Source: Paramacrobiotus metropolitanus | Taxonomy: Eukaryota; Tardigrada; Eutardigrada; Parachela; Macrobiotidae | Direction: 5' to 3' | Assembly (NCBI RefSeq): GCF_019649055.1 | Contig: NW_026570229.1 | Coordinates: 1,364,001-1,428,000, forward strand | Length of the DNA stretch: 64,000 nucleotides | Shown: positions 1 to 64,000 of the stretch, piece by piece | Position numbering within the stretch: position 1 is the first letter of the stretch | Layout: the number at the start of each line of letters is the position of its first letter | Position numbers and translations under genes: made by a program | The notes under the pieces: generated by a model | What the model saw: only the letters and a program-made list of their open reading frames with translations | What the model was told of the DNA's origin: nothing | Database searches by the model: none

Positions 1-2
1 CA

Positions 3-104
3 CCGACGAACGAACGAGTTGCACAGGTCTTCCGCAATATGGATGCCAATGGCGACGGCAAACTGGACGAAACGGAGTTCAAAAACGGTCAACATTTGTT
101 GTGA
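3..104 (+). CDS. 3' end of an LU/EF-hand secreted protein gene (left tandem copy, cut by window edge)
   Basis: The first 104 bases read as one open frame ending in TGA at 102-104. The peptide contains one canonical EF-hand calcium loop, DANGDGKLDETE, with acidic or Asn ligands at loop positions 1, 3, 5, 9 and 12, followed by FKNG and a short tail. It aligns almost residue for residue with the last exon of the complete gene ending at 9421 (shared NERVAQVFR then the loop), so it is the 3' end of a tandem paralogue whose earlier exons lie left of the window. Its function as a calcium-binding tail is inferred from the loop. The similarity continues into the 3' flank, which supports segmental duplication. 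Confidence 0.8.
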   Translation, partial: PTNERVAQVFRNMDANGDGKLDETEFKNGQHLL

Positions 105-1320
105 ATATTTGATTTGGCAGTCAACAGCCCGTTCACTTAACAAGAAGGCTGCCGTAGGAAATTAAAATGATTCAGTACTTTTCCAAAACTTTTCGCTTAT
201 TTTTTTGCTAATGTGATGGAACAGCTAGCGAAAAATATCCCACAAAAGTGTCTCAATCGACAAATAGGCCATGGTAATTGGTACTCAGTGATGCCCTTAT
301 AAAGCAGAAATCGTGAAGGCAAAGGAATAATTATAGTGCTAAATCCGAATGTTATGATAACGACGATAAAGTCATGACAGTCGGCAAGTGCAGTACTAAA
401 AAACTAGCCAGCTGCAAGTATTGTACAGTATTGGTGCATTCATGCTCAAGAAAATAAGAAGTTTATCTTAGCCTCCTTGTATGTAGATTTCGCAGTTTAA
501 AATCAAAAACGAAAATACAGAATTCAAATTCGTATGAAATGCCTCTTGCATATTATAAAAGTTTTATTCGACAATAGCCAGTATCTCGAAATATCCAGTA
601 CCATAATAATATAGTAATATTATGATCATATTAAGGCTACCAAGTGGCTGCAGATTTTATTTATATGTAATCAGTGCACACATCTGGTAAAAGAATAAAA
701 CAACACGCGATATTATTCACAACAGCAAAATTTCATCAAACGTAGCTTGTCTGTAAACAATGACTGCCTGCGTAAACATCGAATAAAATTGCAGCTTCCA
801 TTAGAAGCGCGTACGGCTATAAGGGCAGATTAGATAGGTAATTTTGGATGCCCACATTTTGCAGTTCGTTAGGGAAAGGTCAACCCATAGAGTGCGTAAA
901 TTGGAGGATTTCGTCCGCCGCCACTGTAATTTGTGCACACCTCAACACGCACAGCACAACACAACCTTACTTGTTAAATACCACACACAACGTACAACCA
1001 CGCTGCGAGTACCACAAATCCTTCACGCCAAGTTGTCACGACCTCGTACACTCACTGACTGACCAAAACAACAAGCGCTCCTAATACTTCAGCTGGCGTT
1101 GCTACGCCCCAGAAACGTACACGCCATGTGGGGAAAAAAAACCGCGAAGAAACGTACACGCCATTCAGTACAGTCCGCGCTGACGCTGACTATCCTCTCC
1201 GGATGGTCAGCCAGCGACAGCCGTTTTGCAAAATCTTCGACCAGAGTCCGTTGGGACTGAACTCGCACAGTTGGCTCTAACCTGCGCACAACGCTTGATC
1301 CCATAGTCGTTTCGTTCGCG
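105..1320. other. 3' flank of the left LU/EF-hand copy; no gene seen
   Basis: No convincing gene. Blocks at about 155-360 and 380-580 resemble 9940-10160 and 10590-10980 downstream of the right copy, so this is duplicated 3' flank. The 16-base string GAAACGTACACGCCAT occurs twice near 1108 and 1149. The two overlapping small frames near 844-1084 show no recognisable protein and were not called. Confidence 0.6.
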
Positions 1321-1469
1321 ATTATTGCCAACGTGCTTCTGCTCCTAACGTAAGCAACCAACAAACAGACGAAGTCGTGGGGGGTATGGATTTATTAATC
1401 CCATGGGCAGCAGTACTACCATCCAACAGAAACTGACAAAACACAATCGGATGCTGGGCAGTCTGACCC
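1321..1469. repeat. Split direct repeat B2 (outer) of the retrotransposon
   Basis: Begins ATTATTGCCAACG and ends GTCTGACCC. It matches 1757-1905 along its whole 149 bp. It forms the outer 3' end of the minus-strand element. Confidence 0.85.
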
Positions 1470-1612
1470 TTCACAGGAAAAACAACAACGGAAAAAAAAA
1501 GCAAGGAAATATCCGCTAATGAATCAAAATAATCGTAGCAAAGACGCATCACATCAGACCGAAAACAACAGCAATTATCGAAAAGCATGGAACTTGCAGG
1601 GCGGGTGGGCGG

Positions 1613-1756
1613 AAATAAAAAATGCGTTGAAGTGAAGGCTCCGCCGATTGCCGCTGTTGCTTATATGGTGACCCGTATCCGGAATACTGAAACTGTTAGG
1701 TCACGATCCGGTTGTCAATAATAAGCAGATTTCTCCCTGCCAGAGAAATCCTTCAC
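1613..1756. repeat. Split direct repeat A2 (inner) of the retrotransposon
   Basis: Begins AAATAAAAAATGCGTTG and ends CCTTCAC. It matches 5988-6131 along its whole 144 bp. It abuts B1 directly at 1756/1757. Confidence 0.85.
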
Positions 1757-1905
1757 ATTATTGCCAACGTGCTTCTGCTCCTAACGTAAGCAACCAACAA
1801 ACAGACGAAGTCGTGGGGGGTATGGATTTATTAATCCCATGGGCAGCAGTACTACCATCCAACAGAAACTGACAAAACACAATCGGATGCTGGGCAGTCT
1901 GACCC
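1757..1905. repeat. Split direct repeat B1 (inner) of the retrotransposon
   Basis: A copy of 1321-1469, lying just 3' (in element sense) of the recombinase stop codon at 1923. Confidence 0.85.
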
Positions 1906-1922
1906 ATAACCCCAACGCCTCG

Positions 1923-2987
1923 TCATAACAACCCACTGGAAAGAATCTGACCGAACTGCTCACGTAGCTCATTGTCGCGTGCAATATAGCGCTTATAGCA
2001 GTCGCTGCGCCAGTTGCCCTGTGCCTTAATGGCTGCTTCCGATACTCCGGCTTGATCTGCAAACGTTGCACCACCCCTGCGAAAGGAGTGGGCGGAAAAG
2101 AGTGATGCATCTATGTTGGCCTTGTCCAACAACCGCTTTAACTGCCTGTTGAAGCTGTGTGCTGACAACGACACCCAGTCCCGGCCAGTGCGAAAACGAA
2201 ATACTGAATCCTGAGGACATGTGGTTCTTTGCTCATCCTGCAGTAGACGCAAATTCGTAACGGGACACAGATAAACGCTGCTTTCATTCGGATGCAATGT
2301 GATTGTCATGTCTTGAGCTTTAAATTTAGCCGTTTTCATAACGGGGACTGTGAGAATTACACTGCCTCTGCCGGAAAACTCCACACGCTGCCAAGTCAGG
2401 TGCTGTGCAGTCTGCTTCTGCTTTACAAACAAATTTGCCTGCCGAAGAAGTGAATAAAATGCCACAACGCAAGCTGTCCAGAAACACAGCCTGGCGTGCG
2501 GTTCGATGGCTGCTAAAGCGGCGTACAATGCATGAAGGTGATCAGCCGTGATTGGCAAACGCTGGAAAGGTCGTTCAAGTCTGCTGCGCTGCAAGCCTGT
2601 CAGTGCTTGCCTGATTGAAAAATGCGAAAGGTCAGGTGCTTCCATGCCATTTATATTATGCAGTAAACTCAAACTCGACACGTAATTCTGCACTGTGGCA
2701 AATTCCAGGGTCTCTGCTAGGTATGCAATGTACAAACAAATAGTATGCGTATCCGCCGGAAGCGGTGGGAAATTGAATTCACTGCAAAACACGAGGTACC
2801 GTTTCCACTGAGACACTCTGGTCTTCTTCGAGGTATCTGCGATAGCTGCGCTCTGCAAAATTGCAAGCTGTTTCTCCAGTCGTTCGAGTTGGATACTGCT
2901 CTGCGTGGGTAAGTGGAAGGCTTGCATACTGTGACCTGCAAAATACAGAGAAAAATCTGCTAACTTCATTGTCAGAAATGGCAACAC
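1923..2987 (-). CDS. Retrotransposon tyrosine recombinase
   Basis: A 354-codon frame. It should cut and rejoin DNA to integrate the circular cDNA of the element. The C-terminal half shows the family's catalytic set: an Arg in FYSLLRQANL, the HxxR box in HSFRRGGAT, and a Trp and Tyr nucleophile region in GNWRSDCYKRYI. The N-terminal half looks like the SAM-like core-binding domain. Its 5' part overlaps the RNase H frame (2779-3324) in another phase. The same overlap can be traced in the decayed element near 26.6 kb, so the overlap looks designed and the true start may lie inside it. No internal stop is present, so this copy may be active. Confidence 0.88.
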   Translation of the reverse strand: MLPFLTMKLADFSLYFAGHSMQAFHLPTQSSIQLERLEKQLAILQSAAIADTSKKTRVSQWKRYLVFCSEFNFPPLPADTHTICLYIAYLAETLEFATVQNYVSSLSLLHNINGMEAPDLSHFSIRQALTGLQRSRLERPFQRLPITADHLHALYAALAAIEPHARLCFWTACVVAFYSLLRQANLFVKQKQTAQHLTWQRVEFSGRGSVILTVPVMKTAKFKAQDMTITLHPNESSVYLCPVTNLRLLQDEQRTTCPQDSVFRFRTGRDWVSLSAHSFNRQLKRLLDKANIDASLFSAHSFRRGGATFADQAGVSEAAIKAQGNWRSDCYKRYIARDNELREQFGQILSSGLL

Positions 2988-3324
2988 GGCTCAGTGCATC
3001 TGCAGCCGTGTTATCCAGTCCCGGTTGGTGTTCTGCTGTCAAGCGGAAATTATGCCTGAGAGACTGGTAGAAGACTATCTTCAACCACTGCAGCGCTTCC
3101 GCGTTGCGAGTTGTCCCTCTATTCAGGAACGATACTGTTGCTGCATTATCAGAAACAACAATGATCTGCTTATCTTTTAATTCCTCGGACCAGATTAAAA
3201 CTGCCATGCATGCTGCTATTAACTCTAAGAAGTTAATGTTGTCCCTCAAGGAATCTGACACATAAGGGGTCGTCGCCCAGTTGGCTGCCATGCGGGTGTT
3301 GACCTGTTTTCCTGCTGCTTCCAA
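2779..3324 (-). CDS. Retrotransposon RNase H segment (continues the RT polyprotein in another frame)
   Basis: A 181-codon frame with the rest of the RNase H domain: the Glu in FLELIAACMAV, the Asp in VVSDNAATVSFL and the final Asp in ADALSR. The first RNase H Asp (IYTDASLQGFGAV) is in the upstream RT frame, so the domain is split across two frames that overlap at 3246-3324. Either a programmed frameshift joins them, or a single-base change has broken this copy. The frame runs well past DALSR into the recombinase start region, a feature shared with the decayed copy at 26252-26677. Without a second intact copy the two options cannot be separated. Confidence 0.78.
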   Translation of the reverse strand: MEAAGKQVNTRMAANWATTPYVSDSLRDNINFLELIAACMAVLIWSEELKDKQIIVVSDNAATVSFLNRGTTRNAEALQWLKIVFYQSLRHNFRLTAEHQPGLDNTAADALSRVAISDNEVSRFFSVFCRSQYASLPLTHAEQYPTRTTGETACNFAERSYRRYLEEDQSVSVETVPRVLQ

Positions 3325-4787
3325 CTGCCCGCCATATACCGGTTCTCACATACCGCGCCGAAACCTTGAAGCGACGCGTCCGTGTAAATTTTTACTGCAT
3401 CTGCTTTCAGATTAGGCCATCGTACCAAGCCGTTCACTCTCCCTGCGAAACAATGCCACCATTTTAAAGTATCTGCTAGGACTGCCGTCACTCGCGTTCG
3501 ATGTGAGGGAGCGTCCAATTCCTGTATGCGGTCGAAAAATAGCCTTGAAAATGTCCGCGCACCGTATACGGCACGAGATACAAACGACATTAAACCTGCA
3601 ATAGACTGCAACTCTCGTTTGGTGACCTTTAACCGTTTGCTAAACTGCAACGCTAAACTGCTTAATTCGTGCATTTTTTCTTGCGGGACTGCTAAACACT
3701 CTGCTACAGAATCAATGATGATCCCTAAAAACTTCACTTTCTGCGATGGGCTGATTAGTTTATCCCATTTTACTGCAAAACCTAGCTGCACAAGAAGCGC
3801 GATGAGCGCTTGCTGGGCTATTCTGCATTCCTCTTCGCTTTCTGCGATAAGGATAAAATCGTCAAGGTAGCATACGATTTTAAAACCCCTTCTGCGCATT
3901 GCCCGTGTAATTGCTGCCGATATCGTCTGAAAAATATAAGGAGCATTTGCAAGCCCGAAGCATAAAAAGTTATCCACAAAAAACTGCTCCTTGCTGTCCT
4001 TAAATTGCCAACGAAACCCCTGCAACTGCCGGTGCGGTGGATATACTGGTACCCACCGATAAGCCGACTGTATATCCACAACTGCAAAATATGATCCCCT
4101 TTTGCTAATTGCGAGAACTGAATCAATTGTGTCAAATTTAAAAGGTTCCGGGTTGATGTGCTGATTTAGCGAATTGCCTGCTGGTCGTGAACAATCAGTT
4201 ATGGGTCTAAAGGCATCTGACCCGGACTTCGAAACTGCGCCGATAGCGTGAATACGTTTTGGTTTTTCTGTCTGCTGTGTGATTCTGCCGAGTGAAATTT
4301 CTTCTGCGAACAATTTATCGAGATAACACTTTGCTGCTGGTTCATTTGCACTTCTATAATTCACACAATCAACAGGATCTATAACATCCGCGTTCTCAAC
4401 AATGCGAAACCCGTACGCAATTCCGGTTAAAATAAACTCACAATCAGGGTCATTAACCAACATATTCTGCCAGGCATCGAAATGTTTAGTTAAATTGCAT
4501 CTGCTTAATAAATCAGGATCACAAACAAGGAAAGCATTGGTAAAACTACTTCTCATAGCTGCGTTATCGAAAGAATCTGAGGGAACATTAGTAGAAACGT
4601 TTAAAATGGAAAAACTTCCGTTAGTAATGCTGCGTTCCTCCGTCTTCCCTTTACTGCCCGTTCTGCTATCCCTGTCCCACGTTGATGCACTTGGAGAAGG
4701 GATGCTTCTTTCCGCATTCTCCGCATATGTGCCGGTATCCGCAGTTTTCACGCCGGCAGGTAGTGTAGTTGTAGTCGAAACACACAT
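3246..4787 (-). CDS. Retrotransposon reverse transcriptase with start of RNase H
   Basis: A 513-codon frame. RT motifs are in order: motif A Asp in FAVVDIQSAYRWVPV, motif B in FGLANAPYIFQ, the active-site box YLDDFILIAES, and downstream LGIIID and the thumb region. RNase H then starts with IYTDASLQGFGAV, and the frame ends soon after while the domain continues in another frame. The first 100 residues are Ser/Thr-rich and may be linker. The 5' end overlaps the gag frame by about 120 bases, as in many compact retrotransposons, so translation probably depends on frameshifting or reinitiation. Confidence 0.88.
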   Translation of the reverse strand: MCVSTTTTLPAGVKTADTGTYAENAERSIPSPSASTWDRDSRTGSKGKTEERSITNGSFSILNVSTNVPSDSFDNAAMRSSFTNAFLVCDPDLLSRCNLTKHFDAWQNMLVNDPDCEFILTGIAYGFRIVENADVIDPVDCVNYRSANEPAAKCYLDKLFAEEISLGRITQQTEKPKRIHAIGAVSKSGSDAFRPITDCSRPAGNSLNQHINPEPFKFDTIDSVLAISKRGSYFAVVDIQSAYRWVPVYPPHRQLQGFRWQFKDSKEQFFVDNFLCFGLANAPYIFQTISAAITRAMRRRGFKIVCYLDDFILIAESEEECRIAQQALIALLVQLGFAVKWDKLISPSQKVKFLGIIIDSVAECLAVPQEKMHELSSLALQFSKRLKVTKRELQSIAGLMSFVSRAVYGARTFSRLFFDRIQELDAPSHRTRVTAVLADTLKWWHCFAGRVNGLVRWPNLKADAVKIYTDASLQGFGAVCENRYMAGSWKQQENRSTPAWQPTGRRPLMCQIP

Positions 4788-5868
4788 TGGTGATCCGAAA
4801 TGGCTGCCTCCCTGAATTACTGCTCTTCTGCTTCTGCTGCTGAAGCCCTCTGCTGTTCCGGTATGGTTCCGCTCGACGTGTATCTGTGCGGCGTGTTTCG
4901 GAATTCATGCGGTTGTCTGCAATGCATAACTGCTGCTGCTTGTCATTTAGCGAAAAATGATCACTATCTGCATATCGTCGGAACTCGTCGTCGAATAACA
5001 ATACTGCCTCATCTTCGTATCTGCATCGTCTTCCTGCGAGAAATTCTTGATACTCTAAGAATTCGACCAATGTTGCTGCATACCGCCCTGATACATGCTT
5101 CGCCAAACGTACTGCCGTTCTCAAATTACCCAGAAATAGCTCGTGACAATTTATATCCGTCGCTACCAAATTTTTCTTTTTCTTAAATAAACCCTTTGGC
5201 AAAATAAATGTATGCGGTCTATCAAGGTCTCTCGCTCTTATTGGCAACTCGCGACGTGCTGAATCCTTATCCTCGTCATCGCTCGAATCACTACTGCTGT
5301 ACTCACCCGAATCGTTCCGGTCCGAGCCTCGCAGCGACCTTCCGCCCCTTGCCGGTGCGTCCCTCTGTCCGTCCCGGTTATCCCAGTCCTGCTGGCCGTC
5401 GCGAGGATCCAAAGGCTGCTGAGTGTCGAGGAAACGGATCTTGTGCTGCTCCAACTGCTTCCGCTGAATGATTGCGCGTGCGTCATTCGTGGTTGCCGGC
5501 TGCGGGAATAGGGCATTGCGGAGTTTGTAGAAATCCAATCCGGGTTTCATGACCTTTTCCAAGTCAGATACCTCCTTCATGTGCCGAAAGTCTGCCGGTG
5601 ACTGGAAGCCGTTTGCCCGGAGTGCTTCTGAGCCGGCTTGGGAGATTTCGAGCTCTGCCATAAATACCGTAAACTGATCGGTGACACTCTTCTGCCCACT
5701 GGTAGCTTCGTTGCTCTTCTCAAACTCCTGCCTTTCTGTCAAGACTGCATGGAGTCTGTCTGCAAGCGCATCCTTTTCTCCGTTAAGGTCAAGTATGCCC
5801 AGTTCCTTCAAACGTGATTTTAGTCCCTCCACCGTATAATTCTTAAAAAGGGTATCGCGTGACTCCAT
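4666..5868 (-). CDS. Retrotransposon gag-like protein with N-terminal SAP-like motif and zinc fingers
   Basis: A 400-codon frame starting at an ATG just inside the A1 repeat. Residues about 10-50 (YTVEGLKSRLKELGI then a second helix) resemble a SAP DNA-binding helix pair. The middle has an acidic, Asp/Ser-rich stretch. The C-terminus carries a CCCH-type pattern (C-x7-C-x4-C-x3-H) followed by a knuckle C-x2-C-x3-H-x4-C (CGECGKKHPFSKC), typical of nucleic-acid-binding gag proteins. It should package element RNA. The frame is intact. The family assignment rests on position and zinc motifs, not on overall similarity. Confidence 0.75.
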   Translation of the reverse strand: MESRDTLFKNYTVEGLKSRLKELGILDLNGEKDALADRLHAVLTERQEFEKSNEATSGQKSVTDQFTVFMAELEISQAGSEALRANGFQSPADFRHMKEVSDLEKVMKPGLDFYKLRNALFPQPATTNDARAIIQRKQLEQHKIRFLDTQQPLDPRDGQQDWDNRDGQRDAPARGGRSLRGSDRNDSGEYSSSDSSDDEDKDSARRELPIRARDLDRPHTFILPKGLFKKKKNLVATDINCHELFLGNLRTAVRLAKHVSGRYAATLVEFLEYQEFLAGRRCRYEDEAVLLFDDEFRRYADSDHFSLNDKQQQLCIADNRMNSETRRTDTRRAEPYRNSRGLQQQKQKSSNSGRQPFRITNVCFDYNYTTCRRENCGYRHICGECGKKHPFSKCINVGQG

Positions 5869-5987
5869 AATGCTAGACTGCTGAGTAGGGGTGCAATCTG
5901 AGAACTGCCAATTATACGGATAGAGGTGAAGTATGCTAACTAATCAAACGTCTGCTGATTCGAAATCAAAATTTATAAAATTTCAAA

Positions 5988-6131
5988 AAATAAAAAATGC
6001 GTTGAAGTGAAGGCTCCGCCGATTGCCGCTGTTGCTTATATGGTGACCCGTATCCGGAATACTGAAACTGTTAGGTCACGATCCGGTTGTCAATAATAAG
6101 CAGATTTCTCCCTGCCAGAGAAATCCTTCAC
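5988..6131. repeat. Split direct repeat A1 (outer) of the retrotransposon
   Basis: A copy of 1613-1756 that forms the outer 5' end of the minus-strand element. The flanking sequence GTTTTATAGC begins at 6132. Confidence 0.85.
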
Positions 6132-6852
6132 GTTTTATAGCAACCGTATTTGAACCATCGCGTGCACATCCCACTTTTTTTGAACAATTTGTCTTTTTTT
6201 TTGAACAATTTGTCCCATGAAAACTTGTCTTTTCGTTTTGACCACTACCTTTATCTTTTTGACCAAGAATTTTCCTTTCACTTTTGAGAAAAATTTCCCT
6301 TTCATTTTTGACCATAGAGTCACCCTCCCTTTTTTTGACCACCCCAAAATCCCTTCCTTTAATTGTTTCCTCCTTTTGACTCTGCCCCAATTTTTTCACC
6401 AACTCGCGATCGTGGCCTTGTACCGCAATCTGAGTTGAATAAAGACAATTCAACACATTTCAGTGCATAATTTTCAGTCGGTTTGACGACCGAAACATCC
6501 GCTCGATCCGAGCTGCTGTTGTACACGCTGTACTCCGTTAAGCGTACCGTACACGGGCTTATAACTGGCAATTTCTCAGGACCGGTAATATCAGCGAACA
6601 TCCAACAGGAATTGTAGCATGTTATATAATATGTAAGCGTATTGACATTTTACAGATTGTTGTATCACTTCTTGTCACCGATTACTATGCTGCTGCAAAA
6701 ACGCTAACGGCTGATTGCCATTGCGATAAGTTAGCCTGGTAAGGAAACTGGTTAACGCAAAAATCTTTCTGACTGATTTTATGGATTTATGCTTTGATAC
6801 AGCCAAGCGTCTGTGATTTGTTTTACGTAAACCGTTAACTAAAGCCGCAAAC
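6132..6852. other. T-rich low-complexity stretch and 5' flank of the LU/EF-hand gene
   Basis: 6170-6390 is a pyrimidine-rich series of near repeats built on TTTTTGAACAATTTGTC and TTTTTGACCA. No protein is recognisable in the frames across it. From about 6400 to the ATG at 6853 no feature beyond the gene's presumed upstream region is seen. Confidence 0.5.
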
Positions 6853-9421
6853 ATGGAAAGTACGTTTTTGACGTTTCTTTGCCTATTTGCCCTTGCTGTC
6901 CATTTTCCGACAGGTGAGAATTACACGGTAACGAAATCAAGCGCACGAGTATAGGAGTATGACATCAAATATCGGCATACTGAAATCAGTAGTAAAGAAA
7001 CTGCTTAAGGAAAATGGCCCGGTGCATAACGTCAAAAATGGAGTACATACACTAAATATCACACTGCACCCGGACTACTCATGTTCTTTGCCAGAATTTT
7101 GCTCATAATCGTAAGCATTCAAAGTTACTAACCTCAGCTTACTAATCAAAAGCTTTCGATTTTTTATAGAAAAAGCAGTACGTATTACATAACATAACTT
7201 TAGACGGGAAGAGTAAAAATAATCACTAGAAAATGGTCAGCCGGTCGGCGGCTCGAAACTTCGAAAATTAAATCGATAAAAAACGCGCAGACGGCAGCCA
7301 ATCCAGTGTGCATAAATCGCCAGCGCTGGCCGGTGCGAAGTACGAGCAGAAGAACTGGTTGTTTGCGCAGTGTGCTTAGCAACACAGCATTCGTTTCCGT
7401 CCTAAACCTTGTACACTCTCAAACTTCCATGTTTTTTTTTCCGTAGCACTGGGAGCGACAGTGTCCTGCTACCACTGTAACAGCCATGCCGGCATGGCGT
7501 GTGGACTAACTGCCGACTGGAGCGTGTCCGATCTGGAAAAGCGTGTTAAACCGTGCGCGGACGGTTTCTGCTATACATACGAAAGTGTAAGAATGACATC
7601 CTTATTGTATATAGTGCACTCCCAACGGACGGTATTTAATCTGCTATTGTTGTTATGCTAGAGTGACGTTTTTGGAGGGAAAAGTGAGTAGCGTCCTATC
7701 ACATGTTCCTCTGGTTAGGTTACGTCTGGAAATACAGTATCCCTTTCTTTGCAGACTTTAGAATTCAGCGCGGCTGCGGCCGGCTGCCGTGTGACGATCT
7801 TCCTACAAAGGCAACATTTCTGCACTGTGTGACGTAGACAGCAATTATCACCGGACAGACAAGAATCTTCCGTCTGGTCCGCCATTTAATCAACTGTACA
7901 CTTTCACAGCCGAGGAGATGCCGCAGACCGGTCGACTGCAGTACTGCGATTCCGACCGCTGCAACAAAGAGCCCGTGCACTTCGCTCTGGAAACAGAACG
8001 TCAGTTGTATGTATGGAGGCCATAAGGGGACGGTACATGTGCCACTCACTTAATAAAGTGATGATTAAATTCGTGTACGGTTTGACAGTAGCCAATGAGG
8101 AATGTCCCGATTTGTGCATCACCTGCAAAGGCCCTATCAATGGGTCGTGTGGTCTGTTAGGAGCCGGAGAGGGATTTCCGTCCGAGAGGAAGCAATGCGT
8201 TCCCGGCTTTTGCTTTACATACGTCTGGGTAAGGACCGACACGGCGGCCCACGTTACGTGCTTCGCTTATTTTAGAATTAGCTTACCGTAATTATCGAAT
8301 TTGTGGCCCTGGGGTGCAAATAGTTCGAATGCCATGGCGGAGGGGGGCTTATTTCGGGGAGGGGGCGCAATTTCGGGGGGTGGCACTATTTTTCAAACGG
8401 TACATTTTGGAGAGGGGAATTATTTTTCAAACAACTGCGCATCGTGTTCTAGCGAAACTGAACGCAGTAGTTACCGGTATTATCGGCGGTATATGCAACT
8501 GCACTACCTTGGGAGCAACATTTTGGAGTGTATATCTCCTTATACAGCTGTTTGCCAACGAACACCGCATTATATTGATGTCCGTTAACTGTTTCTCATT
8601 AAATTACAACAACTTTTGCGGCTAAATTTTGCGGTATACCTATCATTTTGCGGCGCTCGACATTTATTAACGGCCCCCTGGGGCGTAATTTCGGGGGGTG
8701 GTCTTATTTTTTAAACAGGGTCGGGGAGGGGGGCTTATTACGGGGGGGGGGGGCTCTTATTGCGGGGGTGGCCCCAAATCCGATAATTACGGTATTTCAG
8801 AAGTATTGCTATTAGTATTTTTATATTTCGGTCACTTCGCGTATGCGGGAAGCGAAAACATTTTTTTCGGCACTATCAGGCGGAAGACGATGGCACCGTG
8901 CCGACGGTTTGGCGCGGTTGTGGACCGGTGGCCTGCAAGGATGTTCCCAGCGCTTTAGGCAACGTTCGCCTATGTGATAGCGAGGACAAGCTGGAGGAGG
9001 TCGACACCAGCAGCGACGACGCGTACACCAAGGTTCGCTCGTTTTCCGCACCAGGGCCAAATGGGAACGTACGCGCCGGCACGGTACAGTACTGCAAAAA
9101 CGGCATTAACTGCAATCGGCAGTCGGTCAGGAATTTTCCTCTGAAACTCTTTTACCGCGGCCAGACTCCGGTAAGCGTTCCTTGGTCATCAGAACGTCTT
9201 CGATCAAATTAATATTTTCTGGGAGAAACTTAACCTGCTGTTCGTTTTCCCTGATTTTATAGACGGTTCAACAAGTGGTAGACAACCTTAATCAAGCGCC
9301 AAAAAATGTTCGCGGGACGAATACGACAAACGAACGCGTTGCTCAGGTCTTCCGCGATATGGATACCAATAGCGACGGCACACTGGATGAAACTGAGTTC
9401 AAAAATGGTCATAATGTCTAG
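6853..9421 (+). CDS. Secreted protein with two Ly6/uPAR-like domains and a C-terminal EF-hand, six exons, one frameshift
   Basis: Exons read as 6853-6913, 7447-7584, 7755-7999, 8089-8228, 8853 (or 8880)-9170 and 9263-9421. All junctions are GT-AG with matching phases. Exon 1 is a signal peptide (MESTFLTFLCLFALAVHF). Domain 1 starts CYHCNS and ends QYCDSDRCN; domain 2 starts CITCKG and ends QYCKNGINCN. These are the opening CxxC and closing CxxxxCN hallmarks of LU (three-finger) domains, and each also has an RGCG-x3-C core. Exon 6 adds one canonical EF-hand loop, DTNSDGTLDETE. LU domains usually bind proteins outside the cell, so a role as a calcium-responsive secreted binding protein is inference. 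One base appears to be missing in exon 3 just before 7835, where the frame meets TAG. A MITE sits in the intron before exon 5. Confidence 0.72.
8284..8794. mobile_element. G-rich MITE with terminal inverted repeats in an intron of the LU/EF-hand gene
   Basis: The left end TACCGTAATTATCGAATTTG is mirrored at the right end (about 8769-8794) as an inverted repeat of about 25 bp with a few mismatches. Flanking TA dinucleotides are consistent with a TA target duplication (Tc1/mariner-like), so the core would be CCGTAATTATCG to CGATAATTACGG. The 511-bp inside has runs of G up to 13 and near repeats of GGGGCTTATT and TTTCGGGGGGTGG. It codes for nothing recognisable and appears non-autonomous. Confidence 0.7.
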
Positions 9422-11597
9422 TGAATTAACACGCTATGCGTAGAAAGCGTGTATTGCGTACGTACGTGCTGTGACGTACGTGTTATCTGTTCTGTTACGT
9501 ACGATTGCTGTTCTTATCTAACGCATTTGATCACTAATTCCATTAGCGATTCTCATTGCATGTTCAGTGTGTTGGGGAGAGTGTTCGAGTCTTTGGCTTG
9601 TCGAGGGAGAAGAGTCTGAAGACTGTGAAGAAGTTAGCTTTTACTAGAATGTTGGTGTGACCTTCTGGTAGAAGGTGTTCTGTTCTGTTGATTAAACATT
9701 TGGGAAGTTCCTGAGTGTTTGGGTTTCGGTAACTTTCGTTAGGCACATCCGCTGTACCTAGCGGAAGTAGTTTTGTTGTGTACGACCACTTATCGGAGTC
9801 CAGAGTTTATTCCCACTGTACCGACTGTGTATGGTTGGTCATCGAGTACGGTAGTCGGTGCGACTTCCGTATAGCATGTCAGAATGTTGATTTCGCAATG
9901 GCCCATTCAGTTAAAGATTTCACTTCACGATAATTCTGCGCTGGTAGAAAATTAAGGTGATTCAGTTTTTTTTCACAACTTTTCGTTTATCTATTCGTCT
10001 GCTAATGTAATGGAATGACTAGCGCAAAACCGTCCGGCAAAAGTGACCCAATCGACAATATACAATACCATGGTACTCAATAGTTAGTACTGGGTGGTGT
10101 TCTTATACAGCAGAGATTGTAAAGGCAAAGGAATGAACTAGTGTTAAATCAGAATGTTAAGATAACGGCGTAGGTATGGGCGACTTCGTAAACGTTAAAT
10201 TTTTCGAGGCATGCTTTGTTTTGCTTGTATCCGCAGTATCCCGCCATATGCCATGGTATTCTCTACGTATAGTTCATGATTGTATCCTCACAATTTTTTG
10301 ACTTACTTTTGCTTGCTGCAGTAAAAAAAGCCTTAGACAACCTTAGAAACCTAAGAAAATTAATGGGACTCAAGGGAGAATGCACGAAGTAAGGATGCTG
10401 TGAGGATAATGGTGGATACGCTTGTTAAAACTAAAAATAATTATTATTAATGGCTGTATTACAGTAACAGATATTTGCAGTCTACAGATTGCCGAACACT
10501 AATAATGGTTGCATGCGTAGTTGCGTACCACCTTGGAAAGCCATAGCATCCTAACGTATCCTTCGGTATTCCACACATCCCACAGCAAGCTGGGCAGTGC
10601 TAAAATATTATCTGGCTGCAGGTATTGTATTGTACAATCTGCATAAATCTACGCTTTGTATTGTACGTTAAACGCGCAGTTAACTACGTAGTACGTACTA
10701 GTTACTTTGCTGTAACGAGTGACCGGTGTTGGCTCTTCTAATAAGCTCATGCCTTGGTTGGCAAAGATTCAACTCCCAAGAAAACAAGAGCTTATCCTAG
10801 CCCCATTATTATTTTTTGCAGTTTAAAGTCAAATTAAGGTCTATACAGAAATTAAACTTCTATGAAATGCCTGTTACATATAACACATATAGTATATATA
10901 AGTTACATACAACACCTATTATGTACATATAACACCTATTTACATAAGCTGTACAGAAGTTTTATTCGGCAATTTCCAGCGCCCATACAGTCTACAAATA
11001 TACCCGCGCGGATTTAAAGGAATTGAATTTATCAAGTTCAGACTTTTAAAAAACATCCGTAATCGTTAGCGTCTTTACATCAGATCTGTCAGAAATACGT
11101 GGCGATTTTTTTTAAGGATGCGGAAGTCAACCGGCATATATGTACATAAAGAAACGAAACAATTTCTTTACCGGCGCGAAAATCACGATAAAAATTTAAT
11201 TTATGAAAAGCAGCAGCCGATGCAGCACCAACCGGAAGCATGGATGAGTCACTGAGTAGCACATGCGCGACAGCCGCTAGCGCTGATAACCACAAACAGC
11301 GTGCTAAACATCAGCCGACTGACGTGTCGACCGTAATCTGTTTTCCGCCACGGGTCCGTAAACAAAACCTACCATTTCTAAACGGTAGAAAATAAAGTAT
11401 TCTCATCTGCACCAGAACACCCAGACTTTTTCATTTCACTGAACGACGTGTCCCCTGGCGCCTTAACGATGGAGCTAGCGGGTTTTAGTGACAAGAATAT
11501 TATTCTCCGAGATACAAACCAATAGTGTACTAACACGACAATCCCGTCCGTCAAATTTTTTTAAACTGATCGTTATAATTCATGCTCACTGCTCAAG
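9422..11597. other. 3' flank of the right LU/EF-hand copy; no gene seen
   Basis: 9440-9500 is rich in TACGTACG strings. 9940-10160 and 10590-10980 repeat the flank found after the left copy at 155-580. 10870-10950 has short near repeats of ACATATAACACCTATT. The interval 11000-11597 carries no recognisable gene; a small frame on the minus strand at 11089-11295 shows nothing known. Confidence 0.55.
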
Positions 11598-11852
11598 ATG
11601 ACAAAAATCTCCGTGATTCGACGGACCCATCGCAGCGGATCGGGAAATCTGTCCACTGCCCGACTGGACCACAATGATACCTATCCTGGATGCAGCCTGG
11701 AACGGGACGCGGCCGCGAATAGTCCAGGATTTTTAGCGCTGCTTGGCCGGAATACCAATACGCTTTATACAGAGAAATTTGCAATAGTCGGCCGTGTGTT
11801 GAAAATTGTGGCATACGCCGGGATTGCCTTTGCCTTATGGTACTGGTGGTGA
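11598..11852 (+). CDS. Small basic protein with C-terminal membrane anchor, paralogue 1
   Basis: A single-exon frame of 84 codons. It opens MTKISVIRR, almost the same as the MKISVIRR opening at 13710, so the two are paralogues and the ATG choice is well supported. The N-terminal two thirds are polar and basic. The last 20 residues (VLKIVAYAGIAFALWYWW) form one hydrophobic helix at the very end, the layout of a tail-anchored membrane protein. There is no signal peptide. The family was not recognised. It and the genes at 13710 and 16974 share size and layout, suggesting a local lineage-specific group. Confidence 0.6.
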   Translation: MTKISVIRRTHRSGSGNLSTARLDHNDTYPGCSLERDAAANSPGFLALLGRNTNTLYTEKFAIVGRVLKIVAYAGIAFALWYWW

Positions 11853-13189
11853 TTCCCAAGGAATATTGCTCCGACATTCCATTCCATTTTTGCAAGTGCC
11901 TCCAGTATAATTTATTAACAACGTTGCATAACTTATTTATCCAGCAGTTGTGGCTGATCTCTGATATAAGCTTGTGCATGCGGCACTTTTGTACATTTTG
12001 TGATAGCAGATAAGGCTTTCTTTCCAGTCTGTTTTATGTAACAGTTATTTATGTCTTATAGACATTTAAGCGTTGCTTGTATGCAGCTGATAATATGTCT
12101 TATTTGTCAGCAGATATTGTGGCCATTTGTGAATAACAATTCAATAATTTTGAATTTATTACGTGCGAAAATTGCCCGAAGTACAAAATTGACACATACT
12201 TTACTTGTGTGTTTTCGTACGATGCACCAGAGATATTAATACATTGCCTACCGACATCAATATTATTTTTATTACGTGTATGAACTAGATTCAAGAAGTT
12301 CGTATTTTATTTCTATAAATACAGATATTCACATTTATCACAGTATTTACTGCATTTCTGGATTAATTGTACTTATTTATTTCTAATTAATTTTTGTACA
12401 GATATATGTGGGTGTTTATATTAATAGTAAACCAGTATTTTACTATATGAAACTTAATTTGTTTGTCAATCGAGCATATAAGAAAATTGTTCAATATAGG
12501 ACAATGCGGCATTACTTCCGCTTTAATTTCCAAAGCCAAGCACGAATGCTGGTTTAAAGAGGAAATTTAACAACTAACGAAGATAAAGACGTTATTTATA
12601 TAAATAGGATTACATAATTCCAATATTGTTCGGCGCAATATGAACCGCCACGCGTGGCTTGATTTCCTATCCGGATTTCCGACACAAATGACGTTGAACA
12701 TTTCTCACGACGAACACCACCGTGCACAAAATCAATCCGCCACGGTCGTCGTTCCGGCTTCGCAACATGTTGATAATGAGGCAAATGTACTCACACCGTA
12801 TATTTTATTTGGTATAAAAACACTGGCGAATTATGAAAATATGGGAATGCCGCAGGCGCATCTGATTCAGAGACGCATTAACACATTCTCGTCTTATCGC
12901 CCGTATTCAGTCAGCCATTCGCCGTATACACAACCGTTTCCTTTGTACACAAGTGCACATCGTAGAATGTGTACCTGTTTACCGAAGGGCGATTCACACT
13001 TCGCATATTACCAGCGCACAAGCGGAGAAAGATAAGAGCACTTTTCTCGTACTCAGCATACACATCACGCAAGCGCTGGTTTATTATACAGGTAACATAT
13101 CGTTAATCTGACGTGAGAATCGTTGTCTCGATTAATCTGTCCATCAGCTTCGAGAAACGACATCGACTTTGATTGCTGATTAGCGTGCG
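11853..13189. other. AT-rich spacer between the two small-protein paralogues
   Basis: 11853-12600 is AT-rich with nothing recognisable. A possible small gene at 12640-13035 is listed separately. Confidence 0.45.
12640..13035 (+). CDS. Possible small protein, unknown
   Basis: A 131-codon ATG-initiated frame (MNRHAWLDFLSGFP...). A TATA-like TTATATAAATA lies about 45 bases upstream. Base composition is less AT-rich than the flanks. No signal peptide, membrane helix or known motif is seen. The residues are rich in His, Tyr, Ser and Pro in the second half. It could be chance; it is listed because of its length and position within a group of small genes. Confidence 0.25.
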   Translation: MNRHAWLDFLSGFPTQMTLNISHDEHHRAQNQSATVVVPASQHVDNEANVLTPYILFGIKTLANYENMGMPQAHLIQRRINTFSSYRPYSVSHSPYTQPFPLYTSAHRRMCTCLPKGDSHFAYYQRTSGER

Positions 13190-13540
13190 TGTTTTCTACT
13201 TACACGAACAGTTCGTGTACGCATTCCTGATTAATCGCTTAAAAAAGCTGTTTTCTCGAATATTGTCTGGATTTATCGCTTTATCATCAGAGACGCTTTT
13301 AGCGTTTGCCTGTTGTACTTAATACCAGCGTCTACATTCCTGAGCAATCATTTTAAAAAAGCTGCTTGTGCGAAATATTGTCCAGTGGATTTACCGTCTT
13401 ATCAGCACAGAAATGTTTTAGCGTTCTGTATTTATAATAATATCTGCTTTCTTGATAAATAAGAATTTTAGAAAGCCGTTTTTGCGAAATATTGTTCAGC
13501 GGATTTATCACTTTATCAGCAGAGACGCCAGAACTTATCA
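13190..13540. repeat. Three imperfect tandem repeats of about 113 bp
   Basis: The core AAAGCTGTTTTCTCGAATAT, then TTTATCGCTTTATCA and CAGAGACG, recurs with divergence starting near 13243, 13357 and 13471. The block lies just upstream of the paralogue-2 promoter region. Confidence 0.7.
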
Positions 13541-13567
13541 GCGACTGAACAATCGTGATTTGTACCG

Positions 13568-13580
13568 GTGTTATATAAGC
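13568..13580 (+). promoter_or_regulatory. Possible TATA box for small-protein paralogue 2
   Basis: GTTATATAAGC lies about 135 bases upstream of the ATG at 13710. Its placement agrees with a short 5' UTR. It is called by sequence resemblance only. Confidence 0.35.
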
Positions 13581-13709
13581 GTGATTACGCTAATCGACGA
13601 TCGAGGCAGTTTATTAACTGAATTCTGAATTCGTTCTGCGAGCAATAAACGACACTCGAACGTCAATCTGTTGGAATTTTGCTTCGACCGGAAATTGTTG
13701 GGAATCACG

Positions 13710-14048
13710 ATGAAGATCTCTGTAATTCGACGTCGCTGCAAAACCGGGCGGGAAGTACGCCGGCTCTCGTTACCGTCGTATGGCAATCCGGGTGCCTCGA
13801 TTTCCGCGTCCGTCTTAACCGACGACCGCTGTTCACCGTTCCACTATCGTCGGTCATTATCCGAGCCCCGATTCAGTGCGTCGGCTTTGGAGACCCCCGA
13901 TTTCTCTGACCAGCAGCGGTTTATAATGAAGACGGCGCAAGTGACGTCCACTTCCTGGTTGTCGGAACTGGTCACTGTAAGGAATCTAGCCGCGGCGTTA
14001 TCTGCGTGTGCCGCGGTCTCCGCGTCCATTCTTATGCTGATTGGTTAA
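13710..14048 (+). CDS. Small basic protein with C-terminal membrane segment, paralogue 2
   Basis: A single-exon frame of 112 codons from the ATG that opens MKISVIRR. An open upstream extension exists, but the shared opening with the gene at 11598 fixes this start. The middle is rich in Arg and Ser (for example RRSLSEPRFSAS, a possible phosphorylation or 14-3-3-type region; this is inference). The end, LAAALSACAAVSASILMLIG, is a hydrophobic helix at the C-terminus, again like a tail-anchored protein. The middle differs from paralogue 1 in length and sequence, so only the two ends are conserved. Function unknown. Confidence 0.6.
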   Translation: MKISVIRRRCKTGREVRRLSLPSYGNPGASISASVLTDDRCSPFHYRRSLSEPRFSASALETPDFSDQQRFIMKTAQVTSTSWLSELVTVRNLAAALSACAAVSASILMLIG

Positions 14049-15036
14049 ATGTTATTTCCCATTCGAATCGGTGGATTCGCGGGATCTTCCGCCAGCAGAA
14101 TTTGCATTATGGAGGACCAGGAAGACGGGCTGCGTTTACGGGACGCACCGAACGGAATCATTGCAGCGTGCCAAAGATATTTTATAATTGTGATCGCCGG
14201 ATGATCGACAGCTTTCTCAAAGATGTGATGTCATCATTTGTCCATTGTCTTTAATTATCAGTTTAACCTCTTATCCCTGTGTTGAGTACATGTACTATTA
14301 TGTTCTTTTAATCTCGTTGTGTGCTGCTGGCGGCACTTAAAGTTAATTATAAAGAGGAAAAGTAAAGTTCATCGGTATACGTATTTATCATGATTTAGGA
14401 CGGTATTGTTTAGGACATTCACGTATTATTTACCGGTGCTATGGTAGTATGACGTGTGTCCAGGGACCGAAAACTGAAAAACAGCAACTTCGCAAATCGT
14501 GAATTATTCTTTATCTGGATAAGAAATTTGCCGCGAACTCATGAAAGACCTCGTTTCTAATCGCTGTGGCACAGACATCGTTATGTACCTATGTGTATCT
14601 GTATCTGAAGTTAAAAATTTTAATTAAAAATTTTAGCATTTAATGCTAGACACATGTACAGCATACTTCAAACACATGTATATGTATCTGTACATAGAAT
14701 GCTAGTATAATAATATGGATGTACATATATATGTATGTATATATCTTCCATATAATATAGATATTATGTGCTTACATCTGTACAGCACGTTTTATTTTAA
14801 CGATAAGTACTTACAGATATAGGTGAAGTAAAGTACAGATACAGAAAACCGTAACTATGGATCTGAGAATATACTGTACTAAATTATTATTTACTGTTAC
14901 GTACAGTACAAAATTAAAGTACTTAACGTTAAAAAAGGTTTATAGGAGGACCTAACCTAGTCAGCGCAGATGCGAAAGGCTTTTGTACCCTTGCAGCATC
15001 ATTCACACAGTCTTACCGTCCATTAGGCGTCCAAAC

Positions 15037-15470
15037 GAAATCTGTAGATGAGTGAGCGACCGAGCTACCACAACTATCCCGTGAGCGAAATCTGTAGATG
15101 AGTGACCGACCGATCTACCACGACTCATCATCAAAATCTCTAGATGAGCGAGTAAAAGAGCTACCAACACCGTCCTTTGAGCAAAATCTGTAGGTGAGGG
15201 CGAAACGAGCTACCACCACTATCCCTTGAGCGGTGAGCGAAATCTGTAGATGAGTGAGTGACCGAGCTACCACGACTCATGAGCGAAATCTCCATATGAC
15301 CGAGTAAACGAGCTACCACCACTGTCCCTTGAGCAAAATCTGTAGGTGAGGGCGTGACCGAGCTACCACTACTGTCCCGTGAGCAAATTCTGTAGATGAG
15401 TAAGAGACCGATCTACCACAACTGTTCCTTGAGCAAAATCTGTTACGCGAGTGAGTGACCGAGTGGTCTG
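15037..15470. repeat. Minisatellite of about nine units, 46-57 bp each
   Basis: Units begin GAAATCTGTAGATGAGTGA or a close variant and contain GACCGAGCTACCACNACT and a GAGC tail. Starts fall near 15038, 15087, 15134, 15183, 15240, 15286, 15335, 15385 and 15435. Units vary by point changes and short indels. Confidence 0.85.
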
Positions 15471-16865
15471 AGATAATCCATAAATTCAAGCCTGACCTTT
15501 CCAATACACACTTGCCGAGCGCGGAGCGCGAGGCTTACCTTGTATTTTCTATATAATATAGATATTATGTGCTTCAGATACACGTATACGTATCTGAAGT
15601 CAGAATGAAAATTAATCAAATATTTGTTAAGTACAGAGTACGTATGTTATTCTCAAGAACGTGCAGCAAAACGACGCTTACGTATTTCATGCTTACGTAC
15701 TGTTGTGATGAACCTCGAGCAGAAAGTCACGTTTTAATTAAAATAACGTAATCAGTCGTTGACGATTTCATACTACCTACTTCCATGCACTTGTGTACAG
15801 GTACGAACGCATGATTACGAAAACATACGGTCGGCGGAAGCTGCGCGTTGGTAGTTATTACGGTAGCAATTAATACGAGTAGCAGCGTGTGAACAATACT
15901 TACTCGTCGCATGAGCAAACAACCTGTATAACGAGGTGGTTAACCGGCACTTCCAGTATTAAAAGCTACGGTTGCATTGGAAATGCAATAGTCTATGCAA
16001 AATTAATGACGAAAAATTTTTTGTTAATCAATAGCACATGCACAGTATACTCCAGATACATGTATATACAGTGTAAATACTCATACCATTCGTAGCTATA
16101 GCGGAAACTCCAAATATATGTGTATACTCCAGACATGCTGTGTATGCAAAACACAGCAGGTTAATGGGTTACCTGCTACCGAGACGAAATTATTAAACTA
16201 TTAAACAAATGTATAATGTATATAGACCCATCCCATTCGCAGCTATAGGGGAAACCAGCATTTGAATCACACACGAAGATATGTAGTTACCGATATGCAA
16301 TGTATGGAGGAAGCGTTTTTTGCCGCTACGTGTACAAATAGTCCAAAATTACGTACAAATCAATTGATAAGCGGTAATTAATTATGTGCATTAATCTGTT
16401 TACCGCATGTCTCTGGAATGCCAGTATCTTATTTATTTATCAGTTTATCAACCTGTTTTTCAGTCAGATTAAACAACAAGGTCAAAATTGAGCCATAGTT
16501 CAAATTGTACATGTATGACTGTGCTGATATTACAGTCATATCTCATATTTTATGGATAGTACTACAACTGCAAATCATATTCTGCGATCATGTAATGGCA
16601 CCATAATAAATAATCACTCACTAATTAACCAGTGATCAATAGAGCAAAGGTTAAAGAACACATCTCGTGTACACACTGAGCGCCGCATACCAGACACATT
16701 TACAATGCCATTATCATGTTGCGCTTCGTATTTTGACTGGCGGAAATTACTACACCTGATCGAAGAATGTATAGACAATGCCGGCTTGCTGTAATGGCTA
16801 TAATGCACGGTCGTCAACAAGCGCAGATCACGCGCGGACTTTTATCTTGTTGTCTAACACCTCAG

Positions 16866-16874
16866 TGCACATAT
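16866..16874 (+). promoter_or_regulatory. Possible TATA box for the gene at 16974
   Basis: ACATATAAACC lies about 105 bases upstream of the ATG. It is called by resemblance and position. Confidence 0.35.
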
Positions 16875-16973
16875 AAACCAACCCACGAATCAACCGTAAC
16901 ATCACATCATTTTATCGCAGTCTAGTACAGAACATAGCTAATTAATTATTTTAGCTGATATTATTTAGCAATC

Positions 16974-17282
16974 ATGGGACGCTGTTTATCGAGCAAGCAA
17001 AATTGCCGGAATGGTCCGCGTGTCCGCTCTTTCGGCGTGATGGAGAAGAAGAGTCCCATGTATATGTTATCGCAGTGTCCACGAATAATGCGGCAGTATC
17101 CGTTGTTCATGGAGAACGATGATTATTATCCGGCGGATATCAGCGAGAGTGCCGTGATGAAGAACGTGAAGACGTACTCGGGCAAAGCGCTGGCGCGGCT
17201 ACAAGTGGTCAGCGTGCTGCTGGTGGATGCCATGGTCACCGGGATTTCGGCACTGTCCATTGTTATCAAGGTTCTTACCTAA
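16974..17282 (+). CDS. Small protein with N-myristoylation-like start and C-terminal membrane segment
   Basis: A single-exon frame of 102 codons. It begins MGRCLSSK: Gly at position 2 with Ser at 6 and 7 fits an N-myristoylation signal, and Cys at position 4 could be palmitoylated (both inferred). The middle is acidic and Tyr-rich (ENDDYYPADIS). Residues about 76-100 (VVSVLLVDAMVTGISALSIVI) form a hydrophobic helix near the end. Size and layout resemble the two small genes upstream but the sequence is not clearly related. No family was recognised. Confidence 0.55.
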   Translation: MGRCLSSKQNCRNGPRVRSFGVMEKKSPMYMLSQCPRIMRQYPLFMENDDYYPADISESAVMKNVKTYSGKALARLQVVSVLLVDAMVTGISALSIVIKVLT

Positions 17283-18518
17283 GAATTTACTTCGCTAGCT
17301 GCTGCAGGAGGGTGTTCACCATCCTTGCTTCTTAATTTTAATCTATTTATTTATGTTAACGCACAAGTGCCGGAAATGTCTATAAGGCTAGGCAAATGAG
17401 ATGATCTCTGTTCTTTTCTGTCTCCTCTGTAAATTCTTAATTATCGACTTCCCTATTTCAGACACCAATAAGTTTTATTTATTCTTCGGGCTCTTATACA
17501 CACTGCACAGGTTGTGCTGAGATAATAAAAGTCGTGCACTCTCTAATGATATCCAGTGTTTCAATATAAATTTCATTGCGATTTATGTGATCCAGTGTTG
17601 TTGCATGGATGGTACATAAACGAAGTCAGTGATTGTCATGTCACTTGTGCGTATGCACACCTAATCTACTCGTTGCACTAACTTGTTCGGCTTTCGATAT
17701 CATTCTGTAGGATGCAGGTTGCAGCAGCACAATGACAGGTGACTGCTCTGCGCGACAATACTCCTATCAAAAATTCAAAACAATAAATTCTAACGGTTTG
17801 GGCATACTGGAGTAATAATGTACCAAATAAAATTATGTTTTTTTTTAATTCTGAACATGGTTAAAAAAATGGATTCAGTTTGACTCTACGTTTATGTGCG
17901 AGGTGCAGTGATTAATAAAAAATTGTAAGTACATCTTTCATGGACCTTACATGTTGAACATTATACGCATTTGAAGTACCGTATAAGCACAGTTGCGTTA
18001 TACACAAGGTAGACAAGCCGATCATGAAATTACAGATATTTTCTAACGTCGCTTTTTGAGTACAGGGTGCTAACTACGTAAATTGTTACGGGCAACAATA
18101 ATCACCATCTACCAGAACCGGTTGTAAGTTGTACAATTCCCGATCAGGAAAGCATTGAGGAAGTGTTTCTGTTATGAGATTAATGTTTTCTAGTACTAAG
18201 TTTGTACTTGTGACATGATACTTATTAAAGGTGCTAAACACAGTTGTACATACGCTTACTAAACATCCCATACAGTACTTTGCGTCAGGTTTTATCCAGG
18301 ACTTGTCAGGCGATCAGGGGAACTAATACCCGAAGGCTGAAATTTCATGTGCTCTGCTAGTATGCATTCTGCAGTCGTTTCGCAGTCGTTTCGCAGTCGT
18401 TTTTGCTTGAGCAAACGTTCGCCATTATCGGTGTCGTAACAGCGGTTGTGGTTCTCCTTGGACCGTTTTTCCGTACATTTATCTAACACAACGCTTTCCT
18501 ACTTTCCCTGCTGCTACC
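17283..18518. other. Intergenic; carries a 95-bp block resembling a serpin 3' flank
   Basis: 18137-18233 (CGATCAGGAAAGCATTGAGG to ATACTTATTAAAGG) closely resembles 43774-43866 just downstream of the serpin at 42397. No serpin coding sequence was found beside it here. 18370-18405 has three tandem copies of GTCGTTTCGCA. Nothing else stands out. Confidence 0.55.
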
Positions 18519-21500
18519 ATGGCTTCCAGTTCTGGAAATAATAAAAAGCATTTTGTGGACCCCCATGCAGCCGCAGTTGCTCGCGTCTATTATGGCATCA
18601 CCCTGGCCCATTCGCGGCTGCAACAGTTTGCACTCAATATGATTGAGGGAAAAGATTCCATGCTCTCCGTCGACGAGGTTTCCAACTTTAAAGCCATGCA
18701 GCTGGACTTCAACAACACGGTCTATTTCATTTTGAAATATTATAACTGGAACAATGGAGGGTTTGCAACGAACTGTAAAAAAATTCTGAAATCATATTTG
18801 CGCCGTTGTAAAGATATTCGCAATAAAGCGTCTCATCAAATGTTTAGCGATAAAACCGACCGATCAATTGAAACACTGTGCCATTTAATGACAGAAACGG
18901 GATTTCTGAAAGTATACGCCATTTCTACGAGCCACCGACGAAGGTGACGTCATCATGGGAACAACTACAAGAATTCGGCAAACAGCACTACCAGGAAGGT
19001 CGTTTTACAGAAGCTATGCTGGCCTACACGGAAGCACTCCAAGAGAACCCGGCCGAGCCTAATCTTTACTTTAACCGCGCGCTGTGCGAATTGCGTCTTC
19101 GTCGATTCGAAGATGCGCGTAACGATGCCGAGGATGCTATTAATCTCGATAACAAAACCGTAGCGTACTACGAAACACTATCGGAAGCGCTGGTAGAAAT
19201 GCAACTTTTGGACGAGGCTCTCCACGTGTGTCAACAAGGATTGGAAATCCAGCCACACAACGCAAAGTTGACGATTCGCCAACGGGATATCCAGGGACAC
19301 CAAGCTGGACTGAGAAGCAATCAGTATCCCAGACCGGACCCGCATCAGGTTGCCGAAAACGCAGCAAAATCAGCTATGGAGAATCAAGAAATGATGGAGA
19401 AGAAATACGAAGCGTTGAAATTAGATCCGAAGGATATCCTGATACTGAACGACAAGCAGATGAATGAGCACCATCGTCTGGGAGTGTTCGTGGGCGATGC
19501 CCACAGTTATTACCACGGAATACGAGGCCGCCCTCAAGATTACAAACGGGCTTTCCAACTATACAAGGAAGCTGCTGACTTGGGATTTGCGGAGGGTCAA
19601 TACAACCTGGCTCTATTGTACGACAGCGGATTGGGAACAAATGTGGATTACGCGCTTGCGCTGAAGTATTATAAACTGGCTGCGGCACACCAACCATTTG
19701 TCAAATGGCACGGTCATATCCTACCCGAACTGGGTAAGATCCCCCTTAACGCTCTAGAGTAGTCCGAATGGGTGCCACAGGCGTTGTTCAATGAAAACTA
19801 GGTAGACGCCGTGCTCTCTTTTGAGAAAACTCCAACCGATTTTACGTATTAAGGGAAGTGACCCGGTACATGATACCAAATTCATGTTATTGCATGAAAA
19901 CGTTTGCTTTCTCGCATTCAAATTCCCTGTTTTGCACTAACTTATGGCATGTAGCCAGATAATTTCCCGCCAATGATTGGCGGGAAAGCCGTGTTTACAG
20001 CATCCGATTATGGAGTTAGGGCTGTCAGGAAATTCCAAAAAGTAAATGCTTTTAGTTAGATGTACTGATGTGCTAAAAGTCTCGTTATGGACCGATCGTT
20101 TTCGAACTTTTAACGGAAATGCACATTAGCCTGAAGATCATCTTTTCATCGAACCAGGTTACTACCATTTTGTTTAAACTTAAAATAGCTTTTACAATTT
20201 TTAAGATTCATTTTAAAATTTCAAAAACACTGGTGGAGACCTGATTCAGTGTAATACATAGCAATCATCAAGCAAAACTGCAAATGTGCGTATTCTACAA
20301 AATTCCAAAGTGATCGGTTGCAAATGACAGTTTTGGTACGAAGTACACATCACGTGTGTTTAAACTGATGGAATTTTATTCACCGGTAACTCAACAGTTG
20401 GGTGTTGTTAGCACTTGGCCACACGATGCCAAAAATCAATGCAAAAAAGGTGTTAGAGAGAGAAACAGCGCGAAAGCGAAAGTTATTGTGTACGCATGTA
20501 CTTCAGTTTGACACCATTTACCGGCTCACTTCCTTCGGCGTAGTGCAGTGGCTCTGAGTCTGATGTCACGAGAATGTGTTGTCCTTCAGTGACCTCTGTG
20601 TGTTGTCCATCTAGCATGGCAACTGCCAACTGCGATAGCAGTATGTCCATGTTCTCAACAGGACAAAAATCAGTTGGTTTTTGCACCCCTCAGTGGCGGT
20701 CATAATAATTGTATTATGCCGCCACCTTCGAGTCGTGACACTTCCCTTGAAAGCTTCAGATAAACGCGTACGGTGCACCCATTACATAAACAGCAACCAT
20801 TTATGCGGTTTGTATTTATCCCACTGTTTATTCATGCGCTTCGTGCCAGACGCATTGTTCACTACTTTGCGCTGCAGTACTTACCGTAACGCTAACTATG
20901 CTACTGAAGTACTGTCAAACTGAAATACATACAGAGTACTTTCTTTTTTCGAGCTTCTTGTACTGAAAATCATCGCTTTGCAACAGGGGTAGCAGATGCT
21001 GAGAACGCCCTTGGCACTGCGCATCGCGACGGTAGAGGCGTCGATGTTGACATGGTGAAAGCGTATGGCCATTACAAGAAGGCGGCCAGTTGGGGTCAGC
21101 CGGAAGGAGAAAACAACATGGGCTGGTGCCTCGGCACCGGGCGCGGTGTTGCACAAAATGACGAATATGCCCGCAGCTACTATCGGCGGGCTGCTGAGCA
21201 AGGCATCGCGGAAGCGCAAATGAATTATGCGGATTTTCTATTGGCCGGTATAGGCGGGCCACAGGACGAAGAAGCAGCGTTTGGCTATTACACAAAAGCC
21301 GCGAAACAAGGATGCCAAGATGCTCTCGCTTCCTTGCAGAAGATGGCGCTCAGCGGCGCAGCAGACACTATACAGAAAGCAGGTTTCGACAAAGTCCTCC
21401 AAAGCTCTCTCGCAAAAAAAGACGTGGATGCATTACGCCTAATGGTAAAACTTAAGGATAACCCACTAATTTCATTTGTGCTGCACACTGTGTTGTGATA

Positions 21501-23788
21501 TGTGCCCACTACATCATGTGATGTTTTACGCGCGTATGTATTTGGTAATGTGTTTTTTAGGGTCAGCGTAACTACGATTTGCGCAACTATGATACAGCAG
21601 TAACGTTTTGGGAGGAAGCGGCTAAACTCGGAGATACTGAATCAAAAATTGCACTTTGGCGAATTTTGCTCAGCGAGAAAATTCGGAACTCAGAAGCGTT
21701 TGCGCACTGTCTTGCGGCCAGCCAGACGGGCGACGCTAAATCACAGCTTACATTGGCCTTTCTTTACGCTACAGGAACTGGATGCCAGCGTGACCCCAGC
21801 GCCGCAAAGAAATGGTTCGACCGCGCCTACACCCGTGTTGTAAATGTTTCCGACAGTTACTATACACCAGAGCAGTTAAAGGAAATCTTGACAATTGCGG
21901 AGACAATATGTGCGTTTGAAGCGGAGAAGAGCTTACCAACCGAAGAACTGAAATGGGAGGAGCGAAAACAACGGTATGTACAATCGCGCCTGGAAGTCCA
22001 GGGAAACACCGCAATCGCAGAACACTATCAGCGTTTCCATAAACTTTCGCAGCCGCACGACCCACTGCCGGCTGGCAGTTCCGTCACAGTAAGCAGCTCC
22101 TGCAATCGGGATGTTGAACTGGCTGCGAAGCGTGGTTCTATCACCGCAAACAATATCGTTACAGCTGCAGTAATGAGTGAATATGCCGTGCAAAACTGGA
22201 ATCTAGGGAACCACCATGGGACGCTGGCCTTAATCCGCCAGTTGTTTCGGTATAACGATAAAATCCTGATACAGATTCCAGAGATAGTGTCGTACATTGA
22301 AGCTAATGGGATCAACACGACCGATGCTCTGTTCGCTAAAGCCCGCCAATTCGGAAAGGACGTTACCGGTAGGTCTGCAGTTTCGATGAATTTTATTTTA
22401 CTAATTTCCTTATGCCGAAAATGTCCGGTGTTCGTACAATACGATTTTGCTTCCACTTTGTCGGAACGCAACTGAGGCACGAAAAATTAAGAAACTTAAA
22501 TCAGTTTAGCCGGCACTGCGCCGGTTCGAAAACTGCGCACCCTTACGGCGCTAACGGTACTTGTAATTTTAACGGAGGTTGGAGCGATTTTTACTGAAAA
22601 AATTGCCATCATGCGGTCGTTAAAAATCGCACTACTGGTTAGTCATGCAGTTTGAAATAGAAACTGGAATCAGTAACCAAGGTTAACAAACACCAGGCGT
22701 ACATAAAAATTGTGATGACCGCGATGATACGTTTTTCACATTTCGGAATTCTAAAGTTTTTTGTGGGCCGTAGATTTCAAACCAAAGCGTAAGTTTTGAC
22801 TTGAACTCTCTGTTAATTGCACTTATTCCAATTAGTTACTGTATGTTGATAGCAGTTGCCTTCCGTATACGGAAGCAACGAAATTATATTTTCAGAATTA
22901 TTTCTGGGGTGTATGGTGACCGCTATAACCTTGCCCTCAACGACTGCAGTATTATGGTTTGTTGTCCTGCGCGTTTAGAGGTCTGTTTCATAAGTTTTCA
23001 TAAGCATTCTTAGTTTCCGCCCTCGCAACGGTCGATTCCTACGGTCCACTTTGAGACGGTTGGCGCAGTTGAACTGTGTTGTCAGTTAATCTTTTTTCAT
23101 TAACTTTTTGCTGTTAACAGGTGCAATCGAATACCTGGTGCGGTGCATTCGCTTTCATCCCATGGAAGCCGATTTCCATATTCTTTTAGCAAATAATTAT
23201 GGATTGGCCAAGAGGTACAGCCTGTCGTTAGCCAGTGCCCAGCGTGCTTACGAACTGGACCCGCAACCTACTTGGCTGTACACGATTGCTACCGCCACGC
23301 GAATGATACTGGATGAGCGAAAAGGAAGTCAAGACGTTACACAGGAAGATTTTCTAAAAATCATTGATGCATATCAGCGATACCTTGATGAGAACGAGGA
23401 TGATGCCCGCGAAGTACCAGCGGCATTGTTCTGTATTGCATCAATGTACGTCGCCGTGAACAGGAGAGATTTGAGGAAAGCCCGAGAATATTACAAGAAA
23501 GCATGTGAAGCGGACGCGCGACGGCTGTCCTGTTTTCAGCCAATTCCCGATGGCTTTGGTCCCAAAGAGCATGTAGAGTATGTCCTCATAGACAGTGACT
23601 TGTGTGAGTCAAGGAAACAGCAGTCGGAAAACAGCCAGGAAACTGTAAGCTGCCATGGATGCGGGAGTGATAATCTGAAATTATTAACCTGCTCAAGGTG
23701 CAAGATAGCAAAATACTGCAGCGAGGCATGCCAGAAGCTGCATTGGCAACTGCATAAAACAATCTGCAAAAAGCCAGGGAATTCGTAA
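18519..23788 (+). CDS. HEPN-TPR-Sel1-MYND multidomain protein, five exons, one apparent frameshift
   Basis: Exons read as 18519-19733, 20987-21444, 21561-22368 and 23121-23788; the first block may hide a fifth boundary. Junction phases match at all three introns. Residues about 10-125 look like a DZIP3-type HEPN domain, with the RxxxxH signature in RNKASH. Next come TPR motifs (SWEQLQEFGKQHYQEGRF, NLYFNRALCELRL), then Sel1-like repeats (AEGQYNLALLYDSGLG, ENNMGWCLGTGRG, AEAQMNYADFL, SQLTLAFLYATGTG). The end is a MYND zinc finger, CHGCG...LLTCSRCKIAKYCSEACQKLHWQLHKTIC (internal residues omitted). This suggests a cytoplasmic scaffold, possibly RNA-linked through HEPN; function is inference. The frame changes between 18890 and 18947 as if one base were missing. 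A 32-base GT-AG stretch there would restore it but is too short to be a credible intron. Confidence 0.7.
19734..20986 (+). other. Intron 1 of the HEPN-TPR-MYND gene
   Basis: GTAAGA donor and CAACAG acceptor; it splits a Gly codon (G/GG). It contains a perfect short hairpin, CCCGCCAATGATTGGCGGG, near 19966. No other gene is visible inside it. Confidence 0.7.
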
Positions 23789-23873
23789 GATTTACGAGCA
23801 TGCGCAGTTTTTCGTCGAACCACCCAACCAATAGCCCATCTGCGGCGGAAACGAAAGATTCTCATGAATTACT

Positions 23874-23972
23874 GTGTTGTCGAGTCAACTTGGTACCTTT
23901 TCGTACAGTGAGCTATACGCTAAGCGGACACGACTCACTGTAAAAAAAGGTGCCAAGTTGACTCGACAACAC
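23874..23972. mobile_element. Short palindromic element (99 bp), MITE-like
   Basis: The arms GTGTTGTCGAGTCAACTTGG and its reverse complement form the two ends, with a second inner inverted pair (ACAGTGAG / CTCACTGT). It could fold into a nearly complete hairpin. TACT occurs just outside each end as a possible small target duplication. It is non-coding and lies 85 bases after the MYND gene stop. Confidence 0.6.
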
Positions 23973-25560
23973 GTACTAAACAAAAGTGAAATAGGGTCGT
24001 TTCTGCCGATTTTTGTTCATTTATTATTCGTTTGTATTATGTATTTCGATATCGTACCACGACTCTGAACAATTTATCAACAAAGATCGCTGCAGTTCTG
24101 CAATTATTTTCAAATGATTTTTTTACTAAACTCTCGAAGAAAGCAAGATTCACGGGTTGTATATTACGTGAATATTGCTGATCAGTTGGTTGCTATGAAT
24201 TTCTTCCGGGAGTCAGAAGCGCAGCACTGGGTGGGAATTTATACATGTAGCGGCAGAAAAATTTCCTCACAATCAGGAAACACGCAGACTCGCAGAGCGC
24301 AGCGAATTTTGGGCTCATTCTACCGCATTCAAATAGAGACAAAAACAAAAACATTATTCTCGACATGACGAATGATGAAATTGTCCGGTCAAAGAACACT
24401 ACTCTACTCTGTAGTTAGAATGTTAAAATAACATATTAATATTACAGTATTAATAAGCTGAAATAAATGCTGTTAGCGAGATACACCCTTGAGCGCAGTA
24501 CGAGTACATAGTAAGTTAACGATCGAGCAGTGAACATCTTGTACGTGCTTGCGCCGCCGCGCCAATTCATCAAGATAAGCATGACAGTTTAGGGTATTTA
24601 TGTCATGAATTCCCTGTACTTCACCGAAACAGAGTATTACGCGATCGAGCACGTTGGTAAACCGGAACGCATGGAACTCTACTGGAACTCACTGGAACTA
24701 CTGGAACCGCAGTTCGCTTGTCTGGCTGAGTGATACCAGCGGAACGTATGGAACTCTATTGGAACTTGCAATAGAGTTGGCTACTTGCTGATATATCGAA
24801 AGATTCCAGTTTTTATACTACTGAATCCGCTGAAATTACATAAGAAAAGTGCAAAAACATAAACAAAACTGCGTACGGGATTATTTTCTTAATTATTTTT
24901 TGCGACTGCCCGAACCTGGCTTTGGAAAGTCTGGGATAGCTGCATTCATGAGAGATAGCGCATAATAATGTAGTCTTAGCTCCTATTCAGGAGCAATGTG
25001 CATCGTAATCTGGAGATGGACCCAGATGGCAGCGCTGACTAAAAGGGTGCCTTACGGCTTTCGGTCGGTTCCGGTGTCCATTATTAAACCAGAAAACTGC
25101 TCATTGATGAGTACAAACACAAGCGAACTGAAAAATTTAATAACATCCAGCTTTTATTAGTTAGACGCATCACTTCCACGAGATATATATTCCGGCTCCC
25201 TTTGAAGTTTGAATACAATATATTCCAGCTCCTGGCTAGTTAAATTGTCCTTGCGCTCACGTTAAAATGAACAGAGTTGTGCGAGTCGTAGTAACTCGTA
25301 CAAGCTGTTACGCCGACTAATAAAAAAATTTGAAAAGCCGGTGGATCGAGGGCAGCTGATATAATTATGCATTTCGGAGTGCAAATGTTCATTCCGTCCG
25401 TGTGGCGTACTTAGCGGTTAATTAGTAAGATTCTCTCGGTCGAGAATCTGTTTATTATTGGCCGACACGGATAGCCACTCCTCCTATCGGCTAGCCACCG
25501 GTCATCGGTGGAGCGTATATAACAGCACGGCGCACCGGCAACTTCCAGATGCATGCAGCA
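23973..25560. other. Intergenic; no gene seen
   Basis: 24665-24765 has several near repeats of GGAACTCTACTGGAACT. AT-rich elsewhere. A TATATAACAG string at about 25515 precedes the repeat at 25561. No protein was recognised. Confidence 0.45.
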
Positions 25561-25755
25561 GCAGCAATCGGGTCGCATCTGTGATTTGGGGGTTTGGAGG
25601 CTTACCTGCCCTGTGCAGGCGTTGTTTGGTAGATTACGCGATGCATTTTCATGTTTCAGTGCAGTTGTTTGTTCGTTTCCGGTGGACAGATTCGTCCACC
25701 AGGGATTTTCTTAATAAAATCCACCCCATGCGCGGCAATGTTTTATCGATGTAAT
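25561..25755. repeat. Tail fragment of a second tyrosine-recombinase retrotransposon (extra copy)
   Basis: 195 bp nearly identical to 28134-28330, beginning within the last codons of the recombinase (GGGTCGCATCTGTGA) and ending GATGTAAT. It is the 3' end of a separate element copy, or one terminal repeat left by recombination. It is followed by short GATGTAATCGG repeats to about 25815. Confidence 0.75.
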
Positions 25756-26216
25756 CGGCGGCTTTGCATGTAATCGGATGCTTTGGATGCTTTTATCGAT
25801 GTAATCGGTGGTTTTATCGGCGGCTTAGGAGCGCGCATGGAAACCGCTTGGTTAGCAGGCAGCTGGCTTCCGTCGCCAGCAGTGGACAGCTCATTAAAAG
25901 ATATTATTGTTCCCTGGTTCTGTTACTGTACACACAAACAATGCAATACACAAATGGGGGGTGCTCTATTATTTACTGACAAACACACCCGCGTACAAGC
26001 GGGAACAACCTCTGCAAAAAATTATTTCAAATCCCGATCGTTGCCGGACGCAGTGCCAAGTGTGTGCGCATACACTGCGAACGGCGGCTATATATACTCC
26101 TACCATATACTCCACGCTGACCATCAGAATACTAATAGACAAAACAGACCACTGCGTTCCGCCCACCGTCACCAGGTCCAATAATATACAGATTACTGCC
26201 ATAATCTTTCCCATTA

Positions 26217-26677
26217 ATTAACTTGAGCTTACTGCAGCATGCATCGCAGTTTTGGTATGGGTACCATACCTCGCAGGCAAGCATATTGTTGTCGCCTCCG
26301 ACAACAGCGCGACAGTTGCGTTTTTAGCGCGCGGAACTACCAAAAATATTTTCGTACTGCAGTGGTTGAAGATTCTGTTTTATGCGTCATTACGCTATGA
26401 CCTTTACGTAACCGCAGTTCATCTTCCGGGAGTAACAAACGTAGCGTCTGATGCCTTGAGCCGTTTAACACTGGACGTCACTAACGCGGATAAATTCAGG
26501 TCTGTATTTCGCAGTTTTCCCGGAGCGCTGTTACCGGCAATCGCAGGACAAGCAAACCCGCTTGATGGATCTGGAGAAACGGCTGAAAAGTTTGCGTCAG
26601 TCTGCCACAGCCATTGCATCACAGAAAACGAGAAAGGCGCAATGGAGCCGGTACATGATGTTCTGCGCGGCGTATAA
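26217..26677 (+). pseudogene. RNase H fragment of the decayed retrotransposon
   Basis: Aligns with the RNase H frame of the intact element: the Glu in LEL, the Asp in SDNSATV, LQWLKILFYASLRYDL and the Asp in SDALSR. As in the intact copy, the frame continues some 60 residues past DALSR while the recombinase starts in another frame. The N-terminal part of the domain is absent. Confidence 0.8.
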
Positions 26678-28166
26678 CCTAGAAGCATTACCAGCGTCGG
26701 TACATAGTACGTACCGTCAGTCTGTATAATATAGCAGAGCTTGCGCACAGCTTACAGCATACAACAATTCAGAATTATGTCAGCAGTTTAATTCCTCTTC
26801 ACCATAAGCACAACATGGCGGCGTCAGATCTCACGCATTTGGCAGTAAAGGAAGCTTTAGCAGGTGTTCAGCGTCTCTGCGAGGAGTTGCCGAACAGGCG
26901 AGCAGCAGTAGATGTGGATCTGTTGTTAACTATCCACAAGCATTTGCATGCAGTGCAGTGAGCGCGCAGGAAGGCCTTCTGGGCCGCTTGCTTATTGGCA
27001 TTCTTTTCCTTATTGCGGGCATCTAATTTGTATTGTTCGTCCAGAAGAAGCAGTACGCATTTTAAAGTTTTGAATGTGCAACGCATCCAAGGTGGACTAC
27101 AGATAGGGATGGCAAAAACTTGAGTTTTCTACTTGACTTGACTTTCGACTCGGTTTTTTCGACAAGTAAAATTTTTCAAAATACTTAAAAATTCAAGTCA
27201 GCTTTCAATACTTAACTTGTGAGTCCAAACCAAGTTATTAACTTGAAGTCGACTTCAAACCGACTTGAGTCGATTTGCAAATTTTCTTTACTGTACGTGC
27301 TGATATTAGTGTGCTTACTCGATAACAGTCAGCCGGTCACATCTTTTTACCCTAGTGCGCGGTCCATCATCGATAGGCTCAGTTAGGCTGCACAGATATC
27401 AATGTAATTGCCGGTGCTGCCGCGCGCAATAGGGCAAAAAAGTTGCAAAGGTGATCGAGAAGAGGGGGTTTTTCTAACAAAAGTATTCTGAGCCTTATCG
27501 GTTTGCTTGAATATTTTCGAATTATTACAAAAAAAACTCTCAAGTCGACTTGAAGCAGAACTTGGAGACTTGGTTTCACTTTCCAAGTCGACTTGAGTAA
27601 CTTGGTTTGAAAGGATAAGTTCCAAGTATATTACTTGACTTTTCCCCCAAGTTTTTCGCAATAACTCAAGTTTTTAACTTGAAAAGTCGACTTCGCCAAG
27701 TTTTTGCCATCCCTAACTACAGTCTACAGATATCAGCATCAGCGCTAAAAAGCAACCGCTATAAAGGCGCGGAAGTGCAGGTAGTTGTGCCAAAACTGAG
27801 CAGCAGCAGTGTTTTGTGTCCGGTGACCGCCGTGGAAGCATTGTTAGCGGCAACGAAAGCCGAAAGGACTGACCCGCTCCTATCGTACCGGTCAGCCGGG
27901 CAGATTGTGGCCATGACGTCTCAAGAATTTAACCGTTGTTTAAAGCAAACCCTTGCAGAGGCCGGTATCGACGGCAGGAAATTGTCGACGCATTCGTTTC
28001 GTCGAGGAGGGGCCACGTCAGCAGCCAAACTGGGTGCTTCGGCAACAAAGCGCAAAGCAATTGGCGCAGCAGTTGTTACAAGAAATATGTCGTTCTGGAT
28101 AAACAGAGACGAGAGGAATTCGCGCAGTGTATGGCAGCAATCGGGTCGCATCTGTGATTTGGGGGT
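26560..28166 (+). pseudogene. Tyrosine recombinase remnant, split by a hAT-like MITE and frameshifted
   Basis: The left part (about 26560-27095) aligns with the recombinase N-terminus (for example AQWSRYMMFCAAYNLEALP) but has stops and shifts. The right part (27724-28160) is well preserved: TAVEALLA, TSQEFNRCLKQTL and HSFRRGGAT with the catalytic HxxR. A further shift near 28045 moves the rest (SNWRSSCYKKYVV, with the Tyr) into another frame ending GSHL. The insertion at 27104-27715 separates the halves. It is non-functional as it stands. Confidence 0.78.
27104..27715. mobile_element. hAT-like MITE (612 bp) inserted in the recombinase remnant
   Basis: The terminal inverted repeats are TAGGGATGGCAAAAACTTG at the left and its reverse complement at the right end. 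Flanks 27096-27103 (ACTACAGA) and 27716-27723 (ACTACAGT) form an 8-bp target duplication with one mismatch, the length typical of hAT transposons. The interior is full of CTTGAGTCGACTTG-like strings in both directions and codes for nothing. Removing it brings the two recombinase halves together, which confirms the insertion order. Confidence 0.85.
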
Positions 28167-28330
28167 TTGGAGGCTTACCTGCCCTGTGCAGGCGTTGTTT
28201 GGTCGATTACGCGATGTATTTTCATGTTTCAGTGCAGTTGTTTGTTCGTTTCCGGTGGGCAGATTCGTCCACCAGGGATTTTCTTAATAAAATCCACCCC
28301 CAATGCGCGGCAATGTTTTACCGATGTAAT

Positions 28331-29209
28331 ACATTGGAGTTAGGCCCAATAATATATTTTATTAACAAGCCCAGCACGGATGAATAACGTCTCAAGATTT
28401 CGAGCATGTTAAAAGGTTAATTACATATGTAATAAATAATGGCACGATGTTTATTACACGAACAAAATAAACAGGCATGAGCAGAATCTGTTATTTTGCT
28501 TATTCGCAGTTCGCTAATTTCAGTGACAATTCGATGTAATAACAATAATTGCAATATAATCTGGGGATATACAAATAGCCCATGTTAAGCTAATGGCCAC
28601 CATGGTAACAAGCTTTTGAGTGACCACTGGATTGTGGGTAGTGGGGTTTCCAGAAAATTGATGATGCAGGAACACTTTCGACACTGAGAGGATTCTGTAG
28701 CACTTTAGAGCGTGCAGATTGGATGTGTGGAACGGGAGAACATTCACTCCAACGGCAAAGTGTCGAGGACCCTTGTCACGTAGTTAGTATTCATATAACC
28801 AGTTTACGGAACTTACATCCGCACCAGATTTCGTGGCGTACACTAGTTTCGACGCAGGTTTATTTCGGCCACTCAAGCAAACTTAAAAATATAATAAATC
28901 AGAGGAAACCTCAGAAACCATAGCAAACCTAAGAAACATGAGAATCTGAGAAAATCTAAGAAACCTAAGAAAAACCAAAAAAACGTGAAAAACTTAAGAA
29001 TCTGAAAATAATAAATCGGAGAAAATCTAAGAAGCCTAAGAAACCTAAGATGCCTAAGAGACCCAAGAAACCTAAGAAATCTAAGCAATCTAAGAAACTT
29101 AAGAAACCTAAGAGACCGAAGAAACCTAAAAAACCTAAGAAAAATATAGATCACGTTAATCCTCAGGATGATTAATTTTATTTTATTTCGACTCATTTTC
29201 CGCAATTTT
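28331..29209. other. Intergenic with a purine-rich AAGAAACCTAAG tract
   Basis: 28905-29150 is a degenerate tandem array of AAGAAACCTAAGAAAATCT-like units on the plus strand. Open frames across it are artefacts of low complexity. A similar tract occurs at 58350-58440 in a GPCR intron. Confidence 0.65.
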
Positions 29210-30300
29210 TCACGAATTGTAAGCGAAGCGATGCCGAATGGCGCGGTCTGCCTCTTTCGCTCCGCATTAGCCTATGTTCGCCTATGGCGGCCCATGGCAA
29301 CAGCTTGTTTTTTGGGGTTCCTGCTTCCCCTTTGGGGCGAATCGATTCCGCTGTTGCGTATGAACTTTCGCGCCGTTGCGACGGTTCTAACGCACTTGGC
29401 CGCGTTGAAATCGGTCCAGCGGTTCGCCCGATAATCGCGCCCATCGTCAATCATGTGTACGGAGTTACGGATGTAAGTAACCAGTTTACGGAGGACTACA
29501 TCCGTAACTAATTCCGCGGCGTGAGGTTTCCTAATCGGTTTCGTATTTCGGCGATTCATATTCGTTTCTGTCCGTGCCGAGGCCGCTAATGTGCTTTTCG
29601 TCACTGAGAATTGTTCTTAACAATTTGCATTAACTACTGTACTAAATACAGTAAATAGTACTGTGTTTCGAGCGAGGTCCGAAGCCGAGACGTGCAGGCC
29701 CATGGCAACAATTTGTTTTTTGAGGCTCCTTTTCCCCCCTTGAGGCTCACCCGGTTGGCAATAGTGCAAGATTACCCGCGTGGTTGCGACGATTCTGGCG
29801 CACTTGACCGCGTCAAAATTGGTCTTCCCATTCGGTCAAACATAGGAACATTAGCCTATGCCGTCACGGTTGTTACGGATGTAGTTAACCAGTTTACGAG
29901 GACTACATCCGTCACCAATTGTGTGGCATTACGGCGCCTTAATTTGTGGAGGTTTTTGGATAAATTTTGCTTTTTTTACGCATCGAGGGCGGCGGCCGAG
30001 GTGCATCCTGTACTTCCCACACGGATATAGTAAGTATTTAACATTGTTTACAATACATTGCTTTAACCAGATGGAATCGATGTCTGAAGCCGAGGCTGAC
30101 AGGCCCATGGCAACAATTTTTTTTTGGGGCACCTGCTTTCCCCTTGAGGCGCATCGGGACGGCAACAGCGCAACATCACCCGAGTCGTTGCGACGATTCT
30201 GGCGCACTTTACCGCGTCGAAATCGGTCTACCCGTTCGTCCAAACATAATTTTCTTAGCAAAGGCCGTCACGGCTGTTACGGATGTAGTTAATAATAATA
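29210..30300. repeat. Three diverged copies of a repeat of about 250-300 bp
   Basis: Copies begin near 29220, 29675 and 30085. Shared landmarks in order are GCCCATGGCAACA, a T-run, GGGG and CCCCTT, GTTGCGACGATTCTGGCGCA, CGCGTCGAAATCGGTC, and GTTACGGATGTAGTTAACCA; the first two copies also share TTTACG-GGACTACATCCGT. Spacing is irregular, so this may be a nested or amplified fragment of a transposable element rather than a simple tandem array. No protein was seen. Confidence 0.75.
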
Positions 30301-30313
30301 ACCAACTTGCGGC

Positions 30314-30334
30314 TAGTAGTAGTAGTAGTAGTAA

Positions 30335-30391
<57 letters not shown>
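30314..30391. repeat. TAG trinucleotide microsatellite, first block
   Basis: An almost uninterrupted run of TAG repeats. It is followed to 30710 by A/T-rich low-complexity DNA. Confidence 0.95.
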
Positions 30392-30710
30392 ATTTTTCTT
30401 TAGAAAAATATTTTTTTTAAATAAATTAATGGTATCGAGAAAAAAATTTTTTTTTTCTTTTTTAATAAAGAAAAATGATCAAGGTTTTTTGGAAAAAATG
30501 TTAGGTCCTCAAGGGTTGTATATAATATTAGAAAGAACTAGGAAAATGTTTTGGTATTGATTTTCATTTTCTTTTTTATTTTATTTTATTTTTTTTTATT
30601 ATTTTATTTTTTATTTAAAGTTTTTTTGTCAGTAGACTATTTATATAAATGAATATAGAGTGTTTTTACACTAAAAAACTAATAGCCATTACTAAAGCGT
30701 GACTAATAGC

Positions 30711-31575
<865 letters not shown>

Positions 31576-31606
31576 GACTAATAACTAATAACAATAATTA
31601 AGTAAG

Positions 31607-32236
31607 TTGTCTTTGAAGCTGGCACGTGTTCACCAGTCCTTATGGGATAACGCTGTAATACAAAAGGATGTTGACACTTTGTGGAACCATGTTGGCAACG
31701 ATAAGAGAACTGAAGCGCGTCTGAGAGCATTCAGCACGAAGTACGCTGGGGCCTGGCTTAACGCCCTTCCCGCGAAGGTATTCGGCAACTTCCTAGATGA
31801 CCAGACTTTCCGTATTTCTGTAGGCCTGTGGCTTGGCGCAAAGATCGTGGAGCGGCAGTCCTGTACGAGATGTGGTAAAGAAGTTGCGGAAAACGGATAC
31901 CATGGGCTAGCCTGTAAAAAGTGTATTGGGAGAAGGGAACGCCATAACGGCATAAACGAAATCATAATTCGAGCGTTATGCATTGCCGGCATTGAGTCGT
32001 ATCCGGAGCCTATTGGCTTTTTGCGCGAAAATGGAAAGCGCCCGGATGGAGGACAGCCTTTAGTATGGGACGTGACCTGCAGAGACACTATGGCGGATTC
32101 GTACATCGACGCGACCTCGAAGTGTGCTGGCGCCGTCGCCGAACTGGCTTTCAGAGAGAAGAGGGGAAAGTACAAGTCGCTTATTGATCGCTGCTATTTT
32201 GTCCCGTTTGCATGCGAGACTTTTGGCACTTGGTGA
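31607..32236 (+). pseudogene. 3' end of a LINE-like retrotransposon ORF (zinc-knuckle and nuclease-like domain)
   Basis: An open frame of 209 codons without a credible ATG; its 5' side runs straight into the microsatellite, so it is a 5'-truncated element copy. It shows the C-terminal layout seen after the reverse transcriptase in several animal retrotransposons: ARLRAFSTKYAGAWLNALP, then FRISVGLWLG, a CTRCGKE-x8-HGLAC zinc-type motif and RRERHNGINEII. It closes with EPIGFLRENGKRPDG and WDVTCRD, which resembles a PD-(D/E)xK nuclease core. The frame ends at TGA 32234-32236. The exact clade is not certain. Confidence 0.6.
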
Positions 32237-33460
32237 GGCCGGCATTGTTTCGTTAAAGGAGACTGGGAAAAAAAGTGTGTAAAGTGTGTAGTCGGGCGAG
32301 AGTCGCTCTAATTGTTTTTTTTCAGCGTTTAAGCTTAGAGATTATGCGTGGTAATGCTATGAGTGTCTCAAACTCAGGTATTCTATGGATGAGTGTGTTG
32401 TGCATAGTCCCTTCTAATGTTAATTGGGACAAATTCGTCATTTGATTGGTATCATTGAGCGAAGCTCGCTGTATACATATCGGAAGATTAAAATGTGTTA
32501 CTAAGTAAGACAATGAGAACTTGTACATCGGTTGCTAGGTATAGAGTACAGCGACATTGTACAGTCCACTGCTGTACGTACATATACCACAGTCCGGGAG
32601 CCGAATTAACTGCCACAATGCTAAAAGGAACCGGAATATGAATTTCTTGAAGTTGCGGCCGGCTGCTATAAAGCAGTTCCTCACTACAGGGATAGAATAG
32701 GCGCAAAGCAAATCCAAATCCATGTAGTTGCAGGAATGTGCGAAATCGAGTAACTGTAATAATTTATGATCTGATTTGTTGAGTGAAGCTCGCTTTGTAC
32801 ATATTGAGAAATAAAGTCCACATTTATGAACATTTTATACTGCTCGCAACTAGCAAGTTGATAGCGATACGCTGCAGCTGAAACAATGCATTCGGACGCA
32901 GAAGCCTTCTGCGTCGTAATAGTGTTTCGTAAAAGCCAGTTTAGAATAATAGCAGCAGCCCCGCCTAATCCTTTCCAAACACCATTGCACATGCACGCTA
33001 TTATTTTTTGTTGTCACATACGTAGTTACGTACGTTACTGCAGGACTATGTATTGGTAGATATCCCCAGCCGGTTTTTGAGGCGTGCGATTTGTATCATT
33101 CGGATTCTACCAAATAAAGATTAGCGCATGTAGTTGAAACTTGCCACGTGATTGTTAACACTAGTAAATTTTTTGCCCATGTTGCTTACATAACATTACT
33201 CCTATTGACTAAGCGTAACCGGCATCATTTCCGGTCGCGCCGTATGCATGATTCATGTTCTGCGTGAAACAGCCTGTTGTCGACAAACTATTGCACGAAC
33301 AACCCCTTACTACTTGAATAAGCTACATATTCTCCAATTTCGGTGGCGTAGGCAAAACATTTTCAGCATTGTACGGCATTGTACTTTTAAAAGCAATTTG
33401 CACAAGATCTGACTATACTGCTGTTTTGGGATTTGTATTAAGATATCTTATAGACCGAAG
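32237..33460. other. Intergenic; no gene seen
   Basis: No recognisable protein. Two near copies of GAGNGAAGCTCGCTNTNTACAT occur at about 32456 and 32779, which may be remnants of a small repeat. Confidence 0.45.
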
Positions 33461-34993
33461 ATGTCCGGGTTACTTATTCCCGTCATAACCAAAATCGGCG
33501 GGTCGGTGGCACACCAGTTGGGTAAAGTGGCAGTGGAGCAGTTGAATGACAAGCTGAACAAGAACGACCCCGATTCCAAAGATGCCAGGGAAATCGCTGC
33601 GTGGTACTATATAACGTACGACCAGAGAGTTGAGTTACGGAATATTGAGAACCGTCTAGAGGTGGCGATTCATGATGCTACAAATTCCCTGGGGACTGAA
33701 ATCGCTAAACTGCAGACAGTTCTCATGTACCAACGGATTGATGACCGACTGCATTTGCTGTGGGAAGCATTACGCAAAATGGGGACAGCCGACGAGGCGA
33801 CATTCCTAGGGCGACGCGATCAATTCTGTCAAATATACCGCGAGAATAAGCCGGAACAACTGCTGAGCATCTTATTTAAGGATATCACCCAAACCGGAGT
33901 CAATCGGCAATTATTGAACGGAATAATTAACAGCTGTGATTATCCAGTGTTTGAGAAATGGTGCGAGTGCATTATGCTGGACGTGATGAAGATGTGCATC
34001 TGCATGATTACTTACTGTGACATCGCAGCGGAAATCGATGCAAGATTCCAGGCCAACGCCCAGATAATGAAGGAGGATGTGGAGAATGCAGCGCGCAGGG
34101 CGGCGGGAATTGCGAATGCTCTCGAGGAGGCGAAAATTACGTCTAGTTGCAAATTCTTACAAGGAGACCAGTCAGCTTTGATGAAAGTGGTGGATGGGTT
34201 TTTTATTACTGTTTGTGAGAAAGAAACTGCCGTCAATGAAGACTGCGCTAAAGAATTTGAGCAATTGCTGAATGAGAAGTATTCTTGGATGAACTGGATG
34301 GTGGTGGTTTACGCAAATCAAATGGGTAAAATGCGAAATATTGCGGTAAAGTGCTTTGGGCGAGCTGACCATGTTTTCCTTGCCGAATCCGTGCACTCCA
34401 AAATCTTAACATCTTGGGCTACACCCAATGCGGTCGATAAGCCGACGCATCGCATCATCGCATCCGGATGCCATTATGGTTTACTACTCTGTCGACGACA
34501 GTATCAGTATGCACTCTCCGGTTGTCGACAGCAGTCTGTCGCCGTCTTCTGGAAAAGACGGAATTATACAATTATGCATAATCCTGACCTTGGCGAGAAC
34601 TGGACGCGACTGTCAATCGAGGAAGCGTTTCCGCCCATCGAAGGCCTCCAGATAACCGGCAGCCTGTTACGACCAGGAACAAACGTGGAAGATGGATATT
34701 ACAAGAGAGTGGAGCTAAATACTCGAAACTTGTGTGAACAACGGCATTGCAAGCTAGAATTGCGAATTGATCACGAAGGCGGCCGGCGTGCCGGCCAGCT
34801 GGGGGTGTCTCCGGTTCGATACACTGAGATTCCTGATTGGCTTTCCACTGTACGATTCCGTGAGCTGAAGCCTGAATGGCTCCAGTTTTTTTTTGGCAGC
34901 ACGGTTACTGGTCGGAGGTTCCAGGATCCTAAGATTCAGCAGTGGTTTGAGTGGAGCGTACTGGGAGTTACCCCGGGTAAGCCGGCTATGTAG
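33461..34993 (+). CDS. Unrecognised 510-residue protein, single exon
   Basis: A long uninterrupted ATG-initiated frame. Residues 1-30 are amphipathic and hydrophobic (LLIPVITKIGGSVAHQLGKV), with no clear signal peptide. Residues about 45-105 look helical (AAWYYITYDQRVELRNIENRL, LQTVLMYQRIDDRLHLLWEAL), followed by a Cys-rich hydrophobic patch (CECIMLDVMKMCICMITYCDI) that may be membrane-active, then an Ala-rich helix. The C-terminal third is basic and beta-like (KLELRIDH, WLQFFFGSTV). The N-terminal layout recalls rapunzel-like helical proteins, but that is only an impression. No neighbour hints at a role. Being intronless, it could be a retrocopy. Confidence 0.6.
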   Translation: MSGLLIPVITKIGGSVAHQLGKVAVEQLNDKLNKNDPDSKDAREIAAWYYITYDQRVELRNIENRLEVAIHDATNSLGTEIAKLQTVLMYQRIDDRLHLLWEALRKMGTADEATFLGRRDQFCQIYRENKPEQLLSILFKDITQTGVNRQLLNGIINSCDYPVFEKWCECIMLDVMKMCICMITYCDIAAEIDARFQANAQIMKEDVENAARRAAGIANALEEAKITSSCKFLQGDQSALMKVVDGFFITVCEKETAVNEDCAKEFEQLLNEKYSWMNWMVVVYANQMGKMRNIAVKCFGRADHVFLAESVHSKILTSWATPNAVDKPTHRIIASGCHYGLLLCRRQYQYALSGCRQQSVAVFWKRRNYTIMHNPDLGENWTRLSIEEAFPPIEGLQITGSLLRPGTNVEDGYYKRVELNTRNLCEQRHCKLELRIDHEGGRRAGQLGVSPVRYTEIPDWLSTVRFRELKPEWLQFFFGSTVTGRRFQDPKIQQWFEWSVLGVTPGKPAM

Positions 34994-35638
34994 TAATCGG
35001 TTGGCTCCCCTGCCCCCGTGTGGTGCGTAACACGAATCACCGGGGAGCGTCTGTCATTAGTAACCAGTGTATTCGACAGTATAATCATAGTGATCGGTCT
35101 TTTAAGCAGATCGAATAACACTCTTTGTGAGCTTCATAACCTACCCGAGAGGTTGCAGCTGTCGTACACTCGTAAAGTGCTGACTGAGTCTTCTTTTCGA
35201 TGTTCAGTCATGCAGTGCCCGGTCATGCAGTGGCAGCAGTACCAGTGCACTTTCTACTTGGTAGCAGAGCTACGGTGCATATGAGCGTTTAATGGCAGTA
35301 ACCGATGCCTGAACTCCACATTTTCCTTTACTGCTGAACGTGGAAGACCTTCACTACGCTTCGATGAGTCAGTTGTATACCGGTAATCATCTAGCACACC
35401 GAGGGCGGTATGTACCGTGCCACATATGGCGGTTGGTGACCAATATACTGGTTTCGCACTTTCGCGCGCAGTGTCAAGTTAGCAAGTTCAACGCCAACAC
35501 CCGACGTGACGCGTGAGTTACGTATCTGTTGATCTAATATCTTGCCTTGAGTACTAATCTAATAGCTGAACCGTAAAGAGGTCGACTGGCTAGCGGAATG
35601 AAAATAATAATTCCGTAATTGTGGCATAACAAATTTGA
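34994..35638. other. Intergenic; no gene seen
   Basis: No recognisable protein or repeat, apart from a small doublet GTCATGCAGTG near 35205-35230. Confidence 0.4.
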
Positions 35639-36025
35639 GTGAAAATGTACTCAAAGATTAACATTCTGTTGTCAATTATCTCGATCATAGGCTTGGATCC
35701 GACATCAGAGGATTTTTTGTGGCTTTTCGCAACCATAAAGCGTCAGGCTGGTTCGACCGAGGTGCAAAAAGCGATAGCCTGGATGATTAAGAACCGGGCG
35801 GATCATTGGGGCTGCAGTATTTATGAGGTGTGTCGAGATATTATAGCACGGAGTAACCAAAATGCTATCGGAAATGGGTACAGACAGCCGAAATTCGATA
35901 GTTGGCTGGTTAACATCTATGACGAGCCAGACCCGACAGAAGGTGCGCTGTACTATAACAATCCAGACAAAATGCACTGGCCGTCAGTGTACACTGATGG
36001 AACAGCATTCCATCGGCATCCATAA
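35639..36025 (+). CDS. Small SleB/CwlJ-like (Hydrolase_2) protein
   Basis: A frame of 128 codons. A hydrophobic start (MKMYSKINILLSIISIIG) could be a signal peptide. Residues about 30-128 follow the bacterial spore cell-wall hydrolase SleB/CwlJ fold: VQKAIAWMIKNRADHWGCSIYEVCRD matches the VxxVIxNR-x-P-x-TVxxVI region, and EPDPTEGALYYNNPDKM matches the DPTxGAxYYxNPD signature, ending in a His-rich TAFHRHP. The usual catalytic Glu of the first motif (GES/GEA) is not obvious here (KRQAGSTE), so activity is doubtful. It starts 15 bases before a 15-bp string that recurs after its stop. It may be a transferred bacterial gene or an animal homologue. Confidence 0.48.
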   Translation: MKMYSKINILLSIISIIGLDPTSEDFLWLFATIKRQAGSTEVQKAIAWMIKNRADHWGCSIYEVCRDIIARSNQNAIGNGYRQPKFDSWLVNIYDEPDPTEGALYYNNPDKMHWPSVYTDGTAFHRHP

Positions 36026-36040
36026 AAGACTGATGGATAG

Positions 36041-37203
36041 GCTTGGATCCGGGAGTGGATTTTCGTTCAAGAAGGTTTCCAAATAAAAAGAAATTACACC
36101 GAAGATTTGGAGAAGCTCTTCCAATGCGCATGTCAAACCGTCGATTTTAATGAGGACCGGGACAACGCAATTCGCAGTGTCAACGCGTTTGTCGAAGCTC
36201 ATACGAAAGACAACGTGCACGATCTCTTGTTGCCAGTGGATGTGATACCGTACCGTACCAAAGTGATTTTGGTCAACGCATTGTACTTCAGAGCTTGCTG
36301 GGAGCAGCAGTTCAGTCCGAGTAAAACGTCACTAAAACCGTTCACAACCGCCGAAGGAATTTCAGTTCCAGTGGAAACGATGCATAAAAAGTTCATTAAC
36401 TATAAATATCACGAGAGCAAGGAACTGGGCGGAGCTATGTTCCTGGAATTACCTTTTACGTCGAAATACTGCAGCGCGGTGTTTATTCTGCCGGGGAAGA
36501 AGAAAGTGGAGAAACACTACCAACTGCCGTGGAAAAAGAAGCACGAAGAACCTGCATCTCCCGATCAAGGCTTGGCTGAACTGATTAATATGCTGACCGC
36601 GGAAAAGCTTAACCACGCACTGGAGCAGTTGTCCTGTGCGCTCGTAACGGTGCAACTGCCACGCTTCCGTGTAGAACAGAGTGTGGATATGAAACACATG
36701 CTGATCGCGCTGGGCATGCCGACAGCGTTTGATGAACGAAAAGCAGACTTTTCCGGCATCTGCAATCTGTTCCACGATCGACTGCATATTCATGCGGTGA
36801 AACAGAAGGCCTGCATTGGTAAGCCGAATTCGTAAAATCAGTAACGCAAATTATAAGTACCTTTACAGAACAGAATACCGGATTTTATTTAATGATTTTA
36901 TTACTGCCATCCGCATCTTTGACTAACAGTCGCCTCCAGTGCGATCAAGAGAATGTGCAATATTATTTTCTTCGGTCGTCAGTGACTTGATCAACGCAAT
37001 TCGAAAGTCTTAACCCTCCCTTTCTTACAGATTTGAACGAAGAAGGAATGGAAGCATCGGTCTCAACAGTGGTAGTATTAAGCAATATGGGAGGTTATGA
37101 TGCAGCCGAATTTATTGCCGATCGGCCTTTCCTCTTCCTCATTCGACATGTCGCTACCGATACGATTTTGTTTATGGGCCATGTCTCCGATCCCTCGGTG
37201 TAA
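36041..37203 (+). CDS. Serpin, 5'-truncated (two exons visible)
   Basis: Exon 36041-36818 and exon 37031-37203 join in phase (G/AT, giving Asp). The first part covers the serpin middle: FVQEGF, TVDF, VNAFVEAHTKDNVHDLLL, LVNALYFRACWEQQF, then VQLPRFRVEQSVDM, LGMPTAFDERKADFSGI and HAVKQKACI. Exon 2 has the hinge LNEEGMEASVSTVVV and the C-terminal signature FIADRPFLFLIRH then ILFMGHVSDP. The hinge is canonical (Gly, Met, then small residues), so this one should act as a protease inhibitor. About 60-100 N-terminal residues (helices A-C) have no match upstream; in their place is the SleB-like frame, and an in-frame TAG at 36038-36040 precedes the exon. An AG at 36040 could be its acceptor. It is either a partial gene or has an undetected distant first exon. 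Confidence 0.75.
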
Positions 37204-39211
37204 GCTGCTGCGTCGATGTACCGAGGAGCGTGTCTTACCGGAGCATCCTGCTTGGTGCAAAGTACCATCTTTCCGTTTTAAAAGTTCTGTTAGCACGATG
37301 ATGGTTTTGAGTATGGCTCAAGCTTGCAAGCAGGATAACGTGAAGTATTGTGACGGTGCGAATGTTAGCGCGTTTACAAAATGCCATGACCTTTCACCTA
37401 ATACAAGCTTATTAAAATCTCTACTGAGCACGGAATTGTGCGAATTTATGTGAAAGCAAATTGTTCATTCATTGTTCTTCCTGTATATGCAATAAAGTCG
37501 GTTTGACTAATTTTCAGAGAGCCATGGAACTTCCTAGTTTGGGATGGTTTGAAAGAAAATGACCAATGACGTGGTGCCGATTTTGCATACTAAACGTTCC
37601 CTGAAATTTTATCTTCGCATAAGCTGAAATACTTTTTGAAGATATAGTCTTTATGTCATAATACATCGATCGTCTTATCACTTATGATATGGTGTGTGCA
37701 TAATGCCGGAATTACGAGTATTATGGCTGATTGGCTGAATACAGTAGTAGGCGCTATAACGTTTGCGGATCGGAGATTCAGTACATAGGGTTAAAATAGA
37801 AACTAGCGGTGGTTGTTAACCACATTATCGCATGAGCGCGAGCGCCAGTACCACTGAGTAGTGGTACTGGGTTTGTGGAATTGGAAAAGTGAGCCGTGAC
37901 GCTCTTCGTGGCGTCAGACGGATTTATGCTCTTGACGATCAGTTAATTGCAGTGATTGCAGCACCTCGCGCTTCGCGCTCAGTGCAAATAAAGCGAAGAA
38001 AGAAACCAAAACAACCGTAACAACATACAGAAACATGGGGTTCTGTAATAGATGAGTTTATTGGGCAATAGCCGCCATAACAACAAAAAGTGCAAGCGCG
38101 GGCACACTACTTTACAGTTAAAATTTAAACATTAAAAAAACAACCAAAATCTCTATCCGCCCGCGGGTGAAAAGGCAAAAGTTCTGTAATAGTAGAAAAC
38201 AGGAAAGAGAACATGAGGTGTATAGTGTTCCCATGGACAACATGCAAATCCCTATTGTACCACCCGTGGCGTCTTCTAAAACACTATCTCAAAAACAAAT
38301 AACGCAGACCCATGGATTGCCACCACGCTGCAGTCAGTGGCGTCATGAATCAGTTTTATTTCTCGGTTCGCGCGGTTGAAAGTTTTAAGGGAAGGCCGAT
38401 CGCAAAACAAACTTTGTCGCGGATAAAAATTTTAATTTCCTCGAGTCAGGATAAATAACACTGCAACGATTAGGTCAGAGGTTATTTTCAGATGCCGACT
38501 ATAAAAGAAAGAATTGGAACGTCACTCAAAGCCCCTAAGGATGTAAATAAGGTTGTCCAGAGGTGAAAATAGGAACAATAATGCCATCAGCAAGGAATTG
38601 TGTGGGTGCGAGCGCTATAACATAGGATTTGCGGTGACCTGTTGTTTTTATTCCGGCGGATGTTACTAGCAACTCCTTCCACGTACTGATGATGAATGCT
38701 GGCGAAAACATATAGAGCATTATTGACACGCCCCACAACAGAGTCTTCCCCAGTGTATCGCGAAATAATAAAAGTGCGCATTGTCTCTCCGAAACGGGTA
38801 TTAGTCATTTATTATATTCGTATTCCATGTGTAGATCAATCTGAAATGTCCATACGGTGTTAATGACACAATTTTGACATGCAAGACGACAAATCAACCG
38901 GCATTCCTGAAAAAGCTGGGTAGACGCTTTCCTATACAGTCTTTAGTTATCACTTCTCGTCACTGGTACATCAACGGTTCAAATACTAGTACGATATGTT
39001 CACTCGTGTTTTTGGTGATGAAATGCCGTCTTTGAACCGTCAAGTACAAGTGACCTACTGCCAAGAGAATCGAAGTACGGCGAACGAGAGACTATTACTG
39101 CATTCTTGCAAACAATAATATAAACGCTCGCTTTTTTTAGTTGGTGCACTCTCCGCAATTTATTCTTCTTTTTATATTGCGCTCCAAACGTAGCCAGGTT
39201 TAGAATCCGCC
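37204..39211. other. Intergenic; contains an inverted repeat; no gene seen
   Basis: Arms at 38960-38983 (TCACTGGTACATCAACGG...) and 39031-39053 are imperfect reverse complements, spacing 47 bases. Elsewhere no protein was recognised. A TATA-like TAATATAAACG at about 39117 may serve the GPCR at 39212. Confidence 0.45.
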
Positions 39212-40198
39212 ATGATTACCGAAGCTGCTATCAACACCAGCGTCAGCATCACGTACTGGGAGCTGCACTATATTGTAGCGGTCAACCGTAGCAGCGTCCT
39301 CTTCAGCATCAACAACGCCACACATGTCCAGCACGGATGGACGCTGCTGCTGGGCGGGAAAACCGGCTGCTCCATCGTCTCCCTGCTGTTGAATATTGCC
39401 GCATTAACGTATCATGTTTTGTACCCGGTCCAGATCACACCCTTCACCGTCTACTTACTGGCGCTGTTCATCGCCAACACTGTATACCTGATCACCGTGC
39501 GCCCGTTGGCCTTACTGGCAGAATTCTACGGCATATGGTTGTGGAATCATCCAGCCTGCGTTTTCTACAACTACTGCAACCGGGTCTTGACCGTTGTGCC
39601 GATTTACGGTCACCTGCTGATCTCGGTCAACCGATTGTGGGCGGTCATATTCCCTTTTTCGTATCGGGAAAAGCATACAAAGGTCATGGTGGCGCTGTTG
39701 TGCGTGGGGATGGTGGGGTACGTGCACGCGCTAGATCTGCCCCCGTTTTTGGTCGACATGCATTATCACGTGCCAAGGAATTTCCGAGCGTGTCAGCATG
39801 TTTCAGGGAAGATGCTGCTGTGGAACCATGTGGAGATGTATTTGAATCGCATATTCCCGCTGGTCTTCATCTTAACGGCGTATGTTTTTATTCTTATTCA
39901 TCGGAGTCAGCGCCGCAACGCAAGAGGCAGTCGCATCGCATCGCCCATTCCCATGGAAGATGTTAAAGGTCACGGGAATGCAGTGGCGCGCGCGCTGTCG
40001 CAGAAGCCGCCGCATCGGATCGTTAAGCCGTTTGTCGTTTTGACGCTGACGGCGGTCAGCGTGCTGGTGTGCTGGCTGCCGGCGTTCACCTACCATTTCG
40101 GCATCGTCAAACTGGACTATGATGTCGTATCGATTCTGTACTCCCTGCAGATGCTCTTGGATCCGATGACGTGGTTTTTCAGCCTTCGCAAGACATAG
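39212..40198 (+). CDS. Class A orphan G-protein-coupled receptor, single exon
   Basis: 328 codons with seven hydrophobic segments. The N-terminus carries several N-glycosylation sequons (NTS, NRS, NAT). TM3 ends with NRLWAVIFPFSYREKHT in place of the DRY box. ECL1 and ECL2 cysteines are present (HPACVF, RACQHV). TM6 has the CWLP motif (VLVCWLPAF), and TM7 has LLDPMTWFF in place of NPxxY. ICL3 is long and basic. The ligand is unknown. It is related to the two-exon receptor at 57482 through R-(L/I)-WAV-x-FP-x-SYR-x2-HT. Absence of the Asp of DRY and the Tyr of NPxxY suggests altered activation. The gene is intact. Confidence 0.85.
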   Translation: MITEAAINTSVSITYWELHYIVAVNRSSVLFSINNATHVQHGWTLLLGGKTGCSIVSLLLNIAALTYHVLYPVQITPFTVYLLALFIANTVYLITVRPLALLAEFYGIWLWNHPACVFYNYCNRVLTVVPIYGHLLISVNRLWAVIFPFSYREKHTKVMVALLCVGMVGYVHALDLPPFLVDMHYHVPRNFRACQHVSGKMLLWNHVEMYLNRIFPLVFILTAYVFILIHRSQRRNARGSRIASPIPMEDVKGHGNAVARALSQKPPHRIVKPFVVLTLTAVSVLVCWLPAFTYHFGIVKLDYDVVSILYSLQMLLDPMTWFFSLRKT

Positions 40199-40729
40199 AA
40201 CTGCAAACTGCATTCATTCGGCTTTTTCCTTTTAGTGCTTCAAACACTGCTACCAAGTTAGCAGCTAGAAATCGCTGAACCGCTTTAATTTGTCGCTGTG
40301 AGGACTATCCGAAGCCGAAAACGGCTTCAACATTCCTATTAAACTAAGTCATTTTTATAATTTACATTACGGTTACATAAACGCATTGCATCGATTACGT
40401 CTTAAATGGCGATATCCCACATATTATCCAAATGAATTTTTGACGCAATTAAGTCTGACTCCTAAGTGTGTTTGTGAGATTTCTACTTTAACCACCGCTT
40501 AGCGCACCGTTGTACTGTATGTGTACGGTGACAGTGTACCCAATACAGTTACTATGTGGGTAAGCTATTACTGCTTAAAGGAAGCTGGTTGTGATGTTTG
40601 GCGTTTTGTGGCATTTTCTTTATTAAAATTAAGCCACGGCAAACAACATTAAGCCACGGCAAACAACAACGATTTTTTACTGGAATAAGCAGGGCGCTAT
40701 CCACTGGAAACTGAGAAACGGCTGAAAAA
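40199..40729. other. Intergenic; no gene seen
   Basis: Only a small tandem doublet of TTAAGCCACGGCAAACAAC at about 40629-40665. Confidence 0.5.
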
Positions 40730-40801
40730 GGCGCCGATGGGGGAATCGAACCCCGGCTACGTCGTTAGATCCGCGTAGGCAGTACCACTGCACCACGGCG
40801 C
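40730..40801 (-). tRNA. tRNA-like gene, anticodon uncertain
   Basis: On the minus strand 72 bases open GCGCCGTGGTGCAGTGGTAC (a good A box) and contain GGTTCGATTCC (a B box). The D stem (GCAG/CTGC), anticodon stem (CTACG/CGTAG), T stem (GGGG/CCCC) and most of the acceptor stem (GCGCCG/CGGCGC) form. A run of five T follows at once (40729-40725), a Pol III terminator. The anticodon loop is 12 bases (CGGATCTAACGA) instead of 7; reading from its 3' side gives AAC (Val) with a 5-base insertion. It could be an unusual tRNA, a tRNA with a tiny intron, or a tRNA pseudogene. Confidence 0.55.
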
Positions 40802-42296
40802 AATACGTTGAAATCATTTGAAAGATTTTGTCGCTGAACGTGAGCCGCTTCTCTCCTCACACTGGTATAATGTGGGAAATGGATTTCGACGAAATTCTTT
40901 TTTTAATCTTCGTGTTGGACAGGACATCAGAGAGTTAGACTGTGAATATGCTATCTTTCTTCAGAAATCTTGTACATTAAAATATAATGCGAAGATACTG
41001 TATTCGCCGGTAACTGCGGCATGAGAATGCACTATGCAGAAAGGAGATTTTATAGCGCTGAAGGCAACCTTTGCCAGCCTATGAGTTATTACAGCTTCGC
41101 GTGCATGATTACTGTACTAAAAGATCCGGGTTCATCCAGGTTACATCTCTTCAGGGCACACATGCACCAGATACCCACCCGTGTGGTGCACCCATGGTCA
41201 GGATAAAAAGGCAGTCACAGTTAAAAAGAAACGGTGAGAATCTGAAAAGAATCTAAGTAGAAAAAGATTTCTATGATCATGAAAACGGAAGGGAATTTTT
41301 AAAAAAGGGTGTAGGAAAAACGTTAGAAACACGAATTCCGGCATTTTCATAACCAACTTTTGTGATATCTGCTTTGAAAAGTATTTCCAAAGTATGTATT
41401 CCGAAGTTTATGCAAAATTGCTTGCTCTAAAAATAATCAAGATTTCCACCGCAAACGTTTTCTCGCTCTTTTAAAATTGTCCCACCAACTCGCCGAAAGA
41501 GGCATAACGTGACGTAGCTGTGCTTAAATAGAATATGTATCTGGAGCAACGCGTATGTGAAAGCAGCGCTGTCTACACTAGTGCTGGGTTGGTTGAACTT
41601 GGCACCCACCCGGAAGAAATAAGAAAGAATACTTAATATTATTGGTCTTCCTAAGCAACTTTGCAGATGCCAGCTTTAACATTTGCTTAGGCGTACCCGA
41701 GTCTGGTGGATCGAACACCGCTCGCGTCATAAAACATTGCTGTTTCCTGGTTACACAGTTACCCAGAACGACGGCTGTTTAATGTGCATGATTATCGTTA
41801 ATAAATTGCAGCCTGTTCACATGAGGCACCAAAACCAGCACAAAGTTTGCCTAAAGGATATCTCCAGCATTACACGTTTGTAGGCCTTGGATGCGTTTAC
41901 AAAGTTTTGCGAGATTTTGATGAGCGGTCATTTAGTGCACAACTGCGGAAGTCCAGTCTGAAGTCACTAGGTACGAGGTACGTCTTTTATTCAGCAACCG
42001 GCTTGTGCGCATTTTAACGACAACAAGCGTACACCGCCTAAAGCTGACAAAGACCCGGAAACGTCCAAATAAATTTTAAGCTATCACTAAAGTTTTTATT
42101 ACTGCAGTGGATTCACTGGTCTGTCGATACCAGTCAACACCACCAGTCAGCGAGCGCGACATATAGGGAAGGTTAATGCCGGAACAAAATTAATTTCATC
42201 TTCTCCAGGCACGAGTAACTGTTTCTTCTAATTTATTACTAGTCTACAGAAATATCCTCATGATTAATTAGTGCCGGGCCTACTGGCATTGACAAG
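40802..42296. other. Intergenic; no gene seen
   Basis: Several short frames, none with a recognisable protein. No strong repeat noticed. Confidence 0.4.
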
Positions 42297-42300
42297 AAAG

Positions 42301-42309
42301 GTATAAAAG
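42301..42309 (+). promoter_or_regulatory. TATA box of the serpin at 42397
   Basis: GGTATAAAAGCG lies about 95 bases before the ATG. The paralogous serpin has a matching ACGTATAAAACGCG before its ATG at 48249. Confidence 0.55.
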
Positions 42310-42396
42310 CGTAAAAGCTTGTAGTAGAAACCCATAATACACATTTTTTGTTTCCGTTCACATCTGTTGTACCGTATACGATCGAAATTTTTCAGT

Positions 42397-43738
42397 ATGA
42401 CGCACTTCCTTACATTAAGCATCGCAGCGGTGACTTTCTTTTTCGCACCGCTCTTTCACCCAGTCTCCGGCGATGCGAAACTTGGCCCGGACGAAATCAA
42501 GTACAATCCCGTCGTGACGGCATTCGACGTGGACGTGTACAAGCATACGCGTGATGCCACGAAAGACAACGGCAACATCGTCGTCAACGCCCTGCAGCTC
42601 AACGCCGCGCTAATGATGGCCTGCAATGCCGCCAATGGTGCCACCGAGAAGGAGATCAAAGCCCTCTTCAAGCTGACCGACAACGCCTCATGCCTCGATC
42701 TGTTCGGGGTTATTTTCAAGATGTATACCGCCGCGCCGCATCGGGAATTCGAATCCGGGCCTATGGTGAACCTACTGAATGAGAAATACTTCACGGCGAA
42801 CCGCGCGTACGTTGACAAGACGGTCCTGTTAAACGACAAGTTCATGCAGGGCATTGGCAGTAAGTTCAACATGACACCGGTGGTCGCCGACTTCGCCGGG
42901 AACCCGGAAGCCGCTCGCCAGGCCATCAACACCTGGGTGAACAAAATCACGGAGGGCAATATCAAAGAGTTTTTGCCGGCGGGAAGCGTGACAGGGTCCG
43001 AGCGGTTGATCATTCTCAACGGGGACTTCCTCCGCTTGCAGTGGGCGTCCACGTTCGATCCTACCAAAACGGAGAAGTCTACGTTCGTTAGCGCGGATGG
43101 GTCGAAATCGCAGACGCCGTATATGAGCCTGAACGCTAATGTCGGCTTCAAGAGCTTCGATGCCGCCAGGAATATCCCGGCGTTCACGGCAGTGAAGCTG
43201 CACAGCAAGTACTCCACGTATTCCCTGTCCCTTCTCATGCCCGACAACCCCAAGGATTTCGCGGCACTGGAGAACGCCCTGACGCCGGAGTTTATCGACA
43301 GTGTCGTGGGTGCGAATATGCCTCGTCAGACGGTTAGCATAAAAATACCAAAATTCGACCTGGATGTCACAACCGATTACAAGAATGTTTTGGAGAGTAT
43401 GGGTGTAAAACAGCTGTTCAGTAAAACGGCCGATCTATCCCGCATGACGACAGCGACGGTCAGTGTGGACGCATGGACCCATCACGCCATGATCGGTAAT
43501 GAATTTTTGGGCTTCTTTATTAGTGATACTTTATTTATTTCATCCTAACAATTTTTTTTATTCGACAGAGGCCAATGAATTTGGGTTGAAAGCACTGTCC
43601 ACGAGTGCCAGTGCCATCGGGAAACTCGTACTCGCAAGGGGTGCGTTACCTCAGTCATTTGATCACCCGTTCCTTTTTATTGTCCAAATTGAACAGACTG
43701 GATACATCACACATATTGGAAGAGTCACTAAATTGTAA
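42397..43738 (+). CDS. Secreted serpin A, two exons
   Basis: Exons 42397-43495 and 43569-43738 join in phase 1 (G/AG, giving Glu); 422 residues. The ATG is chosen because a signal peptide follows at once (MTHFLTLSIAAVTFFFAPLF). The serpin core runs through DVYKHTRDATKDNGNIVVNALQL, INTWVNKITEGNIKEFL, LIILNGDFLRLQW, YSLSLLMPDN and IKIPKFDLDV to GVKQLFSKTADLSRM. Exon 2 alone encodes the hinge, reactive loop and C-terminus (FDHPFLFIVQI...ITHIGRV). The hinge reads NEFGLKALSTSA: Gly at P15 is kept, but P14 is Leu and P13 Lys instead of Thr/Ser and Glu, so inhibitory activity may be weak or lost. Its closest relative here is serpin B at 48249. Confidence 0.88.
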
Positions 43739-46700
43739 CTGAATTCAGGAACGTAACCGATGAGTACGATTCTCGATCAGGATAACATTGAGGAAGTATT
43801 TCTGTTATAAATATTTTCTACTAGTGAGTGTGTACTTGTTCCGTGATATACTTATTAAAGGTACTGGAGTTTAGGAACATACCTAATAACTTTGCTGTAC
43901 TGGAACCTTTACGCATGACCACGATTACAGATAGGGACCGTGCTGCATCTGTAGAGTACGAGTTATTGGTATTTAACGGAGTGTGATGACTTAACTAGCC
44001 GTAGTACATTGGATGTTCTTCGTGAATAAGTATATTATGTGATAGTGGCAAATTGTACCCGGCTTGGCTACACAATTAACAATCAAATAGCCAAAAAAGT
44101 AGCCTTTATAAAGTTCTGTTGAGATTCAACATAATTCTGTTTTTTTTCCTAAAAGATCAAGCAGACCGCTCAATGGATCCCAGAATTCGGATGGCTGCTT
44201 ACCCTCGTCAGAAATATCATATAGTTTAATGACAACTTTTGAATTAGGCTTAGATATAACAGACCATCTCTTTGTTTTATAATACTTACGAATATGAAAC
44301 ATTTAGATATGGATATCAGAGATCATTTTGTATTTATTTTGCAATATACCACATAACTAGTTTTGCACAAAAAAACCAACATCCGAGACATACTTTCTCA
44401 TGAAAACACCAACATAATTAAGTAAAAAAATCGATTTGGATAATGCGCCAGAAGCATAAACGGAAAACTGACAAGAGCAATAGAAACTGCAAAAGAGCCA
44501 GCATGGATAGCATTAGCGACTTCTAAATGCATAAGAAATTAATTATCGCCACGATGGCAAGGACAATCATGGATGTCGACATCCACGCACTTCCCGGTTA
44601 ATTTCGCGTCTGGCAAAGGGCCTGAAGAGCAATACTTCATCTCCCCTGCAAAACATTTAAATTTTGAACCATCAGCATGGTAAACTTACTTACAGTATGA
44701 TATTTTCAGATGCACAACAATTGCATTCAAGTTTTACTTGAACGCAACAGATGCTGCATTTCAGATTTACTGCATTCAAGAACGGTCATCCGTTATAGAA
44801 AAGCGCTGTGTCTTAGGACTTTTAATACACCAGCAATAAAATTGCTGTGCAGGTCGACATGCAGTTTTCAAACAAAAAATCTTAAATTAGAAATTATTGC
44901 TTTTGTCAACGGAGCATTTGGCCAATAAAATAAAGCAAATGGAAAAATCGACACTCTGACATAAACATTCTATATTGCTTTTATGAGCCAACTGCAATGG
45001 TCAGCACAGTGCAGCGAAACGCATTAAATTCAATATTTATTATTTTTTAGAAAATTACTATTTAAAAAAAATCAGAAAAATGGGAAAAACAAGTTATGGA
45101 CACTTCATATACGCACCACCAATTACGCAATAACTGCAACTTTTGAATAAGGCATGTCGACATGCTAATAAGCGATAAAATAAACTTAAATCAACTAAAA
45201 TTTTAATGCGTTGAACTTGTCCGTGATGCACTTTAAAATACTTGAAGAAAATTTCTTTAGTGAACAATCTAGTTTCTGCTCGCTTCTTAAGTTTAAGGTA
45301 ACAAAAAGGACTAAAATTCCCCTTAAGTAGAAATTCGTTTTATCGTTTTGTAGCTATAAATAGCGCTCTCCTACACAATCGGATTACCTGTTGCTTTACT
45401 GCATGTCTTCATGCACATTTGTCCATCCAAACAGCGCCTCCTAAGGATCTGGAAATAAAAACGCACACAATAATTCAACAAGTGCTATCTTTATGACGTT
45501 TAAACTGGAAACTGTTCGATAAGCTCTTACCCTCGAACTGGTCCAAAATTGCTGTGGGTCCTCGCATCACTGCAGACTGCGTCGAATGTTGCACTTTTTC
45601 CCAAAAGCATGCCGTGCGTGACAGTACCACGCATAAATATCACTACTAGCAGTGTTTTTTTAAATGTTTTGAAATAAAATTTGGCTGTCGACAGCCATAA
45701 AACAAAAAAACGTCAAAAATTTAAACAAAATAGCAGAAACCATTTCAAAAGCACAGTTATAAAAAAGTCGAGAATTGCCGTTACCAAAACTGGCTGTCAA
45801 AATCAGCTTGGGCGCAACGGCGCTGAACGTGAACTTGCGGTGAGCACTGAACTGCTATACAGCTAATCAGAAGCAGCATGAAAGTAGCCTATAGTAAGCG
45901 TAGTCGGCAGCAAAAGTAATGGAGCCACCGCGCGGGCAGTGTCAGGTATTACTCAAAATTTTGTCGTTGATGTTTTGCCTCCAACTAAGTAAATTGGAGC
46001 AGTTTGTTTTTTGTTTCGAAGACTTTTGCTTCTTTTTTGCGATTTTTTCCTTTTTGTTTTCGCGACTTTGCTTTTGAGGATAATTATTGTCGGTCGATCG
46101 ATCATGTGCCTGCACAGAAACTATGCTTTTGATAACAAGGTTCTGCAGAAAAGCTTTGATACTCTATAACGGCGACACGTGGATCAAAATCGCTTTTTAG
46201 ATTACGTGGCGAGGCAATCAATGTCGGTCGACCGACAAAGCTTTCGCTTTAGATGCAATATCTTACATTGTTATTTGCAATAAATCAGAACCGCGACGGC
46301 GTCGGGACTGTTGGCAATTAACAGGGGGCACTACGAATTGATTCATAGTGGTGGATCTTGGAATTTGGCTGGTTTATTTTTTTACTTTTCTGGAATTGTT
46401 TCTTGCTGAGCGAGATATTGTTTACGTGTCGGTCGACCGACAAAGCTTTTGTTCTTCTTGTATTACGTTTGCTTCTGTTTAACGTTTTGGTTAAACAGTT
46501 GCGAAGACGCGGATACGAGTTTCGAATAAGTTTTGTAACTTCGATACGTTTTCATATTGATATAAATTATTACATAAGATCTGTTGCCAAAATCATGCCG
46601 TCGGCACATTTTATGATAAACGGCTTAACATTTGAGGTATGTTGATACAGTTTATAACAAACTTTTTGACGAGGGTTACATGTTCTCTCACACCACTCGT

Positions 46701-48185
46701 ATTTTACGTAAACTTTAATTCATTCCATGGCTTTATTTATGCATTTAACCTGGTGTATCAAATTTGCTCCAGTACTAATTTGCTCCTGGTGTATGAAATT
46801 TAACGGCACTGAAACTGCTAAGATCATCTGTAGAGATCTGCACAATGGTCAATAGAATGCATCCAACATTGTGAATTCCAGTTTGGATTTCAGAATACAT
46901 CCGATGCCCATTTCTAGCGGGCACAGTTCCGCAACGTGTGTGATTTTGTGAATGTTATTACATATTAAAGAGCTGTAGCCAAGCTGTACAGATTAGTTCG
47001 GAAGTATCGACATACTTATGTATACCTAATTCCACCAAGCTCCAGCAGCTGTTTATCCTGTTGGAATTGACACTTCCGTAGGCCGATGTACACCCGTACA
47101 TTTTACACTTTGGCACACGAAATTTTTATTGAAAAAATATAATTCTGCTTATGACAGTTAAATTTCAGCCATTTCCTCTCATCACATATATTCTCTGAAA
47201 TCCCTTTTGCCTCCCGACAATTTGCTGGCCGACTTGCTATTTTGCGATATTGTTGTTACACTCACTTTCTTTCTCTACTGTCTGAAGCCTAGAGGGGACA
47301 ACCGCTCCGTTGCAAGGACAATAAACTTCACTTCACTTATAACAAAATATTAACTCAATCTGCTGACCGGCAAGTCGCTTTTCGACTGTCTGAACTTTTT
47401 GCAGAACTATCTATGTATATGTTTTTCCCGACAGTTTGCTTATCGGTCCGGTTTCTAATACTCTCCGTGTTTTTAGGATTTTCTTTGGTTTTTTGTTTGT
47501 TCTCCTGTGCTTCACGTACACCGCTTCACGTACACCGCTGCACGTACAACAGCCCATGAAGGTGTTCAGACTTCAGCCAATAATAATTATTAGTTTCGGT
47601 AATATGAACGTGGTATAGCTATTATACCGTGTTAGTATAACTTTTATAGCGTGTTAAGAAAAATTACGGGATAAGGAAGTGATGCCGTTAAAAGGAATTG
47701 TTATTACGCTTCCGTAACAGACAGCCGGACATTTTGATTTATCTATTTCTTGCTGTGCAGCAGCGCAGCATAACGTTTGTGGGCCCAGGAGCGGTTTCTG
47801 AACGCTAACGGTTTTTCTAACAGACTGTCTTGATCTATTGCGCAACTATCAAAGTTCGATGCCAATTTTCTCGGTTAATAAAATCACCAACAAGAATTAA
47901 TTTTTGCACCGATAAAAACAGTTAGCAACTAAAAACTGGGGAAAAACCAGCTCCAACACAAGTAATTATAAAAATTTATTATGAGTCATCCACAAGATTT
48001 ATTATGCCTGTCACTGGTCGATATTCAACCAAGTAACATTGGGCTGTGTGGCTTTTGCGGTTATCCGACATGTCAACATAAGAACAACAATTCATCAATC
48101 TAGGCACCGCAATATGATTCTCAACATCTGCTTAGTTCGGAGAAGCACCACCATTCACTGGCACCGGTGTTTTCACAGAAAAACG
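43739..48185. other. Long intergenic region between the serpins; scattered short repeats
   Basis: 43774-43866 resembles 18137-18233. 46088-46450 has the 14-base palindrome GTCGGTCGACCGAC followed by AAAGCTTT twice (46224 and 46431), with a related half-site at 46098. 47200-47460 has loosely repeated TTGCTGACCG-like words. 47507-47550 repeats CTTCACGTACACCG three times. No protein was recognised in 4.4 kb. Confidence 0.5.
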
Positions 48186-48194
48186 TATAAAACG
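48186..48194 (+). promoter_or_regulatory. TATA box of the serpin at 48249
   Basis: CGTATAAAACGCG lies 63 bases before the ATG, comparable with the element before serpin A. Confidence 0.5.
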
Positions 48195-48248
48195 CGAGCC
48201 CACCAAGCAGATGAACAACGTTTTTTTCTGTCGAACCATCGCTTAAAC

Positions 48249-49664
48249 ATGAAGCTATTCCTCGCACCGAGCATGACCGCGTTGACCTTTTTGGTCGCGT
48301 CGCTCGTCCACCCGATCTCAGGCGAGGCGCAGTCTGGTGCGGAGGAAATTAAGTATAAACCCGTGGTGACGGCGTTCGAAGTGGACGTATACAAGCATAC
48401 TCGGGATGCCACGAAAAACAACGGGAACATCGTCGTCAACGCACTGCAGCTGATCGGGGCGCTACTACTGTCCTGCAATGCGGCCGCCGGTGCCACGGAG
48501 AAGGAGATCAAAACCCTCTTCAAACTGGACGACAGCACCTCCTGCCTGGATCTGTTCGGGGTCCTCTTCAAGATGTACACCACGGCGCCACACCGGGAAC
48601 TGGAATTCGACGCGTCGGACCAGGAGTTTAATGACGTCTACTTCACGGCGAATCGCGCGTATGTCGATAAGAAGATTTCCTTGCACGAGAAGTTCGTGCA
48701 GAACCTGGTAAGAAATTTCAACATGACTCCGTTAGCCACGGACTTTGCCGCGGACCCGGAAGCCGCTCGGCAGGCCATCAACACCTGGGTGAGCCAAATC
48801 ACGGAGGGAAATATCAAGGAATTCCTGGTGCAGGGCAGTCTCACAGCGTCCAACCGGTTGGTCGTGTTGAATGGGGATTTCTTGCGGTTTCAATGGGCCA
48901 ACGTATTCGACCCGGCGAAAACGGAGAAGAGTGGATTCACCAATGCGGATGGGACGAAATCGCAAGTACCGTTTATGAGCCTGGGCGCGAAAGTCGGCTA
49001 TAAGAAATTCGATGCCGAAAAAAATATCCCGGCGTTCCAGGCGGTGCGGTTGTCCAGCAAATGGGGAACGTATTCGTTGTCGCTTCTCATGCCGAAAGAC
49101 GCCAAGGATTTTGCCGCACTGGAGCACGCGTTGACGCCCGAGCTCATTGACAAAGCCGTGGGTGCGAGCATGAACCGGGAGACGATCGACATAAAGATTC
49201 CCAAATTCACCCTGAATTCGGCGACCGATTTCAGGAGTGTTTTGGAGAACATGGGAGTGAAGCAGCTGTTCAGTAAAACCGCGGATCTATCCCGCATGAC
49301 CAATGCGACCATCGGGGTTGACGCATGGAACCATCACGCCATGATCGGTAATAATAATGAATTTTGCGGTTAAATATTTTGTATGCCGTCATTATAAATG
49401 TGTTATCACTAATACGTGTATTTTATTATTCTTAATAGTCGCTGTAAATTTGCACTCATTTTTACATCAGTTTACCCTAATATACTTCGACATTTGGCAG
49501 AAGCGAATGAATATGGATTGAAAGCACTGTCCACGAGTGCCCTGGTTATCCGGAAAACCGTCATGAAGATTGAACTTCAAACTTTTGATCACCCATTCCT
49601 CTTCATTATCCAAATTCAACCGACCGGATACATTACGCACATGGGAAGAGTCACTAAACTGTAA
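48249..49664 (+). CDS. Secreted serpin B, two exons
   Basis: Exons 48249-49347 and 49501-49664 join in phase 1; 420 residues. The open frame extends upstream, but this ATG is used because it precedes a signal peptide (MKLFLAPSMTALTFLVASLV) aligned with that of serpin A. Exon 1 is exactly the same length as in serpin A (1099 bases). The hinge NEYGLKALSTSA has the same Leu at P14 and Lys at P13. The reactive loop differs most: serpin A has SASAIGKLVLARGALPQS and serpin B SALVIRKTVMKIELQT, so targets should differ. The C-terminus FDHPFLFIIQI then ITHMGRV is conserved. Tandem duplication, about 5.9 kb apart. Confidence 0.88.
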
Positions 49665-50499
49665 CTGTGCTTGTCATTACGTATAGGTACTCGTAGTAGA
49701 TTATTGTGGTTCGTGGCGTGGCGTGTTCTTGATTCTTGGGAGTGGCCTGACAGTCTGATACAAAAAATTATTCTGGTTTTCTTACAAGAGCAAAAATTTA
49801 ATTTTTTACGAGTACAACAACAAGAGCAGGCTACATGGTCAAAGATACCATATACATATATTTTCGTACACGCTTCAATTATTTCACCGCCGAAAGTTAG
49901 CATTTCAGCCCCTCCGCAGATTCATTCCGAAGGCATGCGGCGCCGTGCACTATGCGACCAAGCAGAAATGTCCGGCTGCAATAAAGTTTATTTAAATATA
50001 CTAATTTAAACTATATAATTGATTAAGTACTAATTAATAAATTAATTTAAGCGCTTTAAATTGTGAAAAAGTAGTAATTTTAGACCTTTTATTACCTTCA
50101 TTCGGCAACAGCCATCAAAGCAACGTAGAACAATAACATCAGTTACACTCCTTAAAAACAATTAAATTTAAAGGTTAAGGTAACGACCAAAATCATTAGT
50201 GCTGTCCCGCTTAATTGGCCACATATTCAATGTACCGAGAACATCGGCCGCATTTAGATTACAGAGCAATCCAAACAGCAATACAAATCCCGCTAAGTAC
50301 GGCAAAATTTTCATCCTCTGACTGTTCCATGAGCAACACGAGTCCACTGAGTTCCGGTCACATAAACTGTGTTTTGCTCCTTCTGTCCCGGAAGCGCTGG
50401 GTAACACGTTGCTTGTTTCAGATGCTTCACGCGGCCTTTGGACAGCTTTAGATGGCCTGAAAAACCTAATAGACACATTCGCACCATACGAGTATTCCT
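49665..50499. other. Intergenic; no gene seen
   Basis: Small frames only, and none with a recognisable protein. Separates the serpin pair from the chemoreceptor pair. Confidence 0.4.
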
Positions 50500-52079
50500 C
50501 TAGCAAGAACTTCGTACCTGTGTGATGTTTGCGTACTCCTTCGCCATTGCCCCAATTTTACCGCCACCAGCCAGTTCCGCAAACACTAGCAACGTGCTGA
50601 TCAAAGCGGCACCGGCCTGTTGTACGAGACAAACAAAGACCTTACAGCACGGGATGCGTATTTGCCTACACAAACTAAGAGCTCTCGTAAAACGATTCCG
50701 CCAAGAAATACAATTTTTGCAATACCGTACAAAGTGCGCTCTGCCGTTGAATTTAAGAGCAGGGTGTTATCCTGCTAACCAACACTGATTGTTGTCAGAG
50801 TACGAGTACCTGAACAGCGCCTTCTCGCGTAATCACTACGCCACCTGCAGTAAAGCCGCAAGGTTCGGTCTGCTTCCCACGGAGATACATGGCTGCCCAC
50901 TCATCGCTATTCCAGTGCTTTTCTCCCATGCGTAAACACATTTCAGCTACGCTGGCGAGTTTTTGACTCTAAAACGGTCAGTTAGAAACACATAGTACCA
51001 TTAACATCACTGTTTTCATTAATGAAACCGTACTATTAACAGTTCATTCCTCGAGATACCTGTTCAGTGGAGTACGCGCAGACAGCAATGATGGCACAGA
51101 AAGAAGACACGTGTGTTACTAACGAGACGACGTTTCCCACCGGCGGCTGCTGGTCGGCGGTATACCGGCTGCAGTCCAGCGTCAGAGCAATGGCACCGGT
51201 TAGAGATGCATAGCACATTATGCCGACCATTGGGGAAAAACATCCACCTAGATCTTTGACTATCCTCCGCAGCTGAATCATTTGGGAATATTCTTTTAAC
51301 GACACCGTTCCACTTGTGAGCAGGGAACCATTTAAGCGCTGTGCAGCCTCACGGAGAGTTTCACTGCTGATGAACATTACGGATAGCACAAAACCCAGTA
51401 CGATTTCGCGGCTGATGTACGGCAAACATGAGCCCAGTGAATAAACCCGGAACATCACTTCTAAATATGACACCGGGAAACTGGAAAAGTACCGCTGACG
51501 AAAATCCGTTATTTGCTGCGCAATGGACAAATCAAATTGCAGCGTGTATATATAATAGCCTGATTTGGCAAATACACTCAAAATGTGTAGAAACATGATG
51601 AGAACATAAGCGTACAGTTTCGTCGGAGTGATTAATCCGGACGTCATTTGATCGAGATTCTTCAGCAGCTGCAGAAACGATCGACTGGATGTGCAAACAA
51701 GGATCATGCACAGCAAATCACAGATAATGTTCGATGCGGTAATTAATCGATTCACAACGGAAGTAAACCAATTCGAAAACTGTGTCTTTGAGTAGAATTT
51801 AATAGATTCGTATAGATAGAGCAGATTCGTCCCGAAAATAAATGCAGTATAAATATACATAAAAATAAATAAAATCGCAGTTAATCGCGAATGCTGTTGC
51901 AGCGGCGAGAAGATGTAGCCGCCGAGACTGAGAAGCGTGATCCAGACAACGGTGGCCATCCACAGTGGACCCGTCTTTATTTTCTCGCTCACAGTCGGCG
52001 GCTTTGTGGTGAAATCGTGGTGGTCAGTAGTCCATCTGGTCCAATCATGGTGGTCCATCTTGTTGGTTTTGGCGGACAT
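50500..52079 (-). CDS. Gustatory-receptor-like seven-helix chemoreceptor 1, three exons
   Basis: Minus-strand exons 52079-51060, 50968-50810 and 50616-50500, all phase 0; 431 residues. Exon 1 holds at least six hydrophobic helices (LTAILFIFMYIYTAFIFG, IICDLLCMILV, VLIMFLHILSVFA, IVLGFVLSVMFIS, IMCYASLTGAIALTL, VTHVSSFCAIIAVCAYS). Exons 2 and 3 carry KLASVAEMC, CGFTAGGVVITREGAVQ and AGAALISTLLVFAELA, which follow the C-terminal plan of insect gustatory receptors (short intracellular loop, FTAxG, last helix), although the usual TYxxxxxQF ending is not kept. These receptors are ligand-gated cation channels in insects; the role here is inferred. It forms a divergent pair with the gene at 54737. 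Confidence 0.72.
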
Positions 52080-54736
52080 TGAACTACCTAACCGCGTTCT
52101 TTCGTGTATGCTACTAACAGTCCATTACAAGCCGCGTTGCGGTTAGAAAGCCGAGAAAGAGTTATACTGCACGCACAGAGCGGAATTTGTTGACCGCAGA
52201 ACTTGATGACCGGTTTCTGTCACCAATGATTTCCCCAAGCCGACGTCAGAGTGATCGGTGCAATAACCAAGCTACAGGGTAGAGTGAATCGTGGGAGCAG
52301 TTCTATAGTGCTGAATAGTATGTGCAGCCACAAAACAGCACATTCGGAAATGTCATATAAGCAGTTACAACAAAGTATATGCGATAAAAAGGAAGACAAC
52401 AGTCTCAGCATACTTCTATCGTTAAAAGCATCGGCAGCGTTACAATATCGGTGGATGGTTGGCATTTTCTTTGCAGTCACCTGTACGTTTTCTCACAACT
52501 CTGCAGCTTGTGTGGTCTACAACCGAGCTTTAAATTTGCAAGCTACTGACTACGTGTCCTCGATCAAAGTGTTTCCGGTGTACTTAGCGTAGATCGATGA
52601 TTGTAAGGGCGCTTTCAACTGTCAAGAGTGCTCCGCTCCAGGGTAAACTTGCCGGGCATGCAGAATGTGTTGTTTCAAGAAGGATACGAAATCTCATCTC
52701 TGCTGACATTGTTTGCTGTTCTTGTAAGCGGATACAGTTTGAAATAGGCTTTTGTATAACCGGCCGATGCTGCGGTGGTTACAACTGACAGAACGGATCG
52801 CTGTCGGTTAGTGTCCGTCCTTCAGCACCATAACGGCATAACCGATAGCCATCCGTTCTGGCGGTTGTGAATGCGTTTGACACCGCGTCTCGATTGGCGT
52901 CAAGCCGCCACCAAACGGATTCGCAATCGCCAGAGCAGTCCTGTTTTGGTCTGGCTGTTTGTACCGCAATAACCCCGGACCAGGAAGAAGCTACAAATAC
53001 GGCACGATTTTCAGCTTACGATAGGTGCTGGTATCGTATTGGTATCGTATTGTATCGTATCGTATGTATAAAGTATTCCAAACAGAATACCGAAAAACTT
53101 CCTCCCGAACATTCCCTGTTATTTGTGTATAGCAGGGAATATTCTGGCGGAAGCTCTCCAGATCCAAAAACGATATATAGGTTGCACTGTAATGCAAAAG
53201 AGCCGCGTATTACCACATTCCGTCGGACCATCCGATGGAATTTGATAATAGGCCGCTGTTTAACATCCTCATCGCAATATTGTAGCTGCCATCAGAAATG
53301 GAATTGTCGCTGACCAAGCTGCTTATCGCTGGGAATGCGGGTGATACGGTATCTCCAAACACAACTGCTTAAGCCACATTGAGGCACATGACAGTACCGG
53401 AGAATAGCAACATCACCACGAGAACTGGCAACATCGGCCAAGCAGTCGTTAAAAATGATCCATTGTAGCATTAATATGGATTCAGTGCCGCTGCACCGCA
53501 TTCACCGTTGCCATAATGGGAAAAACTTACTACGTAGCACAGAATCAAATACTCGCACTGCGCAGTGCGCACATACACATAAATGAATGCTAGAGGCAGG
53601 TATGCCGTTTTGAAGGGGAAGCGTACAAGTCACACGGCTAACTTTATGAAGTTTGTGCACCAATTGTTTACCGATGTTGTGCTAGCGTGATGGCAGTGAA
53701 GCGGCACATCGTAAAATGCATTTTGAAAGCATAATGCAGATCTGACAGTTTACGCCAGTTTGTCTGGCTGTTACGGCCAGCGCTCGGCTCGCGGACGCTC
53801 CTGCCAATGTAGACTGCAAGTGAACGGTTTTTTTACGAGTTATTGTATTCTGATCAGAATGGCGATGCAAAACGGACCGCATTATGCGCCATAACGGCAG
53901 TCTGCAGATGGTTGTAGGGGTAATTAATACACTGCCAATACTGGCAATGCATACGATATCCGTATCCTCTAAATTTTGATAAAGGCTACGCCCAATGCAA
54001 CACTGCCAATGAAACTACCTTTTTAGTATTCTCACTACCTACAATCCAGGACTAAGTGAACGGTTACATACTCGCATAATGAACCGTTTAGTCTTAGATT
54101 GTGAACAAAATATTTAATTTTTCTGACCAGTTAGGGGAAAGCCTCTGACCGGTCCCTGGTCAGTTAGGCCTGAACCCTGAGTATTTCCCCAGTCCGATTT
54201 TAATGTGCGTTAAAAACAAAATAAACAAAATTCAATTCACAAATAAGTTAATGATGTTTACGAATATCATATCATAACTAACGTTTAACGAATATTTTCC
54301 GGTTGCATTTACTGTACGTGGTGTACAGTTTACTGATACCGTATTTCTTGTCAACATATAATATTTGTCAAAGCGTTTACGTTTATTTCACCTCCCGAAG
54401 AACGCGGTTAATCTCTAGAATTTACAGATAACGGGTGTTTCCCATGAATCAGCAATCCACCGAGTACAAAAGCGGACAAAGTACACACAGGGTGTGCGTC
54501 AAAGCCCTGCCATCGTGCTGGTTCAATCTCGCTTACATACTGTTATTATGTAATACTGCAAATATCAGACCGTACGTTCAAAGGAAAAGAGCCTTCAGAT
54601 AAATTCTGTGTGTTTATTAAACACATGTGCAGCAGCGGAAAACCTGACAACGGAGCCTAGAGCAACTGTCTCGTCATATTGCTTTTTCTGACCGTGTGGA
54701 TTTAATATTGGAACAGAAATTGATAAATCTGCGCGA
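52080..54736. other. Spacer between the divergent chemoreceptor genes
   Basis: 53098-53157 is an imperfect inverted repeat with arms of about 25 bp (CTTCCTCCCGAACATTCCCT and partner), preceded at 53035-53065 by repeated GTATCGTATT. 52780-52860 has GAACGGAT near its inverse ATCCGTTC. No protein was recognised; any shared promoter cannot be picked out by eye. Confidence 0.45.
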
Positions 54737-56188
54737 ATGCCGAAGCGGAGCGATCGCCTGGATAGAGGGTCCATTTTTACGTCCTGTGTGCAAAACATCG
54801 CCGTTCCGCAAATTAAGCGTGGTTTTATTTGGAAGGTCACTGCTATCTGGATGACCTTGTTGCAGTTCTGTGGGTATTTTCGCCCTGAGATTGCCAACCA
54901 TCCGCGATGTTCCAGCTTCCTGCGCTGTATCGTGTACGTTTACATAGCCTTTATTCTCTGGGTGGAGGCCTGTGTAACATACGAGGGCTGGATGTATTTC
55001 GACGCCGTAATGCTGACATCCAGTTGGTTCACGGCCATCTTAATCCAGCTCATTAACTTGTCAGATCGGATGGCCAATCTGCTATGCATAGTTCTCATGT
55101 GGTGCTGCAGTGAACGCCTTCGGGAATTGCTTGGCAAGTTAGACCGGATGTACGGCTCGGAGCTCACGCACTACGATATTTGCATCAGTATCGGTATAGT
55201 CATCTACGTGGCGGTTGCGGTGTTCAGAAATGCTTATTGGTTATACACTGAACAATTTACCTGGAACCTAAGCGACCACATCAACACATGGAGCACCGTC
55301 TTTCTTCACCGTGCCCAGGTCACCAACACTGCTGTGGAATGGTTTATTCGGATCAACTGGGCCGTTCTGGACTGTACCTTCTTTTGGTCGCGATCTTTCC
55401 CTGGGCTTTATTATTTTCATCATTTTCATTAGCGGGAGAATCGTTCACAGGACAGCGCTGCATCTGCGTGAACAGCTCTTCCAGTCGGAGTCTGTGACGC
55501 TGGATGATTTTGTAAACCAGTCACAGCTGACCAGCATTGTGGGCGAACTGGACAACTGTCTGAGGTGGATAACTGGTATCTGCTACTATGTGGCTTTAGT
55601 GGGCGCAATCAACAAGACGTTCGAAGCTAGCTGGCGTCCGCCGGGTCATCTGCCTGAGCCGGGACTGATCATCACTTTACTCACTTACATGGCGCATTTG
55701 GGCGTCTTGACTTGTGTGTGCGTGTACTCCTCTGAACAGGTTCGGTTAAGTTTTGTAATTTTGACTGCATTACGGATGCTGTTCTGTAAATAATTGTTAT
55801 AAAATTTAATACCAGGGAAAAAAGCTGTCCGAGGTCGCAGATAAATGCTTCCAGCTGGGAGAAACCAAATGGAAACGAGAGGAATGGACCACGATGTACG
55901 TTCGTCGTAGACGAGAGGAAACGAATTGTTTCACTGTAGCCGGTGTAAGCGTTACTCGCGAAAGCGCTTTCCAGGTGGGGTATGCTCACATTCTTCTATA
56001 AACATGAATCCAGGACACCAGCCATCCTAGTTTCTGAGATATTACGAAAAAAGGAAGCTCTAAAAAAATCCTATTCATTTCAGGCAACTGCGGCAAGTGC
56101 ATTGTTGGTCTTTGCGGAATTGGCTAGCGGGAAAACCAGCGCGGATTCTGGAACGGGTTCACCTGTGAACGTTACCCATGCTCGGTAA
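54737..56188 (+). CDS. Gustatory-receptor-like chemoreceptor 2, three exons, one extra base in exon 1
   Basis: Exons 54737-55739, 55816-55974 and 56084-56188. Exon 2 is 159 bases, exactly as in the paralogue at 50500-52079, and aligns with it (KLSEVADKCFQLGE to FTVAGVSVTRESAFQ). Exon 3 (ATAASALLVFAELASG) matches too. In exon 1 the frame changes at 55382-55385: one T too many in a TTTT run. Omitting it gives TFFGRDLSLGF, which aligns with PYISREIVLGF of the paralogue. The donor after exon 1 (GTTCGG) is weak but its position and phase match the paralogue. It is either a young pseudogene or an assembly indel. Predicted seven-helix membrane channel or receptor; ligand unknown. Confidence 0.68.
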
Positions 56189-57481
56189 ATTTTACAAGCT
56201 TGGTATATTACTCGCTAAGTGTATTTGAAGAGGGGAATGTTAAAGTTTGTGTCTGCTAAAAGCGTAACACTTTGCATATTTGCGCAACATCTAAAGTCTA
56301 AACTGCTCCACAAAATCATCTTTCGAAATCAAAGAAGTGGACACCCAACGACTGGACTGCGGTGTATCTGAATGGCGGCCACCGCGGTCTACCATTCCTT
56401 ATTCCGGCTGAGATTGTCATTACGTTATAAAGCGCGTTTAGGAAAGACACCAATTATGTGCAGTTGTGCATAGATTAGTTAAATGAAACCATGCAATTAT
56501 GCGGCTGTAAACGAAATGGATTATGCAATATTCAAATTTCCAGAAACCACTAATTAAAAGCTAATTATCTGGTGCATGATATTCACGCTCATCTTGTACT
56601 GAGATACGTGCATCAATTATAATATTTTAAAACGCAGTGGAACGGATGCCATTATAGTAGGCTGACGTCAGTTCTGACTCGATCCACGAGCAAATCGAAG
56701 GAAACTTTCTTTCTAATTAATCGAGGTGACCGCGCGTTTTTCTGATAGATCATGAACCGTTTCCAACTTCTAGACCTGCTTCATAGTGTTAAGAAAAAAT
56801 GCAATTGCTGTGCCGTATCACGTACAGTCTGTACGTGAGAATTTCTTGTAATTGCAGTGGACTACAGGTACGAATTCATCTCATTTCTCAATCCCCTTTC
56901 CCAGTTAACATTTTCTACCAATTCGATGTTAATGCAAACCGAGGCCGGAGGCCGAGGTTTGTAGCAATAAGGACGATACGCCGTCGTCAAAGAATAGTTG
57001 CATAATAATTTCATCACAGGAAGATGAGGTATGAGCTGTCGTTTAATCTTCTTACAATTATTATGCAATTTTATACAATTATAATACCATTACATACAAT
57101 TACAATGGACGTCAAAATTGATTTGACATCGGACCGTTAGCCGCTGTCGGCTTCAGCGCTTGCGATGGAGCTTCGCATATCCATCACCATAGCCGCTTAC
57201 TGAGCAGCAAGCGCGACAGCTGTTCTGTCTCTGCTCTTTAATTCAGTTGCGTAACATGGATAAATCCGCAAAACCGATTCAATGGCAAAAACAATTATCA
57301 CAGTTATGGTTTCTGACAGGGTAAGAATTAGGATTAACACGTCAGCAAGCAGAAGGGAGGCAGTCAAGCAGCCAACGTCTTTGTCCAGACAGATATCCGA
57401 TGAACCCGGTTTAATTTGCTGCAGGTAATATATAAAGAGTTACTTACCTAACAGACACCAGCATATTATCAGTTGTTCAAA
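56189..57481. other. Intergenic; no gene seen
   Basis: No recognisable protein. A TATA-like AATATATAAAGAG at about 57426-57438 lies 45 bases before the ATG of the next gene. Confidence 0.45.
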
Positions 57482-58912
57482 ATGCTTAATTTGCTGGCCA
57501 ACAACATTTCCAACATCACAACTGCTCATGCGGCCGCCAGTATCGGGTGGGTCGATCATTTCGCCGCCGTTCTGGTTCCACTGGAAACCGTCTATCTCGT
57601 TGCCGTCGTTAGCGTGTACCTGTCCAGTGAGCGGCTGCGAAAGGCCTTTAATGTCTACCTCATCAGTATTCTGCTGTGTCATATAGCGAAGTTCACGCTG
57701 AGGAGCGCCACGGTCATCCACATGCAGATCACCGGGCATCCCGTGGAAACCAGCGTGGCCTGGTGTGCCACACGGATTCTGTGGTTGTGGATCGGTGATG
57801 CGCTGGCCGCTTCCGTACACATTCTCTTAGCACTTAGCCGCATCTGGGCGGTAACCTTTCCCATCTCCTACCGCCAGCGCCACACGCAGCGAGCAGCCAT
57901 TGTGGCATGTATCGCCATGCTGGTGGTGGTGTGCGCAACGCGTCTGCCGCATTTCATTCTGACCATTATCCAGCGTGTAGGCGAAAATGGCAAGGTGTGC
58001 TTCATGCCGGTGCATGTGTACCCCGTGTATCTCGCTGCCATTCGATATATCTCCATTGCCAGCTTGTTTATTGTGTTTGGAGCGTTGCCCTATGTGATCG
58101 TGATGCGGCAGGTTAAAAAGAGACGCGTTAAACCGGGTTCTCTTGGTAAGGCACCTAAACTTACTTAGCTTTGTCTAATGCCACACTGACAATTCGCTGA
58201 CCGCCATCCTGCTAACTGCCAATTTGCTGGCGACTTTGCTGAACGACGACCCGACGGTTTGTTGAAGCGACAAATCGCTGACCGAGATCTCGCTGAATAA
58301 CGTTTTGTGAACACCAACAACTTGCTGACGACATTTTTCTGATCTGAGAAACCCAGCAAACTTAAGAAATCTAAGAAAACTAAGAGACCTAAGATACCTA
58401 ACCCCAAGAAACCAACGAAAAAGCAACAAGAAGTTAAGAAAACTCACAAATCAACGTATCCAACAAAAAAGCAAGTTGTCGGTCAACAAAAGCGTTTCGG
58501 TAAAACGTCGGTCAACAATTTAGCAGAAAAGCAAATTGCCGACCAGCGAACTGTAGGTCGGCTAATTAACATGCTACCATGTCGAATGCACAGTCGCTGT
58601 TGCAAACCTACGTAGTAACAGGGGGTTTTCTTTGTAGATGTCCCTGGCAGTCGCAAACCGCGTCCACTCAGCGCCGGCAAGAACGCTGTTTTCTGTATCT
58701 CTTCTATGATCAGCCTGGTCATCTGGGGATTCGCCTTGGGTGTCAGGAATTTCTTTCCGCATTCGCGAATGCTAATGGAGATCAGCCAGTTATTTGGCAG
58801 TCTCGACTGCATTCTGAATGCTACCGTCTTCGTCATTTGCGCTCCATTAACCAGAAAGGTTTTCTTGGCCAAAATAAAAGAAATTTGTCTAAGTAAAAGC
58901 TGCGCGGGATAG
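57482..58912 (+). CDS. Class A orphan G-protein-coupled receptor, two exons
   Basis: Exons 57482-58145 and 58638-58912 join in phase 1 (G/AT, giving Asp); 312 residues. Exon 1 has a short N-terminus with NNISNIT sequons and TM1-TM5, with LSRIWAVTFPISYRQRHT at the end of TM3 in place of DRY, and ECL cysteines in AWCATR and KVCFMP. Exon 2 has TM6 (VFCISSMISLVIWGFAL, without CWxP) and TM7 (LDCILNATVFVI, without NPxxY), then a basic tail. Related to the receptor at 39212, but with an intron in ICL3 that the other lacks. The intron contains low-complexity TTGCTGAC and AAGAAATCTAAG words. Confidence 0.78.
58146..58637 (+). other. Intron of the GPCR gene with low-complexity repeats
   Basis: Opens GTAAGGC and closes TTTGTAG. 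58190-58345 repeats TTGCTGAC-like words and 58350-58440 is an AAGAAATCTAAG tract. 58470-58510 carries GTCGGTCAACAA twice. Confidence 0.6.
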
Positions 58913-58948
58913 ACACAGAAGAGTGCAGCGTCACTGTAATTTTGCCCG

Positions 58949-59311
58949 TTGATAACGCTAACTGGTAAACGGAGATCCAGAAAGAAAGCGGCATTAAGCA
59001 ATGTTGTGTTGTATACTGCGGAATGCGGATATTACAGTTACCAGCTCTCATGGTTAGACTACTTTGTTTTTTATGATTTTTCCGCTTTGTTTAAATTATG
59101 CGGTAATTCGGAAGCGCGACTTTGCACACATGCCGCAAGTGCGGATAATCATGTTCTACATGATCACCATGTAGAAACGCTGGAACCGTACACGTTCACG
59201 GATTTACCACGTCTACGTAGTCTGGTGTTGGAGGACGGAATCGCGGGTCGGTTATCTCAAATCGAGGAGAATATGAACGCCTATGAACGAGAGGCGTTGT
59301 TTACACTGTAA
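58949..59311 (+). pseudogene. Possible leucine-rich-repeat gene fragment
   Basis: A 120-codon frame. Residues about 77-98, ETLEPYTFTDLPRLRSLVLE, follow the LRR consensus (a hydrophobic ladder with F..LP.L..L.L). The upstream part (YTAECGYYSYQLSWL) shows no known domain, and the first residues are basic. No partner exon was identified on either side, so it may be an exon of an unseen gene, a relic, or chance. Confidence 0.3.
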
Positions 59312-60619
59312 CTGCTCATTAGTTTGATTCCGCAACGTCCTCAAGCGCAAATTGCATTTAATAGCTAGCAAAGGCAGCGGCGAGGGGCGGTTACTGGTAT
59401 CTACCTGGCAGCAGGCTGCCAGCAGCTGTTAACAGGAATGGCGACAAGCCCTCGATACCCAGTGTTGACTGTTCCTCGAGGTATACTGAAGTACAAACAG
59501 ATTGACTTACGGGAATGCGCGTGTGGGTCCACTGTTTTCGTACAACACGCGGTGCCACAAACCCTGCTAGCGTAATTCTGCATACGATGGCGCCCAAAAT
59601 AATTATGAACTTGGCGGTTGGCACTGTTAGTTAGTAATGATTACAATATCATATTCAGAGTCGTTTTAATTAATTAATACTGTGGTTATGTTACTTATGT
59701 AGCATGTTTCATCACGCGCCGCGGTATCCAACCAAGGTTGATTAAAATCAACATCTTTAATTTTGTCAGTTATCTCGAGATGATCGGGTATCTAACCAAG
59801 CAGATGGTCGCACACAGCACAGTTGTTAGTACGGAAACTATGTGCTTCCTTTCACTTCTCGGTTTTAACCAAACAGACAGCTTTGACCACCAGTTGGTAC
59901 CCATATAAAAATATTTCATTTTCGGATGTTCTGTGTGGTACAACCGTACAAGTATCTCACTTATATCTCAACACTGCATACCCGCTCGTCATCTGGTCAT
60001 TTGTAATTGGCGGTTCAACAATTTGATAACCCTAAGTCACACAACAAAAAACGTAATACGCAGCGAGAATGGTCATGGCGTTCGGTTAGCAGAACCGCTC
60101 GGCAGATTTGATAACTGAACGCCAGCCGCGCCATATGACGCGTTATATGCTGCCGAGATATCTGTCGCACAAAAACCGCTTCTCAACTACACACCTCTCT
60201 TTGTTCATGCATTTTCTAATCCACCAGTTACAGTATTTCATGGTTTCAGTATAGTGTGAGAAGATTCCTGCAGATATGTACAGTACTATCTTTACATACA
60301 CTACAAAAACTTTTGTTATGTTACTGGATAATACGTTTTATTGCTGGCTGTCTGACAGTAATACGATCGGGCGGCTATTACTCATCTACCACAAATATTT
60401 ACGCCGCATTTGTTACCCTCGGGGTATATTTAATTATGTGTAGTATGCCTACATCTTTTTGAGTCGACTTTGCTTTTTGAACTACACCACGCATAAAAGC
60501 CGCAGTTTCTGATGGATACGTATGAGCTTTCCAGTTTAGGTGTTGTATCGGCGTTCTACAGTGAGGGCATTAGACGCTGACCACGCTACCAAACGTAACT
60601 TTCTGTAAATGCAAAAAAA
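59312..60619. other. Intergenic upstream of the GH16-kinase gene; no gene seen
   Basis: No recognisable protein or repeat. The promoter of the following gene presumably lies here. Confidence 0.45.
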
Positions 60620-63600
60620 ATGATCTTGAAACTATCGGTATCAACAACTGTTATGAGCTTTCATCTTGGTTTGTACATTTATTTGGTGCACGTCTGGTGT
60701 CAAGAACACATGGAAGATGTTTTTCGGGATGATTTTGAGACCATCAACTGGGAAAGGTGGACAGAGGAAGAAGCTTACTCCTACTACCCTGTATATTATG
60801 ATAACAGGACCCTGTTCGCCCGTTAAGGTTTACTGACAATGAAGCCGTTAGGCGAACAGTATGGTAACCATTTTGCGTTAGCAACGAGGAACTTCACTTT
60901 CAAGTACGGCGAGATGATCATACGGCTAAAGTACCCCAGCTGCCAGTCCAAAAACGACCCACGGAGATACACGTTGTCCTTTGTGTCCTTGTCCCCCGTC
61001 AGCGAGGAGGAGTCGCTCTCGACCATCCCCAGACCTCAACTATGGGTTCATTTCTCGACATACCCATCGACCTGCTATCGGTTGCGGGGTTACTTAGACT
61101 ACATTTCAGCATCCGGTCAGCGTATCGGCGGGAGCAAGCTGTTTGACAGGTGACCTTTGATTTATAGGGGTGTTATGCAAAATCGCAAAGTCTTCTTCGA
61201 CGGTTTTCGCATTCCGAACCTTTAACGATATAGATTCGCGCACCGGACACTAAAAGACAGGGAAATCTGGCAAGAACGCTTTAATGATGACAAGAACGTT
61301 TTAAAATTAATTAGGTGATAATTATTGTTTATAAATAACCTTGTACATAAGCTTGTACACCAGATTAATAATAAATTAATAAGTTATCAAGAATAAATAG
61401 AGATTAATAAGTTACGAATTAAAAAATTATCAATTGCATCGTCGAAGAATGCAAATTGCAGCGATGCGGACTTGGCACTGGACTACCACGTTCATCGTCT
61501 TAGCTGGACGCCGGAAGCCCTGGAGTGGTACATGGATGGCAATCGCCTATTCAACTTCACCGTTCCCGAACACACTACCTTGCCGGAAATGCGCGTAAGA
61601 ATAAGGGTTGCGCCTGATTATCGGGAATTCACTCAAAAGGATGAAGACGACTACAATTATAATTTTCTCTATAAACGTCCAAACTGGAATTCATCGCATT
61701 ATCAAATGTCGGACGAATTCTTGATCGATTATGTGGTGATTCGCCAACTTTTCAGTAGTCAAGCAGGCAAAAGTAAGGCAGCACTGAGGATCGTAAACAG
61801 AAAATTTATTGGTTGGCTTTACAGACAAACTGCAGCCAGTATTGGCAACTGTTCTTCCATTAGTGGTAACAGTTTTGGCGGCTTTGGCTTATTTTCTAAT
61901 ACGGCGTAGACGACGGAATCGTCTGTTTGGCGCTCGGCAAATGAGCAAAATGCAGACCACTGGCGCAACGGCCAGCGACTCTGCACCACCACCGGATCTT
62001 AACACCGACGTCGTCCATTTAGTGGAGAATGACCATGTTCGAGCGCTGGAAATCCCGCTGACCAATCTGCATATTTGTAAGTCGCACATTTGCGCGAACA
62101 AGCACATTTATTCGAATTAAGGTGCTGCGGATGCATGCCTACTGGATGTGCTCCTAGTCCACACTGCTAGTTATTATGAAATTGTTAAACTGCGGCCGAC
62201 TACAAGGGTCTCACTTTTTTGTCCTTCTATCTAAGTATCCACCATGACAGCATGCGCACAAATGTATGTCTGCCAATACTACGTATAATTATTATATCGG
62301 TCTTCTTGATGAGCATGATTCAGTATCACATCGTTGTGTTTTCCGCTGCAGCCAACATTATTCTTGGACGCGGCACGACTAGCATCGTGAGAAAAGGGGT
62401 GGCCCAGGACCTTCTCGGTCAAGACCAGACCAGTGCCGCCGTAAAGAGCGCCAGGGACCGTAGCGCTTCCACTGAGACGCGACAGTTAATGCAGGAAATA
62501 GAAGTTATGCTAGCGGTTGGTCAGCATCCTAACATCATCGACCTGTTGGGTGTGGTTATGATCGGTAACGCGGTCTGTTGACTGTTCAGTGTCGTTTATG
62601 ATTCGGAAGAATCTATGATACATCGAACTTTATGGAATCACTGCAGGTGAAGTGCTTCTTGTACTGGAATATGCCCGATTTGGTAGCCTTCGGGATTTCT
62701 TGAAAACTTACCGTGCCGGCATTTACCATCATGTCAGCCGTAACGCCATACCTCCCTTATGACGAAGAAGAAGCGGAACGTGCCGTTTGCTCCGCCGATG
62801 GAACGATATCTCGAGCGGACTTAGATGAACTGAATGGACAAATCTTGTCAACCACTATGCTGCTGCAGTTTTCTTATCAGATCAGTCGAGGAATGGAACA
62901 TCTCAGTACTCTGGGCATTGTGCACCGCGATTTAGCCGCGCGAAATGATCTGATTTGCGATGGATTCACGGCGAAGATATCGGACTTCGGCATAGCACGG
63001 CAAGAAAATCGCGATCGCTTTCCGGAATTAAAAGTACGAAACTGTTTTAGCACCAGGCATAGTTTTGCACTCTAGGCTGGAATTTGGAATTCGCATTACC
63101 AGCACGTACGTAATACGAACAAATACAGTATAATATTACTAGGAAACTGCACGGCTGTTCGCTAGCACTGAAAGACCGAACCGAAAATACAAATATTGAG
63201 AGAAGTGTCTACAGATAATTTTTTTATCTGCTTGTGATCCTGCATCTGTGGCTAATATTTTTTTACTTTAGTAATTTCATAATAGGTCCACAGAATCTCA
63301 ACAAATCAGGAACGTTCCGGTCAGAACTGACCGGAAGTTCAGAAAGCATCTGTCACGCTCTACCAAATTGTACATTTATCCTCAAATTCATAAAATACAT
63401 TCTATATACCTATCTTAATAAATGTTTGTTTACATCAAAAACGGCATCGGTGGATTTTTGCCTCGAGTTTTCAACTGCATAAAGTCAACCACTTAAACAA
63501 AATAAAAAAAAAGTAATATGTATATTTTGTAATAAAAGAATTAAAATGTCAAAGGGCTGTATATTTAATTTTTATCACATAAAACATATTCGATTTTATT

Positions 63601-63835
63601 TAACCTTGCAGGAAGCTTTTCCAGTGCGCTGGATGCCACCGGAAGCCATGGCTAAAAAAATATTCTCAGAGAAATCGGATGTGTGGTCCTTCGGTGTTGT
63701 TATGTGGGAAGTGTTTAGTGTTGGAGCGCTGCCGTTTACTGACGATCGCATTGCGCAGGACAATATCGCCACTTTTCTAGCGTCACTAAAAAGCGGATTG
63801 CGTCTGGACAAGCCGGAGCACTGTCCAACTGTCGT
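60620..63835 (+). CDS. Receptor tyrosine kinase with a GH16-fold extracellular domain, 3' end beyond window
   Basis: Exons 60620-61149, 61462-61772, 61825-62076, 62352-62564, 62647-63033 and 63612-63835; phases chain correctly. Order: signal peptide ([10 protein letters not shown]); GH16/laminarinase-like sandwich ([44 protein letters not shown]); one transmembrane helix ([17 protein letters not shown]) and RRRRR stop-transfer; then the kinase: [36 protein letters not shown], a Kit/FGFR-like insert, [21 protein letters not shown] and [14 protein letters not shown]. The GH16 catalytic box ExDxxE is replaced by YLDYIS, so it should bind rather than cut glycans. Two defects: an in-frame TAA at 60824-60826, and one extra base near 62750 (a CCC run). 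A GT donor at 63836 shows the gene continues. Confidence 0.75.
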
Positions 63836-64000
63836 GTAAGTTTTGTCGGTAACTTGCTCGTGATAGTCGCATTTCTACCTGCACATACCTCGGTATCAGA
63901 AAGAATAAGCCGACCGATGTGATCAACAAAATAATTCTTTAATTGGCGTAGAGCGCGTCTACAGAGGGTTATTCAGCCAAGTGTGGACACTTTTTGGAAA
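63836..64000 (+). other. Partial intron of the kinase gene at the window edge
   Basis: Starts GTAAGT after a split codon. The last coding exon, with the kinase C-lobe end, is not certain within the window; an AG at about 63979 could start it. Confidence 0.5.

What the first reader, a model, noticed from the sequence alone, without database searches (positions are those of the whole stretch)
60620..63835. GH16-fold ectodomain joined to a tyrosine kinase: a candidate glycan-sensing receptor kinase
Seen: a signal peptide, a GH16-like domain with N- and C-terminal hallmarks ([24 protein letters not shown]), one transmembrane helix and a kinase with all catalytic motifs, linked by introns whose phases all match. 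Known: GH16 enzymes cut beta-glucans using two Glu in ExDxxE; in arthropods, inactive GH16 relatives act as beta-glucan recognition proteins. Inference: loss of both Glu (here YLDYIS) turned the domain into a ligand-binding head on a receptor kinase, coupling polysaccharide sensing directly to tyrosine phosphorylation. I do not know of a described receptor kinase with this architecture.
Basis: partly seen in the sequence, partly recalled or inferred. Interest (0 to 1): 0.9.

Follow-up and report, generated by a model that had tools for sequence, protein, structure and literature searches.

The report
Tardigrade sugar-enzyme-headed receptor tyrosine kinase
Water bears carry dozens of likely cell-surface tyrosine kinases whose outer part resembles a sugar-cutting enzyme that has lost its active site, so they look like sensors built from a dead enzyme; the copy in this window is one of them, but it is damaged in this assembly.

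Summary
The window is from the tardigrade Paramacrobiotus metropolitanus. Missed: an in-frame stop in the head (60824-60826) and a frame change in the kinase insert, so this copy is not intact as assembled; the gene runs past the window; and YLDYIS is not the catalytic site, although both catalytic Glu are gone. The fusion is not a one-off: 49 of 66 GH16-like loci in this genome have a kinase close downstream, and 20 annotated proteins of three tardigrade genera carry both domains. None of the 17 receptor heads judged keeps the catalytic motif. A soluble tardigrade GH16 with an intact site lies between bacterial enzymes and the heads. Related tardigrade kinases carry lectin, PGRP, PAN, LRR, astacin, trypsin and GH45 heads. 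Best reading: a tardigrade receptor kinase family whose dead-enzyme heads bind ligands, probably glycans. Ligand and immune role are untested. No paper describing it was found.

The parts
60620..61149 (+). Exon 1: signal peptide-like N-terminus (by eye) and N-terminal half of the GH16-fold head
   Evidence: aligned with P0284, P0165 and P0001 heads; hhalign to GH16; no Pfam hit on its own
60824..60826 (+). In-frame TAA stop inside exon 1 (lesion or assembly error)
61462..61772 (+). Exon 2: C-terminal half of the GH16-fold head
   Evidence: Pfam GH16 E 2e-4, 21.2 bits; 58 places in the own genome found with it at E<=1
61825..62076 (+). Exon 3: transmembrane helix (about 61836-61901, by eye), basic run, juxtamembrane part ending [10 protein letters not shown]
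   Evidence: same layout in L006 and L010
62352..62564 (+). Exon 4: kinase glycine loop and catalytic Lys (AAVK)
   Evidence: PK_Tyr E 8e-10
62647..63033 (+). Exon 5: kinase hinge, insert, HRDLAARN and DFG; frame changes within the insert, roughly 62740-62760
63612..63835 (+). Exon 6: kinase C-lobe (VRWMPPE, SDVWSFG), then a GTAAGT donor; the last exon lies outside the window at L002:4262-4388
   Evidence: PK_Tyr E 3e-20
63909..63986 (.). Left end of a 1.2-kb insertion-like element in the last intron: 53-base direct repeat and 28-base perfect inverted repeat (other ends at L002:4107-4194)

Best explanation
The locus belongs to a tardigrade family of receptor tyrosine kinases whose extracellular part is a catalytically dead GH16 (laminarinase-type) domain. 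The head came from a secreted GH16 enzyme like the one with an intact site still in the genome (L003), lost the catalytic Glu pair and kept the beta-jelly-roll as a ligand-binding module. Ligand binding, most likely a beta-glucan or related glycan or glycoprotein, would bring receptors together and start trans-phosphorylation by the FGFR/VEGFR/PDGFR-like kinase. The genes multiplied in clusters and diverged, and other heads (lectins, PGRP, astacin, trypsin, GH45, LRR, PAN) sit on kinases of the same clade. Shown: architecture, family, loss of the motif, clade. Inferred: binding, signalling, any role in sensing microbes or food. This window copy is damaged as assembled: a recent pseudogene or assembly errors.
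For: 49 of 66 GH16-like loci have a same-strand kinase hit within 6 kb downstream; density-based chance 0.002 per locus; 7 of 66 upstream and 14 of 66 on the other strand. In L006 head, membrane helix and juxtamembrane part are one exon and the kinase exon follows after 71 bases. 20 annotated proteins with Pfam GH16 plus kinase: 13 Paramacrobiotus, 4 Hypsibius, 3 Ramazzottius; none outside tardigrades in the best 120 rows shown of 280, 5404 and 7946. L006 head: PDB laminarinases E 2e-36; model pLDDT 87, Foldseek to 4dfs E 1e-24. Catalytic motif absent in 18 of 18 tardigrade rows judged of 19 aligned, 17 of them receptors, and in P0284 and the window. L003 reads WPPEIDVMEFRGD where P0001 reads WPPAVSVIDIKGD, without gaps. 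Bacterial GH16 against heads and L003: 99/98. Tardigrade kinases against 10 Ig-type receptors: 100/100; 95 SH-aLRT in the quick 56-row tree. Titles show laminarinases with one Glu mutated (E269S, E154A) crystallised with laminari-oligosaccharides, so such a dead site can still hold glucan.
Against: No binding, expression or signalling data. The window subclade lost WPP beside the old site, Pfam finds no GH16 in its annotated paralogue P0284 at E<=0.001, and the window head branch is long (2.0 against 0.7 in P0284). The full-length P0165 model is moderate (pLDDT 75, pTM 0.51) and its fold search returned only kinases in the 50 rows shown. Some members have HFG for DFG (5 of the 10 loci judged of 44, and P0165) or HCD (P0004, P0136), so not all kinases need be active. 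17 of 66 GH16-like loci have no kinase hit within 6 kb.
Confidence: 0.6

Rival explanations
1. The heads are receptors for self ligands (protein or endogenous glycan) in development or moulting and no longer bind microbial or food glycans; the GH16 fold serves only as a scaffold.
For: Nearest solved kinases are growth-factor receptor kinases. The window subclade lost WPP beside the old site. Kinases of the same clade carry unrelated heads.
Against: Many copies in clusters and a fast-diverging head fit outward recognition better than one fixed developmental ligand; several alternative heads belong to families known (recalled) for carbohydrate or peptidoglycan binding.
Confidence: 0.25
2. The window copy is a recent pseudogene: the family is real, but this gene makes no receptor. 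(Compatible with the best explanation, so the odds do not add up to one.)
For: An in-frame stop and a frame change; a long head branch; an insertion-like element in the last intron.
Against: The kinase tip branch is not long (0.51 against 0.63 in P0284); pN 0.23-0.26 against pS 0.71-0.73 with L025 and L027 over 224 codons, both lineages included; all splice sites are present. A study of this species reports a single-base misassembly causing a frame shift in another gene (PMC11191345, passages).
Confidence: 0.5
3. The receptors sense food (algal or fungal wall glucans) in gut or mouth rather than pathogens.
For: Laminarinase-type ancestry and a soluble GH16 with intact site in the same genome.
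Against: PGRP and lectin heads on kinases of the same kind fit microbe recognition at least as well. No expression data.
Confidence: 0.2
4. Two neighbouring genes wrongly read as one (GH16 gene plus kinase gene).
For: Only genome sequence and automatic gene models were seen; no transcript could be read.
Against: A 52-base intron between head and membrane exons here; one exon from head to juxtamembrane part in L006 and L010; the same order at 46 distinct kinase places and in annotated proteins of three genera.
Confidence: 0.03

Closest known systems
Arthropod GNBP / beta-1,3-glucan recognition proteins (recalled; GNBP role in passages of PMC7056985)
   Same: GH16-like fold without the catalytic Glu pair (recalled), proposed glucan recognition
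   Different: GNBPs are secreted, act upstream of Toll and carry an N-terminal CBM39 (recalled); here no such domain was hit and the head sits on a membrane tyrosine kinase. Mapalo et al. report no GNBP1/3 homologue in their samples. No GNBP sequence was compared here
FGFR / VEGFR / PDGFR / FLT3 / KIT receptor tyrosine kinases
   Same: Kinase with insert, HRDLAARN, single membrane helix; best PDB matches
   Different: No Ig domains listed; kinase outside the 10 sampled Ig-type receptors with 100/100. Database names such as FGFR4-like rest on the kinase
Venus kinase receptors (search listing and start of abstracts only)
   Same: Invertebrate receptor tyrosine kinases with an unusual ligand-binding head
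   Different: Venus flytrap head and insulin-receptor-like kinase
Plant L-type lectin receptor kinases (recalled; listing and abstracts)
   Same: Jelly-roll lectin head (recalled) on a membrane kinase, large family; plants also have B-lectin, PAN and LRR heads (recalled)
   Different: Plant kinases of unrelated origin (recalled); convergent at most
Bacterial GH16 laminarinases (4dfs, 3azx)
   Same: Head fold and sequence (32% identity, for L006)
   Different: Enzymes with GEIDIME; receptors lack it

Membership tests
Receptor tyrosine kinase | Tyrosine kinase domain with Lys, [11 protein letters not shown] | tested here: met
   for the window; 20 of 23 rows (22 proteins plus window) have HRD and DFG intact, exceptions P0004, P0136, P0165
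Receptor tyrosine kinase | Signal peptide, extracellular domain, single membrane helix | tested here: met
   Helix and basic run read from sequence; helix 268-304 in the P0165 model. Signal peptide judged by eye, no predictor run
Receptor tyrosine kinase | Ligand-induced phosphorylation | not testable with these tools
   Needs protein
GH16 fold | Homology to GH16 domain | tested here: met
   hhalign 98.7% for the window subclade; Pfam below cut-off for exon 2 and no Pfam hit in P0284
Active GH16 enzyme | ExDxxE catalytic motif | tested here: not met
   only L003 of 52 fetched loci matches the motif pattern (some loci overlap)
GNBP / beta-GRP | GH16-like domain without catalytic Glu (definition recalled) | tested here: met
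GNBP / beta-GRP | N-terminal CBM39 and secreted protein (definition recalled) | tested here: not met
   No such Pfam hit in the window exons, L006, L010, P0138, P0284; membrane helix present
FGFR/VEGFR/PDGFR-type (annotated name) | Ig-domain ectodomain and kinase inside that clade | tested here: not met
   No Ig family listed for the GH16 receptors; kinases apart from 10 Ig-type receptors with 100/100
Pattern-recognition receptor | Binds a microbial pattern and triggers defence | not testable with these tools
   No binding or expression data

The most novel reading that the evidence does not exclude
Tardigrades evolved their own animal counterpart of the plant receptor-kinase immune system: one receptor tyrosine kinase chassis with exchangeable heads, many of them dead enzymes (GH16, GH45, trypsin, astacin) or carbohydrate and peptidoglycan binders (C-type lectin, B-lectin, PGRP), reading microbes straight into tyrosine phosphorylation in animals reported to lack parts of the Toll and Imd pathways.
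Probability: 0.35. Interest if true: 0.93.

Novelty: new variant of a known kind. Interest (0 to 1): 0.82.

Why it matters
Mapalo 2020 (PMC7056985, passages) detected no Relish homologue in tardigrades and no GNBP1/3 or PGRP-SA/SD homologue in any sample, and asked whether tardigrades have novel immune mechanisms; note that Yoshida 2017 (PMC5531438, passages) lists a relish-like family with 5 copies in each of two tardigrades, so that point is disputed. Dozens of dead-glucanase receptor kinases, with related receptors bearing PGRP and lectin heads, are a concrete, testable candidate. The case also shows enzymes recruited as likely ligand-binding heads of receptor tyrosine kinases, with an enzyme of the ancestral type still in the genome. 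Database names hide this: of the 20 proteins with both domains, 14 are named after a growth-factor-type receptor and 6 are uncharacterized or hypothetical.

Tried and rejected
Rejected: a one-off fusion or chance ORF. Rejected: two neighbouring genes. Rejected: the annotated receptor classes FGFR/VEGFR as family membership. Rejected: YLDYIS as remnant of ExDxxE. Not resolved: whether the GH16 head came to tardigrades from bacteria; named non-tardigrade rows among the 120 listed are bacterial, but no arthropod GNBP or other animal GH16 was in hand for a tree. A first script to list kinase motifs had a faulty pattern and found 0 of 44; the corrected one found 10 of 44, most others probably having that exon outside the fetched 3 kb. 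The fold search with full-length P0165 returned only kinases in the 50 rows shown, so the head of that subclade was not tested by fold search; the head search used L006. The second kinase tree left out 15 rows of the first: P0004, P0137, P0151, P0155, P0157, P0236, P0177, P0126, P0238, P0242, P0140, P0161, P0245, P0220, P0204; P0202 had dropped out because its HRD pattern was not found; P0241 was in neither.

Full report
What is there. The window is G000:C9:1364001-1428000 of a 169.8-Mb, 533-contig genome. Annotated proteins on contigs of exactly the lengths of C154, C53 and C9 are from Paramacrobiotus metropolitanus, a eutardigrade. The plus-strand gene has six exons in the window and a seventh beyond it. 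Exons 1 and 2 encode the head, exon 3 the membrane helix and juxtamembrane part, exons 4 to 7 the kinase. The junctions before the glycine loop (phase 1), after exon 4 (phase 1), between exons 5 and 6 (phase 0) and after exon 6 (phase 2) match those of the relative L006, worked out from the exon lengths and the donors.

Damage. Exon 1 has an in-frame TAA at 60824-60826 where the relatives aligned read through, and exon 5 changes frame in the kinase insert. The rest looks constrained: pN 0.23-0.26 against pS 0.71-0.73 with paralogues L025 and L027 over 224 kinase codons, a pairwise measure that includes the paralogue's own branch, and a kinase tip branch no longer than that of P0284 (0.51 against 0.63). 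The head tip branch is long (2.0 against 0.7). Either the lesions are recent or they are assembly errors; a study of this species describes a single-base misassembly with a frame shift in another gene (PMC11191345, passages). I saw no reads.

The head. Exon 2 alone hits Pfam GH16 just under the cut-off, exon 1 hits nothing, and Pfam finds no GH16 in the annotated paralogue P0284. Profile comparison of the window, P0284 and P0165 heads is more sensitive: 98.7% to bacterial GH16, 99.9% to better-preserved receptor heads. The single-exon head of L006 matches PDB laminarinases at E 2e-36; its model (pLDDT 87) matches 4dfs at E 1e-24. Of 19 tardigrade GH16 rows aligned, P0133 starts after the site, so 18 were judged; none has the motif; 17 of the 18 are receptors, P0003 has no kinase. 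Where L003 reads WPPEIDVMEFRGD the receptor P0001 reads WPPAVSVIDIKGD, without gaps: nucleophile Glu to Ala, acid/base Glu to Asp (roles recalled). The window reads [10 protein letters not shown] there; YLDYIS lies further on.

The family. Exon 2 gave 58 places (E<=1) and Pfam GH16 54 places (E<=0.1) in the own genome, merged to 66 loci. 49 of 66 have a kinase hit (of 101 places at E<=1e-6 found with exon 5, 150 of 189 candidates scored) within 6 kb downstream on the same strand; 46 distinct kinase places. Controls: upstream 7 of 66, opposite strand 14 of 66, chance 0.002 per locus. At least some control hits come from clusters such as those on C98, C7, C9, C516 and C6. Counts are rough: weak hits are included, a gene with two head domains can count twice, 17 loci have no kinase hit. 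In the protein database, 43 tardigrade kinase proteins appear among the best 120 rows (of 5404 and 7946); 20 have Pfam GH16: 13 Paramacrobiotus, 4 Hypsibius exemplaris, 3 Ramazzottius varieornatus; P0284 is a further one by homology. No row outside tardigrades in those lists has both domains; deeper rows were not seen.

One chassis, many heads. The lists also hold tardigrade kinases with astacin, C-type lectin, B-lectin, PAN, LRR, trypsin, GH45 and PGRP-type heads (domain order checked). In a tree of 41 kinases the 31 tardigrade rows separate from 10 Ig-type receptors with 100/100 and the window joins P0284 with 100/98. The nine labels, Ig-type included, need 10 changes; 8 is the least possible and shuffles average 21, so heads are clustered, but starred branches force 5 changes for GH16, 2 for astacin and 2 for LRR. 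Astacin heads sit at two places, one next to the window's own branch. A quick tree of 56 rows gives the same split (95 SH-aLRT) and 15 changes, least possible 11. The root was set on the Ig-type rows, and ordinary tardigrade receptor kinases were not sampled. Against solved structures the GH45 head has NFN where the enzyme has HFD, the trypsin head TAEC and GDGGGP for AAHC and GDSGGP, the astacin head of P0129 RELMH and YNE for HELNH and YHE (catalytic roles recalled). P0130's astacin motif looks intact by eye, so enzyme death is not universal. The PGRP head of P0126 matches PGRP-I-alpha at E 1e-30; that model holds two head-membrane-kinase units and may be two genes run together.

Origin. In a tree of 40 GH16 domains the 18 bacterial rows are one clade (99/98). 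L003, the soluble tardigrade protein with intact site, lies on the bacterial side of the branch (83/97) that holds 20 of the 21 receptor-type rows (one of them P0003, without kinase); the long row P0257 also falls outside. Its highest identity is 46%, to P0002. This fits an enzyme turned receptor head. Whether the enzyme came from bacteria is open.

Mechanism. Shown: architecture, dead site, kinase residues. Inferred: the head binds a glycan, receptors pair, the kinase trans-phosphorylates. By analogy, laminarinases with one mutated Glu were crystallised with laminari-oligosaccharides (titles). Against: the window subclade has lost WPP, and some members have HFG for DFG (5 of the 10 loci judged; P0165), suggesting partners without activity.

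Prior work. Tardigrade with receptor tyrosine kinase and GH16: 0 papers; with lectin: 2, unrelated by title; searches listed nothing that describes the family, by titles and starts of abstracts of the rows shown. Mapalo 2020 (passages) reports no GNBP1/3 or PGRP-SA/SD homologue in any sample, no Relish in any tardigrade, and PGRP homologues only in eutardigrades except one species. Yoshida 2017 (passages) mentions 27 tardigrade-only kinase clusters, without their heads in the passages seen, and, against Mapalo, a relish-like family with 5 copies in each of two tardigrades. The holozoan kinome paper (PMC8662651, passages) contains neither Hypsibius nor Ramazzottius. Most subscription papers and all preprints are outside the library, so absence is limited to these searches.

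Noticed in passing
L002:5158-7265 (contig C9, minus strand, just beyond the window): A minus-strand relative with GH16-like head, membrane helix and kinase reading HRDLWAAN and SEFG, likely with altered catalysis. Two more plus-strand places follow at C9:1434018 and C9:1437458.
   Followed up: partly
L024, L030, L034, L036, L042 and P0165: A subset of GH16 receptors has HFG in place of DFG, suggesting catalytically poor partner receptors.
   Followed up: partly
L003:760-1860: Secreted-looking GH16 protein, two exons, intact site WPPEIDVMEFRGD, no kinase: a likely active tardigrade glucanase related to the receptor heads.
   Followed up: yes
P0126; separately C63:786612-786842: P0126 (628,312-base contig): PGRP-type domain, membrane helix and kinase, two units in one gene model. 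In the own genome Amidase_2 gave 2 places; the one on C63 is below cut-off, has a stop inside, and has a kinase hit 1 kb downstream. Whether it is the same gene was not checked.
   Followed up: partly
P0181, P0239 (Hypsibius), P0129 (Paramacrobiotus): GH45, trypsin and astacin heads on kinases of the same clade, each with altered catalytic residues.
   Followed up: partly
window 63909-63986 and L002:4107-4194: 1.2-kb element in the last intron bounded by 28-base perfect inverted repeats and 53-base direct repeats (92% alike).
   Followed up: no
window 57452-58168 and about 58620-58910: Open frames that by eye resemble parts of a seven-helix receptor upstream of the gene.
   Followed up: no
P0004 (contig C136): Annotated receptor with repeated kinase segments (HCDLAARN three times): gene model artefact or exon duplication.
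   Followed up: no
P0003 (contig of C25's length): Two GH16 domains and a membrane helix, no kinase: possible decoy or co-receptor.
   Followed up: no
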